Positions 1-64,000 of a DNA stretch of 64,000 nucleotides are shown one piece after another. Below the pieces are notes generated by a model. That model searched no databases, was not told the DNA's origin, and saw only the letters and a list, made by a program, of their open reading frames with translations. The stretch is from Asticcacaulis aquaticus. GTDB taxonomy: Bacteria > Pseudomonadota > Alphaproteobacteria > Caulobacterales > Caulobacteraceae. The first letter of the stretch is position 1. Every line of letters begins with the position of its first letter. Location of the stretch: NCBI RefSeq assembly GCF_028550415.1, contig NZ_JAQQKX010000004.1, forward strand, positions 186,001-250,000, given 5' to 3'. A program made the position numbers and the translations under genes.

Positions 1-792
1 GCCCCGTGGCGCGAATGGGACTTCGCCTCGCGCGAATCCCTGCTGGCCTTTGCCGAACAGCACCAGATCCCCATCGCCAAGGACAAGCGCGGCGACGCGC
101 CGTTCTCGGTCGACGCCAACCTGCTGCACTCGTCTTCCGAAGGCAAGGTGCTGGAAGACCCGGCGGTCGAAGCCCCGGAATTCGTCTATCAGCGCACCAT
201 CGCCCCGGAAGCCGCGCCGGATACCCCGACCGTCTTCACCATCGACTTCGAAAAAGGCGATCCGGTCGCCATCGACGGCGAAGCCCTGTCGCCTGCCGCC
301 CTGCTCACCAAGCTGAACCAGCTCGGCCACGACAACGGCGTCGGTCGTCTGGACCTGGTTGAGAACCGCTTCGTCGGCATGAAGTCGCGCGGCGTCTATG
401 AGACCCCCGGCGGCACGATCCTGCTGGCCGCCCACCGCGGCATCGAGTCGATCACGCTGGACCGTGGGGCCATGCACCTGAAGGACGAGCTGATGCCGAA
501 ATATGCGTCGCTGGTCTATAACGGTTTCTGGTTCTCGCCCGAGCGCGAAATGCTGCAAGCCGCCATCGACTATTCTCAGGCCAAGGTCACCGGCCGCGTC
601 ACAGTGAAGCTCTACAAGGGCAACACGACGATCATCGGCCGCGAAAGCCCCTATTCGCTGTACGATCAGGATCTGGTCACCTTCGAAGAAGGCAAGGTCG
701 CCTACGATCACCGCGACGCGGCGGGCTTCATCAAGCTCAACGCCCTTCGCCTTCGTGTCGCCGCTAAGCGTGACGCACGTGACGCGAAATAG
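1..792 (+). CDS. argG: Argininosuccinate synthase, C-terminal part (5' end outside window)
   Basis: This frame is open from the first base, so the gene begins upstream of the window. The 263 visible residues are the C-terminal two thirds of argininosuccinate synthase, a family of about 400 residues. The enzyme joins citrulline and aspartate with ATP to make argininosuccinate, the penultimate step of arginine synthesis in the cytoplasm. Recognisable stretches include [15 protein letters not shown] near residue 40 of the visible part and [18 protein letters not shown] near residue 110, which belong to the citrulline/aspartate-binding and tetramerisation part of the family. A strong hairpin terminator follows at 836-867. 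Confidence 0.95.
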
Positions 793-793
793 T

Positions 794-912
794 TATGGGG
801 TTTGGGGCCTGCGGCCCCAAGTCTTATCTTCAGAGAAAAACCCCTTCGGTTTTCCGAAGGGGTTTTTCTTTGAGTAACGGTTTCGTGGGGTCACGGACCC
901 CACACCCCATAA
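794..912. repeat. Two family-2 GGGGTC/GACCCC palindromes flanking a terminator
   Basis: Two short inverted repeats lie on either side of the argG terminator. At 802-820, TTGGGGCC and GGCCCCAA surround a 3-base loop. At 885-903, GTGGGGTC and GACCCCAC surround a 3-base loop. Both are linked to a TTATGGGG or CCCCATAA tail (794-800 and 904-912). The same design recurs near 26958, 30810 and 63595, so this is a dispersed intergenic family rather than two chance hairpins. Confidence 0.7.
836..867. terminator. Bidirectional intrinsic terminator between argG and the toxin gene
   Basis: A perfect 14-bp inverted repeat (AAAAACCCCTTCGG at 836-849 and its complement at 854-867) has a TTTT loop. The A-tract on the left and T-tract on the right make it a working intrinsic terminator in both directions, which suits the convergent argG and toxin genes. 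Confidence 0.9.
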
Positions 913-914
913 CT

Positions 915-1229
915 TTAATCGGAGAGTATCGCCCACCATTCGCGTGAGGCATGAAGGACGCGGACAATCGAAACGCCGTTCGCTTCAGGAATGTAGAACA
1001 CACGCCAGTTTTCAAAGTCTTTGATACGCCAGACGCGCATGTCTTTCAAAATCGCCGCTTCAAGATCAAGTCGACGACCCGAAGCCGGAAATTCAGCCAG
1101 TTCAGCGAATGTCGTCTCCGCGTTTTCCAGAAAACGGTCTGCCGTTGCCATCCCGGCCTCTTCGGCCAGATAGACAAAATGCTCGACAAGGTCGCGACGC
1201 GCACTTTCGCGCTTGCGGACAACCGGCAT
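915..1229 (-). CDS. RelE/ParE-family type II toxin
   Basis: This 104-residue protein has the size and pattern of ParE/RelE toxins: an N-terminal helical pair with ARRDLVEHFVYLAEEAG, then the strand segment RVWRIKDFENWRVFYIP and the C-terminal VSIVRVLHASREWW. ParE relatives poison DNA gyrase and RelE relatives cleave mRNA on the ribosome; the sequence alone does not decide which, though the ParD-type partner favours ParE. Its start codon overlaps the antitoxin stop by one base (TGATG on the minus strand), so the two are translationally coupled with the antitoxin first. It converges on argG across a bidirectional terminator. Confidence 0.88.
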   Translation of the reverse strand: MPVVRKRESARRDLVEHFVYLAEEAGMATADRFLENAETTFAELAEFPASGRRLDLEAAILKDMRVWRIKDFENWRVFYIPEANGVSIVRVLHASREWWAILSD

Positions 1230-1489
1230 CAGGGCTTGCTCTGCTTCAATGCCAGCCGCGCCATCGCCTCTTTCCGAATATCGGCCCAGTCACTGGCTTG
1301 GAACTCTGATTCCGGCGACGCCAAACCCTCCATCAGCAAGGCTTCAAGTCGTGCCTCTGCCTTGCGCTTTTCATCGGCGCGGATCAGTTCACGGACATAT
1401 TCGCTAACGCTGCTGTAACGACCTTCGGCAATCTGACCATCGACGAATTGCTTTAAGGGTTCGGGCAGCGAAATATTCATGCTCTGCAT
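1229..1489 (-). CDS. ParD-family antitoxin
   Basis: This 86-residue protein begins with a ribbon-helix-helix segment (MNISLPEPLKQFVDGQI followed by GRYSSVSEYVRELIR), typical of ParD antitoxins that bind DNA as dimers. The remaining charged helix (DEKRKAEARLEALLMEG) is the usual toxin-wrapping tail. The start at 1489 is supported by AGGAG at 1497-1501, seven bases upstream; a second Met at 1480 is possible. It lies directly upstream of and overlaps the toxin gene. A palindrome just upstream at 1514-1530 is the likely site for autorepression. Confidence 0.88.
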   Translation of the reverse strand: MQSMNISLPEPLKQFVDGQIAEGRYSSVSEYVRELIRADEKRKAEARLEALLMEGLASPESEFQASDWADIRKEAMARLALKQSKP

Positions 1490-1513
1490 CGTTAGGCTCC
1501 TGTAAAACCTATC

Positions 1514-1540
1514 ATGCCATTAAATGGCATAAATTGCCAT
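1514..1540. promoter_or_regulatory. Probable antitoxin operator upstream of the parDE-like pair
   Basis: A 17-bp palindrome, ATGCCATTAAATGGCAT (1514-1530, symmetric around one central base), is followed by another half-site TTGCCAT at 1534-1540. It lies 25 bp upstream of the antitoxin start, where ParD/toxin complexes usually bind to repress their own operon. The operator role is inferred from position and symmetry. Confidence 0.6.
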
Positions 1541-1588
1541 CAATACCCACACATTGAATCTTTGCACCCTGCCCGGCACACCGGAGGC

Positions 1589-2494
1589 ATGGGCACTGCA
1601 TTCAATATACTGATCAACGGTAAGGCCGGGACCGTCCTCAATATGGGCCAGCCCGCCATCGAAGCCGCCATCGAGGCCAGCGGCATGGCCGTTGCCGAAC
1701 TCTGCTTTTCCGAACCCGACGACATGGAAGCCAATCTGGTGCGCTTTGCCAAAAGCGATACGCCCCTGCTGGTTGGCGGCGGCGACGGCACCCTGCGCTC
1801 GTGCGCGGTATCCCTGAGCAAAAAGAGCAAGGCGTTTGGCATCCTGCCGTTCGGCACCATGAACCTGCTGGCCAAGGACCTGTCGATCGATACGCTTCAG
1901 GCGGCCCTGTCCAAATACGCCGAAGGGGCAATTGAGACCGCCATCGACGCCGGTTTTGTCAATGACGAGATGTTCCTGTGCTGCGCCTCGATCGGCACCA
2001 TGCCCGAAGCCTCGGTCTTTCGCGAAGAAAACCGCAGCCGCAATATCCTCGTCCTGATCCCGCAACTGTTCTGGTTTGTTATCGACCATTTCGAGCGGCA
2101 TAAAGGCGACCGTATCGTGCTGCAAATCGGCAAGAAGATGAAAAAGTTCCGCTCGCCCGCCGCCGTCGTCGCCGCCAATCGCTTCGCCGATTCCGACCTG
2201 CTCAGCCAGAACAATTTCAAGCGTGATAACCTTCAGGGCGGCGAGCTGGCCGCCTATATTTCGACCACCCGAACGCGCGGCTCGCATCTGCGCTTCGTCA
2301 CCCGGCTTCTGGTCGGGGACTGGAAAAAAGACCCCGATCTGGTCGAACTGACCGCCAAAGCCCTGACCTTGTGGTCCGGCCATAACAAACAACTGGTCTC
2401 CATCGACGGCGAGGTGCTGGAGCTGAAAACCCCGCTGGAATTCAAACTCAAACCGCGCGGTGTGAAGCTCCTTGTGCCAAAGGACGCGGCATGA
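1589..2494 (+). CDS. Diacylglycerol kinase / LCB5-type lipid kinase family protein
   Basis: About 301 residues with the diacylglycerol-kinase catalytic fold: NILINGKAG near residue 6, the nucleotide-binding GGGDGT at residues 63-68, and FGTMNLLAKDL about 25 residues later. The family phosphorylates lipids such as diacylglycerol or sphingoid bases; the substrate cannot be told from sequence. The frame extends upstream to 1514, but that extension would run through the antitoxin operator and has no family similarity, so the start is placed at the Met before GTAFNILING. The GGAGG one base before it is too close to be ideal. The stop overlaps the next gene by four bases (ATGA), so the two are likely co-expressed. 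Confidence 0.85.
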   Translation: MGTAFNILINGKAGTVLNMGQPAIEAAIEASGMAVAELCFSEPDDMEANLVRFAKSDTPLLVGGGDGTLRSCAVSLSKKSKAFGILPFGTMNLLAKDLSIDTLQAALSKYAEGAIETAIDAGFVNDEMFLCCASIGTMPEASVFREENRSRNILVLIPQLFWFVIDHFERHKGDRIVLQIGKKMKKFRSPAAVVAANRFADSDLLSQNNFKRDNLQGGELAAYISTTRTRGSHLRFVTRLLVGDWKKDPDLVELTAKALTLWSGHNKQLVSIDGEVLELKTPLEFKLKPRGVKLLVPKDAA

Positions 2495-3261
2495 AGATCG
2501 CTCATATCTCGGACCTGCATTTCGGAGCCCACGACCGCCGCGTGACCGAAACCCTCCTGTCGCACCTGATCGAAACCAAACCCGATCTGGTGCTGGCCTC
2601 AGGCGACATCACCCAGCACGCCTTGACGGCCGAATTTGTCGAAGCCCGCGATTTTTTCAATCTTCTGCCCGTGCCGGTGTTCATCATCCCCGGCAATCAC
2701 GACCTGCCCGGCATGGATGTGATGCGTTTCATCGCCCCGTGGCGGCGCTATAAGAAATATCTGCGGGAGGACATGAATCCGGTCCTGCGCAGCGATCTGG
2801 TCGATATCAAGGGCATCAATAGCGCGCGTATGATCCTGCCGGCCACCAACTGGGCCTATGGCTCGATCAGCGCCGCGCAACGCCATGACATTGCCGAGAC
2901 CTTCGCCACCTCGACCGCACCGTGGCGGCTGCTGACTGTGCACCACCCCCTGCTCAATCCGAAGGATTTTCCGCTCGATATCACGGTGTTCAATGCCGAC
3001 AAGCTATTGAAAACCATTGATGAAACGAAGATCGATATCGTGCTGGCCGGACATCAGCACCACGCCTATGTCGAGACGCGCCTGACCGGCGGACATACGA
3101 CCCTGTTCGTCTGTGCATCGACGGCCATGTCCACGCGCATCCGTAAACAGCCTCAGGGGTTCAATATGCTGGATTTCACCGAGACATCCGTGCGGATCGA
3201 GATGTGGCAATTGGGCAAAGAGCGGTTCGAGCTATTCTCCGTGGTCAGCCATACGAAATAG
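2491..3261 (+). CDS. Calcineurin-like metallophosphoesterase
   Basis: A 256-residue two-metal phosphoesterase. All the signature metal ligands are visible: DLH at residues 8-10, GD at 38-39, GNHD at 68-71, then VHHP and GHQHH in the C-terminal half. Such enzymes hydrolyse phosphodiesters or phosphomonoesters, including cyclic nucleotides and lipid headgroups. It overlaps the lipid-kinase gene by four bases, which suggests a joint role in lipid phosphate metabolism, but that is inference. A composite family-1 repeat follows it. Confidence 0.88.
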   Translation: MKIAHISDLHFGAHDRRVTETLLSHLIETKPDLVLASGDITQHALTAEFVEARDFFNLLPVPVFIIPGNHDLPGMDVMRFIAPWRRYKKYLREDMNPVLRSDLVDIKGINSARMILPATNWAYGSISAAQRHDIAETFATSTAPWRLLTVHHPLLNPKDFPLDITVFNADKLLKTIDETKIDIVLAGHQHHAYVETRLTGGHTTLFVCASTAMSTRIRKQPQGFNMLDFTETSVRIEMWQLGKERFELFSVVSHTK

Positions 3262-3262
3262 A

Positions 3263-3424
3263 CTCCCCTCTCCATGAGGGAGAGGGTGGTGCGTTAGCAC
3301 CGGGTGAGGGGGAACTCTTTCAACCCGCTCTGCTTAAAACGTATTTTTACTGCACTTGCATCAGGCATTTCCCCCTCACCCTAACGGCACGGGCCGCCCC
3401 GCCTCTCCCTCAAGGGAGAGGGGA
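3263..3424. repeat. Family-1 composite intergenic repeat (CCCTCTCC...GGAGAGGG pair)
   Basis: The 206-bp gap between the phosphoesterase and lysE genes is filled by a repeat with two outward hairpins: CCCTCTCC/GGGAGAGGG at the left end and CCTCTCCCT/AGGGAGAGG at the right, joined by GGTGAGGGGG and CCCCCTCACC arms. The two ends are inverted copies of each other. The same design recurs at 55471-55590, and related versions occur at 6871, 14551, 20008, 25244, 30849 and 36787. Confidence 0.8.
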
Positions 3425-3468
3425 CTAAGACGGCTCGACAAGTTTCGATTTATACGAAATAAGGCGGC

Positions 3469-4143
3469 ATGTTTGCTTCGCTCCCCGTCGATCCGTCAAA
3501 ATACTCCGCCTTTCTGGCGGCGATGCTGCTCATGGCCATCACGCCGGGACCGGCCAACCTGTTTTGCATTTCGACCGGCCTGAAGCGGTCGGTGCCGCGC
3601 GTCCTGATGGGCGTGTTCGGCATCAACAGCGCCACCCTGATCTGGTTCGTCATGGCCGCGTTCGGGCTGCACATCCTGATCACCACCGTCCCGGTCATTT
3701 TCCATCTGATGACCTTCGGTGGCGCCCTCTATCTGCTGTGGATCGCCTATAAGACCGTCCGCGCCCGCAAATCGCATACCGCGCATGAGCTCGATGTTCC
3801 GACAACGGATCAAATTCCGCAAAGCCTGTGGGCGACGTGGAAAGACGGCTTCATGGTCCAGTTTCTGAATCCCAAGGTGACGCTGTTTTTCACTGCCGTT
3901 CTGCCGCCGTTTCTCGATCTCGGCCGGCCGATGACGACGCAGATGCCGGTTTTCGCCGCCACCGCCATCGGCATGGACGTCATCACCATGACCACCTACG
4001 GCCTGAGCGGACTGGCCCTGACGCAGCTTCTCAGCCGGGGCCGAAACCGCGAATATTTCGAGTTGTTCGTGGGGTGTCTGCTGGGTCTGATTGCACTGCT
4101 GATCCTCGGTCATGGCGTGGCAGATTTGTTGAAATCGGCTTGA
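3469..4143 (+). CDS. LysE/RhtB-family amino-acid exporter
   Basis: A 224-residue membrane protein with about six hydrophobic segments and the family's N-terminal signature AITPGPANLF. LysE/RhtB proteins export amino acids or their derivatives across the inner membrane; the substrate is not predictable here. AAGG a few bases upstream of the ATG supports the start. Downstream lies a 12-bp inverted repeat (4203-4242) that may serve as its terminator. Confidence 0.88.
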   Translation: MFASLPVDPSKYSAFLAAMLLMAITPGPANLFCISTGLKRSVPRVLMGVFGINSATLIWFVMAAFGLHILITTVPVIFHLMTFGGALYLLWIAYKTVRARKSHTAHELDVPTTDQIPQSLWATWKDGFMVQFLNPKVTLFFTAVLPPFLDLGRPMTTQMPVFAATAIGMDVITMTTYGLSGLALTQLLSRGRNREYFELFVGCLLGLIALLILGHGVADLLKSA

Positions 4144-4202
4144 TAATCCTGGTCATGGTAAACCGCTCTTAACCCTTTTGACGGCATAAAACGGGTTCAA
4201 TC

Positions 4203-4242
4203 CAGAACAGGTTCCAATCCATTCGGATCAGAACCTGTTCTG
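4203..4242. repeat. 12-bp perfect inverted repeat downstream of lysE
   Basis: CAGAACAGGTTC (4203-4214) and GAACCTGTTCTG (4231-4242) are perfect complements around a 16-base loop, followed by AGCTTTTGCTTT. It could stop lysE transcription. It sits only 15 bp from the family-4 element that precedes ftsK. Confidence 0.6.
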
Positions 4243-4257
4243 AGCTTTTGCTTTGTC

Positions 4258-4304
4258 GCGCATTTGATTCCGAAAAACCGCTGCACACTTTTCGGAATGC
4301 GCTC
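4258..4304 (+). repeat. Family-4 leader element upstream of ftsK
   Basis: A 47-base imperfect palindrome reads GCGCATT...TTCCGAAAAACCGC...ACACTTTTCGGAATGCGCTC, with nested stems GCGCATT/AATGCGC and CCGAAAA/TTTTCGG. Copies lie at 8397, 18951, 37237, 44034 and 46626. This copy ends 20 bp before the ftsK start, so it would be in the mRNA leader or overlap the promoter. Confidence 0.8.
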
Positions 4305-4324
4305 TCTACAGGCCCGTTTGTCGT

Positions 4325-6817
<2,493 letters not shown>

Positions 6818-6870
6818 GGGCAAGCCCCTAGGACCATTACTTGGAGCAGATCGCACTGCTTTGCTCTCCT

Positions 6871-6935
6871 TATACCTCCCCAGCTTGCTGGGGAGGGGGA
6901 CCGCGCCCGAAGGGCGGGGTGGTGGGGGTTCTTGC
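6871..6935. repeat. Family-1 repeat, short form, between ftsK and ridA
   Basis: CCTCCCCAGC/GCTGGGGAGG hairpin followed by GGGACCGCGCCCGAAGGGCGGGGTGGTGGGGGTT in outline. The same head and GGTGGTGGGGGTTCTT tail occur at 14551-14636, so these are copies of one element. It lies in the intergenic gap between co-directional genes. Confidence 0.75.
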
Positions 6936-6977
6936 TTAACCTAGACACACGTATGATTTTTCAGTCATAATCTTCCC

Positions 6978-7358
6978 ATGACCGAACCCGTTTTCCTCGC
7001 CTATCCGTTTGACGCCGCCTTTTCCGAAGCGGTGCAGATCGGCCATACGATCTATCTGTCCGGCCATATCGGCGATGACGACGACGGCAATCTCGCCGAA
7101 GGGTTCGATGCCGAAGTCCGTCAGATGATGGCCAATGTCTCAGCCTCTCTGGCCCGTTTCGAGCGTGACCTGACGGCGCTGGTCTCGGTCAGGGTCATGC
7201 TCACCGACATGGCCAACCTCGACCGCTTCAACACCCTGTTCGCCACCTATTTCCACGGCGCACCCCTGCCCGTCTGTTCGGTCTTCGCCGTGACACAACT
7301 GGCGCTCGATGCCGCTATCGAAATCGAGTGCGTCGCCTCTACAGCCCCAACCGCTTAG
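6978..7358 (+). CDS. RidA-family (YjgF/YER057c) protein
   Basis: A 126-residue protein with the RidA fold: an N-terminal strand and IGHTIYLSGHIG, a central helix (VRQMMANVSASLARFE), and the C-terminal ALDAAIEIECVA. RidA proteins hydrolyse reactive enamine/imine intermediates made by PLP enzymes, protecting the cytoplasm. The catalytic Arg of classical RidA (usually in an R..V.V segment near residue 105) is not evident here; the region reads PVCSVFAVTQLALDAAIEIE, so this may be a divergent subgroup. It overlaps the convergent holA gene by 20 bp at the 3' ends. Confidence 0.82.
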   Translation: MTEPVFLAYPFDAAFSEAVQIGHTIYLSGHIGDDDDGNLAEGFDAEVRQMMANVSASLARFERDLTALVSVRVMLTDMANLDRFNTLFATYFHGAPLPVCSVFAVTQLALDAAIEIECVASTAPTA

Positions 7359-8391
7359 CCCGCCCGGCGATGCTCATATAGAGCCGCTCGGCGATCAGCA
7401 AATCGGGCATACCCGTCGATTTGCACGCCTTGTCGGTGTCGATCATCTCTTTCGACAGCGGATCGATATGGAAGTCCGACCACGCCCGCGCCTGACGCAG
7501 GAACTCGGCCTCCTGTTTCCAGAACACCCCGGCGGCGCGCGTCGCCTGCTTGGCGTCGATGCCCTTCGCCACCTGCGCCTGAATGAGCCTCAGCTTGATC
7601 AGGTGGGCATTGAGCGCCCGCACCGCATCGACCCCGGTTTCGCCCTCGGCAAAGGCGCGGCGCAAACCGGCCTGAGCCGGACCCATCTTCGCCCCAAAGG
7701 CCTGAAGCGCTGCATCGAACAGAGAGGCTTCGGGCTCAACCCCAAGGAAATCCTGCAATTCCTTGGCATCGAGCGTTTTTTTCGACCCCGGCCCGATAAA
7801 CAGGCACAGACGCTCGATCTCCTGCCGCGCCACACCGCGTTCGCGGGGCAAGCGCGCGGCGAAGATATCCATGGCGTCGGGCGTCAGGGCGACTTCGTTT
7901 TTGGCCAGAGTTTCACGCGCCATGCGCACGACATCGCCGGTCTCATCCTCGTAACAGGCGATCGAGGCCACGGCCTTATCGGCGTCGGCCAGCTTGCGCG
8001 TCGCGGAATCGCCGCCCAGACCACCGGCTTCGATCAGGAAGAAAGCCTCACGGTTGAATTCCCCCGCCGCATGGGCCTTGAGCGCCGCCGCCACCTGTTT
8101 GTCGAGCGCGGCCTTTTCCGAGAAAAACTTCAACCGCACCAGCCGCCGGCCGCCCATCAGGGACTGCGCCGTCAGTTCGTCCTCAAGCCGGGCCGCGTCG
8201 TTATCGATATCCGTATCGGTGAGGATCGAGACGTTGAACGGGTCTTTCACATCCGGCACGATCTGTCGCGCCAGCGCTTCGCCGCGCTCGATCACCTGCC
8301 CGCGATCCTTGCCATAGATTAGGCAGGCGATCACGTCGCGCGGCGGCGATTTGAGAAAGCCCTCGATTTCAGGGCGTTTGACGAGTTTCAT
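7339..8391 (-). CDS. holA: DNA polymerase III delta subunit
   Basis: A 350-residue protein similar throughout to HolA, the clamp-loader wrench that opens the beta sliding clamp during loading. The N-terminal domain has VIACLIYGKDRGQVIERGEALARQIV, a degenerate P-loop region as expected for delta, followed by the second AAA+ domain and the C-terminal collar. It is the last gene of a leuS-lptE-holA series on the minus strand, an arrangement common in alphaproteobacteria. A family-4 element lies between lptE and holA, five bases before the holA start. The 3' end overlaps ridA. Confidence 0.92.
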   Translation of the reverse strand: MKLVKRPEIEGFLKSPPRDVIACLIYGKDRGQVIERGEALARQIVPDVKDPFNVSILTDTDIDNDAARLEDELTAQSLMGGRRLVRLKFFSEKAALDKQVAAALKAHAAGEFNREAFFLIEAGGLGGDSATRKLADADKAVASIACYEDETGDVVRMARETLAKNEVALTPDAMDIFAARLPRERGVARQEIERLCLFIGPGSKKTLDAKELQDFLGVEPEASLFDAALQAFGAKMGPAQAGLRRAFAEGETGVDAVRALNAHLIKLRLIQAQVAKGIDAKQATRAAGVFWKQEAEFLRQARAWSDFHIDPLSKEMIDTDKACKSTGMPDLLIAERLYMSIAGRAKRLGL

Positions 8392-8396
8392 TCCAA

Positions 8397-8439
8397 GCGC
8401 ATCCCAAAAAGTGTGAAGCGGTTTTTGGATCAGATGCGC
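8397..8439 (-). repeat. Family-4 leader element upstream of holA
   Basis: On the minus strand this reads in the same orientation as the ftsK copy: GCGCATCTGATCC, AAAAACCGC, ACACTTTTTGGGATGCGC. It fills nearly the whole gap between the lptE stop and holA start, so it must be transcribed in the operon mRNA. Confidence 0.78.
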
Positions 8440-8444
8440 GCAAA

Positions 8445-8960
8445 CTAATTTGCAGAGGCGGCAGTAGCCTTGCCGTGGAAATAGAGCGTGATGTCGTTAC
8501 GCAGGCGCTCGCTGATGCTGGTGGCGGCGCGCTGCTGACCGTCCTTTTGCGAAATGACGCTGCCATAGGGCGATTTATTGCTCGCGTCATAGGTCGTTGT
8601 ATCGACAAAACTGCCTTCGGTCAGAACCTTCCGCGTCTGTACATCGACCAGCTGATAGGTGACCGAGTTCGAAATTTCCGAACGGGTCGCTGTGTCATTG
8701 ACCCCGACGCCGATATCGTAGCGGTTTTCGACCAGCTTGACGTCCAGACGATAGGGCTTGGTGGCTGCCGCCGCGCTGTCGAAGCCCGAAACGAGGTTCT
8801 GACGCACGAAATAGCCGGTGCGCGACTCGGTCACATTGAAGTCGATCCCGGCCAGCGTCGCCGCCAGCCCCTTCTGCGCATAGACCGGCGTGAAGCCGCA
8901 GCCGCTTAACGACAGGGGCGCGACCAGAAGGCAGGCGGCAAACACGGCTTTGCGGATCAT
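8445..8960 (-). CDS. lptE: LPS assembly lipoprotein LptE
   Basis: A 171-residue lipoprotein. The signal peptide ends in the lipobox LSGC with the lipidated Cys at residue 21, followed by GFTPVYA, a typical LptE beginning. LptE plugs the LptD barrel and helps deliver lipopolysaccharide to the outer leaflet of the outer membrane. It starts six bases after the leuS stop, in the conserved leuS-lptE-holA order, which is the strongest support because LptE sequences diverge quickly. Confidence 0.85.
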   Translation of the reverse strand: MIRKAVFAACLLVAPLSLSGCGFTPVYAQKGLAATLAGIDFNVTESRTGYFVRQNLVSGFDSAAAATKPYRLDVKLVENRYDIGVGVNDTATRSEISNSVTYQLVDVQTRKVLTEGSFVDTTTYDASNKSPYGSVISQKDGQQRAATSISERLRNDITLYFHGKATAASAN

Positions 8961-8966
8961 GAGCGG

Positions 8967-11552
8967 TTACCCTACGACGAAGTTGAGGATGCGGTTCGGG
9001 ACAACGATCACCTTGCGCACGGTGACGCCCTCAAGATGTCGTTTAACGCCCTCGTCCGCAAGCGCCATTTCGCGGATTTCGTCTTCCGTGGCACCCAGTC
9101 GGACCGAAAGTTCGCCGCGTTTCTTGCCATTGACCTGCACCGGCAGGATATAGACGTCGTCGGTGGCCAGCGCCGGGTCGAATTGCGGCCAGGCGGCATC
9201 GGCGATCAGGCCGTCGTGACCCAGTCGCGTCCAGCCTTCTTCGGCCAGGTGCGGCGTGATCGGCGCGATCAGACCGGCGAGGATCGTCAGGGCTTCGCGC
9301 TTGGCCGCCGTGCCCGTTTTCTGCACGTCAGCGGCGCGCAGGATATTGACGAACTCGTACAGCTTGGCGATCGCCGCGTTGAAGCGGAAGCTCTCGAAGC
9401 CTTCGGTGACGGCCTTCGACGCCTTGTGCGCGGCCTTGCGCAACTCCAGCGCCGCGGCCTCTTCGCCCGCAATCTCCTCGTCGGGCAGGCTGTCGAACTC
9501 GGTCCACACGCGCGAGGTAAAGCGCCATGACCCCTCGACCCCGCCGGTCGTCCATTGCACGTCGCGCTCGGGTGGCGAGTCCGACAGGACGAACAGGCGC
9601 GCCGCATCGACGCCGTAGGTGTCGAAAATGTCTTCGGGGGCAACGACGTTCTTCTTCGACTTCGACATCTTTTCGATGTCGCCGATGATCAGCGGCTTGC
9701 CGGTCGAAATCTGGATCGCCGAACGCTTGCCGCCATCGGTGGTGATGTCGACATCCGAGGGATCGACCCACAGCGGCTTGCCGACCTCGTCCACGCCTTC
9801 GGAATAGGTCTCGTGCGTCAACATGCCTTGCGTGAACAGGCCTGCGAACGGCTCTTTTACATCCAGATAGCCGCAGGTGTTCAGGGCGCGGGTAATGAAG
9901 CGTGAATAGAGCAGGTGCAGAATGGCGTGCTCGATGCCGCCGATATATTGATCGACGGGCAGCCAGTAATCGGCATCGGCCTTGCGGATCGCCTCATCGG
10001 CATCCGGCGCGGTGAAGCGCGCGAAGTACCACGACGAATCGACGAAGGTGTCGAGCGTATCGGTTTCGCGACGCGCATCCTTCTGGCAGCACGGACACTT
10101 GACGTGCTTCCACGTCGGGTGACGGTCGAGCGGATTACCCGGGACGTCGAAGGTCACGTCGTCGGGCAGAACCACCGGCAGCTGATCGTCGGGCACGGGC
10201 ACGACACCGCAGTCCTCGCAATGGATGACCGGGATCGGGCAGCCCCAATACCGCTGACGCGACACGCCCCAGTCGCGCAGACGGTAGATGGTCGCGCCTT
10301 CGCCGAGGCCCATGCTTTCGATTTTCGCGATGGCCTGCGCCTTGGCGGTTTCGATATCGAGACCGTTCAGGAAGTCCGAATTGAAGATCGTGCCGGGACC
10401 GGTATAGGCCTCGGTGCCGACGGTGAACGATTCCGGATCGGCATCGGCGGGCAGAACCACCTCGGTCACAGGCAGATCGTATTTACGCGCAAAGTCGAGA
10501 TCGCGCTGATCGTGGGCCGGGCAACCGAAGATGGCCCCGGTGCCGTAACCCATCAGGACGAAATTGGCGATCCACACGTCCAGAGTCTCACCCGCCTTGA
10601 ACGGATGCGCGACGGTGACACCAGTATTGAAGCCCAGCTTCTCACCGGTGTCGATTTCTTCCTGCGTCGTGCCGCCCTTCTTCACCGTGTCGAGGAAGGC
10701 GTCCAGCTCCGGCGAGGCGGGCAGGGCCTTAACCAGCGGGTGATCGGCAGCCACCGCGACAAAGCCTGCCCCGAACAGGGTGTCGGGCCGCGTCGTATAG
10801 ACCTCAAGCCCGTCGAAACCGGCGGGCGCATTGGCCGCGAACGGGAAGCTGAACTTCAGGCCCTTCGAGCGGCCGATCCAGTTGGCCTGCATCAGGCGCA
10901 CCTTGTCCGGCCAGCGGTCGAGCGTCTCCAGACCCTCGATCAACTCGTCGGCATACTGCGTGATCTTGAGGAACCATTGTGTCAGGTTGCGCTTTTCGAC
11001 GACCGCGCCCGAGCGCCAGCCCTTGCCGTCGATGACCTGTTCGTTGGCCAGCACAGTATTGTCGACCGGGTCCCAGTTGACCTGCGACTCCTTGCGATAG
11101 ACCAGATCGTGTTTCAGCAGGTCGAGGAACCACTTCTGCTGCTTGCCGTAATAGGCGGCATCGCAGGTGGCGAATTCACGCGTCCAGTCGATCGACAGAC
11201 CCAGACGCTGAAGCTGCGTCTTCATGTTGGCGATATTGTCGTAGGTCCAGCCCTTGGGGTGGATGCCGCGCTCCATGGCGGCGTTTTCCGCCGGCATACC
11301 GAAGGCGTCCCAGCCCATCGGGTGCAGCACGTTGAAACCGCGCGCGCGCTTGAACCGCGCCACCAGATCGCCCATGGCGTAGTTGCGCACATGGCCCATA
11401 TGTACCCGGCCCGACGGATAGGGAAACATTTCAAGCACATAGTACTTGTCTTTACCCTGCGCCTGTTCAGCCGTCTTCGTCAGGAAGACCTGGGCCTCGT
11501 CCCAGCGGGCACGTTGTTTCGGTTCGGACTCTTTGGGATTGTAGCGTGACAT
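8967..11552 (-). CDS. leuS: Leucyl-tRNA synthetase
   Basis: An 861-residue class I synthetase charging tRNA-Leu. The HIGH motif appears as HMGH at residues 51-54 within [15 protein letters not shown], the CP1 editing domain fills the middle, and the KMSKS loop is at about residue 626 (KMSKSKKN). The start is placed at MSRYNPKE because LeuRS proteins usually begin this way. An in-frame Met 15 codons upstream (11597) would leave only a dozen bases between a terminator hairpin (11610-11645) and the start. First gene of the leuS-lptE-holA group. Confidence 0.95.
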
Positions 11553-11609
11553 CGGTAAGCCATGAAGGGCGGCATCTCGCCGCGAACGAATTGGCATTCC
11601 GAATAGACA

Positions 11610-11645
11610 AAAAGAGCGTTCAGGTCAAAGCCGGAACGCTCTTTT
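11610..11645 (-). terminator. Intrinsic terminator between the DUF3576 gene and leuS
   Basis: AAAAGAGCGTTC (11610-11621) and GAACGCTCTTTT (11634-11645) are perfect complements around a 12-base loop. The A- and T-tracts on both sides let it act on either strand. It probably ends the DUF3576 transcript. Lying only 58 bp before the leuS start, it could also act as a leader attenuator. Confidence 0.85.
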
Positions 11646-11669
11646 AAAGCTCTCAGTTCGTTTTAGATA

Positions 11670-12161
11670 TTACTTCACGTTCGACAGGCGCAACTGACGG
11701 GCGCGCGTCAGGATGGCGTTTTCGATGTCGATCTGGGTCTGGGCCGAAACCGTGGCGTCTACCCACTGACCGCCGGTATTGGTCTGCTTGTACAGCGACA
11801 CGTTCAGAGCATCGGCGCGCAGACGGGTATCGAGGATATAGATGGTCGCCTTGAAACGCTCATCCGGCTTTTCCGGGTTGGCGTACCAGTCGGTGATGAT
11901 GATCCCGCCCCACGGATCGGCCGAAGCCAGCGGCATGAAGGAGATGGTATCGAGCGAGGCGCGCCACAGATAGGCATTGACCCCGATGGTGGCGTCGGCG
12001 GTTTCGGACGCCGGTTTCTTGCCGCCCAGACCGAGGAAACCCTTGCTTTCGGCGCTGGCATCAAGGGTGCTGTCCTTCTTGCCGAAGCTCGTGCAGCCCA
12101 CCAGGCTCAGAGACATTGCCGCGGCGGCCATAACCCAAACCGCCTTTTTCGTCATCGTCAT
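11670..12161 (-). CDS. DUF3576 lipoprotein
   Basis: The protein is 163 residues from the Met at 12161. The frame runs further upstream, but this start gives a clean lipoprotein signal (MTKKAVWVMAAAAMSLS, lipobox LVGC, Cys23) and has GGAG ten bases before it. The mature part contains ATIGVNAYLWRASLDTISFMP and WGGIIITDWYANP, the core of the DUF3576 family found next to leuS in many alphaproteobacteria. Its function is unknown; it is presumably attached to an envelope membrane facing the periplasm. Confidence 0.85.
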   Translation of the reverse strand: MTMTKKAVWVMAAAAMSLSLVGCTSFGKKDSTLDASAESKGFLGLGGKKPASETADATIGVNAYLWRASLDTISFMPLASADPWGGIIITDWYANPEKPDERFKATIYILDTRLRADALNVSLYKQTNTGGQWVDATVSAQTQIDIENAILTRARQLRLSNVK

Positions 12162-12640
12162 AGTATCGTCCACTCCGAAAGTGTATCTCTTCGCCTTGAG
12201 GCTTATTAATCGCTCTATAGCATAGGCAAACGGGGGTATGACAAGGGTTTCCTTGGACCTTCCCTGTCCCGACGCCTTATATGGCGTCGCAAGCCCCCAA
12301 AATGGCCCGTTGCGGGGCAAACTGGCACCCAATTGAGACGCTTATGGGGCAAACCGGAGAACGTCGCGTAATATCGAGCGTGACCATTTCACCACAGGTT
12401 TTGAGCGAATCTGACGCAAGCGCCAAAAAACGCTCAAATATATTGCTTTCGTTACCCATCCCTCTTAATCCGGGAATAACACATATACGCCAGAATAGGG
12501 GTGTATGGTGTGGGCAGGCCTATCCTTTCTGGGGCAGTGGCGGGTTACATAAAACCGTCATCATTCCCATATAAGGCGAGGCTCGAAAAAAGTTCAGGAT
12601 CGGTGCCGCTTAACAAGCGCGCCTTAGGTTGACAAAAACG
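12162..12640. other. 479-bp divergent intergenic region, no gene seen
   Basis: This gap separates the divergent DUF3576 and NtrZ-like genes and should hold both promoters. On the minus strand TTGTCA at 12239-12244 lies upstream of an AT-rich TATGCTATAG stretch near 12218-12227. On the plus strand TTACAT (12545-12550) and TATAAG (12570-12575) are promoter-like but 19 bp apart. Open frames here are short and look like no family. I found no CtrA box, repeat or RNA structure. Confidence 0.4.
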
Positions 12641-13060
12641 ATGACACGTTGGGTCGCAGGTTTGGTCTCGATGACGGTGCTGGCAATCGCCGCAAGCACT
12701 GCACCGGCCTTTGCGCTCAATCAGCAGACCGTCAAGGGCAAGACGAGCGAGGCTTCCGCCCCCGTCAGCCTGACCGGTGTCTCGGTCGACTCTCAGGTCA
12801 ACGCCAACAAGCAGCAGTCCAAGGTCTATCAGTGGTCGCTCAAGGGCCGCTGGGGTCTCAAGCTGGGCGTCAACGAAGACGAAGCCCGCCCAAGCGGCTG
12901 GAACGACGTCGATGCCGGGGCCTTCTACAAGATCACCCCGTCGGTCCGCGTCGGCGGTTCGGTCGGTTTCGGTGAAAAGACCAAGGCGCTGCAACCGCGC
13001 GACCCGGCGCAGGAAAAAGACCAGCCCCGCGTCCGTCTGGAAACGACGTTCAAGTTTTAA
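12641..13060 (+). CDS. NtrZ-like small periplasmic protein
   Basis: A 139-residue protein with an N-terminal signal peptide (VAGLVSMTVLAIAASTAPAFA, cleavage after AFA near residue 25). The mature part ends with the beta-rich pattern WNDVDAGAFYKITPSVRVGG and a terminal PRVRLETTFKF, which I recognise from memory as characteristic of the NtrZ-type proteins of Caulobacterales. In Caulobacter, NtrZ restrains the NtrY/NtrX two-component system from the periplasm. The ending in Phe and the porin-like strands could equally point to a small outer-membrane beta protein. The ATG is preferred over a TTG 12 bases upstream. Confidence 0.55.
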   Translation: MTRWVAGLVSMTVLAIAASTAPAFALNQQTVKGKTSEASAPVSLTGVSVDSQVNANKQQSKVYQWSLKGRWGLKLGVNEDEARPSGWNDVDAGAFYKITPSVRVGGSVGFGEKTKALQPRDPAQEKDQPRVRLETTFKF

Positions 13061-13076
13061 TCTTAAAGATTATTTT

Positions 13077-13224
13077 GGCCACGGATAAGGCACGGATCGT
13101 CGCGTGAACGCGCCGACACGGATGTTTTCATGAGTCCTGATCGAAAGCCGTTGGGAACAATGCGCTTAATATCCGTGTTCGCGGTGCACAGCACAGCACC
13201 GCATCCGTGCCTTATCCGTGGCTA
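13077..13224. repeat. Family-3 repeat (ATCCGTGGC element) between convergent genes
   Basis: The gap between the NtrZ-like and thiE-like genes contains GGCCACGGATAAGGCACGGAT at the left and the inverted ATCCGTGCCTTATCCGTGGC at the right, with internal ACACGGAT and ATCCGTGT copies. The outer arms pair perfectly over about 20 bases. Related copies lie at 31321 and 57027. Confidence 0.78.
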
Positions 13225-13227
13225 ATT

Positions 13228-13866
13228 CTACAAATGGAATGCCTCAATCGCACCAAAGCCCGCCAGACCGGTGTGCGTGAGCGATTCCGCATTGTCAGCG
13301 CCGATGCCCCCCAAGCCTAAAACCGGCACCGGGCTCAGGTCGCAGAAACGCTGGATGCCCTTGAGGCCCACAGGCGCCACCCCGTTTGCCGATGGACTCC
13401 GGCTGGGGAAGACCGGCGATATGAATACCGCGTCAAGGTCGGCGACATCCGACGCTGTCAGCGTCTCGCACGCGTGACAGGCCGCGGTCAGCAACCATTC
13501 CGGATGCGTCTGACGCAAACCCGCCGCGCGCCACAGGCTTTGTTCGCGCAGGTGCACACCATCGGCATCGATCTCTTCGGCCAGGGCCTCGTCCTCACCG
13601 ATAAGCAGTTTTAACCCATTGTCTTCGGTCAGGGTTTTTAAAACACGCGCATGAGCGACCGCATGACGATCGCCAAAATGACGGTAGATAATCCCCGTCC
13701 CTTCCGGCAGATGCGCGGCGATCTCTTCCGGATGCGGCGTCCGCTGTGGGTCGGTGAAAAAGAACAGCGGCGGCAGGACGCGGCCATTCGGGCTGGACAT
13801 ATGCGCATGGCGGGCTATGTCTTTGGCGCGGTTCATCAAAAAGGCGAAGCGGGTCTTATATGTCAT
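13228..13866 (-). CDS. ThiE/TenI-like thiamine phosphate synthase family protein
   Basis: A 212-residue TIM-barrel protein of the ThiE/TenI family. DGVHLREQSLW near residue 105, DAVFISPVFPSRSPSA and VLGLGGIG near the C-terminus are family landmarks. ThiE joins the thiamine pyrimidine and thiazole phosphates; TenI aromatises the thiazole. The phosphate-loop sequence here (SPVFPSRSPS) resembles TenI more than the GPxFPTxTK of classical ThiE, so the reaction is uncertain. The start overlaps the divergent yggS-type start by seven bases; a downstream Met at 13836 would relieve this. Confidence 0.7.
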   Translation of the reverse strand: MTYKTRFAFLMNRAKDIARHAHMSSPNGRVLPPLFFFTDPQRTPHPEEIAAHLPEGTGIIYRHFGDRHAVAHARVLKTLTEDNGLKLLIGEDEALAEEIDADGVHLREQSLWRAAGLRQTHPEWLLTAACHACETLTASDVADLDAVFISPVFPSRSPSANGVAPVGLKGIQRFCDLSPVPVLGLGGIGADNAESLTHTGLAGFGAIEAFHL

Positions 13867-14549
13867 CCCAGTCCGGTACCTCTGCTGAAAACTACGGGCC
13901 CCCCGAAAATTACAGAAACGTCCTGATGTCGCTGAAAAAGGGCCTGCGACGGGCCGGGCGCGCGGACAATGCCGCGATCCTCACGGCAGTATCCAAGACT
14001 CAGCCTTGGGAGGTTATACGCCCGGTGCTGGAGGCTGGCCACCGACGTTTTGGTGAAAACCGCGTGCAGGAGGCCATGGAACGCTGGGGGCCGGTCAAGG
14101 ACCAGTATCCGGACCTGACCCTGTGTCTGATCGGGCCGTTGCAAAGCAACAAGGCCGCCGAGGCCGTGGGCTTTTTCGACGTCATAGAAAGCGTCGACCG
14201 CGACAAGATCGCTCGTGCTATCGCCGATGAGATTCAGAAGCAGGGCCGGGCACCTGAGATTCAGATACAGGTCAATATCGGCGAGGAACCGCAAAAGGCC
14301 GGGATTCTGCCGCTGGAGGCCGATGCCTTCATCGCGGCGGCGCGCGGTTACGGACTCACCATCAGCGGCCTGATGTGTATCCCGCCGGTCGACGGCCCGC
14401 GCGGCCCCTATTTCGCGCTGTTGCGCAAGATCGCCGAACGCAACGGCATTGCGCACCTCAGCATGGGGATGAGCGACGATTATGAGACCGCCCTGCGCTT
14501 TGGTTCGAATGAAATCCGTGTGGGCACCGCCATTTTCGGAAGCCGTTAG
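13860..14549 (+). CDS. YggS-family pyridoxal phosphate homeostasis protein
   Basis: A 229-residue YggS/PROSC protein. The PLP-binding Lys is in AVSKTQP (Lys46); FGENRVQE, LIGPLQSNKA and the C-terminal LSMGMSDDYETAL with EIRVGTAIFG are all family signatures. It binds PLP and buffers its supply to enzymes, without a known catalytic activity. The start at 13860 overlaps the divergent thiE-like start; an alternative Met (13926, MSLKKGL) would open a short intergenic gap but lacks a visible ribosome-binding site. A family-1 repeat follows. Confidence 0.92.
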   Translation: MSSQSGTSAENYGPPENYRNVLMSLKKGLRRAGRADNAAILTAVSKTQPWEVIRPVLEAGHRRFGENRVQEAMERWGPVKDQYPDLTLCLIGPLQSNKAAEAVGFFDVIESVDRDKIARAIADEIQKQGRAPEIQIQVNIGEEPQKAGILPLEADAFIAAARGYGLTISGLMCIPPVDGPRGPYFALLRKIAERNGIAHLSMGMSDDYETALRFGSNEIRVGTAIFGSR

Positions 14550-14550
14550 T

Positions 14551-14728
14551 CTTATACCTCCCCAACTTGTTGGGGAGGGGACCGCACGAGATGACCGAAG
14601 GTCAGCGAGATGTGGTGGTGGGGGTTCTTCCTTACTTGCGACAGTAATTGTTGAAACACCGAAAGCCACCCCACCACCATTGGCTTCGCCAATGGTCCCC
14701 CTCCCCGCCAAAGGCAGGGAGGTATAAG
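14551..14728. repeat. Family-1 composite repeat between convergent genes
   Basis: The repeat begins CTTATACCTCCCCAAC and ends with GGCAGGGAGGTATAAG, so its two ends are inverted. Inside are GGTGGTGGGGGTTCTT and the opposing CCACCCCACCACC with an ATTGGCTTCGCCAAT hairpin. It fills the gap between the yggS-type gene and the L,D-transpeptidase gene and matches the 6871 copy over its head and tail. Confidence 0.8.
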
Positions 14729-14733
14729 ATGAG

Positions 14734-15246
14734 TCAGTCTCTCACAATCTCCACATAGGTCTCCGCATCGGCGCTCTTCAGCAGCTCCAGCAGATGCGCC
14801 TGCGACAGGGCCACACAGCCCTCCGTACCCGAATAATCCTCGCGCGCCAGATGCAGGAAAATCGCCGAGCCCAGTCCCTTCACCGGCGGATCGTCATTAT
14901 GCCCCAGCACGCAGACGATGTCGTAGACACCATCCTCGCGCCACAGCTTTTCGTGGCTGCCGTCGAACGGCAATTTCACATGCTGATTATAGGACTCAGA
15001 CCCCGCGTCATCGCACCAGCCATCGTCCGGCGATAACGCCTTGACCGGCAGAACCGTTTCCGGCACTGGCAATCTATCCGGCCGATAAAACACGTATTTC
15101 AGCGGCCACATCCCCAGCGGCGAGCGTAAATCGCCCTCTCTTTTGTCCGCCGCAGGAATAACGCCCCCTTTACCGAGGGCGCAACGCACCTTATCTGAGT
15201 TTAAGACTAGAAAACCTTCGGCGTATGCGGTAAAAATTTTGACCAT
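14734..15246 (-). CDS. YkuD-type L,D-transpeptidase
   Basis: About 170 residues from the Met at 15246 (MVKIFTAYAEG). An in-frame Met 11 codons upstream (15279) is possible but would leave only 17 bp to the divergent regulator. The catalytic segment is GHNDDPPVKGLGSAIFLHL followed by TEGCVALS, whose Cys forms the acyl-enzyme. Such enzymes make 3-3 peptidoglycan crosslinks or attach proteins to peptidoglycan in the periplasm. No clear signal peptide is visible, so export is unexplained. It is divergent from the CenR-type regulator gene, which in Caulobacter controls envelope integrity. Confidence 0.85.
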   Translation of the reverse strand: MVKIFTAYAEGFLVLNSDKVRCALGKGGVIPAADKREGDLRSPLGMWPLKYVFYRPDRLPVPETVLPVKALSPDDGWCDDAGSESYNQHVKLPFDGSHEKLWREDGVYDIVCVLGHNDDPPVKGLGSAIFLHLAREDYSGTEGCVALSQAHLLELLKSADAETYVEIVRD

Positions 15247-15296
15247 ATGCCGGTTACACCCTATCTGTAAAAACGACACTCATAAGCTATAGGATT

Positions 15297-15983
15297 ATGG
15301 TGCAACAAAAAACCCTGCTGATCGTCGATGACGACGACGAACTGCGTGAAGCCCTGGCCGAGCAGCTTGAGCTGCACGAAGAGTTCAAGGTTACGCAAGC
15401 CGCCAACGGTACCGAAGGCATCCGCCTCGGCAAGACGATCAATGCCGACCTGATCCTGCTCGACGTCGATCTGCCCGACATGGACGGTCGCGAAGCTTGC
15501 CGTGTCCTGCGCAAGTCCGGCCTGACCACTCCGGTGATCATGCTGACGGGACAAGCCAGCGACTCCGATCAGATTCTGGGCTTAGATGCCGGTGCCAACG
15601 ACTATGTCACCAAGCCGTTCCGTTTTGCCGTCCTGCTGGCGCGCATCCGCGCTCAGGTCCGCAGCCACGAAACGTCGGAAGACGCGACCTTCCGCATCGG
15701 GCCTTACGAGTTCAAACCGGCGCTCAAGCTGCTGATCGATCAGGTGCAGAAGAAGATTCGCCTGACCGAAAAAGAAACCAATATCCTCAAATACCTCTAT
15801 CGCGCCGGCGGTAAGCCGATTTCGCGCGAAGAGCTGCTGACCGAGGTGTGGGGTTACAATGCGGGCGTCACCACGCACACGCTGGAAACCCACGTCTATC
15901 GACTGAGACAAAAAATCGAGCCCGATCCGGCCAATGCCCGTCTGCTGATGACGGATGCCGGTGGCTATCGTTTGCAATTCTGA
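15297..15983 (+). CDS. cenR: CenR-type OmpR-family response regulator
   Basis: A 228-residue response regulator. The receiver domain has the acidic pocket DDDDE at residues 11-15, phosphoacceptor Asp56 in LILLDVDLPDMDG, and Lys106 in YVTKPFRFAVLLARIRAQ. The last 100 residues form a winged-helix DNA-binding domain ending TDAGGYRLQF. The GANDYVTKPFRFAVLLARIRAQ and SEDATFRIGPYEF segments match what I recall of CenR, an essential envelope regulator in Caulobacter and rhizobia, partnered with CenK. Its divergent neighbour is an L,D-transpeptidase. A terminator follows at 15985. Confidence 0.8.
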   Translation: MVQQKTLLIVDDDDELREALAEQLELHEEFKVTQAANGTEGIRLGKTINADLILLDVDLPDMDGREACRVLRKSGLTTPVIMLTGQASDSDQILGLDAGANDYVTKPFRFAVLLARIRAQVRSHETSEDATFRIGPYEFKPALKLLIDQVQKKIRLTEKETNILKYLYRAGGKPISREELLTEVWGYNAGVTTHTLETHVYRLRQKIEPDPANARLLMTDAGGYRLQF

Positions 15984-15984
15984 T

Positions 15985-16014
15985 AAAACCGGGGCCAGAT
16001 GGTCCCGGTTTTTC
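15985..16014 (+). terminator. Intrinsic terminator after cenR
   Basis: AAAACCGGG (15985-15993) pairs with CCCGGTTTT (16004-16012) around a 10-base loop, and the T-run continues to 16013. It starts two bases after the cenR stop. Confidence 0.88.
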
Positions 16015-16028
16015 GTTTGGGGGAAATG

Positions 16029-16370
16029 ATGCGGATAGCCTTAGCACTGACGCTGCTCGGACTTTGCTTGTCAGGTTGTATGGAAGCAAAAACAGACGAT
16101 CTGACAGGGACCTTCGTTTATGAAGACGGCGATCAAAAAGAAACGCTCATTCTGAAAACCGATGGTACGGCCACCCTACAAAACGGCTATAAGACCGAAC
16201 ATTTCAAGTGGAAAACCGGAGAGGCCGAACCGGGGTGTTTGAGAATTCATTTCACGCCCGTTGGAGAGGCCGAAGAGTGGCATCCCTGCGCTGACAAAGG
16301 GCCGGCAGGTGTATTTATTTCTCAGAGAAAAAATACAGATGCTTTCTATAAAAAGGTTCAGCAAAAGTGA
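16029..16370 (+). CDS. Small predicted lipoprotein, function unknown
   Basis: A 113-residue protein starting MRIALALTLLGLCLSGC, with a lipobox and lipidated Cys17. The mature domain (DDLTGTFVYEDGDQKETLILKTDGTATL) looks like a small beta-sheet domain similar in pattern to lipocalin-like or copper-resistance NlpE-type folds, but I cannot place it in a family. GGGGG at 16019-16023 sits five bases from the ATG at 16029 and decides the start over the adjoining ATG at 16026. The stop overlaps the next gene by three bases (GTGA). GC content is lower than that of neighbours. Confidence 0.7.
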   Translation: MRIALALTLLGLCLSGCMEAKTDDLTGTFVYEDGDQKETLILKTDGTATLQNGYKTEHFKWKTGEAEPGCLRIHFTPVGEAEEWHPCADKGPAGVFISQRKNTDAFYKKVQQK

Positions 16371-16771
16371 CCTCTGGCTATTCAGGCACGCCTCTGGCCA
16401 AGAAACTCGGGTACAAGCCGGGGATGCGCGCCCTCGCCGTCAATGCACCGGACAATTATACGGCGTGGCTTGAGCCTTTGCCGGAAGGCGTCGTGTTCGA
16501 AGCCGACGATCCGCAACTGGTGCATCTGTTCACCGTAGAGCGCGCGGAACTGGAAACGCGCCTGAAAGCATGGCGCGCAACTCTATCATCCGACGCGATG
16601 GTCTGGGTCTCATGGCCCAAGAAAGCGTCGAAAGTCCCCACCGACATCACCGAGGACGTCATCCGCGAAGTGTGCCTGCCGCTGGGCTGGGTCGATGTGA
16701 AGGTCTGCGCCGTCAGCGAGGTCTGGTCGGGCCTGAAACTGGTGGTGCGGAAAGAACTGCGTCAGACCTGA
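16367..16771 (+). CDS. DUF3052-type conserved protein
   Basis: A 134-residue protein beginning with GTG that overlaps the lipoprotein stop. SGYSGTPLAKKLGYKPGMRA at the N-terminus, MVWVSWPKKASKVPTDITED in the middle and VCAVSEVWSGLKLVVRK at the end match the DUF3052 pattern. Its function is unknown; it has no signal peptide and is probably cytoplasmic. The 3' end overlaps the convergent unknown gene by 10 bp. Confidence 0.82.
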   Translation: MTSGYSGTPLAKKLGYKPGMRALAVNAPDNYTAWLEPLPEGVVFEADDPQLVHLFTVERAELETRLKAWRATLSSDAMVWVSWPKKASKVPTDITEDVIREVCLPLGWVDVKVCAVSEVWSGLKLVVRKELRQT

Positions 16772-17229
16772 TCTTCCATAGGCGGCAACGACTCCCGGTG
16801 TTCGCGGTCGCCATCTTCGTCGATCACGTACCAGCAGAACCAGATCGCGTCCTCGATCTTGCCCCCCTTGGACAGGAAATCCTTGATCGGATCGGGAAAG
16901 GCCAAACGAATCTGTTCTTCGAAATTGAAGTGGTTCTTCAGGTCTTCCCAGTCGGTCAGGGCCATTTCGGCGACCATACGGATGCGCACATCCCATGGCA
17001 GATCGTCGGGCACCATCGCCGCCGGATCGGTCTCGACCCAGTCGCATTCGCCAATGCAGCCGGGGATGCGGATTTGCAGTTGCCCGCCGAGATTCATCAG
17101 ATTGGTATCGACCGCCGCCTTGATAACCGCCGGGATATCGCGGACCTTCCACGCATATTCGCCGTGCTGAAAATTGGCCTTGGCCAGGATTTCAGCGGGC
17201 AGACGGGATTCGATGGGGGCGTCAGACAT
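16762..17229 (-). CDS. Conserved protein of unknown function
   Basis: 155 residues with no signal peptide or membrane segment. The segment EYAWKVRDIPAVIKAAVD followed by NLGGQLQIRIP and ECDW is a pattern I have seen in other proteobacterial uncharacterised proteins, but I cannot name a function. The C-terminal half is acidic and Trp-rich (MALTDWEDLKNHF, DAIWFCWYVIDEDGDRE). It starts eight bases inside the end of xthA, so it is probably co-transcribed with it, and it converges on the DUF3052 gene. Confidence 0.72.
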   Translation of the reverse strand: MSDAPIESRLPAEILAKANFQHGEYAWKVRDIPAVIKAAVDTNLMNLGGQLQIRIPGCIGECDWVETDPAAMVPDDLPWDVRIRMVAEMALTDWEDLKNHFNFEEQIRLAFPDPIKDFLSKGGKIEDAIWFCWYVIDEDGDREHRESLPPMEDQV

Positions 17230-18022
17230 TCAATTCTACCTGTATGGGGGCATGGTCGCTGGGGCGTTCCCATTCGCGGACCGTATCGTGGATCACGGCG
17301 GCTATAGGCGAGGTCAGGCGCGCCATCAAGCCCGGATTGAGCAGGATGTGATCCAGCCTTAGGCCGCGATTGGATTTGCGGAAATCGGCCGAGCGATACG
17401 ACCACCAGGTGAACAGCCTCTGCGGATCGGGATAAGCCGCGCGGAACGGATCATGGAACGCGCCCGCCACCATCAGATGGGCGAAGGTCTCCAGCTCCGC
17501 CGGGGTATGGCTGACGACGCGCAGCATCTGACGGTGCGACCAGACATCGTATTCGCCCGGCGCGATATTGAGATCGCCACAGATCATCAGCGGCTTATCG
17601 GCATCGCGGCGTTTCAGATACTCGGTCAGGCGCTCGTAAAATTCCAGCTTATGGTCGAACTTGTCATTGGCCACCCGGTCCGGCACGTCGCCCCCCGCGG
17701 GGATATAGAAGTTCCACAGCTCGATCCCGGCGACCTCGATCGCCTGTACCCGGGCCTCGCCACGGCGGCAGAAGGGCAGAACCTCACGCGTTTCGAACGG
17801 GTATTTCGACACCAGCGCCACGCCATGCCAGCCCTTTTGCCCATGGACCAGAATGTGCGGATACCCGGCTTCGATGAAGGCCTCAGAGGGAAATTCATGC
17901 GTCTGGCATTTGATTTCCTGAATGCACAGGATGTCCGGATCGGCCTGTTTCAGAAAGCGCAGCACCTGATCGAGCCGGAGACGAACCGAATTGACATTCC
18001 ACGAGACGACCGACAGGCGCAT
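17222..18022 (-). CDS. xthA: Exodeoxyribonuclease III / AP endonuclease
   Basis: A 266-residue member of the EEP nuclease family. The catalytic set is visible: SWNVNS near residue 7, the metal-binding Glu in CIQEIK near residue 36, GDLNIAP near residue 150, and the C-terminal SDHAPI with the catalytic Asp-His. It cleaves at abasic sites and degrades 3' ends during base-excision repair. Upstream on the same strand lies a terminator that ends lolA transcription, so xthA needs its own promoter or read-through. Confidence 0.94.
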   Translation of the reverse strand: MRLSVVSWNVNSVRLRLDQVLRFLKQADPDILCIQEIKCQTHEFPSEAFIEAGYPHILVHGQKGWHGVALVSKYPFETREVLPFCRRGEARVQAIEVAGIELWNFYIPAGGDVPDRVANDKFDHKLEFYERLTEYLKRRDADKPLMICGDLNIAPGEYDVWSHRQMLRVVSHTPAELETFAHLMVAGAFHDPFRAAYPDPQRLFTWWSYRSADFRKSNRGLRLDHILLNPGLMARLTSPIAAVIHDTVREWERPSDHAPIQVELNV

Positions 18023-18047
18023 ACAAACTCACATTCAAGACAAAAAA

Positions 18048-18073
18048 GACCCGGTCAGTTTCCCGACCGGGTC
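18048..18073 (-). terminator. Intrinsic terminator after lolA
   Basis: GACCCGGTC (18048-18056) and GACCGGGTC (18065-18073) form a perfect 9-bp stem. On the minus strand the stem is followed by TTTTTTG, so it stops transcription coming from lolA before xthA. Confidence 0.88.
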
Positions 18074-18256
18074 AGATTTTGGCACATAACACGAAGAGAT
18101 AAAGGGAAAAACGCACTCAAGAGATCATAGTCTGGTCGTCGCCGTCCGATCTCACACCGGATAACGGGTATGAGATGTTGTGTTAATAATGGCACGGTTG
18201 TGGAAAAACACAATGCACATTTCCGTGTTATCGGCGAAAATCTAGCCTCTCAGACG

Positions 18257-18919
18257 TTATTTTGCATCCTTGGGTTTATTCAGCACGAACAGATCGGCCT
18301 TGACCGGGGCGTTTTTGTTAAAGGTCAAGAGCTTGAGCCGTGTGCCCTTGCCTTGTGCATCGGTCACGGTCCATTCGCCAAGCGTCAGGTTGCCGCCCTG
18401 CTCGATAAAGGTCATCAGGATCGAGCCTTCGACATCGCGGCGGCGGTCGCGCGCCTTGAGGCGGAAACCGTCGGTGGTCGGGGTGACCTCGGTGACGATG
18501 ACACCCTGATCCAGCCTGATCTGCTTCGACAGAAACAACGACAGCGGCGTGGCGTCGAGCGGATACTGATTGAAGGCCTTCAGGCGCGGGTCCCACATAT
18601 TGACGCGCTTGCCGTCGGCGACGACCAGCAGCGAATAGGGCGCATCATAGGCGAAGCGAATCTTGCCCGGACGTTGCAGCCACCAGTCGCCCTGGGTCTT
18701 GCGGCCTTTGAAGTCGGTCTGCTCGAACCGGCCCGCCCCCGAATTGAGGGCTTGCAGATAGGCGACCGCACGATTGATACGGCCCTGATCCTGCGCGCTG
18801 AACTTCGGCGCCAGAACGAAGGGCTGGGTATTGGTCTTGCCTTGTGCCAATGCCGTTACCGGCATCAGACTCACGGTGGCCAATCCAAGCAAAAGCGTGC
18901 GTTTTGAAATATCGGTCAT
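18257..18919 (-). CDS. lolA: Outer-membrane lipoprotein carrier protein LolA
   Basis: About 220 residues from MTDISKRTLLLGLATVSL, which forms a signal peptide cleaved after ALA near residue 25. The mature protein has FEQTDFKGRKTQGDWWLQRPGKIRF, the typical LolA beginning, and ADGKRVNMWDPRLKAFNQYPL. LolA carries lipoproteins through the periplasm to the outer membrane. The frame extends 12 codons upstream to 18955, but the chosen start has AGAGAA just before it and gives a normal signal peptide. A family-4 repeat lies upstream. Confidence 0.9.
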   Translation of the reverse strand: MTDISKRTLLLGLATVSLMPVTALAQGKTNTQPFVLAPKFSAQDQGRINRAVAYLQALNSGAGRFEQTDFKGRKTQGDWWLQRPGKIRFAYDAPYSLLVVADGKRVNMWDPRLKAFNQYPLDATPLSLFLSKQIRLDQGVIVTEVTPTTDGFRLKARDRRRDVEGSILMTFIEQGGNLTLGEWTVTDAQGKGTRLKLLTFNKNAPVKADLFVLNKPKDAK

Positions 18920-18950
18920 GTCGTTTCTCTTACGGTGTTTTTTTCGGCCG

Positions 18951-18994
18951 TGCATCTAATCCCAAAAAGCACTGAGCACTTTTTGGGATGCGCT
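18951..18994 (+). repeat. Family-4 element upstream of lolA (inverted orientation)
   Basis: GCATCTAATCCCAAAAAG, GAGC and CTTTTTGGGATGCGCT form a near-perfect stem of about 12 bp. It lies 32 bp upstream of the lolA start. Unlike the other five copies it is inverted relative to its downstream gene. Confidence 0.75.
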
Positions 18995-19105
18995 AGTATG
19001 CCTTGAGAAAGAGGCTATCCGCATATGATGACGTGAGTACGGCATCAAAACGTCATAAGCCCCGCACAAAATGGCCGTAAACTAAACCGCGCATGAATCC
19101 CTCTG

Positions 19106-19990
19106 TTAAGACGCCATCAGGCGACGGCACAGGGCGTCGAGCTGCTCCAGATTGGCGTAGGCGATCTTCATCTCGCCCTTCCCGCCCTTGTCATCGAGCT
19201 TGACCGTCAGGCCGAGGATTTCCTCCAGATCCTGCGCCAACGACAGCACGTCGGCGTCGGGTTGCGCTTTCGGTCGCGCCGACTTGGTCTCAAGCCCCGC
19301 CGACGATTGCCGCGCCAAGGCCTCGGCCTGACGCACGGACAAACCCTGCGCGATGATCTTTTCGGCCAGTTCGGCGGCATTGTCGCACGTGGCGATGGCG
19401 CGGGCGTGACCGGCGCTCAGGCGACCGTGGATGACGTGATCCTGAATGGCTTCCGGCAGGGCCAGAAGGCGCATCATATTGGCGATGTGGCTGCGCGATT
19501 TCGACACGACCTGCGCCACCGCGTCCTGCGTGCGACCGAAGCGCTCCATCAGGGTCTTATAGGCGCGGGCCTCTTCGATCGGGTTGAGGTCTTCGCGCTG
19601 CACGTTTTCGATGATGCCGATTTCCAGCACTTCGAGATCGTCCAGCTCGCGCACCAGCACCGGCACGGTTTTCAGGCCCGCCTTCTGCGCCGCGCGCCAG
19701 CGGCGTTCGCCGGCGATGATCTGAAACTGACCGGCAGCATTAGGCGCCGGACGGACGAGGATCGGCGACAGGACGCCCTTCTCTTTCACCGAAGCGGCCA
19801 GATCGTCGATCTCGGCTTCGGAGAAAAAGCGGCGCGGCTGATCCGGATTACGGATCAGAAGCTCGATCGGCTTTTCCAGAGTCTGCACCGGCGCACCATC
19901 GGCGGCCACGGGCACCACCGGGACATTGCCCTGATTGTCACTGAGAAGCGCCGAAAGCCCCCGTCCGAGGCCGCGTTGTTTTTCTGACAT
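19106..19990 (-). CDS. parB: Chromosome-partitioning protein ParB
   Basis: A 294-residue ParB starting MSEKQRGLGRGLSALLSD, the conserved ParA-contacting N-terminus. The CTP-binding domain contains FQIIAGERRWRAAQKAG, followed by ENVQREDLNPIEEA and the helix-turn-helix around QDAVAQVVSKSRSHIANMMRLL, which reads parS. The C-terminal 40 residues dimerise. ParB loads at parS and spreads as a sliding clamp to build the centromere complex. Three perfect parS sites lie 1.6-5 kb away. The start at 19990 is used rather than an upstream Met at 20023 that falls in repeat DNA. Confidence 0.96.
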   Translation of the reverse strand: MSEKQRGLGRGLSALLSDNQGNVPVVPVAADGAPVQTLEKPIELLIRNPDQPRRFFSEAEIDDLAASVKEKGVLSPILVRPAPNAAGQFQIIAGERRWRAAQKAGLKTVPVLVRELDDLEVLEIGIIENVQREDLNPIEEARAYKTLMERFGRTQDAVAQVVSKSRSHIANMMRLLALPEAIQDHVIHGRLSAGHARAIATCDNAAELAEKIIAQGLSVRQAEALARQSSAGLETKSARPKAQPDADVLSLAQDLEEILGLTVKLDDKGGKGEMKIAYANLEQLDALCRRLMAS

Positions 19991-20007
19991 GGTTCGTTCC
20001 GTTTCCT

Positions 20008-20136
20008 TATACTCCCCCGCCACGCGGGGGAGGTGGCACGGCGCTTTGCGACGTGACGGTGGGGAGCTTTAACCAGACGCAAGGCCCCCCTCTCCCGCCT
20101 GACGGCGGTATCTCCCCCACGTGGTGGGGGAGTATT
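20008..20136. repeat. Family-1 repeat inserted between parA and parB
   Basis: TACTCCCCCGCCACGCGGGGGAGG in outline at the left and TCTCCCCCACGTGGTGGGGGAGTA at the right, the two ends inverted. Both ends are themselves hairpins (CTCCCCC/GGGGGAG). It separates parA from parB by 153 bp, although these genes are often nearly contiguous. Confidence 0.78.
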
Positions 20137-20143
20137 AATTATG

Positions 20144-20971
20144 TTAGGCCGCTTCCTGCGCACGGCGCTGCTTTTCGCGCTGCACGACTTCGCGGGCCAG
20201 TTTGAGATAGGCCTGTGAGCCCGAACATTTGAGATCGTAGATCAGCGCCGGTTTGCCGAACGACGGCGCTTCCGACACCCGCACATTGCGCGGGATGACC
20301 GTATCATAAACCTTGTCGCCGAAATGGCCGCGCACGTCCTTGGCCACATGCCCCGACAGGGCGTTGCGGCGGTCGTACATGGTCAGTACGATGCCCTGCA
20401 ATTCCAGGCGCTGATTGAGCGACCCGCGCACCAGATCGATGGTCCGCATCAGCTGGCTAAGGCCTTCAAGAGCGAAGAACTCGCACTGCAGCGGCACCAG
20501 AACGGCGTCGGACGCGCTCATGGCGTTGATGGTCAGCAGGTTCAGCGACGGCGGGCAATCGATCAGGACGTAGGTATAGCGCACCTCGCCCTCGTCCAGT
20601 TGCTGCTCCAGCGCGTCGCGCAGACGGTAAGACCGGCGCTCCGCCTGCCCCAGTTCGATCTCGACACCCGACAGATCGGGGTCGGATGGTATGATGTAGA
20701 GCCCCGGCACCGAGGTTTTCACCGCGCATTCGCCGATCGGCTGCTGATCGACGATGACGTCGTAGATGGTCGTGGTACGCGCGGCACGGGGCACGCCTAA
20801 ACCGGTCGAGGCATTGCCCTGCGGGTCCATATCGATCAGCAGAACCGTTTCGCCGACCGCGGCCAGCGCCGTACCGAGATTGATGGCGGTGGTCGTCTTA
20901 CCGACGCCGCCTTTCTGGTTCGAGACGGCCAGAACGCGAGGTGGGCGCTTCACAGCAGATTTATTTGGCAC
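20144..20971 (-). CDS. parA: Chromosome-partitioning ATPase ParA
   Basis: A 275-residue Walker-type ATPase. The deviant Walker A is KGGVGKTTT near residue 20, LLIDMDPQGNAS is the Walker A' segment, and YVLIDCPPSLNLLT is Walker B. ParA dimers coat the nucleoid and pull ParB-parS complexes to the opposite pole. The start overlaps the end of rsmG by 11 bp, so it belongs to the mnmG-rsmG-parA-parB run on the minus strand. Confidence 0.96.
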   Translation of the reverse strand: MPNKSAVKRPPRVLAVSNQKGGVGKTTTAINLGTALAAVGETVLLIDMDPQGNASTGLGVPRAARTTTIYDVIVDQQPIGECAVKTSVPGLYIIPSDPDLSGVEIELGQAERRSYRLRDALEQQLDEGEVRYTYVLIDCPPSLNLLTINAMSASDAVLVPLQCEFFALEGLSQLMRTIDLVRGSLNQRLELQGIVLTMYDRRNALSGHVAKDVRGHFGDKVYDTVIPRNVRVSEAPSFGKPALIYDLKCSGSQAYLKLAREVVQREKQRRAQEAA

Positions 20972-21632
20972 GTCTTACGCTCCGGATATGCACCACGCGA
21001 CCGCGAGGATCGCTGAGGGAAGGAAACTTTTCGGCCTGAAACGACCAGTGTTTGTGCGCCTCGATGATCTCGGCGTCGGTATTTTCGCCCTTGAGAAGCC
21101 ACCCTTCGGCGCCTCGTTTGAAGAAACCCTCGGCAAAACCCAACAGCTTCGGCAGCGGCGCCATGGCCCGCGCCGTCACCACATCGACCTTGAGAGAGAC
21201 ATTCTCCGCGCGGTCGTTGATGACCGTGGCGGGCAGGCCCAAGTCTCGCACGATTTCGCTCAGAAAGCGACAACGCTTGGCCAGAGAATCGATGAGATAG
21301 ACGTGTCCGCTTGTGGGCAAGTCTGGGGATGGTATGGCCGAATCTGTGGATTGGTGTTTCAGAAGTATGGCCAGCACCACACCGGGAAATCCGGCCCCTG
21401 CCCCCAGATCGGCCCAGGTTCTGGCGTTCGGCGCATGGTTGAGCAATTGCGCCGAATCGAGCACGTGCCGCGACCAATAGTGCGGAATCGTCGCCGGACC
21501 GACCAGATTCATGACCTCATTGCGCTCAGCGAGTATCTCACCGAAGCGCATCAGGTCGGCGATGGCTGCCTGTTTCACGTGAAACACCAGATGCGACGCC
21601 ATCTCTTCTGGCGTCATGAATGTCTCTGTCAT
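20961..21632 (-). CDS. rsmG: 16S rRNA (guanine-N7) methyltransferase RsmG
   Basis: A 223-residue class I SAM methyltransferase; DLGAGAGFPGVVLAI is motif I and LIDSLAKRCRFLSEIV motif II. RsmG methylates G527 (E. coli numbering) of 16S rRNA. A perfect parS site (21571-21586) lies inside the coding sequence and encodes the FHVKQ segment near residue 17. The gene starts two bases after the mnmG stop and overlaps parA at its end, forming one transcription unit. Confidence 0.95.
   Translation of the reverse strand: MTETFMTPEEMASHLVFHVKQAAIADLMRFGEILAERNEVMNLVGPATIPHYWSRHVLDSAQLLNHAPNARTWADLGAGAGFPGVVLAILLKHQSTDSAIPSPDLPTSGHVYLIDSLAKRCRFLSEIVRDLGLPATVINDRAENVSLKVDVVTARAMAPLPKLLGFAEGFFKRGAEGWLLKGENTDAEIIEAHKHWSFQAEKFPSLSDPRGRVVHIRSVRRAK
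21571..21586. other. parS site 1, inside rsmG
   Basis: A perfect 16-bp palindrome, TGTTTCACGTGAAACA, identical to the consensus ParB-binding site of bacterial chromosomes. It lies within the 5' part of rsmG. Together with two further copies it marks the centromere-like region about 8.1 kb from the origin. Confidence 0.96.
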
Positions 21633-21634
21633 TT

Positions 21635-23497
21635 CTAAGCTACGCTCTTTTTCAGGCTTCGCACGTGGAACAGTAGGGCTGTCAGCGCGCCCGGCGTCAT
21701 GCCTTCGATGCGGCTGGCCTGACCGAGCGTCATCGGCTTCACCCGGTTCAGTTTCTCCTTGGCCTCGTTCGACAGACCGCCGACCGCGAAGTAGTCCAGA
21801 TCGTCCGGCAGGGCCAGATTTTCGTCCTTACGGAAGGCATCGATCTCGGCGGCCTGACGCCCCAGATAACCCGAATAGAGCGCATCGATTTCGACCTGTT
21901 CAAAGATCGCATCAGACCAGGCATTCAGTTCCGGCCAGATTGTTTTCAGCGTGTCACGGTCGCAGCTATCGTAGGACAGCAGTTGCAGCAGGTCGCGCTT
22001 TTGACCGTCGGCATTGACGCGAATGCCGTGCGCATTGGCCTCATTCGGCGTCAGCTTCAGTTCCGCCGCGCGCGCCCGCGCCTCAGCCAGAGCCGCCTTC
22101 TTTTGCAGCCAGTGCGCTTTACGGCGTTCACTCAGGATACCCAGTTTCAACGCCGTGTCCGACAGACGCTGATCGGCATTGTCGGCACGCAGCTTGAGGC
22201 GGAACTCGGCACGGCTGGTGAACATGCGATAGGGCTCGGTGACACCCTTGGTAACCAGATCGTCGATCATCACGCCGATATAGGCTTCGTCGCGACCCAG
22301 CACAACGGCGTTCAGACCGCCCGCTTTCGCCGCCGCATTGAGCCCGGCCATCAGGCCCTGCGCCCCCGCCTCTTCGTAACCGGTGGTGCCATTGATCTGC
22401 CCGGCCAGAAACAGCCCGGGCAGCTTCTTTAGTTCCAGCGTCGGATAGAGTTCGCGCGGATCGACATAGTCGTATTCGATGGCGTAGGCGTAGCGTTTGA
22501 CGATCACATTCTCCAGACCGACGATAGTGCGCAAGAACGCCTCCTGCGTCGCCTCGGAAACAGAGGTGGAAATGCCGTTCGGATAGACCGTGTCATCGTC
22601 ATAGCCTTCCGGTTCGAGGAAGACCTGATGGCTGTCCTTATCCGAAAAGCGCACCACCTTATCCTCGATCGAGGGGCAATAGCGCGGACCGCGCCCCGAC
22701 AGGTAACCACCATAGACCGCCGATTCCATGATGCGGTCATTGATGATGCGATGGGTCTCGGCATTGGTATGGGTGATGCCGCAGACGATCTGAGGCCGGT
22801 CGATGGACGTCGTCAGGGTCGAAAACGGCGTCGGCACCGCATCGCCTTCTTGCTTTTCCAGGATATCCCAGTTGATCGTCTTGCCATCAAGGCGCGCCGG
22901 TGTGCCGGTCTTCAGACGACCCATGTCAAGTTTCAGATCGTAGAGACGTTGCCCCAGACCATTGGCCGGTTCATCGCCGAAACGACCCGCGGCCATGCGC
23001 TTTTCGCCGATATGGATGATGCCACGCAGGAAGGTACCGGTCGTCAGGACCACGGCCTTGGAACGATATTCGACGCCATGCGCATCGACCGCGCCGATCA
23101 CCGTGTCGCCTTCGAGGATCAGGTCTTCGACGGCCGCCGCGATAATGGTCAGGTTTTCGGTGGCTTTCAGTTCGGCCTGCATAGCCTCGCGATAGAGCTT
23201 GCGGTCGATCTGAGCGCGCGGCCCACGCACGGCAGGGCCTTTCGACTTATTCAGCACCTTGAACTGGATGCCGCCGATATCGGCCATGCGACCCATAACG
23301 CCATCCAGCGCATCGATTTCGCGCACCAGATGCCCCTTGCCCAGACCACCGATGGCCGGGTTGCACGACATTTTACCCAGCGTCTCGATCTTGTGCGTCA
23401 GCAACAACGTCTTCGCGCCCATGCGCGCGGACGCCGTGGCGGCCTCGGCGCCGGCATGACCACCACCGACGACAATAACATCCCAAAGCTGGGTCAT
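21635..23497 (-). CDS. mnmG: tRNA uridine-5-carboxymethylaminomethyl modification enzyme MnmG
   Basis: A 620-residue FAD protein; [20 protein letters not shown] at the N-terminus is the dinucleotide-binding fold, followed by [22 protein letters not shown]. With MnmE it installs the cmnm5 group on wobble U34 of several tRNAs. The C-terminal helical domain ([13 protein letters not shown]) binds MnmE and tRNA. It lies between mnmE and rsmG, the conserved order near alphaproteobacterial origins. Confidence 0.97.
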
Positions 23498-23594
23498 GGA
23501 CGCGATACCTTATGCGGAAGAGTTGAGCGGCAGCCTATATCAGATCGTCCCGCACGGGTCGAATCGAGAAGTGTTAATTTCGCCGTTTTGTGAG

Positions 23595-23610
23595 TGTTTC
23601 ACGTGAAACA
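23595..23610. other. parS site 2, between mnmE and mnmG
   Basis: A perfect TGTTTCACGTGAAACA palindrome in the short gap between the mnmE stop (23619) and the mnmG start (23497). It is the only one of the three parS copies that lies in non-coding DNA. Confidence 0.96.
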
Positions 23611-23618
23611 CAGACGGC

Positions 23619-24959
23619 TCACTTGCCAATGCAGAAGCTTGAGAAGATATGGTCCAGCACCTGCTCGACATCGGTGCGCCCGAACAGAGCATCGAAGGCT
23701 GACAATGCCTGTCGGATATCTTCGGCCATGAGTTCGGGCGTACCAAAGCCGATACCCAGCGCCCGGTCGAGACAGGCTTCGGCCTCACGCAATCGTTCCA
23801 TATGACGCTCACGCGTTGCCGCCGGGAAAGTGCTCAGCGACAGTGCCTTTTCCAGATGCGCTTCAAGCGCCACCCGAAGCGCGTCTGTGCCCGTGTCGGT
23901 CAGCAGACTGGTCTCGAATAGGTGCACATCGTCGGGCATCCGTGCTTTCAGGTCATCGATCTTTCCAGCCTCGGCACGGTCGCTCTTATTCAGCACGACA
24001 TAGTCACCCGCGCGAATACCGCTCAGATCGGACGCTTGGGATTCGGAACTATCGATCACCCAAAGGCGTAGATCCGCCGTATCGCCCCTCGCCCTCGCCC
24101 GGCGGATACCTTCAGACTCGACCACATCGTCGGTCTCGCGCAGACCCGCCGTGTCGTAAATCAGGGCCGTATAGTTGCCGATGCGAATATGGGATTCGAT
24201 CACATCACGGGTCGTCCCCGCAATCGGTGTGACGATGGCGGTGTCGTTTTCCAGCAGCGCATTGAACAGGCTCGACTTGCCCGCGTTCGGCTTGCCCATA
24301 ATGGCAATACGATAGCCCTCACGAATTTGTCGCCCGCGTCTGGAGTCATCGATGGCCGAAGCGATATCCGATTTCAGCGCGATAATGTCACCGACAATTT
24401 TATCGCTGAGGCTTTCGGGAATATCCTCATCGGGGAAATCGACAATGGCTTCGATATGGGCCAGCAATTTGATCAGGTTGTCGCGCCACTGACCGTAGCG
24501 CTCCCTGAACCCGCCATCGAGTTGCATCAGGGCCTGTTGCCTCTGGGCTTCGGATTCAGCCTCGACCAGATCGGAAATCGCCTCGGCCTGAGTTAGGTCG
24601 AGCTTACCGTTTTCAAAGGCGCGGCGGGAGAACTCGCCTGCCTCGGCGTGGCGTAGTCCCATGCTGCGGAAAATGCCATAAAGCCGATCCAGCACGGCGC
24701 GTGAGCCATGGATATGGAATTCGGCGCAGTCCTCACCAGTGAAACTGTGCGGCCCTTTGAAGTACAGAACCAAGGCCTGATCGATGGTTTCGCCGTCTTG
24801 TACCAGCCGTCCCAGGGTCGCAAATCGTGGCTTTGGTAAACGCCCCAAGAGCGCCTGTATGACCTCGGCGGATTGCGGGCCGGATAAACGTATGACCGAT
24901 ACCCCGGCCCTACCCTGCGCCGAGGCCAGAGCGAAAATGGTCTGTTTCACGTGAAACAC
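23619..24959 (-). CDS. mnmE: tRNA modification GTPase MnmE
   Basis: A 446-residue protein starting with GTG. TIFALASAQGRAGVSVIRLSG is the folate-binding N-terminal domain, GKPNAGKSSLFNALL the G1 loop and DTAGLRE the G3 loop. It ends with FCIGK, whose Cys is the conserved catalytic residue. A TGA stop lies directly upstream in frame, so the GTG at 24959 is the earliest possible start, supported by AGGA five bases before it. The first six codons are made by a parS site, giving the N-terminus MFHVKQ. Confidence 0.96.
   Translation of the reverse strand: MFHVKQTIFALASAQGRAGVSVIRLSGPQSAEVIQALLGRLPKPRFATLGRLVQDGETIDQALVLYFKGPHSFTGEDCAEFHIHGSRAVLDRLYGIFRSMGLRHAEAGEFSRRAFENGKLDLTQAEAISDLVEAESEAQRQQALMQLDGGFRERYGQWRDNLIKLLAHIEAIVDFPDEDIPESLSDKIVGDIIALKSDIASAIDDSRRGRQIREGYRIAIMGKPNAGKSSLFNALLENDTAIVTPIAGTTRDVIESHIRIGNYTALIYDTAGLRETDDVVESEGIRRARARGDTADLRLWVIDSSESQASDLSGIRAGDYVVLNKSDRAEAGKIDDLKARMPDDVHLFETSLLTDTGTDALRVALEAHLEKALSLSTFPAATRERHMERLREAEACLDRALGIGFGTPELMAEDIRQALSAFDALFGRTDVEQVLDHIFSSFCIGK
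24943..24958. other. parS site 3, forming the first codons of mnmE
   Basis: A perfect TGTTTCACGTGAAACA palindrome begins one base after the first base of the mnmE start codon on the minus strand. It encodes the N-terminal FHVKQ, the same peptide that parS site 1 encodes within RsmG, because both are read in the same frame. Confidence 0.96.
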
Positions 24960-24966
24960 TCAAGTC

Positions 24967-25221
24967 CTACTTTGGGCCCTTGAAGCCGCCCATGCCGGCG
25001 GTGGCCGCCGTCTGCATCAGTTTGAGGAACTGGTCCTGCGCCTGAACGCCGAAGCTCGACCAGGTCTTCATGATCTCTTCGGGTTGCATGGAGTGGATAT
25101 TCTGCTCGATACGCGCCTGCATGGCGTCGATCATGAACTTGTTCAGCGGTTCGACATCAGGGAGGCCCAGAAAGGCGCGGGCTTCCTGCGGGGTGCATTC
25201 GACATCGACGGTGACCTTCAT
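24967..25221 (-). CDS. DUF6489-type small conserved protein
   Basis: An 84-residue soluble protein beginning MKVTVDVECTPQEARAFLGLPDVEPL, with a central helix (MIDAMQARIEQNIHSMQPEEIM) and a Gly-rich tail. I recognise the pattern as a small alphaproteobacterial family (DUF6489) usually encoded between rho and mnmE; its function is not known. The stop lies seven bases before the mnmE start, so the two are coupled. Confidence 0.82.
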   Translation of the reverse strand: MKVTVDVECTPQEARAFLGLPDVEPLNKFMIDAMQARIEQNIHSMQPEEIMKTWSSFGVQAQDQFLKLMQTAATAGMGGFKGPK

Positions 25222-25243
25222 GACCTAACTCCAATTTGAATTT

Positions 25244-25296
25244 CCTCCCTACGAAGTGGGGAGGAGAAAGTAAGACGGGCCGGATTGCTCCGGCCC
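25244..25296. terminator. Family-1 mini-hairpin plus G+C hairpin downstream of rho
   Basis: TCCTCCCTACGAAGTGGGGAGGA (25244-25266) is a reduced family-1 repeat. Next to it GGGCCGG (25277-25283) and CCGGCCC (25290-25296) form a strong hairpin that on the minus strand is followed by GTCTTACTTTC. The U-tract is weak, so termination of rho transcription here is only probable. Confidence 0.5.
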
Positions 25297-25338
25297 GGAT
25301 AATTCAGCATGCGCCTGATGTGCCTGATTTGGCAAGGA

Positions 25339-26706
25339 TCAGGTGTTCATGCTCTGGAAGAATTCAGCGTTGTTCTTGGTCTGACGCAGCTTGTCGATCA
25401 GGAATTCGATGGCGTCCTGAGCGCCCATCGGGTTAAGGATACGGCGCAGGACGTAGGTCTTTTGCAGATCGGCGCGGTCGACCAGCAGGTCTTCCTTACG
25501 CGTGCCCGACTTGAGGATATCCATGGCCGGGAAGACGCGCTTGTCGGCGACCTTACGGTCGAGCACGATTTCCGAGTTACCGGTGCCCTTGAATTCTTCG
25601 AAGATGACTTCGTCCATGCGCGAGCCCGTGTCGATCAGCGCCGTGGCGATGATGGTCAGCGAGCCGCCCTCTTCGATATTGCGCGCGGCACCGAAGAAGC
25701 GCTTCGGACGTTGCAGGGCATTGGCGTCGACACCACCGGTCAGAACCTTACCCGACGACGGTACGACGGTATTATAGGCACGGCCCAGACGCGTGACCGA
25801 GTCGAGCAGGATGATGACATCGCGCTTATGTTCGACCAGACGCTTGGCCTTCTCGATGACCATTTCGGCGACCTGAACGTGGCGGGTGGCCGGCTCGTCG
25901 AAGGTCGAGGAGATGACTTCGCCGCGCACGGTGCGCTGCATGTCGGTCACTTCTTCGGGACGTTCGTCGATAAGCAGCACCATCAGATAGCATTCGGGAT
26001 GGTTGGCCGCGATCGACTTGGCGATGTTTTGCAGCATGACCGTCTTACCGACGCGCGGCGGGGCAACGATCAGACAGCGCTGACCCTTACCCAGCGGGGC
26101 GACGATGTCGATGATGCGGCCCGAACGATCGCGCAGCGTCGGGTCGTCGATTTCCATGGTCAGACGCTGATCGGGATAGAGCGGCGTCAGGTTATCGAAA
26201 TGGACCTTGTGGCGGATGGCTTCGGGGTCTTCGAAATTGATCGTCTTGATCTTGGAGAGGGCGAAGTAGCGCTCGCCTTCGCGCGGCGACCGGATCGGGC
26301 CTTCGACGGTGTCGCCGGTACGCAGGGCGTGGCGGCGGATCTGAAGAGGGGTGACGTAGATGTCATCCGGACCCGGCAGGTAGTTGGCTTCGGGCGAACG
26401 CAGGAAGCCGAAACCGTCCTGCAGGACCTCGATAACGCCGGAGCCGGTGATTTCGACACCGTCTTCGGCCAGGGTCTTGAGGACCGCGAACATCAGATCC
26501 TGCATCCGCATCGAGGCGGCGTTCTCGACGCCAATCTGTTCGGCGAAGGCCAGCAGGTCAGCCGGCGATTTGTCCTTCAGCTCCTGAAGCGACAGCTTTT
26601 CCTGATTGGGGTTTTCGCTCTCTTCATCACCCTCTTCACCGTTGGCATCTTCGGTGTTGGCGTCGTCGAGCGTGGTGTCGAACTCGGTTTCGGTATCTTC
26701 ACTCAT
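25339..26706 (-). CDS. rho: Transcription termination factor Rho
   Basis: A 455-residue Rho hexamer subunit. After an acidic N-terminal extension of about 35 residues comes the helical domain ([20 protein letters not shown]), the RNA-binding cold-shock domain ([21 protein letters not shown]) and the RecA-like motor with Walker A PPRVGKTV near residue 216 and the Q-loop region. Rho ends transcription of untranslated RNA. Its leader upstream is about 280 bp, long enough for autoregulation. Flanked by hemJ and the DUF6489 gene. Confidence 0.96.
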
Positions 26707-26952
26707 GAGGGGATCTCTTTTTGAATATAGAGCTATGCCCGTGACTCATTCATTCGTGAATACAGTCACTTAAGGCGAAAGCCCGTCAATGGTCGTACCC
26801 TTTTCCAAGGGCCGTATGTGTATCGTCTGGGGGAGGCGTTTAGCCGCGAGAACCGCGGTGCCTGAGAGGGGTGCGCGCTTGAAAGCCGATGTCCGGCGCG
26901 CGCGTCAGAGTCCGACATACACCGAAACTCGAAATTTTCAAGCTTTAGTTCC

Positions 26953-26980
26953 GGGGTGCAGGGGTTGTGACCCCTGCGTC
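26953..26980. repeat. Family-2 palindrome between hemJ and rho
   Basis: GCAGGGGT (26958-26965) and ACCCCTGC (26970-26977) pair around a four-base loop, flanked by a CTTCTCTTTTT run on the right. It matches the core of the 30810 copy. The remaining 26707-26950 is the upstream region of rho, in which I see no gene. Confidence 0.65.
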
Positions 26981-26988
26981 TTCTCTTT

Positions 26989-27444
26989 TTAAATCGTAAA
27001 AAATTCCGTCGTCACCGCAATGACCATAATGATCGCCAGCACGAAAGGGATCTCGTTGGCCATGCGCCAGAATTTTTCCGTGCCGATATCTTCACCACGG
27101 TTGAGTTTCTTGAACTTCGCCGACAGGAAATGATGGTAACCCGTTATACCGACGATACCGAGCATCTTCACGACGAACCACGGCTCGTGGAAAAACTTCA
27201 TGCCGAAACGGTCAGCGACATTGACGTAGATCAACCCTGCCCCGAACAGCCATGCCGCAATCATGGCCGGGTTCATGATGAAACGCAGCAGGCGGCGCTC
27301 CATATTGGCGAAGACGGCGGTGACCTCGGGCTTGTCGCGGTTCTGGATATGATAGACGAACAGGCGCGGCAGATAGAGCAGCCCAGCCATCCAGGCGATG
27401 ACGGCCAGAATATGCAAGCCGCGCAGCAGATCGTAGTGGTTCAT
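26989..27444 (-). CDS. hemJ: Protoporphyrinogen oxidase HemJ
   Basis: A 151-residue membrane protein with four hydrophobic segments. HILAVIAWMAGLLYLPRLFVYH at the N-terminus carries the conserved His, and WFVVKMLGIVGITGYHHFLS is the second signature. HemJ oxidises protoporphyrinogen IX to protoporphyrin IX in the inner membrane of many alphaproteobacteria. It overlaps hemH by four bases and is the third gene of hemE-hemH-hemJ. Confidence 0.92.
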   Translation of the reverse strand: MNHYDLLRGLHILAVIAWMAGLLYLPRLFVYHIQNRDKPEVTAVFANMERRLLRFIMNPAMIAAWLFGAGLIYVNVADRFGMKFFHEPWFVVKMLGIVGITGYHHFLSAKFKKLNRGEDIGTEKFWRMANEIPFVLAIIMVIAVTTEFFTI

Positions 27445-28430
27445 CGGGCTATGGCCTCTTTTACCTCGGTATGTGCCGCGTAACCTATCGCCGTCAGCAC
27501 CTCTTCGGCAAGACCGCGGATGAAGTCGGGTTCGACGCTGACGGTCGGGACGCGGATATAGTCCTTGGTGCCCGCCTCTTCGGCAAGATGTTTGTACTCG
27601 ATATCGAGTTCGACCAGGGTTTCGATATGCTCCGACACAAAGGCAATCGGCACGATGACCGGCGATTTCCCGGATTTGGCGGTCTCAAGAATCGTCTCGT
27701 CGGTCGCCGGGCCGATCCATTTCAGCGGCCCGACGCGGCTTTGATAGCAGATCACATGCTCGATCGGCACATTGAGCGTGGCCATGATCGCCGCGACGCT
27801 GGCCTCCACTTGTCGCTGGTACGGATCGCCGCCGAGGATGACCTTTTCCGGCAGGCCATGCGCCGAGAACAGCAGGCGGTAGTCATCAAGGTTCTCGATA
27901 TGGGCGACGGCTTTGCGGATCAGAACGGCATAGGCGCTGACGAACCACGGATTGACGGGATAGTCCTCGATAAAATGCACCGGCGCCGTGCCTTTATAAG
28001 CCTTTTTGAAGGTCTCGAACGAGGACTGGGTCGTGGTGGTCGAATATTGCGGATAGAGCGGCAGGGCGACGATCTCCTCCGCACCCCAGGCCTCTAGTGC
28101 GGCTATGGCCTCATTGATGAAGGGGTGCCAGTAGCGCATGCCGATAAAGGCTTTGAACTCGATATCCGGCGTCGTATTCAGGTGCGCTTCCAGCGCCCGC
28201 GCCTGTGCTTCGGTTTCCTTCACGATGGGCGAACCACCACCCATATAGCGGTAGTTTGCCTGCGCCGAGGCTTCGCGCCGCGTCGAGATCAGCTTGGCGA
28301 TGATCTGACGAAACGGCGTCGGCAAGGCGATGATGAACTTATCGCTGAACAGGTTGTACAGGAACGGCTTGACGTCGGCTTGCGTGAGCGGACCGCCGAG
28401 ATTGAACAGAATGACAGCGACTTTTTTCAT
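27441..28430 (-). CDS. hemH: Ferrochelatase
   Basis: A 329-residue ferrochelatase: VAVILFNLGGPLTQADVKPFL at the N-terminus, MRYWHPFINEAI, and LLFSAHGLPEKVI with the metal-binding His. It inserts ferrous iron into protoporphyrin IX, the last step of haem synthesis. It starts directly after the hemE stop and overlaps hemJ, so the last steps of haem synthesis are made from one transcript leaving the origin. Confidence 0.95.
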   Translation of the reverse strand: MKKVAVILFNLGGPLTQADVKPFLYNLFSDKFIIALPTPFRQIIAKLISTRREASAQANYRYMGGGSPIVKETEAQARALEAHLNTTPDIEFKAFIGMRYWHPFINEAIAALEAWGAEEIVALPLYPQYSTTTTQSSFETFKKAYKGTAPVHFIEDYPVNPWFVSAYAVLIRKAVAHIENLDDYRLLFSAHGLPEKVILGGDPYQRQVEASVAAIMATLNVPIEHVICYQSRVGPLKWIGPATDETILETAKSGKSPVIVPIAFVSEHIETLVELDIEYKHLAEEAGTKDYIRVPTVSVEPDFIRGLAEEVLTAIGYAAHTEVKEAIAR

Positions 28431-29456
28431 CTAACTACGAATGATTTCCAAGGCGCGTTCGACGTGCGCGATGGGCGTATCGGGGAAAATCCCGTGACCG
28501 AGATTGAAGATATACGGCCCCTGCCCCCAGGCGGATTTCAACGCCCGCACCATATCGTCGAGCGCTTGCCCACCCGAGCGCAGCACGACGGGATCGAGCG
28601 CCCCCTGAATGGGTTTCAGTTTCTGAATCTCTTGCCCCAGTTTTAGCGGCGTCGCGGTCCCCAGCGCCATGCCCTGAACCTCGACGGCCTGCACATAATC
28701 CAGACAGCGTGCCTCGGCCCCGCGCGGGAACCCGATGATCGGCAGGGTCACGCCCAATTCACGGACGCGCTTGATCAGGCGCTGATGCGGCCCGATGACC
28801 AGTTGATCGAACAGCGGATCTGGGAAGCCTTCGGCCCAGCTTTCGAAGATTTTAAGCACCTGCGCCCCGGCCTCGGCCTGCATTTTCAGATATTGCGCCG
28901 AGGCCTCGATGACCACGTCCATGACCCTGGCCACCAGATCGGGCTGCTCGTAGACAAAGGACCGGATCAGCGACCGGTCGTGCGCCTTACGTCCGTTGAG
29001 CATATAGGTCATCACGGTCCACGGCCCGCCGCAGAAGCCTAAGAGCGTCACCTCTTTGGGAAGTTCCGAACGCAAAATCTTCAGGGTCTCGCCGACATTG
29101 GCCAGATATTCCCCCGCCGAGCCCGCCAGATCGGCCATCCGCTCGATAGGCGGTAAGTCGCCTAAGACAGGCCCCTCACCCGCCTCGAAGCGTACGTCTT
29201 GGCCCAGTGCCATGGGAATGACCAATATATCGGAAAAGAGGATCGCGCCGTCCATACCGTAACGCCGAACCGGCTGCAGGGTCGCTTCGGCGGCTTTTTC
29301 GGGGTTCAGACAAAAGCTGAGGAAATCGGGCGTCGTGGCGCGAAGCTCACGATATTCCGGCAGGTGTCGACCGGCCTGACGCATAAACCAGACGGGAGGG
29401 ATGGTCTGCCTGTGTCCCTGAAGGACCGAGACTATGGATGGGGTAAAGGTGGTCAT
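28431..29456 (-). CDS. hemE: Uroporphyrinogen decarboxylase
   Basis: A 341-residue TIM-barrel enzyme with the signature PPVWFMRQAGRHLPEYRE near residue 20 and GFCGGPWTVMTYM. It converts uroporphyrinogen III to coproporphyrinogen III. Its position matters: in Caulobacter crescentus and Rickettsia the chromosome origin lies between hemE and the RP001-type gene, the arrangement seen here, and in C. crescentus hemE promoter activity is part of origin function. The degenerate CtrA box at 29508-29522 is about 50 bp upstream of its start. Confidence 0.96.
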   Translation of the reverse strand: MTTFTPSIVSVLQGHRQTIPPVWFMRQAGRHLPEYRELRATTPDFLSFCLNPEKAAEATLQPVRRYGMDGAILFSDILVIPMALGQDVRFEAGEGPVLGDLPPIERMADLAGSAGEYLANVGETLKILRSELPKEVTLLGFCGGPWTVMTYMLNGRKAHDRSLIRSFVYEQPDLVARVMDVVIEASAQYLKMQAEAGAQVLKIFESWAEGFPDPLFDQLVIGPHQRLIKRVRELGVTLPIIGFPRGAEARCLDYVQAVEVQGMALGTATPLKLGQEIQKLKPIQGALDPVVLRSGGQALDDMVRALKSAWGQGPYIFNLGHGIFPDTPIAHVERALEIIRS

Positions 29457-29507
29457 AGGTCAACCCATAGGCCGGGGGCGGGTTCCCCTCAATCCTAAAC
29501 TGTTCCT

Positions 29508-29741
29508 CTAAATAGATTTTAAGAAAGATAGAAGGGGTAGTAAGGGCCGGGAGACTGCGGAAAAACGTCGCAGGCCGAGGTCGTGAGGGCGTTTATCACG
29601 GCTTTTTCACAAGACGTCGTTAACGAATAATTAATCATTCACACCCTGTGAAAAACCGGGATAGTTAACCAAATCTTAGGAATGATTAAAACTTTCTTAA
29701 TTGAAACGGACTCCGGTCATACACGGTTAATTTTTCATTAA
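29508..29741. promoter_or_regulatory. Five CtrA-type binding boxes in the origin
   Basis: Perfect TTAA-N7-TTAA boxes lie at 29620-29634, 29686-29700 and 29727-29741. Two boxes with one mismatch each are CTAA-N7-TTAA at 29508-29522 and TTAA-N7-TTAG at 29665-29679. The last three are 21 and 41 bp apart start to start, so CtrA could bind cooperatively. I saw no other perfect box in the intergenic DNA of the window. Confidence 0.88.
29603..29655. promoter_or_regulatory. Inverted pair of DnaA boxes in the origin
   Basis: TTTTTCACA at 29603-29611 (plus strand) and at 29647-29655 (minus strand, seen as TGTGAAAAA) both fit TTWTNCACA. They face each other across the CtrA box at 29620-29634. A third site, ATTTGCACA at 29743-29751, has one mismatch and abuts the last CtrA box. 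Confidence 0.7.
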
Positions 29742-29930
29742 GATTTGCACACAAATCCGTCACAAAAGATTCACCCTGCCCGTGATTGGGGAAAAATAGC
29801 CGCGGAATCGCCCCGGTTTTCCGCTGTTTCCCCGGTGCCCGGCGTGGTATGGCCTTTATGGGAAACTTATCCGGAAAAGCGATGGGATCATCCCCCGTTT
29901 TTCCCCAGAAAGCGTACACAGATAAATTTC

Positions 29931-30788
29931 ATGACGACATCAGCGGCAAAGATCGGCATCCACTTCCACGTCCATCTGGTCTCGGATTCGACCGGCGAAA
30001 CCCTTAACGCCCTGGCCAAGGCCGCCGCCGCCCGCTTCGAAGGCATCTACCCCATCGAACATATCTATGTGCTGATCCGTTCGGAAAAGCAGATGGAGCG
30101 CGCCCTGCATGAAATCGAAGCCTATCCCGGTATCGTCCTGCACACCCTGGTCGATGCCGACCTGCGCCTGACGCTGGAAACCTTCTGCCGCGAGCGCGAT
30201 ATCCCCACTATCGGCGTGCTCGATTCCGTCGTCGTCGCCTATTCGCGCTATCTCGGCGCCGCCGAATTCTCCAAGCGCACCGGTGCCCAGCACAATCTCG
30301 ACAACGAATATTTCGAACGCATCGAAGCCCTTAACTACGCCATCGCCCACGACGACGGCGCCTATGCCGACCGCCTGCGTCAGGCCGAAATCATCCTCAT
30401 CGGCGTGTCGCGCACCTCGAAAACCCCGACCTGCATCTATCTGGCCCACCGCGGTTACAAGGCCGCCAATATTCCGCTGGTCCCCGGTCGCGAATTGCCG
30501 CCGGAACTCGACGACCTTCAGGAACCCCTGATCGTCGGCCTCCTCGCTTCGCCCGACCGCCTGGTTCAGATCCGCAAGGCGCGCATCATGAGCATCGCCG
30601 CCGATGACCGCCCGACCAGCTATACCGACACCGAGGCCGTGCGCGAAGAAATCATCGCCGCCCGCCGCCTCTTCGAGCGCAAGGGCTGGCCGGTGATCGA
30701 CGTCACCCGGCGTAGCGTCGAGGAAACCTCGGCAGCCATCATCAGTTTGCTGAATGAAAAGCGGACGGGAAGACTGGGTGGGATTTAA
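29931..30788 (+). CDS. Pyruvate, phosphate dikinase / PEP synthase regulatory protein (RP001-type, DUF299)
   Basis: A 285-residue bifunctional kinase/phosphorylase. FHVHLVSDSTGETLNALAKAA is the conserved N-terminus and GVSRTSKTPTCIYLAHRGYKAANIPLVP holds the P-loop-like GVSRTSKT near residue 155. The family phosphorylates and dephosphorylates the PEP-forming dikinase to switch carbon flow between pyruvate and PEP. The frame runs back to 29745, but that part lies in the origin and has no family similarity. No clear ribosome-binding site precedes the ATG. It is the origin-flanking partner of hemE. Confidence 0.93.
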   Translation: MTTSAAKIGIHFHVHLVSDSTGETLNALAKAAAARFEGIYPIEHIYVLIRSEKQMERALHEIEAYPGIVLHTLVDADLRLTLETFCRERDIPTIGVLDSVVVAYSRYLGAAEFSKRTGAQHNLDNEYFERIEALNYAIAHDDGAYADRLRQAEIILIGVSRTSKTPTCIYLAHRGYKAANIPLVPGRELPPELDDLQEPLIVGLLASPDRLVQIRKARIMSIAADDRPTSYTDTEAVREEIIAARRLFERKGWPVIDVTRRSVEETSAAIISLLNEKRTGRLGGI

Positions 30789-30805
30789 AAGGGTTTGAAG
30801 GTTTA

Positions 30806-30842
30806 AGACGCAGGGGTCGCGGACCCCTGCACCCCCATAGTT
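30806..30842. repeat. Family-2 palindrome downstream of the dikinase regulator
   Basis: GCAGGGGTC (30810-30818) and GACCCCTGC (30822-30830) pair around GCG, followed by ACCCCCATAGTTAT. This is the same core and tail as the copies near 885, 26958 and 63595. Confidence 0.7.
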
Positions 30843-30848
30843 ATCGTG

Positions 30849-30920
30849 CCTCCCTCCTCCCTACGCAGTGGGGAGGTGGATCGGCGTGAAAGCGACGAGA
30901 CGGAGGGGGCGGCGCAGCCG
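30849..30920. repeat. Family-1 repeat, partial
   Basis: CCTCCCTCCTCCCTACGCAGTGGGGAGG in outline, then GACGAGACGGAGGGGGCGGCGCAGCCG. It resembles the 25244 copy (CTCCCTACG...GTGGGGAGG) and ends at the stop of the minus-strand ACP-like gene. Confidence 0.6.
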
Positions 30921-31280
30921 CTATATGGATGACGTGACCCAGGCTGTAATAGTCAGAAAAACTATTATAATCAAAGCGATTAGCCATCCCGAAACCTTAC
31001 CCGCTTCCAGCAGAGACGTTTCGGGGCTCACGCGTTCGGGATCGGCACCAGTCTCTCCGGAAATAGCGACGGCAAATCGTTGCCAGAGATCGGGTTCAAC
31101 TAAGACCTCTGTCGGCAAAACGCGTTTCAAGCTCTCGAAAACATCCCCGGCGGTCTCCCAGCCCGTGGCCTCACTGTAATTGAGCTGGACGCCAAAAGCC
31201 TTTTCGACATCGGTTATGGCGGCGACTTCGTCGCCATCGCCTCCAAGACCGAGGCTGGATAATGCGTTTTTCGTGGTCAT
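30921..31280 (-). CDS. ACP-like protein with a C-terminal membrane anchor, function unknown
   Basis: 119 residues. Residues 15-55 (EVAAITDVEKAFGVQLNY, then ETAGDVFESLKRVL) resemble the second half of an acyl carrier protein. Residues 63-90 (DLWQRFAVAISGETGADPER, VSPETSLL) resemble the first half, so the two halves occur in reversed order. There is no DSL motif to carry phosphopantetheine. One hydrophobic helix (SGWLIALIIIVFLTITAWV) near the C-terminus should anchor it to the membrane. It is read against its neighbours, between the origin-side dikinase regulator and maf. Assignment as ACP-like is by eye. Confidence 0.6.
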   Translation of the reverse strand: MTTKNALSSLGLGGDGDEVAAITDVEKAFGVQLNYSEATGWETAGDVFESLKRVLPTEVLVEPDLWQRFAVAISGETGADPERVSPETSLLEAGKVSGWLIALIIIVFLTITAWVTSSI

Positions 31281-31320
31281 GCGAAAGCACCAGAAACACC
31301 TGGCAACAATTATACACGAT

Positions 31321-31364
31321 CATCCGTGAGCGCGAAGCGCATCCGTGTCTATCCGTGGCCAATC
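31321..31364. repeat. Family-3 repeat upstream of maf
   Basis: ATCCGTGAGCGCGAAGCGCATCCGTGTCTATCCGTGGCC in outline, with three ATCCGTG units and a GCGC-GAA-GCGC hairpin. It shares ATCCGTGT-TATCCGTGGC with the copies at 13077-13224 and 57027-57120 and sits about 45 bp upstream of maf. Confidence 0.7.
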
Positions 31365-31409
31365 CTTAACGGGCTTGACAATCGCGCGCCATCGGCAAAA
31401 GAAAAGCGC

Positions 31410-32009
31410 ATGACACGCCCTGCCCTTATTCTCGCCTCCGGCTCGAAAATCCGAGCCACCCTGCTCACCAATTGCGGCCTGAGCTTTACCAAAATCCCCG
31501 CCGATATCGACGAGGACGCGGTCAAGGACGACTGCCTGCTCAAGGGTTTCACCCCCAAGGCTGTCGCTCTGAAACTGGCGCAGGAAAAAGCCCTGCAAGT
31601 GTCGCGCACGAACCCTGGTCTGGTGATCGGTGCCGACTCCGTGCTCGAACTGGAACGCGATCTGATCTCCAAGCAAAAATCGCTGGCCGACGCCGCCAAT
31701 CTGTTGCGTCGGTTTTCCGGCCTGACCCACTATCTGCATTCCGCCGTCGCGGTGGCGCAGGACGGGCAGCTTCTGTGGTCGCACGTCGACACCGCCGATA
31801 TGTCGGTGCGTCGTCTGAGCGACGAGTTTATCGCCCACTATATTGAGACGGCGGGCGAAGAAATTTTGTCGAGTGTCGGCTGCTATATGCTCGAAGCCTA
31901 CGGCGTTCACCTGTTCGACTCGATCAAGGGCGACTATTTCACCGTGCTGGGCCTGCCGCTCCTGCCGCTGCTCGGTCAGCTTCGCCATTATGAGGTGCTT
32001 CCCGCATGA
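31410..32009 (+). CDS. Maf-family nucleotide pyrophosphatase
   Basis: A 199-residue Maf protein: LILASGSKIRATLL is the N-terminal signature, GADSVLELERDLISKQKS the central one. Maf proteins hydrolyse non-canonical or modified nucleotides such as m7GTP or dTTP/UTP to monophosphates; the exact substrate group is uncertain. The start at 31410 fits the family; in-frame sequence upstream is repeat DNA. It overlaps aroE by four bases, opening the maf-aroE-coaE-dnaQ series beside the origin. Confidence 0.92.
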   Translation: MTRPALILASGSKIRATLLTNCGLSFTKIPADIDEDAVKDDCLLKGFTPKAVALKLAQEKALQVSRTNPGLVIGADSVLELERDLISKQKSLADAANLLRRFSGLTHYLHSAVAVAQDGQLLWSHVDTADMSVRRLSDEFIAHYIETAGEEILSSVGCYMLEAYGVHLFDSIKGDYFTVLGLPLLPLLGQLRHYEVLPA

Positions 32010-32848
32010 ACAATCTCCCCACAGGCGCGGCCATGGTCGCCGGCGTCGTCGGTCAACCGATCCGTCAGTCCCTGTCGCCCTTCCTGCACACCGCCTGGCT
32101 GAGGGATATGGGCCTGAACGGCGTCTATGCGCCCTTTGCCCCGGTCGATGATCACGCGTTCGAGCGTCTGGTCCTGTCGTGCCGGACTAATGGCATCAAG
32201 GGTCTGAACGTCACCGCACCGTTCAAGGAACTGGCGCTGAAACTGGCCGATTCCTATTCCGATCTGGCCCACACCTCGGGCTCGGCCAACCTCCTGACCT
32301 TCGACGACGACGGCCGCGTCCATGCCGATTCGACCGACGGTCATGGGCTCATTCAGGCCTTTAAACTTCAGGCCCCGGATTGCGACCTGACGGCGGGTGG
32401 CGTGACGATTATGGGCGCCGGGGGTGCGTCGCGGGCGGTAGTCGCCGCGCTTCTAGCCAGAGGTTGCAAAGACATCCGCATCGTCAACCGGACGCTGGCC
32501 CGCGCCGAAGAACTGGTCTTTGCGTTCAAGGACGGCGTCACCGCCTACGAACTGGGCGATGTCGATCGTGCCTTTGCCGGTTCGGTCGCGGTGATCAATG
32601 CTGCCTCGGGCGGTCCCCTGCCCCTGTTCGACGCTTTGGACAGATCCGCCACGATCATGGACATGACCTATCGTCCGCTCAAAACCAACTGGCTTCAGGC
32701 GGCGGAAAACAGCGGTCTGACCACGGTGGATGGCCTGATGATGCTGATCGAGCAGGCGCGTCCGTCGTTCGAGGCGTTCTATGGTGTCTTACCGGATGCG
32801 ACCTTCGACGTGCGTGGTCTGGCCCTCGCCTATCTCGGTGAGGCCTGA
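32006..32848 (+). CDS. aroE: Shikimate dehydrogenase
   Basis: A 280-residue enzyme reducing 3-dehydroshikimate with NADPH in aromatic amino-acid synthesis. Substrate-binding SLSPFLH and GLNVTAPFK carry the Ser and catalytic Lys, STDGHG the Asp. The nucleotide-binding loop is IMGAGGASRAVVAAL followed by NRTLARAEEL. It overlaps maf by four bases and coaE by one base, so translation is coupled through the cluster. Confidence 0.95.
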   Translation: MNNLPTGAAMVAGVVGQPIRQSLSPFLHTAWLRDMGLNGVYAPFAPVDDHAFERLVLSCRTNGIKGLNVTAPFKELALKLADSYSDLAHTSGSANLLTFDDDGRVHADSTDGHGLIQAFKLQAPDCDLTAGGVTIMGAGGASRAVVAALLARGCKDIRIVNRTLARAEELVFAFKDGVTAYELGDVDRAFAGSVAVINAASGGPLPLFDALDRSATIMDMTYRPLKTNWLQAAENSGLTTVDGLMMLIEQARPSFEAFYGVLPDATFDVRGLALAYLGEA

Positions 32849-33438
32849 TGATCCGCCTCGGTCTCACCGGCTCCATCGGCATGGGTAAATCGACGATTGC
32901 GAAGATGTTTGCCGATGAAGGCGTACCGGTCTGGGACGCCGATGAGACCGTGCATCGCCTCTATGCGACGTCGGCGCCGTTGAAAGCGGCGCTTGTCGAA
33001 GCGTTCGGCGACGTGCTGACCGACGGTGCGGTGGATCGCGTCAAGCTGTCGGCCATTTTGCGCGCCGATCCGGAAAAATACAAAATTCTCAACGCTCTGG
33101 TTCACCCGGCGACGGTCGATGATCGTAACGACTGGTTGGCGCGTCAGGCGCTGAACGGTGCGACACTGGCCCTGTCCGACATTCCGCTGTTGTTCGAGAC
33201 CGGCGCGGAAAAAACCTTCGATAAGGTCGTCGTGGTGACCGCTCCGCCGGAGGTCCAGGCTGCCCGCGTTCTGGCCCGGCCCGGCATGAGTGAGGCCAAG
33301 TTCAAGGACATCCTGTCGCGTCAGACGCCCGACGCCGAAAAACGCGCCCGCGCCGATTTTGTCATCGACACCTCGATCAGCCTCGACCACAGCCGTCAAC
33401 AGGTCCGTGAGATTGTCCAGACCCTGACGACGGCCTGA
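32848..33438 (+). CDS. coaE: Dephospho-CoA kinase
   Basis: A 196-residue P-loop kinase with GLTGSIGMGKSTIAKMF at the N-terminus, then VWDADETVH and the lid segment RVLARPGMSEAKFKDILSRQ. It phosphorylates dephospho-CoA, the last step of CoA synthesis. Start and preceding stop share one base (TGATG). Confidence 0.95.
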   Translation: MIRLGLTGSIGMGKSTIAKMFADEGVPVWDADETVHRLYATSAPLKAALVEAFGDVLTDGAVDRVKLSAILRADPEKYKILNALVHPATVDDRNDWLARQALNGATLALSDIPLLFETGAEKTFDKVVVVTAPPEVQAARVLARPGMSEAKFKDILSRQTPDAEKRARADFVIDTSISLDHSRQQVREIVQTLTTA

Positions 33439-33475
33439 CTCTGGACAATCGCGGCGAACGGATTCACAAAGGGCC

Positions 33476-34177
33476 ATGGCCAGACAGATCGTCCTCGACA
33501 CCGAAACCACCGGCATTGACCCCAAAAAAGGGCATCGCCTGATCGAAATCGGCTGTATCGAAATCGATGACCTGCTGCCGACAGGGCGCACCTTTCACCA
33601 CTATTTCAACCCTGATCGTTTGATCGAACCGGACGCCATCCGCGTCCACGGTATCACCGATGAGATGGTCGCAGATAAGCCGCGCTTTTCCGAACTGAGT
33701 CAGGCATTTATTGATTTTATCGGCGACGCGCCGCTAATCGCGCATAACGCTTCGTTCGACCGCGGCTTCGTCAATATGGAGCTGGAGCGGCTGGGCCTTA
33801 CGGCGACCGATCCCGACCGCTGGATCGATACGCTGGAAATGGCGCGTTACAAGTTTCCCGGTATGGCCAATTCGCTCGATGCCCTGTGTCGGCGCTACAA
33901 TATTTCGCTGGCTGAACGCGACAAGCACGGAGCGTTGCTCGATGCGCGGCTGCTGGCCGGGGTCTATCTGGAGCTGTCGGGCGGCAAGGAGCGCGGCCTC
34001 GACCTGACCATGCATGGCGCGGTGTCGGCGACGGGCGAGGCGATCATCGTGATGGACTATGGCCCGCGCCCCCGCGCCCTGCCCTCGCACATCCACCCGG
34101 AAGAAGCCGAGGCACACATGGCCTTTTGTCTTAAATATCTGAAAGACAAGAATATGTGGGGCTATACGGCGTCGTAG
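33476..34177 (+). CDS. dnaQ: DNA polymerase III epsilon subunit (proofreading exonuclease)
   Basis: A 233-residue DEDDh exonuclease. VLDTETTGID holds the first Asp/Glu pair near residue 7, IAHNASFDRGFVN the second Asp, and HGALLDARLLA the His and last Asp. The C-terminal 50 residues probably bind the polymerase alpha subunit. It proofreads during chromosome replication. It follows coaE by 37 bp and ends at a bidirectional terminator shared with secB. Confidence 0.95.
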   Translation: MARQIVLDTETTGIDPKKGHRLIEIGCIEIDDLLPTGRTFHHYFNPDRLIEPDAIRVHGITDEMVADKPRFSELSQAFIDFIGDAPLIAHNASFDRGFVNMELERLGLTATDPDRWIDTLEMARYKFPGMANSLDALCRRYNISLAERDKHGALLDARLLAGVYLELSGGKERGLDLTMHGAVSATGEAIIVMDYGPRPRALPSHIHPEEAEAHMAFCLKYLKDKNMWGYTAS

Positions 34178-34203
34178 TCGTTAATCTTAAAGCCTAAAAT
34201 GCG

Positions 34204-34237
34204 AAAAAGACCCGTCGGGCCGCCCGAGGGTCTTTTT
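34204..34237. terminator. Bidirectional terminator between dnaQ and secB
   Basis: AAAAAGACCC (34204-34213) pairs with GGGTCTTTTT (34228-34237), with an inner TCGGG/CCCGA stem. A- and T-tracts allow termination on both strands between the convergent dnaQ and secB genes. Confidence 0.9.
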
Positions 34238-34250
34238 CTCCGTTTCAAAC

Positions 34251-34284
34251 CACAAAGCTTTTTCGCAGAGCGAAAAACTTTGTG
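34251..34284. terminator. Second hairpin next to the secB 3' end
   Basis: CACAAAG-C-TTTTTCGC (34251-34266) pairs with GCGAAAAA-CTTTGTG (34270-34284) with one bulged base and an AGA loop. It lies six bases after the secB stop on the minus strand and before the main terminator. It could protect the secB mRNA 3' end or support termination. Confidence 0.55.
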
Positions 34285-34289
34285 AGTAT

Positions 34290-34781
34290 TTACGCCTGAC
34301 CCTGCGTTTCGCCGATCTGACCCTTTTGCTGCATGTACAGCGTCGCGAAATCGATCGGCTCAACAAAGAACGGCGGGAAGAAGCCACCATCGGCGGTCGC
34401 GTCAGCGATGATGCGACGGGCGAACGGGAACAGGTAGCGCGGGCATTCGACCAGCAGGGTCGGCTCGATCATCGGCTGGGGCACGCCGGCCAGCTGGAAC
34501 AGGCCGCCATAGACCAGCTCGATGGCAAACATCGGGCCTTCGGGATTCGATGCGGTGACCGACAGCTTGAGATCGACTTCGAACAGGCCGTCGGGACGAC
34601 CCTTGGCGTTCATTTCCACGCCCATGTCGATTTCCGGACGTTGATCCATACGCAGCGAATTCGGGGCGCGCGGGTTCTCGAACGAGAAGTCGCGGACGAA
34701 CTGCGCCATGACCTGCATATTGGCGGGCAGGGGAACGCTGTTCGCTTCCGGGGTTTCGGTCGGGGTTACGCTGTCGTTCAT
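34290..34781 (-). CDS. secB: Protein-export chaperone SecB
   Basis: A 163-residue acidic chaperone; [20 protein letters not shown] and [19 protein letters not shown] are conserved, and the C-terminal third ([28 protein letters not shown] in outline) is the typical ending. SecB tetramers hold precursors unfolded and pass them to SecA. It is convergent with dnaQ, and its start faces that of the Tim44-domain gene. Confidence 0.95.
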
Positions 34782-34968
34782 AAATATCTCCTGCGGGCGC
34801 TGCGACGATTTCGCGCGCGACCGAAATTTGGCTGTGAAACGCCCCTAACACGCACAAAAACGAATGGCAATCTTTGAGGTTTGGGGCGTTTGCGCAAACG
34901 AAGTGTTCCGTTTCATCAAACTTATCCTATATAGGGAAGATTACGCCTGTTTGTCGGAGATGATGTGT

Positions 34969-35601
34969 ATGTCCTGGGAATTGCTCATTCTCGCCCTTGT
35001 GGCCGTTGTGGTGCTCTTTCAGCTCTACAATGTGCTCGGTCGGCGTGTGGGTTTCAAGGCCGAGGACAAACCCGGCGCCCCGCGGATCGAAGATACGGAA
35101 GGGCCTATCGGCCGTCCGGCTCAGGACAAGCCGTCGGACCGTCTGCGCCTGCCCAATCTCGATGCGCTCAAGGCCAAGGATTCCAATTTCAACGAAGCCA
35201 ATTTCGTCGAGAAGTCGCGCGAGGCCTATGAGCAGATCGTACTGGCCTTCAATCGCGGCGAAATCGACGGCCTGAAAGAGCGTCTGTCCGAAGACGTGTT
35301 CGCGGTGTTCGGCAAGGCGATTGCGGCGCGTGGCGAGGCAAAAGCCATCGCCGTTGCCTTCGTCGATTCCCCCAAGGCCGATATGGACCTGATCGATCTG
35401 AAGGACGACCGCGCCCAGGTGCGCATGCGCTTTCTGTCGGAGCTCGTCTATGAGACGCGCACCCCGCCGGCCGAGGTGGGTCAGCCGGATCAGGTGCACA
35501 AGCAACACCGCCGCACGGCCGAATACTGGACCTTCCAGAAAAACCTCAAATCCGCTGCCAATCCGTGGATTCTGGTCCGCGTCGAAGCCGCTAAAGCGTA
35601 G
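34969..35601 (+). CDS. Tim44/TimA-domain membrane-anchored protein
   Basis: About 210 residues from MSWELLILALVAVVVLFQLYN, a single N-terminal membrane helix. A Pro/Asp-rich linker leads to the Tim44-like domain (NFVEKSREAYEQIVLAFNRG, then LSEDVFAVFGKAIAARGE), ending YWTFQKNLKSAANPWILV. Family members are inner-membrane proteins related to the mitochondrial import motor anchor; their bacterial role is not settled. The ATG at 34969 is chosen because GGAG lies nine bases upstream. The secB-tim44 neighbourhood is conserved near alphaproteobacterial origins. Confidence 0.88.
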   Translation: MSWELLILALVAVVVLFQLYNVLGRRVGFKAEDKPGAPRIEDTEGPIGRPAQDKPSDRLRLPNLDALKAKDSNFNEANFVEKSREAYEQIVLAFNRGEIDGLKERLSEDVFAVFGKAIAARGEAKAIAVAFVDSPKADMDLIDLKDDRAQVRMRFLSELVYETRTPPAEVGQPDQVHKQHRRTAEYWTFQKNLKSAANPWILVRVEAAKA

Positions 35602-35616
35602 GCGGGGGCGGGGTCC

Positions 35617-36777
35617 ATGGGGGCAAACAGGCTGAAATTCGCCGTTACGGCAGGCTTGCTGCTGCTGGTGGCGGCATGCGTGGAAACTCCGAAGCCCCCG
35701 GTCGGCCCGACGCCGGTGCCGCCGCCCATAAATAATGGCGATAAACCGGAACCCGAACCGCAGCCGATTCCGAAATCCGACCGTCTGAGCGCCTTGCCGG
35801 GGTGGGAGACCTCCGACGCCTTCATCGCGCTCGAAGCCGTGCGCGGCACCTGCGCCTATAAGAAGGGGCGGCAGTATTCGAAGAGCTGCGAGGATCTCAA
35901 AGGCAAGAGCTTCGAATCGCCGGAGGAGATCAAGGCGTGGCTCCTGACGCGGTTCAGGATCGAGCGTCTGGAGGGCGAGGGGCTGCTGACGGCCTATTTC
36001 GTGCCGGAATATCCGGCCACCACCGTCGCCACGACGGAGTTTTCGCAGCCCGTGCGCGAACGGCCCGACGATCTGGTGCTGGTGGATGCGACACAACTAA
36101 GCCCACCGTCGGCGGCCGGGAAAAAGGTCGCCGCGCGTAAGGTTGGCGACCTCTATGTGCCCTATTATACCCGTGCCGAGATCGAGGCCCAGCCCGCACC
36201 CTATGCGCGTTATTTCATGCGCCCCGAAGATTATTTCTTCATGCAGTTGCAAGGGTCGGGCTATCTGACGCTCGAAGACGGCACGCGTATCATGGCCGCC
36301 TATGCCGCCGATAACGGGCAACCCTTCGTCGGTATCGCCAAGACCCTGACCGATCGCGGTATTCTGGCCAAGAACCAGTCGTCGGGTGACAATATCCGCA
36401 AATGGCTGGCCGAAAATCGCGGGCCGGTGGCGCAGGAGGTGATGAACCAAAATCCGCGCTACGCCTTCTTCGCCATCGATACGACGCGGATGGAACCTTT
36501 GGGCGCGGCCGCCGTGCCGCTGCCCGCCGGTTCGGCCATTGCCGTCGATCCGCTGCATCATCAGTACGGCGATCTCTACTGGCTCGATGCCGATGCGGGG
36601 ACGCTGAAGGACTCGTTCCCCGTCTATCAGCGTATGGTTTCGGCGCTCGATACCGGCGGGGCGATCAAGGGCAAGATCAGGGCCGACCTCTATATCGGCC
36701 ATGGCGACCGCGCCGGTCAGGAAGCGGGTCGCGTCAAGCATACCCTGCGCATGTGGCGGATCGTCCCGGCGGAATGA
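35617..36777 (+). CDS. mltA: Membrane-bound lytic murein transglycosylase A
   Basis: A 386-residue lipoprotein (signal FAVTAGLLLLVAAC, Cys21) followed by a Pro-rich linker. LLTAYFVPEYPATTV opens the MltA double-psi barrel domain and the 3D domain near the end holds DLYIGHGDRAGQEAG with its catalytic Asp. It cleaves peptidoglycan glycan strands to 1,6-anhydro ends at the outer membrane. It starts 15 bp after the Tim44-domain gene. Confidence 0.93.
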   Translation: MGANRLKFAVTAGLLLLVAACVETPKPPVGPTPVPPPINNGDKPEPEPQPIPKSDRLSALPGWETSDAFIALEAVRGTCAYKKGRQYSKSCEDLKGKSFESPEEIKAWLLTRFRIERLEGEGLLTAYFVPEYPATTVATTEFSQPVRERPDDLVLVDATQLSPPSAAGKKVAARKVGDLYVPYYTRAEIEAQPAPYARYFMRPEDYFFMQLQGSGYLTLEDGTRIMAAYAADNGQPFVGIAKTLTDRGILAKNQSSGDNIRKWLAENRGPVAQEVMNQNPRYAFFAIDTTRMEPLGAAAVPLPAGSAIAVDPLHHQYGDLYWLDADAGTLKDSFPVYQRMVSALDTGGAIKGKIRADLYIGHGDRAGQEAGRVKHTLRMWRIVPAE

Positions 36778-36786
36778 ATTATATTC

Positions 36787-36816
36787 ATACCTCCCCAGCA
36801 AAGCTGGGGAGGTATG
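36787..36816. repeat. Family-1 hairpin between mltA and the MAPEG gene
   Basis: ATACCTCCCCAGC (36787-36799) and GCTGGGGAGGTAT (36804-36816) are perfect complements around AAAG. This is the minimal hairpin unit of the family and lies between convergent genes, where it may also serve as a terminator. Confidence 0.75.
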
Positions 36817-36821
36817 AGTTT

Positions 36822-37232
36822 TCAGAAATTAAACACCAGCCGAACCGCTCTTAGCACCATTACTGCCAGCACCAGCGTTCCCGCCGCGAAGACAAAAAAC
36901 CGCAGCATGACGCGATTGCCGAAGGCCTGCACGCCGGTGTGGGCGATACGCAGCCAGACATAGATCCAGCCCAGAACGACGAACAACATGTCCGTCAGGC
37001 CGCTGACCTGAATCCCCAGACACAGGGCGTAGAACAGCACCGGCTGTTCCAGCAGATTGGCGTAGTTGTCCGAAATGGCGCGCACGTCGGCGGGCAGCTT
37101 GGCCAGATTGCGTTTGTCGGCAAAGACCTGCGGGTTCAGCCCCAGGCGCAGCATGGCCGGGATGCGCCGGGCATAAACCCAGACGAGCACCACAAGAGTC
37201 CAGCCGATAAGCGCGAGGAGGGGGTGGATCAT
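36822..37232 (-). CDS. MAPEG-family membrane protein
   Basis: A 136-residue protein with four hydrophobic helices. RISDNYANLLEQPVLFYALCL in outline is the MAPEG signature (E-x-P-V-LFY), and IYVWLRIAHTGVQAFGNRVMLRF is the second conserved stretch. The family includes glutathione transferases and peroxidases of the membrane; the bacterial function is undetermined. A family-4 element immediately precedes its start. Confidence 0.85.
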   Translation of the reverse strand: MIHPLLALIGWTLVVLVWVYARRIPAMLRLGLNPQVFADKRNLAKLPADVRAISDNYANLLEQPVLFYALCLGIQVSGLTDMLFVVLGWIYVWLRIAHTGVQAFGNRVMLRFFVFAAGTLVLAVMVLRAVRLVFNF

Positions 37233-37236
37233 CAGA

Positions 37237-37283
37237 GCGATATGCCAAAAAGTATGAGCGGTTTTTGGCGAAAATATCGCGCC
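37237..37283 (-). repeat. Family-4 leader element upstream of the MAPEG gene
   Basis: On the minus strand GGCGCGATA...CGCCAAAAACCGCTCATACTTTTTGGCATATCGCT in outline: the CGC-x-AAAAACCGC and ACTTTTTGG arms match the ftsK copy in the same orientation to the gene. It ends four bases before the start codon. Confidence 0.7.
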
Positions 37284-37296
37284 AAAACAAAAAGCG

Positions 37297-38793
37297 CTAG
37301 CGGCGCCGCGAGGTCGACTTCTTCATCGAGCCCATCAGGCCGCGCACCAGCTCACGGCCTAGCGTGACGCCGATGGTGCGGATGACCGACACGGCCACCG
37401 AGGTCACAGCCTTTTCGGTCTGCGACGGCTTGCGCACCACTTCCTTTTCGACCTTGACGGTCTTGGTCACCTTGGTCGCTTCGATTTCCTCGGCCTCGTC
37501 CTTTGCGGCTTCGGCGGCGCGGGCGGTCAGAAGTTCGAACGCCGATTCACGATCGCGCAGGGCGTCGTACATCCCTGCGACCGGAGATTTAGCCAGAATC
37601 TGTTGACGCTCGGCATCGGTCGCCGGTCCCATGCGCGAGGCGGGCGGGCGAATCTTCGCCTGCGCGGTGATGGTCGGCGAGGCCTTCTCGTCCAACAGCG
37701 AAATCAAAGCTTCCCCGACACCCAGCGCCTGAATGGCCTCGACCGTGTTGAAGGCCGGGTTCGGACGGAAGGATTCGGCAGCCGCCTTGAGGCCCTTCTG
37801 CTCGGACGGCGTATAGGCGCGGAGCGCGTGCTGAACGCGGTTGCCCAGTTGGGCGAGCACCGAATCCGGTACGTCGGCGGGGTTTTGCGTCACGAAATAG
37901 ATACCGACGCCCTTGGAACGGATCAGGCGCACGACCTGCTCGATCTTTTCCAGCAAGGGCTTGGGCGCTTCATTGAACAGCAGGTGGGCTTCGTCGAAGA
38001 AGAAGACCATGCGCGGTTTTTCGGGGTCGCCGACTTCGGGCATGACCTCGAACAGTTCCGACAGCAGCCAGAGTAGGAAGGTCGAATAGAGGCGGGGGCT
38101 GCCGATCAGTTTGTCGGCGGCCAGCAGGTTCACATAACCCTTGCCGGAAATATCGGTGCGCATCAGGTCTTCGAGGCGCAGGGCCGGTTCGCCGAAGAAC
38201 TGCTCGCCGCCCTGCGATTCGAGCGTCAGGATCTGGCGCTGGATGGCGCCGATCGAGCTGGCCGAGACCTGACCATATTGCGCGCTGATTTCCTTGGCAT
38301 TGTCCGACACGTGGGTCAGCATGGCGCGCAGGTCTTTCAGGTCGAGCAGCAGTAGCCCTTCCTTATCCGCGACGTGGAAGACGATGTTCAGCACGCCTTC
38401 CTGCACCTCGTTCAACTGGAACAGGCGCGCCAGCAGCAGCGGCCCCATGTCGGAGACGGTGGTGCGGATCGGGTGCCCCTTCTGCCCGAACAGGTCCCAG
38501 AAGACCACCGGCGCGGCGGACGGTTGCAGGGCGATGCCCATGTCCTTGGCGCGGGCCAGCAGCTTTTCGTTCGGCGCGCCGGGAAGGGCGATCCCCGACA
38601 GGTCGCCCTTTACGTCGGCGGCGAAGACGGGGACGCCCGCGTCGGAAAAGGCCTGGGCCATGATCTGGAGCGTGATGGTTTTGCCTGTGCCGGTCGCGCC
38701 CGCGACGATGCCGTGCCGGTTGGCACGCTGAAGTAACAGATTTTGCGGTCCTTCGCTGGAATAACCGATCAGTACGCCCTTGGAATCCGCCAT
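37297..38793 (-). CDS. HerA-like ATPase, DUF853 family (YjgR-type)
   Basis: A 498-residue P-loop ATPase. Walker [13 protein letters not shown] is near residue 35 and [16 protein letters not shown] is Walker [32 protein letters not shown] is the sensor/arginine-finger part. It resembles HerA/FtsK-type translocases, but the cellular task of the DUF853 group is unknown. The C-terminal 60 residues are a charged Lys/Glu tail ending KKSTSRRR. The start at [15 protein letters not shown] is chosen over a longer frame to 38898 that enters the divergent promoter region. Confidence 0.88.
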
Positions 38794-38929
38794 GTTCTTA
38801 GTCCTCAAATTAGTCCTTCTTAATAAAGTGATCCCGGCGGATTTGGCAAAGGCTTTTGCACAGCGCAACGCAGACACAAAGTAACACCGTTCTCTCACAT
38901 AGATGTGATGGTTTCGCGATCAGGCCTGA

Positions 38930-38958
38930 TTAGCGGGAAGGGCGCAAAGTGGTATTAT
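38930..38958 (+). promoter_or_regulatory. Candidate promoter for the sRNA upstream of gdhZ
   Basis: TTAGCG (38930-38935) and TATTAT (38953-38958) are 17 bp apart, a good -10 and a fair -35. Transcription would start near 38966 and run into the two C-rich hairpins and the terminator at 39074. Confidence 0.5.
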
Positions 38959-38965
38959 ATTCGGA

Positions 38966-39107
38966 CTGCTCTGTCTCTCTCGGAGCGATTATCGGTCCAC
39001 GCGAAGGTTCCCCCCATAGCCGGCGTGAGTCCGCATTGAGTGGCTCTTTCCCCCCATAGAGAGCACTCGAACGAGGCCGTCTGCCTGAACAAGGCAGACG
39101 GCCTTTT
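38966..39107 (+). ncRNA. Candidate small RNA with two CCCCCC-loop hairpins
   Basis: No gene lies upstream of the strong terminator at 39074-39107 on this strand, so it must end an unannotated transcript. That stretch has two tandem hairpins (38998-39027 and 39038-39068) that each expose the repeated TTCCCCCCATAG in the loop, at 39010-39015 and 39050-39055. C-rich loops that pair with ribosome-binding sites are a known trait of several alphaproteobacterial sRNAs. Alternatively the element is an attenuating leader of gdhZ, 112 bp downstream. Ends are estimates. Confidence 0.6.
39074..39107 (+). terminator. Orphan intrinsic terminator upstream of gdhZ
   Basis: AGGCCGTCTGCCT (39074-39086) pairs with AGGCAGACGGCCT (39092-39104) around GAACA, followed by TTT. 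The stem of 13 bp is among the strongest in the window, yet no protein gene precedes it on this strand. Confidence 0.9.
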
Positions 39108-39218
39108 CGTTCCACAAGAAACAATATTTTCCGACCCCCGTTGTTTTCAGCCGCCTTTCCAAGCCATACTAATGGGCCTACATAATGGATCCGTGCCCAC
39201 ATCCCCAAGGGCGCGGAC

Positions 39219-42200
39219 ATGCCCGGACGGAACGCTGCCATGGATGATTTCTCGCTCGCCTCTTCGACCGAAGACGATGTCACGACCCTCAAGGCGCTGA
39301 TCGCCGAAGCCTTCCTTCAGGCGCTGGGCGAGGGGGTCACCCGCGAAGCCTCCGCCTTCCTCGATCAGTGTCTGGAAGACTACGAGCCGGAAGAATTGCC
39401 GGACCTGACGCCTCAGGAAATGGCCGCCGCCTTTGCCGGGGTCTGGCAACGCGCCGCCTCACGTCCCGGTGCCGCCGCCCATAAGGCAATCACGTCCCTT
39501 AAATCCTACGACCTGATCGAAATCACCCAACCCGACGCGCCTTTTATCGTCGAAAGCGTCATGGGTGAACTGCTCGATCAGGGCCTCGGCATCCGTTCGA
39601 TGTTCCATCCGGTCCTGACGGTTCAGCGCGACCGCGACGGCAAGCGCACCCCAAGCGGTGACGATGTCGCGGAATCGATGATGCTGGTCTTCATCACGCG
39701 CCAGTCGCCGGAAAAGCATCCGGCGATCATCGATGGCATAGACGCAACCCTGAACGACCTGCGCGCGGCGGTGGTCGATTTCCCGCGTATGCAGAAGCTG
39801 CTGACTCAGGAAGTCGCCACCCTCGAAGGCCTGAGCCTGCATCCGGTGGTGCAGATCGATCCCGCTGTCCTAAGCGAAGATCTGGCCTTCCTGCGCTGGG
39901 TCGGCGAAAACCACTTCGTGTTCCTGGGTGCGCGGACCTATATCTATCCGCGCAACGAGAGCGGCGGCTACGTCCCCGAAGAGCCGTTGAGCCTGATGCA
40001 GGAGGAATACGGCATTTTGCGCGACAAGCGTGCCATCCTGCGCCGAGGCTCCGAACCTGCTATCTTAAGCCCGCAACTGCTGCACCATCTGGAAAATTCC
40101 GAGCCGGTCACAGTGGCCAAGGGCAATCTCAAATCGCGCGTCCATCGCCGCGTCTATATGGACTATATCTCGATCAAGCATTACGGCGCCGATGGCAAGC
40201 CGTCGGGTGAGACGCGCTTTGTCGGCCTGTTCACCTCCGACGCCTACGACCGTCCGGCCTTCGAGGTGCCGTTGATCCGCCGGAAATGCGAACACGTCCT
40301 GACCGAGGCCCGACGCATCGGCTTCAACAACGGTGGCTATTCGGAAAAGCGGCTCAAGAATATCCTTGAAACCTATCCGCGCGACGAACTGTTTCAGATG
40401 ACCGACGCAGACCTGCTGCGTATCACGCGCGGCATCCTGCACATCTCCGACCGTCCGCGCGTCAAGCTGTTCGTGCGTCAGGACCCGTTCGACCGGTTCA
40501 TTTCGGTCCTGCTCTATATGCCGCGCGAATCCTACCACGTCTCGGTGCAGGAGCGCGCCGGAGCGATCCTGGCCGAAGGTTACGGCGGTCGGGTCAGCGC
40601 GCTCTATCCCTATGTGACCGGCAGTCTGCTGTCGTGCATCCACTATATTATCGGTGTGACGCCGGGTAACCATCCGCTGCCCGATCTGACCGACTGTGAG
40701 GACCGCATCACCGACCTGACGCTCAACTGGGCGCAGCGCGTCGAGGATGAGGCGCTGGAAAGCGGCGCGGCGGATATCGGTTACCTCAACTGGGCGCGCG
40801 CCCTGCCGGCGGGGTATCAGGAACGCTATAGCCTGAGCGAGGCCGTCACTGATATTGCGCGCCTGTCGGCCCTGACCGATGAGGCGACGCTGGCCGTCCG
40901 CGCCTATCAGGGTGAGGGTGCCTCAGACCGTTTCAGCCTGAAGATCTACGACCGCGCCGAAACGGCGATTCCTCTGTCGGACATTCTGCCGGTACTGGAC
41001 CGTATGGGTCTGAAAACGCTTGAGGAATACGGCTACAAGGTCGAGTCGGCGGGCTGGCCGCGCCACTGGGTGCACGAATTCATCCTGCAACTGCCCGCCG
41101 GACACGCGACGCCGTTCGAAACGTTCAAAACGCCGTTCGAAGAGGCCCTGATGGCCGTCTGGCGCGGCGATACCGAGGTCGATGGCTTCAACGCGCTGGT
41201 TCTGCAAGGCATCCCGTGGCGCGAAGTCGCCTTGTTGCGCGCCCTTTGCCGGTATCGCGCCCAGTCGGGCCTCGACCCCAGCGGCATTGTCCAGCAACAG
41301 GCCCTGCGCACCTATCCCGAGGTGACGCGCGCCCTGCTTAATCTGTTCAGCCTGAAATTCGTCCTCGGTAAAACCGTGGAAGCGCGCAAGACCGAGGTCG
41401 AAGCCGCCGAAAAGCGCATTCTCGACCTGCTGCAGGGCGTGTCGTCACTGGAGCACGACCGCGTTCTGCGCCGTCTGTCGGCCCTGATCGGGGCGCTGCT
41501 GCGCACGAATTATTACCAGCAAAAGCCCTACATTTCGTTCAAGATCGCCTCGCGCGAATTGGCCGACCTGCCCGAACCCAAGCCCTATCGCGAAATCTTC
41601 GTCTGGTCGCCGGTGGTCGAAGGCGTACACCTGCGCTTTGGCCCGGTGGCGCGCGGCGGTCTGCGCTGGTCCGACCGCAAGGAAGACTTCCGCACCGAGG
41701 TGCTGGGTCTCGTCAAGGCGCAGCAGGTCAAGAACGCGGTCATCGTCCCGGTCGGCTCGAAGGGCGGCTTCTATCCTAAGCAACTCCCGGCGGGCGGTGC
41801 CCCCGACACCATCCGTGCCGAAGCCGTGCGGGCCTACAAGATGTATCTGTCGGGCCTGCTCGACATCACCGACAATCTTGACGCCAATGGCGGCATTATC
41901 GCACCGAAGGACGTCGTCGCGTGGGACGCGCCGGACCCCTATCTGGTCGTCGCCGCCGATAAGGGGACGGCGACCTTCTCCGACATCGCCAACGGCGTGG
42001 CGCGCGACTACGGTTTCTGGCTTGATGACGCCTTCGCCTCCGGCGGCAGCGTCGGCTACGACCACAAGGCGATGGGCATCACGGCGCGCGGCGCATGGGA
42101 AGCGGTCAAGCGCCACTTCCGCGAACGCGGCAAGGATATCCAGACCGAGACCTTCACCACGGTCGGCGTCGGCGACATGTCCGGCGATGTGTTCGGCAAC

Positions 42201-44024
42201 GGTATGTTGTTGTCGACACAGACCAAGCTGATCGCCGCCTTCGACCACCGCGATATTTTCATCGACCCGAACCCCGATCCGGCGGCCTCCTTTTCCGAGC
42301 GCGAGCGCCTGTTCGCCCTGCCACGTTCGTCGTGGCAGGACTACGATAAGTCGAAGATATCGACGGGCGGCGGCATCTTCTCGCGTGGCCTGAAATCGAT
42401 CGAGCTTTCGCCGGAAATCAAGGCAGCGCTCGACCTCACCGCCGACGCCCTGTCGCCGTTCGAGCTGATGCAGGCCATCCTCAAGGCCCCCGCGGAGCTG
42501 CTCTATTTCGGCGGCATCGGCACCTATATCAAGGCGCCGTCGCAGTCGCACCTCGACGTCGGCGACAAGGCCAATGACGCCATCCGCGTCGATGCGGGTG
42601 ATATCCGCGCGGCGGTGGTGGGCGAGGGGGCAAACCTCGGCATCACTCAGGCCGGGCGCATCGCCCTGTCGGCCAATGGGGTGAAGCTCAACACCGATGC
42701 CATCGATAATTCGGCGGGCGTCGATTGTTCGGACCACGAGGTCAATATCAAGATCCTGCTCGGCCGTCTGGTGCAGTCGGGCCGCATGACGGTTGAGGCG
42801 CGCGACACGCTTCTGGCGTCTATGACCGATGAGGTCGGCGATCTGGTCCTGATGGACAACTACGCCCAGAGCCTGACGCTATCCCTGCTCGAATCGACGG
42901 CAGTGGACGACAATGCTTCGATGCAGGCCTTTATGTCGGGGCTGGAAAAGCGCGGCAAGCTGGACCGCAAGGTCGAGGGCCTGCCGTCGAACGCCCAACT
43001 GGAAGCGCGTAAGGCTCAGAACGCCGGGCTGTATCGTCCCGAACTGGCCGTGGTCATGGCCTATGGCAAGATCGTCCTGTTCGACGACCTGATCGAGACC
43101 AAGGCTATCGACGATCCGATCTTCGAACAGGCCCTGGTCGACTATTTCCCCAAGCCCCTGCACGGCATGATCGACGATATCCGTCAGCACCGTCTGCACC
43201 GCGAAATCGTAGCGACCGTCCTGTGCAACGAGATGATCAATATTCTCGGCCCCAGCTTCCCGGCGCGTCTGCAAAAGGCCGCCGCGGTCGACACCGGCGG
43301 GCTGGTCCTGTCGTTTGAAGGCGCGCGTCGTCTGTTTGGCACCGAAGCCTTGTGGGCCGAGGTCTCGGCGCTGGACAATCAGATTCCGGCGGCAGCGCAG
43401 ACCGCGCTCTATAACGCCATTGCCGTATTCCTGCGTCGTCAGGTCTATTTCCTCGCCCGTCGTTTCGTCGGGCAACCGCAAAGCCTGACCGAGGTGATTG
43501 CCGCCTATCAGGCCGGGGTTGCGACCCTGCTCAGTACGCCTGATCTGCTCAGTCCGAACGAGGTGGCACGCGTTGCTAAGCGCTGTGAAAAGCTGATCGC
43601 CGCCGGGGCACCCGCCGATCTGGCAAAGCGCGTGGCGGTGCTGCTGGCCTGGACCAGCGCGGTCGATGTCATCGATCTGGCAAATGGCGGCGATCTGGCG
43701 CAGACTGCGCGGCTCTATTTCCTGACCGGGGAACGTTTCGGCTTCGACCGTCTGCGCGCCGGGGCCGGGGAACTTTATTCATCTGACCCGTGGGACCGCA
43801 TGGCCATCCGCCGCCTGATCGAGGACGTCTATGCCGAGCAGAAATCGGTGACGGCGGCGGTGGTAAAATCGGGCGACCTCGACGGCTGGGCGCAATCTCA
43901 GGCCGCCCTGATCGCCCCCGTCGATCAGATCATGGCCGATATCGAAGGCGGTGGGGCAGGGTGGAGCTTCGCCAAACTGTCCATCGTCAACGCCGTGCTA
44001 CGTGAGTGGGTGGGAAGACTATGA
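39219..44024 (+). CDS. gdhZ: NAD-dependent glutamate dehydrogenase, large (180-kDa) type
   Basis: A 1601-residue enzyme of the large NAD-GDH class, which deaminates glutamate to 2-oxoglutarate. The N-terminal half carries ACT-like regulatory domains; the catalytic core includes RFGPVARGGLRWSDRKEDFR near residue 810 and VPVGSKGGFYPK, then the NAD-binding region (NGMLLSTQTKLIAAFDHRDIF). In C. crescentus the homologue GdhZ also slows FtsZ assembly and links nitrogen supply to division. Start is either 39219 (AAGG upstream) or 39240; the first is used. An sRNA or attenuator candidate lies upstream. Confidence 0.93.
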   Translation: MPGRNAAMDDFSLASSTEDDVTTLKALIAEAFLQALGEGVTREASAFLDQCLEDYEPEELPDLTPQEMAAAFAGVWQRAASRPGAAAHKAITSLKSYDLIEITQPDAPFIVESVMGELLDQGLGIRSMFHPVLTVQRDRDGKRTPSGDDVAESMMLVFITRQSPEKHPAIIDGIDATLNDLRAAVVDFPRMQKLLTQEVATLEGLSLHPVVQIDPAVLSEDLAFLRWVGENHFVFLGARTYIYPRNESGGYVPEEPLSLMQEEYGILRDKRAILRRGSEPAILSPQLLHHLENSEPVTVAKGNLKSRVHRRVYMDYISIKHYGADGKPSGETRFVGLFTSDAYDRPAFEVPLIRRKCEHVLTEARRIGFNNGGYSEKRLKNILETYPRDELFQMTDADLLRITRGILHISDRPRVKLFVRQDPFDRFISVLLYMPRESYHVSVQERAGAILAEGYGGRVSALYPYVTGSLLSCIHYIIGVTPGNHPLPDLTDCEDRITDLTLNWAQRVEDEALESGAADIGYLNWARALPAGYQERYSLSEAVTDIARLSALTDEATLAVRAYQGEGASDRFSLKIYDRAETAIPLSDILPVLDRMGLKTLEEYGYKVESAGWPRHWVHEFILQLPAGHATPFETFKTPFEEALMAVWRGDTEVDGFNALVLQGIPWREVALLRALCRYRAQSGLDPSGIVQQQALRTYPEVTRALLNLFSLKFVLGKTVEARKTEVEAAEKRILDLLQGVSSLEHDRVLRRLSALIGALLRTNYYQQKPYISFKIASRELADLPEPKPYREIFVWSPVVEGVHLRFGPVARGGLRWSDRKEDFRTEVLGLVKAQQVKNAVIVPVGSKGGFYPKQLPAGGAPDTIRAEAVRAYKMYLSGLLDITDNLDANGGIIAPKDVVAWDAPDPYLVVAADKGTATFSDIANGVARDYGFWLDDAFASGGSVGYDHKAMGITARGAWEAVKRHFRERGKDIQTETFTTVGVGDMSGDVFGNGMLLSTQTKLIAAFDHRDIFIDPNPDPAASFSERERLFALPRSSWQDYDKSKISTGGGIFSRGLKSIELSPEIKAALDLTADALSPFELMQAILKAPAELLYFGGIGTYIKAPSQSHLDVGDKANDAIRVDAGDIRAAVVGEGANLGITQAGRIALSANGVKLNTDAIDNSAGVDCSDHEVNIKILLGRLVQSGRMTVEARDTLLASMTDEVGDLVLMDNYAQSLTLSLLESTAVDDNASMQAFMSGLEKRGKLDRKVEGLPSNAQLEARKAQNAGLYRPELAVVMAYGKIVLFDDLIETKAIDDPIFEQALVDYFPKPLHGMIDDIRQHRLHREIVATVLCNEMINILGPSFPARLQKAAAVDTGGLVLSFEGARRLFGTEALWAEVSALDNQIPAAAQTALYNAIAVFLRRQVYFLARRFVGQPQSLTEVIAAYQAGVATLLSTPDLLSPNEVARVAKRCEKLIAAGAPADLAKRVAVLLAWTSAVDVIDLANGGDLAQTARLYFLTGERFGFDRLRAGAGELYSSDPWDRMAIRRLIEDVYAEQKSVTAAVVKSGDLDGWAQSQAALIAPVDQIMADIEGGGAGWSFAKLSIVNAVLREWVGRL

Positions 44025-44033
44025 TAGTTTGTC

Positions 44034-44081
44034 GCATTTCCGGGCGAAAAACCGGTTCCCACTTTTTCTGGAAATGCTCGC
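44034..44081 (+). repeat. Family-4 leader element upstream of the universal stress gene
   Basis: GCATTTCCGGGCGAAAAACCGGTTCCCACTTTTTCTGGAAATGCTCGC in outline, with GCATTTCC/GGAAATGC as outer stem and AAAAACCGG and CACTTTTT as inner arms. It ends one base before the ATG at 44083. Confidence 0.75.
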
Positions 44082-44082
44082 T

Positions 44083-44547
44083 ATGAGAAAGTTTCTGGTC
44101 ATCGCCGACGATACGCCGGAATTCCGCTCGGCCCTGTCCTATGCGGCGACGCGGGCGCGGGTAACCGGCGGTATGGTTTCGCTGCTGCGCGTCCTGCCGC
44201 CGACGGACTTCAGCCAGTGGGCCGGGGTCCGCGACGAAATCGAGCGCGAACAGCGCGAAGAGGCCGAAACCCTGCTGTCGGGCCTGTCGGACGCGGCGGC
44301 CGTAAAGTCCGGTCGTCCGGCGGAAATCATCATCCGCACCGGCCATATCAAGGACGCGCTGCGCGACGTGCTGAACGCCGATCCGGAGATCAAGATCATC
44401 GTCATCGGCGCGTCGGGCAGCCATCCGGGGCCTTTGGTGACCCTGCTGGTCCGCGAAGGCGTCGGTACGTTGGGCGGCACGCGACCGGTTCCGGTCACCG
44501 TGGTACCGGGGGATTTGTCCGACGAGGCGATTGAGGAGTTAATGTAA
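44083..44547 (+). CDS. Universal stress protein family protein
   Basis: A 154-residue UspA-type protein: MRKFLVIADDTPEFRSALSYA, central acidic helix, and IKIIVIGASGSHPGPLVTLL matching the ATP-binding G-2X-G-9X-G region in a variant form. It probably binds nucleotide and responds to stress; no specific role can be assigned. The start follows the family-4 element. The longer in-frame reading from 43951 overlaps the end of gdhZ and is not family-like. Confidence 0.88.
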   Translation: MRKFLVIADDTPEFRSALSYAATRARVTGGMVSLLRVLPPTDFSQWAGVRDEIEREQREEAETLLSGLSDAAAVKSGRPAEIIIRTGHIKDALRDVLNADPEIKIIVIGASGSHPGPLVTLLVREGVGTLGGTRPVPVTVVPGDLSDEAIEELM

Positions 44548-44624
44548 TTTCCTAGCCCTATGGGATATATAGTCGGCGAAAGTATGGCTTTGACAAGCGA
44601 TGCGTGGCGCTGGGTGAGGCGGGC

Positions 44625-44822
44625 ATGGACTGGACTTTTTTTTGGATATTAACTCTCGGAATGGTGTTTGCCATTTTGACCATTCGTTATCCGGATGATT
44701 TCGGCCCTCACTTAGTATCTAAGCGAGTGAAGATATTCACCGGCTGGTTCTATTTGGTCCTTTACGGCGGCGTATTGGTAATAGAAGGGTTTCGCTATAT
44801 GGCAGAATTCGTATCAACGTGA
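44625..44822 (+). CDS. Small membrane protein, function unknown
   Basis: 65 residues with two hydrophobic helices (FFWILTLGMVFAILTI and FTGWFYLVLYGGVLVIEGF) joined by a short basic loop. GAGG a few bases upstream of the ATG supports the start. Codon use is AT-richer than in neighbours. I do not recognise a family. It stands alone between the universal stress and nfuA genes. Confidence 0.5.
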   Translation: MDWTFFWILTLGMVFAILTIRYPDDFGPHLVSKRVKIFTGWFYLVLYGGVLVIEGFRYMAEFVST

Positions 44823-44892
44823 CTCAATAAAAGCCCCTTGCCATCGTCTGCTTTTACCCCCATTTGGGCTTTAGATTTATTGGAAGCCTGCC

Positions 44893-45459
44893 ATGTTCAT
44901 CCAGACCGAAGCCACGCCCAATCCCGACGTTCTGAAATTCCTCCCTGGCCGCGATGTGCTCGGCAAGGGCTCGCTGGAATTCCGCACCGAGGATGAGGCG
45001 GAAAAATCGCCGCTGGCCCACGCCCTGTTTCAGATCGACGGCGTGTCGGGCGTCTATTTCGGCTCGGACTTCCTGACGGTCAAACGCGACCCCGAAGCGG
45101 CGCTGATTTGGGCCCAGATCAAGGCCCCGATTCTGGCCGCGATCATGGACTTCTACGCCTCGTCGCGTCCGATCCTCAGCGAAGGCAATGAGGTCGTAGA
45201 GCGCGTCTACGAAGGCGAGGTCGCTCAGATCGTCGCCGAGATCAAGGACCTGCTTGACACGCGCGTCCGTCCGGCGGTGGCGCAGGACGGCGGCGACATC
45301 GAATTCGACCATTTCGATATCGACAGCGGCACCTTGTATCTTCACATGCGCGGCGCCTGTTCGGGCTGCCCGTCGTCTTCGGCGACCCTGCGTCAGGGCG
45401 TCGAGTCTCTGATGAAGCACTACGTCCCCGAAGTGCAGACCATCGAGCAGGTGCTTTAA
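44893..45459 (+). CDS. NfuA-type iron-sulfur cluster carrier
   Basis: A 188-residue protein in two parts: an Nfu N-terminal domain (MFIQTEATPNPDVLKFLPGR) and a NifU-like C-terminal domain with VAQDGGDIEF and GACSGCPSS, whose Cys156 and Cys159 bind the cluster between subunits. It delivers iron-sulfur clusters to target enzymes, perhaps including MiaB encoded 3 kb downstream. It precedes tsaB by five bases. Confidence 0.94.
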   Translation: MFIQTEATPNPDVLKFLPGRDVLGKGSLEFRTEDEAEKSPLAHALFQIDGVSGVYFGSDFLTVKRDPEAALIWAQIKAPILAAIMDFYASSRPILSEGNEVVERVYEGEVAQIVAEIKDLLDTRVRPAVAQDGGDIEFDHFDIDSGTLYLHMRGACSGCPSSSATLRQGVESLMKHYVPEVQTIEQVL

Positions 45460-45464
45460 GCCGG

Positions 45465-46142
45465 ATGACCCGCTACGCCTTGGTGATCGATACGGCGCTC
45501 AATGCCTGTCAGGTAGGGCTGTTTTCGCACGACGGTACGACCGTAACGCCGCTCTTTATCCGTAGCGAGGAAATGACCCGCGGGCATCAGGAATTCATTG
45601 GCCCAGCGGTCGCTGAAAGCTTCGAAAAAAGTGGAACTATACCGAAGGCACTAAGCGTCATCGGCGTGACGTTGGGACCGGGGTCATTCACCGGTTTACG
45701 CGTCGGTCTGTCCTTCGCCAAGGGTATGGCCGGAGGGTTGGACCTCCCCTTGCGCGGTTTTTTCACGCTCGAACTGATGGGTCGTCGCGCGGATTTCGAT
45801 GGCCGGACGCGACTGGTTGCCCATGATGCCGGGCGTGGCCAGTTATACCTGCAAACGCTGGATACCGAGGGTCATGCTTATGACGCTAAATCCTTTGATA
45901 TCAACGATCTGAGCGAGGTCGAAGCCTTGACCCCACCCGATCTCATCATCGGCTCTGGCGCCGGATATCTGGCCGATATCTTCCCGTCGGCTGAGGTCAT
46001 ACCGGCGGCTCTACCCGATCTTTCGGCCATGGCAGCGCTCTGTTTTGCCGATACGCAGGCCTATGACGATCTGACGCCGCTTTACATGCGCGATGCTGAC
46101 GCTAAGGTATCGAACAAGGCCGTTATCAGCTTCGATTTCTGA
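45465..46142 (+). CDS. tsaB: tRNA threonylcarbamoyladenosine synthesis protein TsaB
   Basis: A 225-residue ASKHA-fold protein beginning ALVIDTALNACQVGLF with the conserved GPGSFTGLRVGLSFAKG near residue 70. TsaB pairs with TsaD and TsaE to make t6A37 on ANN-decoding tRNAs. It follows nfuA closely and precedes rimI, the usual alphaproteobacterial order tsaB-rimI-fur-miaB. Confidence 0.93.
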   Translation: MTRYALVIDTALNACQVGLFSHDGTTVTPLFIRSEEMTRGHQEFIGPAVAESFEKSGTIPKALSVIGVTLGPGSFTGLRVGLSFAKGMAGGLDLPLRGFFTLELMGRRADFDGRTRLVAHDAGRGQLYLQTLDTEGHAYDAKSFDINDLSEVEALTPPDLIIGSGAGYLADIFPSAEVIPAALPDLSAMAALCFADTQAYDDLTPLYMRDADAKVSNKAVISFDF

Positions 46143-46163
46143 TCCGAAACAGTTCTGAAAAAT

Positions 46164-46616
46164 ATGAAGCATATTCACCAAATACGCGAATTCGACCCTC
46201 GTTTGGTGGAAATCCACGCCCAAAGCTTCGATTTTGGCTGGAAAGATTCCGAGTTTTTGGAATATTTGAGCAAGCCCCACCATGTTTTGTGGGGTTTATA
46301 TACCGAAAATAACCTGCAAGCATTTGTTTTATCAGCTGAAATCGCCGACGAAGCTGAAATCTTGACCATCGCTACCGATCCCGCTGCACGTCGTCAGGGC
46401 CATGCGCAGGCCCTATTGGAACACCTTTTAGGGCATCTGAAACTCAAGGGCACGCGTAGTCTGTTCCTTGAGGTGGCGCTCGATAACCCTGCTGCCATCG
46501 CCTTTTACGAAGGCCTGAATTTTCAGACGGTCGGCAAGCGCAAGGCCTATTACAGCCGCCGCAACGGTCCGCCGGTCGATGCGCGCATCTTGAGCCTTGC
46601 GATTCATGGGAACTAA
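46164..46616 (+). CDS. rimI: Ribosomal-protein-alanine N-acetyltransferase (GNAT)
   Basis: A 150-residue GNAT enzyme. ILTIATDPAARRQGHAQALLEHLL is the acetyl-CoA-binding motif A; LEVALDNPAAIAFYEGLNFQ and GKRKAYYSR complete the RimI pattern. It acetylates N-termini, classically of S18. Position after tsaB supports RimI over other GNATs. The N-terminal third is AT-rich relative to the rest. Confidence 0.88.
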   Translation: MKHIHQIREFDPRLVEIHAQSFDFGWKDSEFLEYLSKPHHVLWGLYTENNLQAFVLSAEIADEAEILTIATDPAARRQGHAQALLEHLLGHLKLKGTRSLFLEVALDNPAAIAFYEGLNFQTVGKRKAYYSRRNGPPVDARILSLAIHGN

Positions 46617-46625
46617 GTTTTTGTC

Positions 46626-46672
46626 GCGCATTTGAGTCCTAAAACCGTTGGACACTTTTCGGAATGCGCTCT
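46626..46672 (+). repeat. Family-4 leader element upstream of fur
   Basis: GCGCATTTGAGTCCTAAAACCGTTGGACACTTTTCGGAATGCGCTC in outline, closely matching the ftsK copy at both arms and in the same orientation. It ends 47 bp before the fur start. Confidence 0.78.
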
Positions 46673-46719
46673 AATTGAAAACCATGCGACGTGCCGTCGC
46701 AGCAGAACGGGAGGGCCGC

Positions 46720-47133
46720 ATGGACCGGATTGAACAGCAGTGCATCGAAAAAGGCATGCGCATGACCGATCAGCGTCGCGTCGTGGCCCGCGTCCTGTCG
46801 CAGGCGACCGACCATCCGGACGTCGAGGAACTGTACCGCCGCGCGGCGGCCGTTGATCCCCACATCTCTCTTGCGACCGTCTATCGTACCGTGCGCCTGT
46901 TCGAAGAGGCCGGCGTCGTCGAACGCCACGATTTCGGCGATGGCCGTTCGCGCTACGAACAGGCCGGCGACGACCACCACGATCACCTGATCAATATCAA
47001 GACCGGTCAGGTCATCGAATTTTTCGACGAAGAGATCGAAGCTTTGAAAACCGCCCTGGCCGAGAAGCTGGGCTTCAAGCTGGTCGGGCACAAGCTCGAA
47101 CTCTACGGCGTCCCGCTCGACGACGAGAAGTAA
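46720..47133 (+). CDS. fur: Ferric uptake regulator Fur
   Basis: A 137-residue Fur protein. DQRRVVARVLSQATDHPDVEELYRRA and ISLATVYRTVRLFEEAGVV form the winged helix; DDHHDHLINIKTGQVIEF is the metal-binding hinge. It lacks the Cys-X2-Cys zinc site of E. coli Fur, common in alphaproteobacterial Fur. It represses iron uptake or controls iron use. GGGAGG five bases ahead of the ATG at 46720 decides the start; the reading from 46675 has no ribosome-binding site. Confidence 0.92.
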   Translation: MDRIEQQCIEKGMRMTDQRRVVARVLSQATDHPDVEELYRRAAAVDPHISLATVYRTVRLFEEAGVVERHDFGDGRSRYEQAGDDHHDHLINIKTGQVIEFFDEEIEALKTALAEKLGFKLVGHKLELYGVPLDDEK

Positions 47134-48057
47134 CTATTTACACAGCTCTTTGACGTTCGCCGTCGGCGCGGGTTTGATCACCTCGTCGATGGCTATGCCT
47201 TTACGCTTCGCCGCGCGCTCCATCATCGGACCATTGCCACGCAAAGGATCCGCCTCTCGGTAGGCCGCATCCGACTGGGCCTGAGACAAGGTCACATAGC
47301 GCGCCCCGGCGGCATCCAGCTTTTGCATGACCACCGGCATCGTATGGGCGCTCCAGCCGCCCAGATGCGTCAGCAGAACCTGCGGGATCATCCGGCCATA
47401 GACCTTTTGCGACAAGGCTTTCATCCGCACGATACCGTCATCGACCTGTTTGAAGTACTGAACTTCCATCGCCTTTATCGTCGCCGTATCACCCTTGGCC
47501 AGACAGCGGGCATAGGCGTCGGTATAGGCGAAGTCGTCGAAACTCACCGTTACCTCGGCGATCGCATAGCCGTGCTCGGACAACCATGCCATCGCCCCGG
47601 CGCGGCGGGCCGGGTCATTGGCCGTGGCATTCAGGAACGGAAAGCGCAGCACCTTCCACGTCCAGCCATCCATGCGTTTGGCGACTTCGGGCTCACCGGC
47701 TTCGAGATCGGCCAGCCACGCCGCCAGAGACGGGGCTTTCGCCAGCCCCATATGGGTAAGGGTGTGGTTACCCAGCGGATAGTCGGCATTGCGCCACAGG
47801 TCGAGTACGACGCCGCTGCCGGGCTCCGTCGTCATCTTCGACGGATTGGCGAAACCGTAGGCTTCGGGCACCTTGTTCGCCTTGAGCGTCGCCAGATAGG
47901 ACGATGCGATACCGTCGCGCGTCATGCCCTTGGGCAAGGGGCCGTGGGCGGGCAGGTCATCGACCGTAATCGCGATATCGAAGCGTTCGGCGGCGGCCGT
48001 CCCGGACGCCAGCATGGCCAGCACACACGCCGTAGCGGTCAGGTGTTTCAAAGTCAT
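47134..48057 (-). CDS. Secreted polysaccharide deacetylase-family protein
   Basis: About 307 residues with a signal peptide ([23 protein letters not shown]). The NodB-type fold shows [14 protein letters not shown] (catalytic Asp pair), [11 protein letters not shown] (metal His) and [12 protein letters not shown]. It should deacetylate a glycan or related amide in the periplasm; the substrate is unknown. It is convergent with fur, the stop codons abutting, and divergent from miaB. Confidence 0.87.
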
Positions 48058-48208
48058 CGCGCAATCCCTGTGTTTTGTGCGCTCAGGGATATCATCGCGT
48101 TCGGCCACCGTCACCTATCGACCTTTGTCTATGCCCCATGCCTGTGCTTGTGGACAATTTCGGGTCCCGGCTCTTGAAAAAGCGAGGGCAAAACCTCATA
48201 AGCACCGC

Positions 48209-49594
48209 ATGAGTGAAACCGCATCCCCCGCCGCGCTGAAAAAGCTGCACATCAAAACCTATGGCTGTCAGATGAACGTCTATGACAGCGAGCGCATGGT
48301 CGATCTTCTGCGCCCGCTGGGCTATGCCGTATCCGATCAGGCCGATGGCGCGGACCTCGTCCTGCTCAATACCTGCCACATCCGCGAAAAGGCCGCCGAA
48401 AAGGTCTATTCCGAGATCGGTCGCCTGAAGGAACTGCGCGGCGAAAAGGAAGCCCGCGGCGAAGGCCGGATGACGATCGCTGTCGCCGGGTGCGTGGCGC
48501 AGGCCGAGGGGCAGGAGATCATGAATCGCGCCCCGGCGGTCGATCTGGTTATCGGGCCGCAAGCCTATCACCAGTTGCCGGAGCTGATCGCACGTACCAC
48601 CCGCGCCAAGGGCGAGCGCCTGAGTGCCGATTTCGCGCCGGAAGACAAGTTCGATGCCTTATCGAGCGAGCGACACGTCACCGGCGTGACGGCGTTTCTT
48701 ACCGTGCAGGAAGGCTGCGACAAGTTCTGCACCTTCTGTGTCGTGCCCTATACGCGTGGCGCCGAATGGTCGCGTCCGGTCGCCTCGATCGTCGAAGAGG
48801 CGCGGTCTCTGGCGTCAAAAGGCGTGCGCGAAGTCACCCTTCTGGGTCAGAACGTCAACGCCTTCAACGGCGACGACGGTACGGGTCAGGAATCGACCCT
48901 GCCGCGCCTGATGGAAGCCTTGTCGGAAATCCCCGGCCTCGACCGCATCCGCTACACGACCTCGCACCCCAATGACATGACCGACGAACTGATCCGCGCC
49001 CATGCGGACAATCCGAAGCTCATGCCGTACCTGCACCTGCCGGTGCAGTCAGGCTCCGACAAGATCCTGCGCGCCATGAACCGCAAGCATGGGCGTCAGG
49101 CCTATATCGACCTGATCGCGCGCATCAAGGCGGCCAATCCGCGTCTGGCCCTGTCGGGCGATTTCATCGTCGGCTTCCCGGGTGAGACGGACAAGGATTT
49201 CGAGGACACGATGGACCTGATCCGCACGGTCGGCTACGCCTCGGCCTTCTCGTTCAAATATTCCAAGCGCCCCGGCACCCCGGCCTCATCCATGCCGGGT
49301 CAGGTCGATGAGGCCGTGGCCGACGCCCGCCTCAAGGCGCTTCAGGCCCTGATCATCGAGCAGCAGCAGGCCTTCAAGGCCGAACTGGTCGGTCAGACCA
49401 TCGACGTCCTGTTCGAGAAACTGGGCCGTCATAACCAGCAGGCCATCGGCCGCTCGCCGTGGCTGCACTCGGTCTTCGCCGAAGACGCCGCCCACCTGAT
49501 CGGTCAGATCGTGCCGGTCAAGATTATCGGGCTGGGCAATAACTCGCTGATCGGCGAGTTGGAAAAGGTTTACGCCAAAGAAGAGCTGGCATGA
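48209..49594 (+). CDS. miaB: tRNA-2-methylthio-N6-dimethylallyladenosine synthase MiaB
   Basis: A 461-residue methylthiotransferase. Auxiliary cluster cysteines are in [16 protein letters not shown] and AVAGCVAQ; the radical-SAM cluster is [15 protein letters not shown]; the TRAM domain is at the C-terminus. It adds the methylthio group to i6A37 in tRNA. The Met at 48209 fits the family; the frame extends further upstream only by chance. It overlaps phoH by four bases, opening miaB-phoH-ybeY-corC-lnt. Confidence 0.95.
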
Positions 49595-50550
49595 GCTTAG
49601 CCACGGACGACTTCATCGAACTGGACGAAGACAAGGTCCTGGCCTTGTCAGGCCCGTCGCAGCGTTATCTGGCGCTGATCGAGGGCGCGTACCACGTCCT
49701 GATCGAAACCCCCGGCGGCGGTTTTCAGGTGACGGGCAAGGTGCGCGACCGTCAGCGCGCCCACGTCATTATCAACGCCCTGTCGGAACTCTACGACGAA
49801 GGCGTCGATATCAGTGAGGTCGATGTCCGCACCCTGATCCAGAACCCGACGGGCAAATCCCCCGTCTGGGCCGACCATCATGGGCAATCGCACGTCATCG
49901 TCATGGGCCGTAAGGGCGCGATTGCACCGAAGACCGAAGGGCAGGCGGCCTATTACAAGGAACTGTTGCGCAACGACCTGACGTTTGGCCTCGGCCCGGC
50001 GGGCTCGGGCAAGACCTTCATGGCCGTGGCGCACGGCACGTCGCTGCTGCTCAAGGGCGCGGTGGATCGTCTGGTCATTACGCGTCCGGCGGTCGAGGCG
50101 GGTGAAAAGCTCGGCTTCCTGCCCGGCGACCTCAATGAGAAGGTTGATCCGTACCTGATGCCGATCTGGCAGGCGCTTGACGATATCTTAGGGGCCGACG
50201 GCCTCAAGCGCCGCCGCGAACGCAACGAGATCGAGGTCGCACCGCTGGCCTATATGCGCGGGCGGACGCTGAGCAATGCCTATGTCATTGTCGACGAAGC
50301 GCAGAACACGACGAAACAGCAGATGAAGATGGTCCTGACGCGCCTTGGCGAAGGCTCGAAGATGGTCGTCACCGGCGACCCGTCGCAGGTCGATCTGCCG
50401 CGGCCGTCGGACTCGGGTCTGGCGCATGCGGTCGGCCTGCTGCGCGATGTGAAGGGCGTCGGGATTTCGCGCCTGACCGCCGATGACGTGGTGCGTCACG
50501 AACTGGTCGCGCGGATCGTGCGCGCCTACGACAGTGAACAGAATGACTGA
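49591..50550 (+). CDS. PhoH-family ATPase
   Basis: A 319-residue PhoH-like protein; an N-terminal KH-like segment is followed by [15 protein letters not shown] (Walker A) near residue 135 and [24 protein letters not shown] (Walker B). Family members are thought to act in RNA metabolism with YbeY, and the ybeY gene follows with an eight-base overlap. Not to be confused with phosphate regulation despite its name. Confidence 0.93.
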
Positions 50551-51016
50551 TTTCGCCCCCCTGATCGATATCGAAGTCGAGCACGACGACTGGACCGAAG
50601 TCCTGCCGGAGGTATCTGGCGTGGTGACCGGGGCCATCGAAGCCGCCTTTGCCCATCTGGGGGCGAAAGAGCAGCTCGATATCGTCGTCCTTCTGACCGA
50701 CGACGCGGAAATGAAGGCGCTCAACAAGGAGTTCCGTCAGAAGAACGCCCCGACCAACGTCCTGTCCTTTCCCGCGCCCGACATGATGCACCCGCATCTG
50801 GGCGACATCGCTTTCGGGTTCGAGACCTGCGTGCGCGAGGCGAAGGAACAGTCCAAGACGCTGAAAGACCATGTGGCGCACCTGAGTGTGCATGGGGCCT
50901 TGCATCTTCTGGGCTATGATCACCTGAACGACGCCGAAGCTGAGGAAATGGAAGACCTCGAACGGCAGATTTTGAAGGGCCTCGGCATCGCCGACCCATA
51001 CTTAAATATTGGATAA
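50543..51016 (+). CDS. ybeY: Endoribonuclease YbeY
   Basis: A 157-residue metalloprotein. HGALHLLGYDH near the C-terminus is the zinc-binding H-x3-H-x5-H motif, and FRQKNAPTNVLSFP is the central signature. YbeY processes 16S rRNA 3' ends and takes part in ribosome quality control. It overlaps phoH by eight bases and is followed at once by the corC-type gene. Confidence 0.95.
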   Translation: MTDFAPLIDIEVEHDDWTEVLPEVSGVVTGAIEAAFAHLGAKEQLDIVVLLTDDAEMKALNKEFRQKNAPTNVLSFPAPDMMHPHLGDIAFGFETCVREAKEQSKTLKDHVAHLSVHGALHLLGYDHLNDAEAEEMEDLERQILKGLGIADPYLNIG

Positions 51017-51913
51017 ATGCAAACCATGCCGGAGCCTGACAGTAGCAGCGACATAACCGCTGCGAAGCCAAAGAAAACCCTCCTCAACCTGTTCGGCCTG
51101 ATCGGGCCGTCCGAAGAGGACAAAGGCCTGAGTTTGCACGAGGAAAACCCCTCGACCGACCTCATCGACCATGCCCGCGCCTTTCAGAATCTGCGCGTGT
51201 CCGATGTCATGACGCCGCGCGTCGATATTATCGGCGTCGAGCTACAGGCCACGCTGGCCGAGCTGATCCGCGTCTGCATCGACAGTGAGCATTCGCGCCT
51301 GCCCATCTATCGCGAGACGCTTGATGATCCGGTGGGGCTGATCCACATCAAGGACTTGCTGAAAATTCTGGCGCCGGAAGAAGGGCGAGAGACACCCGAC
51401 TGGACTGAACCGGTTCTGTCGCGCATCCGCCGCGAATTGATTTACGTGCCGGGCTCGATGTCGGCGTCCGATTTGCTGCTCAAGATGCAGGTCGAGCGCT
51501 CGCACATGGCGCTGGTCATCGATGAATTCGGCGGTACGGACGGGCTGGTTACGCTCGAAGACCTGCTCGAAGCGGTGGTGGGTGATATCGCCGACGAATA
51601 CGACGACGAAGAGGCCGACGACTTGCACGAGATGCCCGACGGCACCCTTGAGGTCGGGGGGCGCGTCGAACTGAAAACGCTTGAAGAGCGTCTCGATCTG
51701 ACGCTTTATCCCGAAGACAGCGAGGAAGAGATAGACACGCTTGCGGGACTGGTCACGGTTCTGGCGGGCCGGATTCCTGAAATGGGTGAGATCATTCCTC
51801 ATGCCGAGGCCGGCATAGATATCGAAATTATCGATGCGGATGCGCGTCATATCCGGCGCTTGCGCCTGCATCGCCATAAGACGGACACTGTACAAACCAC
51901 GGACGAAGCCTGA
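51017..51913 (+). CDS. CBS-domain CorC/HlyC-family protein
   Basis: A 298-residue cytoplasmic protein: a leader of about 55 residues, two CBS domains (VSDVMTPRVDIIGVE and HSRLPIYRETLDDPVGLIHIKD), and a C-terminal CorC_HlyC domain (HMALVIDEFGGTDGLVTLEDLL). No membrane segment is seen, unlike the larger CNNM/YrkA proteins. It is linked to magnesium/cobalt homeostasis. The start at 51017 follows ybeY with no gap; a Met three codons later is possible. It overlaps lnt by one base. Confidence 0.9.
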   Translation: MQTMPEPDSSSDITAAKPKKTLLNLFGLIGPSEEDKGLSLHEENPSTDLIDHARAFQNLRVSDVMTPRVDIIGVELQATLAELIRVCIDSEHSRLPIYRETLDDPVGLIHIKDLLKILAPEEGRETPDWTEPVLSRIRRELIYVPGSMSASDLLLKMQVERSHMALVIDEFGGTDGLVTLEDLLEAVVGDIADEYDDEEADDLHEMPDGTLEVGGRVELKTLEERLDLTLYPEDSEEEIDTLAGLVTVLAGRIPEMGEIIPHAEAGIDIEIIDADARHIRRLRLHRHKTDTVQTTDEA

Positions 51914-53598
51914 TGAACCTGACGGAACGGAGCGCCCAAACGCTGAGCGTGTCGCTGGGACTTTACCGGCGCTTTGTGGGGCCCAAACGTCAGGCGGCGC
52001 TTATGGGATTGCTGATCGGGCTGGCCCAGCCGCCGTTCGGTTTCCTGCCGGGGCTTTTCGGCTACACGGTTCTGCTGTGGAGCCTCGATCAGGATCTTGG
52101 ACCGAAACCCCTGCGAAAAGCCTTCGCCATCGGCTGGTGGGCCGGTTTTGCCTATTTCCTGGTCGGCTGTTTCTGGGTCGCGGAGGCCTTTCTGGTCGAT
52201 GCCGAAAATCAGGGCTGGATGGCGCCGTTCGCGGTGACCCTGCTGCCGGCGGGGATCGCGCTCTTCTGGGGCGCGGCGTTCGCGCTGTATCGCCGTTTCC
52301 GGCCCGATCATGTGTTGCGCTGGCTGTTTTTTGTCGGCCTGTTCTGCGGCTTCGAGTGGTTGCGCGGCACGATCCTGACCGGATTTCCGTGGAACCCCGC
52401 CGGGGCGACGTGGAAAGCCGGATCGGCCCTGTCGCAGCTGGCGGCCCTGTTCGGGGTTTACGGCCTGAGCCTGGTGACCGTGGCGGTGTTTTCCAGCCTT
52501 GCGGTCACCGTTTGGGGGCAGGGATCGTTCCGCATGCGCTGGCGCGGACAGCTACCCGTCCTGACATCGGCGGCGATACTGTGCGCGGGCCTGATCTATG
52601 GCTCGGTCAGGCTGGCCACGACCTCGGTCGTCACGACCGATACCCTCGTGCGAATCGTCCAGCCGAATGTCGGTCAGCGGGCCAAGTGGACCGAAGGCGC
52701 GCTGATGCGCGTCCTTGACGGCTATGCCGCCATGACTCATGCACCCGTAAAACGCGAAATTTTACAATCAGAAACAAATAGTGATAACCCACCCTATCCC
52801 CGGATCGTGATCTGGCCCGAAGGGGCCCTGCCGGACTCAGCGGAAAACCTGCTTGACCCACAATCTGAAACTGCAAAAGTTTTCGGCGGGTTACTCAGGG
52901 AGGATCAAACGCTCCTGTGGGGGGCCTATCATCAGGATATAGATTCGCAAAAAGGCGTCGTGTGGCGAAATTCCCTGCTGTCGCTGCATCGTCATGCGGG
53001 TGAAACTCAGGTGCGCGTCGCCTATTCGAAATTCAAACTCGTGCCGTTCGGCGAGTTTTTACCCTTTGAAAAAACCCTGGAAAAAGTAGGCATCAAAGAA
53101 TTGGTACATGTCGGCGATGGATTCACCGCCGGGAAGCGTACACATTCAGTAGAAATCGACGATATACCGCGGTTCTTACCGCTCATCTGCTACGAAGGTC
53201 TGTTTCCGGCCCTGTCATCTGAAACCTTCAAGGGTACAGATGACACGCAAAGGCCACAATGGATCGTAAATATTTCCAATGATGCCTGGTTCGGTCCGAC
53301 AACCGGTCCGGTCCAGCATCTCAACCTGTCGAGTTATCGTGCTATCGAAGAAGGTTTACCTATGGTAAGATCAACCCCAACGGGTGTATCAGCCATGATC
53401 GACCCGTTAGGACGTATAATAAAGGGTTCAGATATTAACATCGGGGAAGCCGGTTTCCGCGATGTGCTTCTTCCGGCACCGGTAAAACTTACCCCCTATG
53501 CTTTCTCGCGATACGCGCACCTGTTCCTTGTGGGTCTTTTTTGCTTGATTCCGACCGCAATTGCGACTTTCGTAAGGGTTAGCAAAAGAAATCAATAA
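51913..53598 (+). CDS. lnt: Apolipoprotein N-acyltransferase
   Basis: A 561-residue inner-membrane enzyme with about six N-terminal membrane helices, a periplasmic nitrilase-like domain and one C-terminal helix. The catalytic triad is visible as Glu in WPEGALP, Lys in YSKFKLVPFGEF and Cys in CYEGLFP. It adds the third acyl chain to lipoproteins. Codon use turns AT-rich from about 52740 onward (frequent TTA, GTA, AGA, ATA), although the reading frame and motifs stay intact. Confidence 0.94.
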   Translation: MNLTERSAQTLSVSLGLYRRFVGPKRQAALMGLLIGLAQPPFGFLPGLFGYTVLLWSLDQDLGPKPLRKAFAIGWWAGFAYFLVGCFWVAEAFLVDAENQGWMAPFAVTLLPAGIALFWGAAFALYRRFRPDHVLRWLFFVGLFCGFEWLRGTILTGFPWNPAGATWKAGSALSQLAALFGVYGLSLVTVAVFSSLAVTVWGQGSFRMRWRGQLPVLTSAAILCAGLIYGSVRLATTSVVTTDTLVRIVQPNVGQRAKWTEGALMRVLDGYAAMTHAPVKREILQSETNSDNPPYPRIVIWPEGALPDSAENLLDPQSETAKVFGGLLREDQTLLWGAYHQDIDSQKGVVWRNSLLSLHRHAGETQVRVAYSKFKLVPFGEFLPFEKTLEKVGIKELVHVGDGFTAGKRTHSVEIDDIPRFLPLICYEGLFPALSSETFKGTDDTQRPQWIVNISNDAWFGPTTGPVQHLNLSSYRAIEEGLPMVRSTPTGVSAMIDPLGRIIKGSDINIGEAGFRDVLLPAPVKLTPYAFSRYAHLFLVGLFCLIPTAIATFVRVSKRNQ

Positions 53599-53701
53599 GG
53601 GAGCGCCTTGCCGCCGGTGTCCGGATCGGTGTCGAGGACAAAACCGAGAAATACCGAAGTTGCATTTCTGGCTTCGGAAACTTGTATAAAAAGAGGCAAA
53701 G

Positions 53702-54121
53702 TTGGACGATATCTCAAAAACGGACCGTAGTCCGAATCCGGTCGATTTACATGTAGGTGCCCGCGTAAGAATGCGTCGGAAATTTCTGGGGATGTCTCAG
53801 GAAGGTCTGGCGGAAACCATCGCCCTTACCTTTCAGCAGGTGCAGAAATACGAACGCGGCTCCAACCGCATCAGCGCCTCGAAGCTTTATGAAATCTCCC
53901 GCGCGCTCAAGGCCCCGGTGGCCTACTTCTTCGAAGGTTACGGCGAATCCGAGGCCATCGAAGGCTTTTCGGAGTCCGAGTCCGAGCAGTTCGTACACGG
54001 GTTCCTGATGACCACCGAAGGCATCGAACTGGCCGAAGCCTTCCCGCGCATCAAGAATGCCAAGCATCGCCGCCGCATTCTCGAACTGGTGCGGGCCCTG
54101 GCCGAAGACGACGACGCCTGA
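53702..54121 (+). CDS. XRE-family transcriptional regulator
   Basis: A 139-residue DNA-binding protein beginning with TTG. RVRMRRKFLGMSQEGLAETIALTFQQVQKYERGSNRISASKLYEIS is the helix-turn-helix region in outline. The start is set by AGAGG 53693-53697 and by the conserved NPVDLHVGARVR before the HTH; no ATG is available upstream. The last 50 residues form an acidic helical tail. It precedes metK in related alphaproteobacteria. Its targets are not known. Confidence 0.88.
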   Translation: MDDISKTDRSPNPVDLHVGARVRMRRKFLGMSQEGLAETIALTFQQVQKYERGSNRISASKLYEISRALKAPVAYFFEGYGESEAIEGFSESESEQFVHGFLMTTEGIELAEAFPRIKNAKHRRRILELVRALAEDDDA

Positions 54122-54151
54122 TCCCCCTTCAGGTTTCGTGATAGAAAGTCG

Positions 54152-54185
54152 AAAAGCCCTGTCAGGTGGACGGACAGGGCTTTTT
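54152..54185 (+). terminator. Intrinsic terminator after the XRE regulator gene
   Basis: AGCCCTGTC (54155-54163) pairs with GACAGGGCT (54173-54181), preceded by AAAA and followed by TTTTC. It isolates the metK leader from the upstream gene. Confidence 0.9.
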
Positions 54186-54224
54186 CGTGCCCGGAAATCA
54201 AAACGATGATCAAAACGACTTGAT

Positions 54225-54246
54225 CATATAAAGATATGTTTATATG
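54225..54246. promoter_or_regulatory. Near-palindromic operator upstream of metK
   Basis: CATATAAA and TTTATATG are exact inverted half-sites separated by the near-symmetric GATATG, giving 20 of 22 positions in symmetry. It lies 30 bp upstream of the metK start, in a promoter-sized gap after a terminator. A TGATCA pair nearby (54208-54226 region) adds more symmetry. The pattern is what one expects for an ArsR-type regulator of the SAM cycle, but this assignment is from memory and unproven. Confidence 0.55.
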
Positions 54247-54276
54247 AGTGGCGGGAACCGAAACCGGAGTACCCCC

Positions 54277-55449
54277 ATGCGTCCGTCCTATATCTTTACC
54301 TCCGAAAGTGTCTCCGAAGGCCACCCGGACAAGGTCGCCGATCGCATTTCCGACGTCGTGGTCGATGCCTTCCTGCGCGCCGATCCGGAAGCGCGGGTCG
54401 CCTGTGAGACTCTGGTCACGACCAACCGCATCGTTCTGGCCGGTGAAGTTCGCGCCGGTGACGATCAGATCAGCGACATCATCGACGGCCTCGAAGACAA
54501 GGTCCGCGCCGCGGTGAAGGATATCGGCTACGCGCAGAAGGGTTTCCACTGGAAGCTGGCCGACTATGCCTGCCACCTGCACGCCCAGTCCGCCGATATT
54601 GCACAGGGCGTCGACGCCGGTCATAATAAGGACGAAGGCGCGGGCGATCAGGGCATCATGTTCGGTTACGCCACGGACGAAACGGCGGAACTGACCTCGG
54701 CGCCGCTGCAGTGGTCGCACAACATCCTGCGCCGCCTGGCCGAAGCGCGTCATGCGGGCGAACACCGTCTTGAGCCCGACGCCAAGTCGCAGGTGACGGT
54801 GCAGTACGAAAACGGCGTCCCGAGTCGCATCCTCAAGGTGCTGGTTTCGCATCAGCATAAGGACGGCCTGAGCCCGAAGGATGTCGAAGCGATCATCAAG
54901 CCCTATGCCCTCGACGTCCTGCCGGAAGGCATGGTGACGCCGGAAACCGAATGGTACGTCAACCCGACCGGCAACTTCGTCATCGGCGGCCCGGACGGCG
55001 ATGCCGGCCTGACCGGTCGCAAGATCATCGTTGACACCTACGGCGGCGCGGCCCCGCACGGCGGCGGCGCGTTCTCGGGCAAGGACCCGACCAAGGTCGA
55101 CCGTTCGGCGGCCTACGCCCTGCGCTATCTGGCGAAAAACGTCGTCGCGGCGGGTCTGGCCAAGCGCTGCACGCTTCAGGTCTCCTACGCCATTGGCGTG
55201 TCGAAGCCGCTCAGCTTCTATGTCGACACGCATGGCACGGGTCAGGTTGACGAAGCGAAGCTGGAAGCGATCCTGCCGGAACTGATCGGTGGTCTGACGC
55301 CGCGCGGCATCCGCACGCATCTGGGTCTGAACAAGCCGATCTATGAGCGCACGACGGCCTATGGCCACTTCGGCCGTACGCCCGATGCCGACGGTGGTTT
55401 CTCGTGGGAACGCACCGATCTGGTTGACGCGCTGAAGGGTGCGTTTTAA
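54277..55449 (+). CDS. metK: S-adenosylmethionine synthase
   Basis: A 390-residue Met[15 protein letters not shown] near residue 12, [12 protein letters not shown] near residue 128, and [19 protein letters not shown] near residue 265. It makes SAM from methionine and ATP, supplying the many methyltransferases nearby, including TrmB encoded next. The start at [10 protein letters not shown] is supported by GGAG nine bases upstream; the frame to 54244 runs into the operator. Confidence 0.96.
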
Positions 55450-55470
55450 AGGGGCGGCTTATCCGTAAAA

Positions 55471-55590
55471 CCCCCTCTCCCTTGAGGGAGAGGGTTGGGG
55501 TGAGGGGGAACTGTCAGATATGAGCACGGTTCAACCATTCCCCCTCATCCGGCCCTGATGGGCCACCTTCTCCCTCAGGGAGAAGGAAGG
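55471..55590. repeat. Family-1 composite repeat between metK and trmB
   Basis: CCCTCTCCCTTGAGGGAGAGGG in outline with GGTGAGGGGGAAC on the left and the inverted CCCCCTCATCC with CTTCTCCCTCAGGGAGAAG on the right. It mirrors the copy at 3263-3424, including GTGAGGGGGAAC after the first hairpin. Confidence 0.8.
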
Positions 55591-55595
55591 TAAGC

Positions 55596-56309
55596 ATGAC
55601 CGACGAAACCACACCCGCCGCCGCCACCACCTGGGGGCCCATGCGCTCCTTTGGACGCATCAAGTCGCGCACGCTGAAACCGCGTCAGGCTGACCTGTTC
55701 GACACGCTACTGCCGGAAATCGAGATCACCGATGCCCGCATCGACGCCATCAATACCGGCGAGCGCAATGGTGCCTCGGAACTGTGGCTGGAGATCGGTT
55801 TCGGGGGCGGTGAGCATCTGGCCGCGCAGGCGGGCCGCAATCCGCAAGCCCTGATCCTCGGTTTCGAGCCGTTCCTCAATGGTGTCGGTTCCCTGCTGCG
55901 CCATATCGAAGAGCAGGATCTGAGCAATGTCCGCGTCATGCCCGGTGATGCGCGCCCGGTGATCGACAAGCTCAATGCCGAAAGCGTCGACAAGGTCTTC
56001 ATCCTGTTCCCCGATCCGTGGCCCAAGGCTCGTCACCACAAGCGCCGTTTCATCCAGACTGAGACGCTCGATGCGCTGGCCCGCGTCATGAAGGACGGCG
56101 CGCGTCTGCGCTTTGCGACCGACTGGGCCGACTATGCCGACTGGACGCTGGAGCGCGCGACGGCGCATCCGGACTTTGAGTGGACCGCGCAGACCCCGGC
56201 GGAATGGAACGTGCCGCCCGCCGATCACGTCACCACCCGCTACGAAGAGAAAAAGCTGGGTGATTGCGCCCCGGTTTTTCTTGATTTTTATCGCAAACCG
56301 CGAATCTGA
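55596..56309 (+). CDS. trmB: tRNA (guanine-N7)-methyltransferase
   Basis: A 237-residue methyltransferase with LEIGFGGGEHLAAQA as motif I and LFPDPWPKARHHKRRF as the TrmB-specific tRNA-binding signature. It methylates G46 in the variable loop. The N-terminal 25 residues extend beyond the core (TTWGPMRSFGRIKSRTLK). It starts just after the family-1 repeat; GAAGG in the repeat may serve as its ribosome-binding site. Confidence 0.95.
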   Translation: MTDETTPAAATTWGPMRSFGRIKSRTLKPRQADLFDTLLPEIEITDARIDAINTGERNGASELWLEIGFGGGEHLAAQAGRNPQALILGFEPFLNGVGSLLRHIEEQDLSNVRVMPGDARPVIDKLNAESVDKVFILFPDPWPKARHHKRRFIQTETLDALARVMKDGARLRFATDWADYADWTLERATAHPDFEWTAQTPAEWNVPPADHVTTRYEEKKLGDCAPVFLDFYRKPRI

Positions 56310-56410
56310 CGCGAAATTACCACAGCCGTAATTGTCCGATCATTCGGGCATGGACGCCGCGCCCGGAATGCGCCATCGTTAACCATAGTTAATGGGGGCG
56401 TGTTGAGGTT

Positions 56411-57025
56411 ATGGAAGGCCTGCATAAGGTTTCGGCGGGGTTCGTGTTCGCGTTTTTGTGTCTGCACATGGCCAATCACCTGATCGGCTTGCAGGACTTA
56501 GAGACGCACATCACCTTCATGACCGTGGCGCGCATGGCCTATCGACATCCAGTGGTCGAGATGGTCGTGCTGCTGGCCTTTTTGCTGCAAATCCTGACCG
56601 GTTGGGCGCTGGCGCGCGAAATCTGGGCCAAAAAGAAAGACTTCCTTCATCAGCTTCAGGCCGCGTCAGGCGTCTATATCGCCTTTTTCGCCCTGACCCA
56701 CGTAGCGTTTATCTTTGCTGTGCGTCAGGTGTTCAATCTCGACAGCAATATCTATCTGATCGTCGCGGGCCTGATGCAGACGGGGTGGATGTACGTCCTG
56801 ATCCCCTATTATGCGCTGGCGATTTTCGCCCTGTTCGTTCATATGGGCTGCATCCTGTTCGATATCTTCAAGAAAACCCTGCGTCCGGTGTCGTGGATGC
56901 TGCTGGTTTTGACGGTAGGGATCGGCGGATATGTGACCTATGTGATGATGATGACCTATACGGGTCATGTCTTCACCCTGCATGTGCCGGAGGAATACTT
57001 CGCGCTGTATCCTGTGAAATTTTAA
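56411..57025 (+). CDS. Conserved membrane protein, SQR/QFR cytochrome-b-like
   Basis: A 204-residue protein with five hydrophobic helices. Conserved His residues fall inside or beside helices (LHKVSAGFVFAF, LHMANHL, LTHVAFIF, LFVHMGCIL), as in the haem-binding membrane subunits of succinate dehydrogenase or fumarate reductase. No flavoprotein or iron-sulfur subunit gene is nearby, so it is probably an orphan relative. Function unknown. The start has only a weak GAGG two bases upstream. Confidence 0.65.
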   Translation: MEGLHKVSAGFVFAFLCLHMANHLIGLQDLETHITFMTVARMAYRHPVVEMVVLLAFLLQILTGWALAREIWAKKKDFLHQLQAASGVYIAFFALTHVAFIFAVRQVFNLDSNIYLIVAGLMQTGWMYVLIPYYALAIFALFVHMGCILFDIFKKTLRPVSWMLLVLTVGIGGYVTYVMMMTYTGHVFTLHVPEEYFALYPVKF

Positions 57026-57026
57026 C

Positions 57027-57120
57027 TTGGCCATGGATCGTGCAAGTGAGAACACGGATTACTGCGATCCATCCGTGTAGCGGCGGTATGCCGCCGCATC
57101 CGTGTATATCCGTGGCTAAA
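57027..57120. repeat. Family-3 repeat upstream of the rimP operon
   Basis: TTGGCCATGGATCG and AACACGGAT at the left, then ATCCGTGTAGCGGCGGTATGCCGCCGCATCCGTGTATATCCGTGGC in outline. It has a GCGGCGG/CCGCCGC hairpin between ATCCGTG units and resembles the copies at 13077 and 31321. Confidence 0.75.
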
Positions 57121-57132
57121 ACTTATTTTACC

Positions 57133-57161
57133 TTGGCAATCTGACCTCAAGGGTCTATAAG
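57133..57161 (+). promoter_or_regulatory. Promoter for rimP-nusA-infB
   Basis: TTGGCA (57133-57138) and TATAAG (57156-57161) with an ideal 17-bp spacer. Transcription from about 57168 would include the attenuator hairpin at 57196. Confidence 0.65.
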
Positions 57162-57195
57162 CGCTCCAACATCGTCCGAACGGCCACTGGCCACG

Positions 57196-57228
57196 GCGGC
57201 GGCCCTTCAGAAGGCCAGCCGCTTTTTT
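57196..57228 (+). terminator. Terminator-like attenuator in the rimP leader
   Basis: GCGGC (57196-57200) pairs with GCCGC (57218-57222), with inner GGCC/GGCC pairing, followed by TTTTTT (57223-57228). It lies between the promoter and the rimP start (57262), so it would stop transcription of the operon unless overridden. A GGCCA/TGGCC hairpin just upstream (57182-57192) could compete in folding. Confidence 0.75.
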
Positions 57229-57261
57229 GTTGCCCAATCGGAAGAACCAAAGGAACACCTG

Positions 57262-57936
57262 TTGCGCGCGAAAACCACCGAAGACCGTAAGCTGATCGAA
57301 GCTTTCGACCCCATTGCCGAAACTTTGGGCCTCGACATCGTGCGCGTGCGCCTGATGGGCTCGAACAAGCCCGGCGGTGCGCGTCGTCTGCAAATCATGG
57401 CCGAGCGCAAGACCGATGGCGAGATCAGCGTCAATCAGTGCGCCCGCCTGTCGCGTGCCGTGTCGGGCTATCTCGAAGAGACCGACCCGATTTCGGGCGA
57501 ATACATCCTCGAAGTCTCATCGCCTGGCATCGACCGCCCGCTGACGCGTCTCAAGGATTTCGACACCTATCAGGGGCTGGTCGCGCGTCTGGAGCTCGAT
57601 CGTCTGGCCGAGGGGCGCAAGCGCTTCCGCGGGACGCTGGCCGGGACGGAAGACGGCGAATATATCGCCATCGACCTTGAGGACGAAGAAGACACCGCGA
57701 TGATCCCGTTCGCGTGGATTGTCGACGCCAAGCTGGTGCTCAACGACGAACTGATGAAGCTGGGCGCCGAAAAGGCCGCCGCCCGCCGCGATCAGGAAGA
57801 GGATGAGGACGACGAGGATTTTGAAGACGACGTGGACTTCGGCGACGAAGAGGATGACGACTTCGAAGATGCCGATAACGACGATTTTGACGACGCGGAT
57901 TTCGATGACGAATCCGACGACAACAAGCCGAACTAA
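57262..57936 (+). CDS. rimP: Ribosome maturation factor RimP
   Basis: A 224-residue protein beginning with TTG, supported by AGGA seven bases upstream. [12 protein letters not shown] and [16 protein letters not shown] are the RimP core, which aids 30S assembly. The last 50 residues are almost entirely Asp, Glu and Phe ([14 protein letters not shown] and similar), a tail that ordinary RimP of about 150-180 residues lacks. It heads rimP-nusA-ylxR-infB. Confidence 0.94.
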
Positions 57937-57951
57937 AATAGGAAAAGTGAC

Positions 57952-59580
57952 ATGAGCTTTACCGGAATCAGCGCCAACCGTCAGGAACTGCTGCAAATCG
58001 CCGACGCCGTGGCGCGCGAAAAGTCGATCGACAAGTCGGTCGTCCTGGCCTCGATCGAAGAAGCGGTGCAAAAGGCCGCCCGTTCGCGTTACGGCGCGGA
58101 ACACGACATCCGCGTCTTTGTTGATCCGCGCACCGGCGAAATGACCATCACCCGCTACGTGACGGTCGTCGCCGACGACGAGATCGAGAACGAATACGCC
58201 CAGCGTACCCTGACCGACGCCCTGCGCGACGACAAGGAAGCCTTTGTCGGTAAGGAATATCCGGAAATCCTGCCGCCGTTCGAACTGGGCCGCGTCCAGT
58301 CGCAGATGGCCCGTCAGGTGGTAACGCACAAGGTGCGCGAAGCCGAGCGCGACCGTCAGTACGACGAATTCAAGGACCGCGTCGGCGAAATCGTCAACGG
58401 CACCGTCAAGCGCGTCGAATACGGCAATGTCATCGTCGATCTGGGCCGGGGCGAAGGCATCATGCGCCGCGATCAGTCGATCCCGCGCGAAGCCTTTCAG
58501 GTCAATGACCGCATCCGCGCCTATATCTACGACGTGCGCCGCGAAACCAAGGGCCCGCAGATCATGCTGTCGCGCGCCCACGGCGGCTTCATGGCCAAGC
58601 TGTTCGCGCAGGAAGTCCCCGAAGTCTATGACGGCGTGATCGAAATCAAGTCGGTTGCCCGTGACGCCGGTTCGCGCGCCAAGATGGCGGTTCTGTCGAA
58701 CGACAACTCGATCGATCCGGTCGGCGCCTGCGTCGGTATGCGCGGTTCGCGCGTTCAGGCCGTCGTCGCCGAACTGCAGAACGAAAAGATCGATATCATC
58801 CAGTGGTCGCCGGACGAAGCCACCTTCATCGTCAACGCTCTGGCCCCGGCCGAAGTGTCGAAGGTCGTGCTGGACGAAGAAGAAGACCGCGTCGAAGTGG
58901 TCGTGCCGGATGAACAACTGTCGCTGGCCATCGGCCGTCGCGGCCAGAACGTGCGTCTGGCCTCGCAGCTGACCGGCTGGCAGGTCGACATCATCACCGA
59001 GTCGCAGGATTCGGAACGCCGTCAGAAAGAATTCGCCGAGCGCACCGCCCTGTTCCAGGAAGCGCTCGATGTCGACGAAGTCATCGCCCAGCTGCTAGTT
59101 ACCGAAGGCTTCACCACGGTCGAAGATCTGGCCTATGTCGATCAGGGCGAGATCGCCGTCATCGAAGGCTTCGACGAAGACACGGCCTCGGAACTGCAAG
59201 CCCGTGCGCGCGACTTCCTTGAGCGCGAACAGGCCGAGCAGAACGCCAAGCGGACCGAACTGGGTGTCGAAGACGAGGTTCTGAACGTGCCGGGTATCAC
59301 GCTGGCCATGGCCGTCGCTCTGGGCGAAGCCGGCGTGAAGACGGTCGAGGATCTCGCTGATCTGGCGACCGACGAACTGCGTGGCGGTTTTGAACAGAAC
59401 GGTGCCGAGCGCGTTCGCGTCGCCGGTGCGCTGGAAGCCTTCTCGCTGTCGGTGCCGGATGCGGAAAACCTGATCCTCAACGCGCGTATCGCCGCCGGCT
59501 GGATCGAAGCACCGGAAGAGGTAGCCGAAGAGTCTTATGAAGAGGAGGGCGAAATCAGTGACGCCGACTCCGAACAATGA
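57952..59580 (+). CDS. nusA: Transcription termination/antitermination factor NusA
   Basis: A 542-residue protein: N-terminal polymerase-binding domain ([28 protein letters not shown]), S1 domain ([18 protein letters not shown]), KH1 and KH2 ([38 protein letters not shown]), and two acidic C-terminal repeats (VITEGF / VLNVPGI type). It modulates pausing and antitermination. The end overlaps the ylxR-type start by 23 bases. Confidence 0.96.
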
Positions 59581-60277
59581 GACCCTCGTCGATCTGACCG
59601 AAGATAGTCCTGAGGCGGAAACGCCTCAGGATGCGACCTTGCCTGTCGAAACCACGCGGCGCGATATCGCCTCGCATACGGCGTTCGCGCGTGACGGCCT
59701 GATCCGGTTTGTCGTGTCGCCAGACGGTTTTGCCGTGCCCGACCTCAAGGAAAACCTGCCCGGTCGCGGTTTATGGCTCAAGGCCGATGCCGACAGTCTG
59801 GCGCTGGCCATCAAAAAGAACCTGTTTTCGCGCGCCGCCAAACGTCAGGTGAAAGCCCCTGACGGACTGAGCGACATGGTGCCGAACCTGATCCGCAAAC
59901 GCGTGCTCGATCAGCTCGGTCTGGCGCGTCGCGAAGGAAATTTGCTGACGGGGTTTGAAAAAGTCGCCGCAGCGCTTAAATTAGGCAGGAGCCAGCCTCA
60001 CGCCGCTGGCCGGGCCGCCTGGCTGATCGAAGCCGCCGACGGTGCCGAAGACGGTCGTAACAAGCTCCTGTCTGTCGCATTTTCGCAAACCCCGCCGGTT
60101 AATATCTGCGGAATCTTCACGAACGACGAATTGAGTTTGGCTTTGGGACTGGAAAATGTCATACACGCCGCCATTGTCGAAGGGCGTCGGTCTCAGGCCT
60201 TTTCGAAAGAGATTACGCGCCTGAGCGGGTTCCAACCGCTGTTTCCTGCGAAATGGCGCGAAAGGCCCTTTAATTGA
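59558..60277 (+). CDS. YlxR (DUF448) / L7Ae-like RNA-binding protein
   Basis: A 239-residue protein starting with GTG; GGAGGG eight bases upstream decides this start. The YlxR domain reads LIRFVVSPDGFAVPDLKENLPGRGLWL. The second half (ALKLGRSQPHAAGRAAWLIEAADGAEDGRNKL) resembles the L7Ae/YlxQ domain fused to YlxR in alphaproteobacteria. The Cys of the usual R-x-C-I signature is replaced (RRDIAS). It lies between nusA and infB as usual and probably assists ribosome or RNA metabolism. Confidence 0.85.
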   Translation: MTPTPNNETLVDLTEDSPEAETPQDATLPVETTRRDIASHTAFARDGLIRFVVSPDGFAVPDLKENLPGRGLWLKADADSLALAIKKNLFSRAAKRQVKAPDGLSDMVPNLIRKRVLDQLGLARREGNLLTGFEKVAAALKLGRSQPHAAGRAAWLIEAADGAEDGRNKLLSVAFSQTPPVNICGIFTNDELSLALGLENVIHAAIVEGRRSQAFSKEITRLSGFQPLFPAKWRERPFN

Positions 60278-60390
60278 GTTGAGAATGCGACTATCAGGGC
60301 GGTGAATTTTCACGGCCCCATTTTCGTATTCCGAATTTGTCCGAAACGAAACCGATCGCGGTTTCATCAAGGTTTAAGTAAGCAAGCTGA

Positions 60391-63300
60391 ATGAGCGACC
60401 CGAAAGACGATAAGACCGATGCCCAAAAGGGCGACAATACCCGCGCGCCGCTGAGCCTCAAGCCGCGGACCGGTGGAAACGTGTCCACCGGCACCGTAAA
60501 GCAGAGCTTCAGCCACGGGCGTTCGAAGACGGTGGTGGTGGAAACCAAGCGCCGTATCGGCACGCCGCCGCCGGGCGCTCCGGGCAGCGCGAACGCCGCG
60601 CCGCGTCCGACCGCCGACAGCAATCTGGCCAAGCCGCGTCCGCAAGGTGCGCCGTCGGGTCAGCCGCAAAACAACGGTCCGCGTCCGGCTCCGCGTCCGC
60701 AAGCCGCTGGTGGTAACCTCGGTGGTCTGCGCCAGGAAGAGGTCGAACGCCGCAACCGCGTCGTCGAGGCCGCCCGTCAGGATCAGGAACGCCGCGAAGC
60801 CGATGCCCGTCGCGCTGCCGAAGTCCGCGCCCGTGAAGAGGCCGCGCGTCGCGCCGCCGAGCCTGCGCCGCAACCGGCTCAACCGGCACCGGCTGCGCCT
60901 TCGGCCCCGGTCGAAGCGCCGCGCGCGGCCGAGCCCGCGCCGCAACCCGTTCAAAAGAGCCCTATCGAAGAAGCTCTGTCGCGTCCGGCCCAGCGCGCGC
61001 CGCGCGAAGGTCATCGTGAAGGCTTCCGCGACGATCGTGGTCCGCGCACGGAACGTCCGCAAGGTCAATACGGCGACCGTCCCCGTCCTCAGGGCGACCG
61101 TCCGCCGTTTAACCGCGACCGTCCGCAAGGTGATCGCCCCCAGGGTAACTATGGCGAACGTACGCCGCGCCCCCAAGGTGACCGTCCGCAAGGCAACTAT
61201 GGTGAGCGCACCCCGCGTCCGCAGGGTGACCGTCCTCAGGGCGATCGTCCGCCGTTCAACCGTGATCGTCCGCAAGGCGACCGCCCGCCATTCAATCGTG
61301 ATGGCAATCGTGACCGCCCGCAAGGCGATCGTCCTCAGGGCGATCGTGGACCCCGTCCTCAGGGCGACCGTGGTCCGCGTCCCGCCGGTGAAACCGTTCG
61401 TTACTCGGCCAATTCGCCGCGTCCGCCGCGTGCCCCCGCCGGTGTCGCCCCGAACGCCCCGTCGGTGTCCGAAGTCGACCGTATCCGCTCTTCGCGCGGC
61501 ACGCCCGCCGGTCGCCCGCTGGGTGCTCGTGCCGGTGACGACGATGATCGCAACAAGCGCGGCAAGGCCGGCGCGCCGACCAAGGCCGTCTCGCAGACCC
61601 GCGGTGAGCCCAAGCGCCGCGAAGGCCGCCTGACCCTGCAAGCCGTTGTCGGTGACGACGAGGGTGCCGCCGACCGCATGCGTTCGCTGGCCTCGGTCCG
61701 CCGGGCGCGTGAGCGTGAACGCGAAAAGCGCAAGGGCACGACGACCGAACAGGCCCGCGTGTCGCGTGATGTCGTCATCCCCGATGTCATCACGGTTCAG
61801 GAACTGTCCAACCGTATGGCTGTCCGCGCCGTCGACATCATCAAGATGCTGATGAAGCAGGGCATGATGCTCAAGATCAACGACGTGATCGATTCCGATA
61901 CCGCCGAACTGGTGGCCACCGAATTCGGCCATACCGTCAAGCGCGTGTCTGAAGCCGACGTCATGGAAGGCTTCATCGATGCCGAAGACCACGACGACGA
62001 TACCATCGTTCGTCCGCCGGTCGTCGCCATCATGGGTCACGTCGACCACGGTAAGACCTCGCTGCTCGACGCCCTGCGCAAGGAAGACGTCGCCTCGGGC
62101 GAAGCCGGGGGCATCACCCAGCATATCGGCGCCTATCAGATCAAGGTGCCGTCGGGCGACCGCGTCACCTTCCTCGATACGCCGGGCCACGCCGCCTTCT
62201 CGGCCATGCGTGCCCGTGGTGCGAACGTGACCGACATCGTGGTGCTGGTCGTGGCGGCCGATGACGGTGTCATGCCGCAGACCATCGAAGCCATCAACCA
62301 CGCTCGCGCGGCCAAAACCCCGATGATCGTGGCTGTCAACAAGATGGACAAGCCGGACGCCAATCCGCAGCGCGTCATCAACGAACTTCTGCAATACGAA
62401 GTCGTCGTCGAAGCGCTGGGTGGCGACACGCAGATCATCGAAGTCTCGGCCAAGACGGGTCAGGGCCTCGACAACCTGATCGAAGCCATCCTGCTGCAGG
62501 CCGAAGTCCTCGACCTGCGCGCCAATCCGGACCGCACCGCCGAAGGCGTGGTCATCGAAGCCAAGCTCGACAAGGGCCGTGGCCCGGTGGCGACGGTTCT
62601 AGTCAAGCGCGGTACGCTCAAGCGCGGCGACATCATCGTGGCCGGTGCGTCGTGGGGCCGCGTCCGCGCCCTGATCGACGAACGCAACGCGCAACTACCC
62701 GAAGCGGGTCCGTCGCAGCCGGTGGAAATCCTCGGCCTTGACGCCGCGCCCGATCCCGGTGAAGCCTTCGCCGTGGTCGAAAGCGATGCGCGCGCCCGTG
62801 AAATCACCGAGTATCGTCTGCGCGTGAAGCGTGAAAAGACGATGGCCCCGGTGGGCGCCGTGTCGTTGACCGACATGATGTCGAAGCTGGCCGAAAAGAA
62901 GGTCAAGGAGCTTCAGCTCATCGTCAAGGCCGACGTGCAGGGTTCCGCCGAAGCGATCATCGGCTCGCTGGAAAAGGTTGGCAACGACGAAGTTCGCGCC
63001 CGTATCATCCATTCGGGTGCCGGTGCGATCACCGAGTCCGACGTGCAACTGGCCAAGGGCTCGAACTCGCCGATCATCGGTTTCAACGTCCGGGCCTCGA
63101 AGCAGGCGCGCGATCTGGCCGAACGCGAAGGCGTGGAAATCCGTTACTACGCGATCATCTACGACCTGATCGACGACATCAAGGGCGTTCTGTCGGGCAT
63201 GCTGGCGCCGATCCAGCGCGAAACCTTCCTCGGCAATGCCGAGGTGCTTCAGGTGTTCGACATCTCGAAGGTCGGTAAGATCGCCGGCTGCCGGGTTACC

Positions 63301-63519
63301 GAAGGCCGCGTGGAAAAGGGCGCCCGCGTCCGTATCCTGCGCGACAACGTTGTTATTCAGGAAATGGGCGTCCTCTCGACGCTCAAGCGCTTCAAGGACG
63401 AGGTCAATTCGGTGGTCGTGGGTCAGGAATGCGGTATGGCGTTCAATGGCTTCCAGGACCTCAAGGCCGGGGACTTCATCGAGTGCTTTACGGTCGAAGA
63501 GATCAAGCGGACTCTCTAG
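60391..63519 (+). CDS. infB: Translation initiation factor IF-2
   Basis: A 1042-residue IF-2. Residues 1-50 hold a short conserved N-terminal motif (RKTLSLKxx-like [16 protein letters not shown]), then Ala/Arg/Pro/Gln-rich helix and a tandemly repeated disordered stretch (about residues 210-330, units of [16 protein letters not shown] and PPFNRD). The GTPase starts at [14 protein letters not shown] near residue 550 with DTPGHAAF and NKMDKPDA. Domains C1 and C2 end the protein. It brings fMet-tRNA to the 30S subunit. The repeat region is highly Arg/Pro/Gln rich. Confidence 0.96.
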
Positions 63520-63594
63520 TCTATCAAAAGGATTTGGCCCGGCCTTGTTTCGGGCCGAATGCTTTTGGGGCTTGGGTGTCTCTGACAGTTATGG

Positions 63595-63624
63595 GGTGTG
63601 GGGTCTGTGACCCCACACCTTTTT
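63595..63624 (+). terminator. Family-2 palindrome acting as infB terminator
   Basis: GGTGTGGGGTC (63595-63605) pairs with GACCCCACACC (63609-63619) around TGT, followed by TTTTT. It carries the ATGGGGTGTGGGGTC form of the family-2 repeat. Here it makes a textbook terminator for the rimP-infB operon. A weaker GGCCCG/CGGGCC hairpin lies at 63536-63556. Confidence 0.85.
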
Positions 63625-63695
63625 CTTTCATTTGTAACCTTTGACTTTTCGCAAGATTTACCTGCTATAGCGGGACAAACCTCTGGAATGCGCTT

Positions 63696-64000
63696 GTGCC
63701 CGATACGACCTTTTTCGACCCGTCCCATTACGTCCTGATCATCAAATGCCCCGATACGCGCGGTATCGTCGCGGCGGTGTCGGGCTATCTGAACGACAAC
63801 GACATTTCGATTGTTGAATCCAATCAGTTCAACGACGCGGGCGGTGACATGTTCTATGTCCGCGTGGTGTTCAAACAGGCCGGGCCGCGAATGCCGCCGA
63901 TGTCGATCCTGCGCGAAGGCTTCAAGCCGATCGCGCACCGCTTCAGCATGGAATGGGACATCCATAATCTCAGCGTTCGCCCGCGTGTGATTATAGCTGT
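63696..64000 (+). CDS. purU: Formyltetrahydrofolate deformylase, N-terminal part (3' end outside window)
   Basis: An open frame from GTG at 63696 to the window end gives 101 residues. GGAA seven bases upstream supports the start. HYVLIIKCPDTRGIVAAVSG and DISIVESNQFNDAGGDMFYVRV form the N-terminal ACT domain of PurU, followed by the start of the formyl-transferase domain (RPRVIIAV). PurU hydrolyses 10-formyl-THF to formate and THF, balancing one-carbon pools. The catalytic residues lie beyond the window. Confidence 0.9.
   Translation, partial: MPDTTFFDPSHYVLIIKCPDTRGIVAAVSGYLNDNDISIVESNQFNDAGGDMFYVRVVFKQAGPRMPPMSILREGFKPIAHRFSMEWDIHNLSVRPRVIIA

Follow-up and report, generated by a model that had tools for sequence, protein, structure and literature searches.

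Two questions are raised by the 474-bp gap that separates hemE (start at 29456, minus strand) from a gene of the PPSR family (start at 29931, plus strand) in Asticcacaulis: is it the origin of chromosome replication, and is it held shut by CtrA in the way described for Cori, the origin of Caulobacter crescentus? Control of replication by CtrA has been worked out mainly in C. crescentus, and the genus-wide footprint assembled here widens that view. The gap was studied within a stretch of 64,000 nucleotides (the window), which covers positions 186001–250000 of contig C4 in a genome of 4.0 Mb in 38 contigs. Almost certainly, this is where replication of the Asticcacaulis chromosome starts. It is most likely a Cori-type, CtrA-blocked origin whose switch is placed elsewhere than in Caulobacter, and the view of it as a known kind of locus with a genus-specific layout is well supported. 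The whole proposal, in which positions 29457–29930 form the main-chromosome origin where DnaA would load and phosphorylated CtrA would block it, is in our judgement highly probable.

The flanking pair named in the original prediction, hemE and the dikinase regulator, is borne out by family matches to TIGR01464 and NF003742 (Table 1), and its adjacency across the gap is kept in all 25 Asticcacaulis genomes compared, with whole-gap lengths from 453 to 604 bp. Among named relatives, the PPSR protein comes closest to that of Asticcacaulis sp. YBE204 (96% identity); all 15 named matches at ≥77% identity belong to Asticcacaulis, and the remaining seven stand at ≤54%. The gene order is parB, parA, rsmG, mnmG, mnmE, rho, hemJ, hemH, hemE, the 474-bp gap, ppsR, maf, aroE, coaE, dnaQ and secB, where parA, hemJ, maf and aroE are named though their best family models score below the cut-offs. 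Bounded by hemE and COG1806 (PPSR), the gap has the flanks of a hemE/COG1806 origin, and the orthologous gap of C. crescentus is a proven origin (excerpt of PMC1914354). In the order as a whole 114 distinct genome loci were examined, drawn from 77 of 390 genomes of the family and 37 of 47 genomes of other families, and 111 of them show the adjacency. In L054, L151 and L173 hemE was not found in the stretch, leaving 111 gaps for the counts given below. Loci from genomes already counted (L165–L167, L071) were left out, and a join of L074 and L055 gave no gene and was dropped; the count of modules and boxes also excludes L046–L050, which belong to other orders and keep hemE-gap-PPSR but have no exact box, and L051–L052 (no hemE within the locus). 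L173 (G184, genus g7) has what looks by eye like a hemH ORF beside PPSR instead of hemE, and two exact CtrA boxes still lie 315 and 343 bp before PPSR. In L054 (G206, genus g13) hemE was not found in the stretch, the 700 bp before PPSR contain no exact CtrA box, and a long ORF that looks by eye like DNA polymerase I lies there, so its origin locus may be rearranged.

Evidence apart from the boxes also bears on the assignment. The only three perfect parS sites of the genome (GTTTCACGTGAAAC) sit 4.5–7.9 kb from the gap, and a three-parS cluster near the gap was found in all six other Asticcacaulis searched. GcrA is encoded in the genome, as are CtrA and DnaA. GC skew was computed on the window's own 280-kb contig and on sampled stretches of two relatives (G038 and G033). 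For the single-contig relative G038, the 20 sampled stretches run through seven negative ones, the last of which holds the gap, to ten positive ones rightward and then three negative ones, so that the skew turns from negative to positive only at the gap stretch; over 208 contiguous kb its cumulative minimum falls at 1,044,019, about 0.16 kb from the gap at ~1,044,175–1,044,709. The skew of G033 is similar at coarse scale (20 stretches). A skew minimum elsewhere, named beforehand as an outcome against the prediction, was not seen in the relative. On contig C4 the skew is −0.022 left of the gap and +0.012 right of it, but the cumulative minimum lies 20 kb rightward at C4:235,496, and no switch of sign is seen between the 20 kb on either side of the gap (−0.004 left, −0.019 right). 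This minimum weakly disagrees with the gap as the origin position and could reflect local gene-strand effects. Taken together, synteny, parS, the skew of the single-contig relative and the conserved sites back the prediction of a chromosome origin.

The displaced minimum of C4 can also be read as a sign that the true origin lies elsewhere nearby and that the main role of the boxes is to regulate hemE and the PPSR gene, which are transcribed divergently, the more so as CtrA is also a transcription factor and has two exact boxes just upstream of its own gene. We consider this unlikely: the boxes keep a near-fixed spacing and sit in the middle of the gap beside DnaA-type sites, the skew minimum of the single-contig relative is at the gap, the window has a parS cluster nearby, and the orthologous gap of C. 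crescentus has been proven to be an origin. The boxes upstream of ctrA (207 and 393 bp from it; G000:C5:88943-89143, L129) are of a kind fitting CtrA autoregulation, and two exact boxes also lie 3′ of dnaA, a minus-strand gene (G000:C4:78705, 79945), ~135 kb from the origin.

For a CtrA-blocked origin, the boxes themselves are the central evidence. Five had been claimed, and all are present, three of them exact matches to TTAA-N7-TTAA (29620, 29686, 29727) and two with one mismatch (29508, 29665). The three exact boxes are all that the window holds, against a mean of 0.08 expected, and none of 100 dinucleotide shuffles reached this number; likewise, none of 5,000 shuffles of the gap, and none of 5,000 of its AT-rich core (GC 0.36), gave three exact boxes. 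By itself the box is not enriched genome-wide, with 39 exact matches vs 43 for the reversed control AATT-N7-AATT; it is the cluster that is. Exact, non-overlapping boxes whose starts are 15–42 bp apart occur just once in the 4.0 Mb, as 29686 and 29727, and not at all for the control, and the 111 origin gaps of the order hold 152 exact boxes vs 5 for the reversed control.

Conservation was read from a footprint of 25 Asticcacaulis gaps, one per genome, with bit scores taken from the 21 gaps left after removal of rows at least 95% alike over the core. Boxes 29686 and 29727 show stronger conservation in their half-sites than in the N7 spacer (1.81 vs 1.12 bits and 2.00 vs 0.71 bits, respectively), which is the pattern expected of a protein site. 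Box 29665, where half-site and spacer are equally conserved (1.61 and 1.62 bits), sits inside a strongly conserved element, GGATAATTAACCAAAT. The order is reversed in 29620, whose half-sites score below the spacer (0.51 vs 0.87 bits), and five further genomes (L016, L017, L019, L024, L025) have an exact box ~7 bp rightward. The box at 29508 is probably no CtrA site. With 29508 found in its own genome only and 29620 turning over, the credible CtrA sites would be three conserved ones plus one variable, i.e., three or four, not five; the claim that their number equals that of C. crescentus is not supported, and the shared count of five is a coincidence. As to CtrA boxes, then, the gap contains what a Cori-type origin calls for, namely three exact boxes and one conserved degenerate one. 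Four boxes (29620 to 29741) are packed within 122 bp, and this spacing, rightly predicted to be unlike that of C. crescentus, is seen genus-wide: 29665 and 29686 lie 21 bp apart in 25/25 genomes and 29686 and 29727 lie 41 or 42 bp apart in 25/25.

Table 1. Features of the origin region and related genes (window positions unless a contig is given; conservation counts refer to Asticcacaulis genomes)
Feature	Position	Strand	Observation
Origin region, Cori-type (most likely), between hemE and PPSR gene	29457..29930	.	Synteny, parS, conservation, skew of relative
hemE, uroporphyrinogen decarboxylase, origin flank	28431..29456	-	TIGR01464 343.4 bits, cut-off 302.95
PPSR-family gene (COG1806/RP001 type; pyruvate,phosphate dikinase/PEP synthase regulator)	29931..30788	+	NF003742 321.3 bits, cut-off 225
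ParB-family partition protein	19106..20023	-	TIGR00180 207 bits, cut-off 58
ParA-family ATPase	20144..20971	-	Position adjoining parB; best NCBIfam matches below cut-offs
parS, 1 of 3 in genome	21572..21585	.	Perfect match
parS, 2 of 3 in genome	23596..23609	.	Perfect match
parS, 3 of 3 in genome	24944..24957	.	Perfect match
One-mismatch CtrA-like box, AT-rich stretch (70% AT)	29508..29522	.	Box (<=1 mismatch) in 1/25, the window's own genome
DnaA-box-like TTTTTCACA	29603..29611	+	Identical in 18/25; CACA kept in 25/25 rows
Exact CtrA box between two TTTTTCACA	29620..29634	.	Exact in place 10/25, <=1 mismatch 14/25; turns over in genus
Inverted DnaA-box-like TTTTTCACA	29647..29655	-	TGTG core in 24/25 rows, full TGTGAAAAA in 2/25
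Highly conserved element GGATARTTAACCAAAT..TTAG enclosing degenerate CtrA box 29665-29679	29659..29680	.	<=1 mismatch 23/25, exact 0/25
CtrA box	29686..29700	.	Exact 16/25, <=1 mismatch 24/25; aligns with box at gap position 259 of G271
CtrA box, core of CtrA/DnaA module	29727..29741	.	Exact 25/25, invariant in genus
CACA of putative DnaA-like site, 6 nt past box 29727	29748..29751	+	Four invariant columns, 25/25
Putative weak DnaA site, W-box TCCCCA type	29787..29792	-	Sequence match to W-box (excerpt of PMC4285127)
Putative weak DnaA site, W-box TCCCCA type	29902..29907	+	TCC.C invariant in 25 rows
CtrA	C5:89336-90007		407.7 bits, cut-off 350
DnaA	C4:80039-81427		

The two inverted DnaA-like boxes of the original prediction were recovered as TTTTTCACA at 29603 (+) and 29647 (−), the first at 62 or 63 bp from box 29665. 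In C. crescentus the weak DnaA W-box has the sequence TCCCCA (excerpt of PMC4285127), and this element of a Cori-type origin was found at 29787 (−) and 29902 (+). The C. crescentus G-box, TGATCCACA, was not found in the gap at up to one mismatch; exact G-boxes are present in 0/25 Asticcacaulis, 7/12 g13 and 0/74 other gaps. C. crescentus is reported to have an IHF site overlapping a CtrA site (excerpt of PMC4285127). The IHF consensus WATCARNNNNTTR, which may not fit the site reported for C. crescentus itself, was not found in the gap at up to one mismatch. The three GANTC sites that had been pointed out are present at 29709, 29768 and 29805, but they are not conserved in the genus, with orthologous GANTC in only 1, 8 and 7 of the 25 Asticcacaulis; conservation aside, three in 474 bp vs 129 in 64 kb is a weak excess. 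In the window GANTC is strongly under-represented (129 vs 340 expected from shuffles), and such scarcity is expected where CcrM methylates. As for an origin RNA, CcnA is a non-coding RNA at the C. crescentus origin with homologs reported in Caulobacterales (excerpt of PMC8959179). A CcnA-like RNA is unsupported here, though the test is a weak one: the fold predicted jointly for 25 right-arm segments in alignment has no pairs, and Rfam gave no match in the window at gathering scores.

The spacings of 21 and 41/42 bp suggest that the boxes may lie on one face of the helix and be bound cooperatively. For boxes with at most one mismatch, the distance met most often in the 111 origins is 21 bp, which occurs in 7 of 28 genera vs 0.8 expected from uniform distances; these genera are not independent (g24 and g27 share a family, and so do g34 and g37), and the 21-bp rule was sought after 21 and 42 had been seen. 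A genome-wide search of 322 genomes for exact box pairs gave 44 matches in 41 genomes, the control matching in 4 genomes. Sixteen of the 44 are the Asticcacaulis origin, and of the other 28, 15 are at 28–30 bp and three at 21 bp (G026, G217, G274). A general 21-bp phasing rule is not claimed, as exact pairs genome-wide show no preference for 21, and for this reason the spacing idea is kept as a hypothesis. In four g20 genomes (G288, G289, G318, G348) an exact pair recurs at a distance of 29 bp, its spacer nearly identical among them (e.g., G288:C71:69253-69296); it is probably one orthologous promoter.

Could the locus simply reproduce C. crescentus Cori, with all five of its CtrA sites? Comparison was made with genera g13, g5 and g20, which we infer to be Caulobacter, Brevundimonas and Phenylobacterium, and with genome G271, likewise assigned to the C. 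crescentus type. The gap of G271 carries boxes at 68 (one mismatch), 89, 211, 259 and 469 and the G-box at 488. The alignment with other Caulobacterales origins that had been called for places 29686 opposite box 259 of G271, in one multiple alignment of diverged gaps; we take box 259 to be box ‘d’ of C. crescentus. The layout of G271 matches the five CtrA sites and G-box reviewed for C. crescentus Cori (excerpts of PMC4468827 and PMC4285127). The shared flanks, the aligned box and the TCCCCA W-boxes would all suit a straight copy, but the alignments contradict it, since 29508 is unconserved, 29620 turns over, the G-box is missing from all 25 Asticcacaulis and so is the PPSR-end pair (box 469 and the G-box in G271). 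Five CtrA sites spread across the gap, with the PPSR-end one by a G-box, are thus not what is found here, and a straight copy is very unlikely. Least credible of all is that an AT-rich melting region gave rise to the cluster incidentally, with no binding of CtrA, as the AT-rich core and the poorly conserved half-sites of 29620 might suggest; against this speak the shuffles of core and gap, the half-site conservation at 29686 and 29727 and the near-absence of the reversed control from the origin gaps.

A CtrA-blocked origin of this layout might work as follows. The TTTTTCACA/CCTGTG sites, the CACA beside 29727 and the weak TCCCCA boxes on the PPSR side would serve for the assembly of DnaA, which would probably melt one of the AT-rich stretches, and forks would leave both ways. 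Phosphorylated CtrA would occupy 29665, 29686 and 29727, as well as 29620 in the present species, all of which adjoin DnaA sites or fall between them, and by analogy with Cori would keep DnaA off in the non-replicating, swarmer-type cell. Removal of CtrA would permit DnaA loading and the start of replication, and parS, following within 8 kb, would be segregated. CtrA binding, competition with DnaA and cell-cycle timing are all presumed here from the example of C. crescentus. In that species, laboratory cultures in which all five CtrA sites had been weakened showed only a mild disturbance of the cycle (excerpt of PMC4468827), so that the strength of any CtrA block is uncertain. The suggestion of a different cell-cycle lock is right as far as the layout goes, but the logic, a CtrA box beside a DnaA-type site, would be the same.

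The module was traced across genera as a loose pattern, with a left half TTAA, TTTA or CTAA, 4–11 nt, and then CACA or CCCA. It lies at least 170 bp from PPSR in 25/25 g1 (Asticcacaulis), 9/18 g5, 2/2 g2, 1/11 g20 and 1/1 g9, and at most 135 bp from PPSR in 12/12 g13, 2/2 g4, 1/1 g19, 1/1 g9 and 1/8 of family f3; the single g9 genome carries it at both places, and it was found at neither in g12 and g15 (one each) or in families f2 (9), f4 (10) and f5 (10). These counts indicate that the gene order is old and that CtrA boxes come and go, in line with the reviewed view that the use of CtrA at the origins of marine Caulobacter probably arose independently (excerpt of PMC4468827). A midpoint-rooted tree of partial PPSR and HemE (66 gaps), in which several nodes are weakly supported, fits, without proving it, a move in which the mid place is older and the end place was gained once or twice. 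It is possible, if rather doubtful, that the CtrA/DnaA switch is a movable module with two places in the orthologous gap, in the middle, as in Asticcacaulis and some g5 and g2, or by PPSR, as in g13, g4, g9 and g19, and that Asticcacaulis has fixed the mid place together with a rigid array, with spacings of 21 bp (~2 helical turns) and 41/42 bp (~4 turns), occupied as one cooperative unit. If so, the replication block may engage and release differently from that of Caulobacter.

Fixed in Asticcacaulis are the box beside a DnaA-type site and the spacing inside the array, while between genera the choice, place and number of boxes, the identity of the G-box and GANTC all move; the two places of the switch amount to a natural experiment on the position vs the mere presence of a CtrA/DnaA pair. 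Among the literature matches listed for Asticcacaulis, CtrA and oriC or replication origin, no paper describes the Asticcacaulis origin, although an earlier description is possible. The key comparative paper on such origins is reportedly that of Shaheen et al. 2009.

The predicted origins of Rickettsia, Wolbachia, Ehrlichia and Anaplasma, compared here by description, are likewise flanked by hemE and contain CtrA and DnaA boxes, and differ in having from 0 to 7 boxes and, in several, rearranged flanks (excerpt of PMC1914354); in Rickettsia, COG1806 is also a flank. The presumed Brevundimonas (g5) and Phenylobacterium (g20) have a mid-origin CtrA box with CACA or CCCA in 9/18 and 1/11 gaps, respectively, but fewer exact boxes (18 in 18 gaps and 12 in 11 gaps), and in many of their gaps no module can be recognised. 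With C. crescentus Cori the likeness extends to the flanking genes, the gap length (474 bp vs 518 bp in G271), the CtrA boxes, the pairing of a box with CACA, the TCCCCA W-boxes and parS within 8 kb. Unlike Cori, the Asticcacaulis origin keeps no CtrA box in the hemE-side AT stretch, shows no match to the IHF consensus at up to one mismatch, has TTTTTCACA where Cori has its G-box TGATCCACA, and packs its boxes into 122 bp rather than ~400 bp; its box/DnaA pair stands in the middle of the origin, whereas that of C. crescentus Cori stands at the PPSR end.
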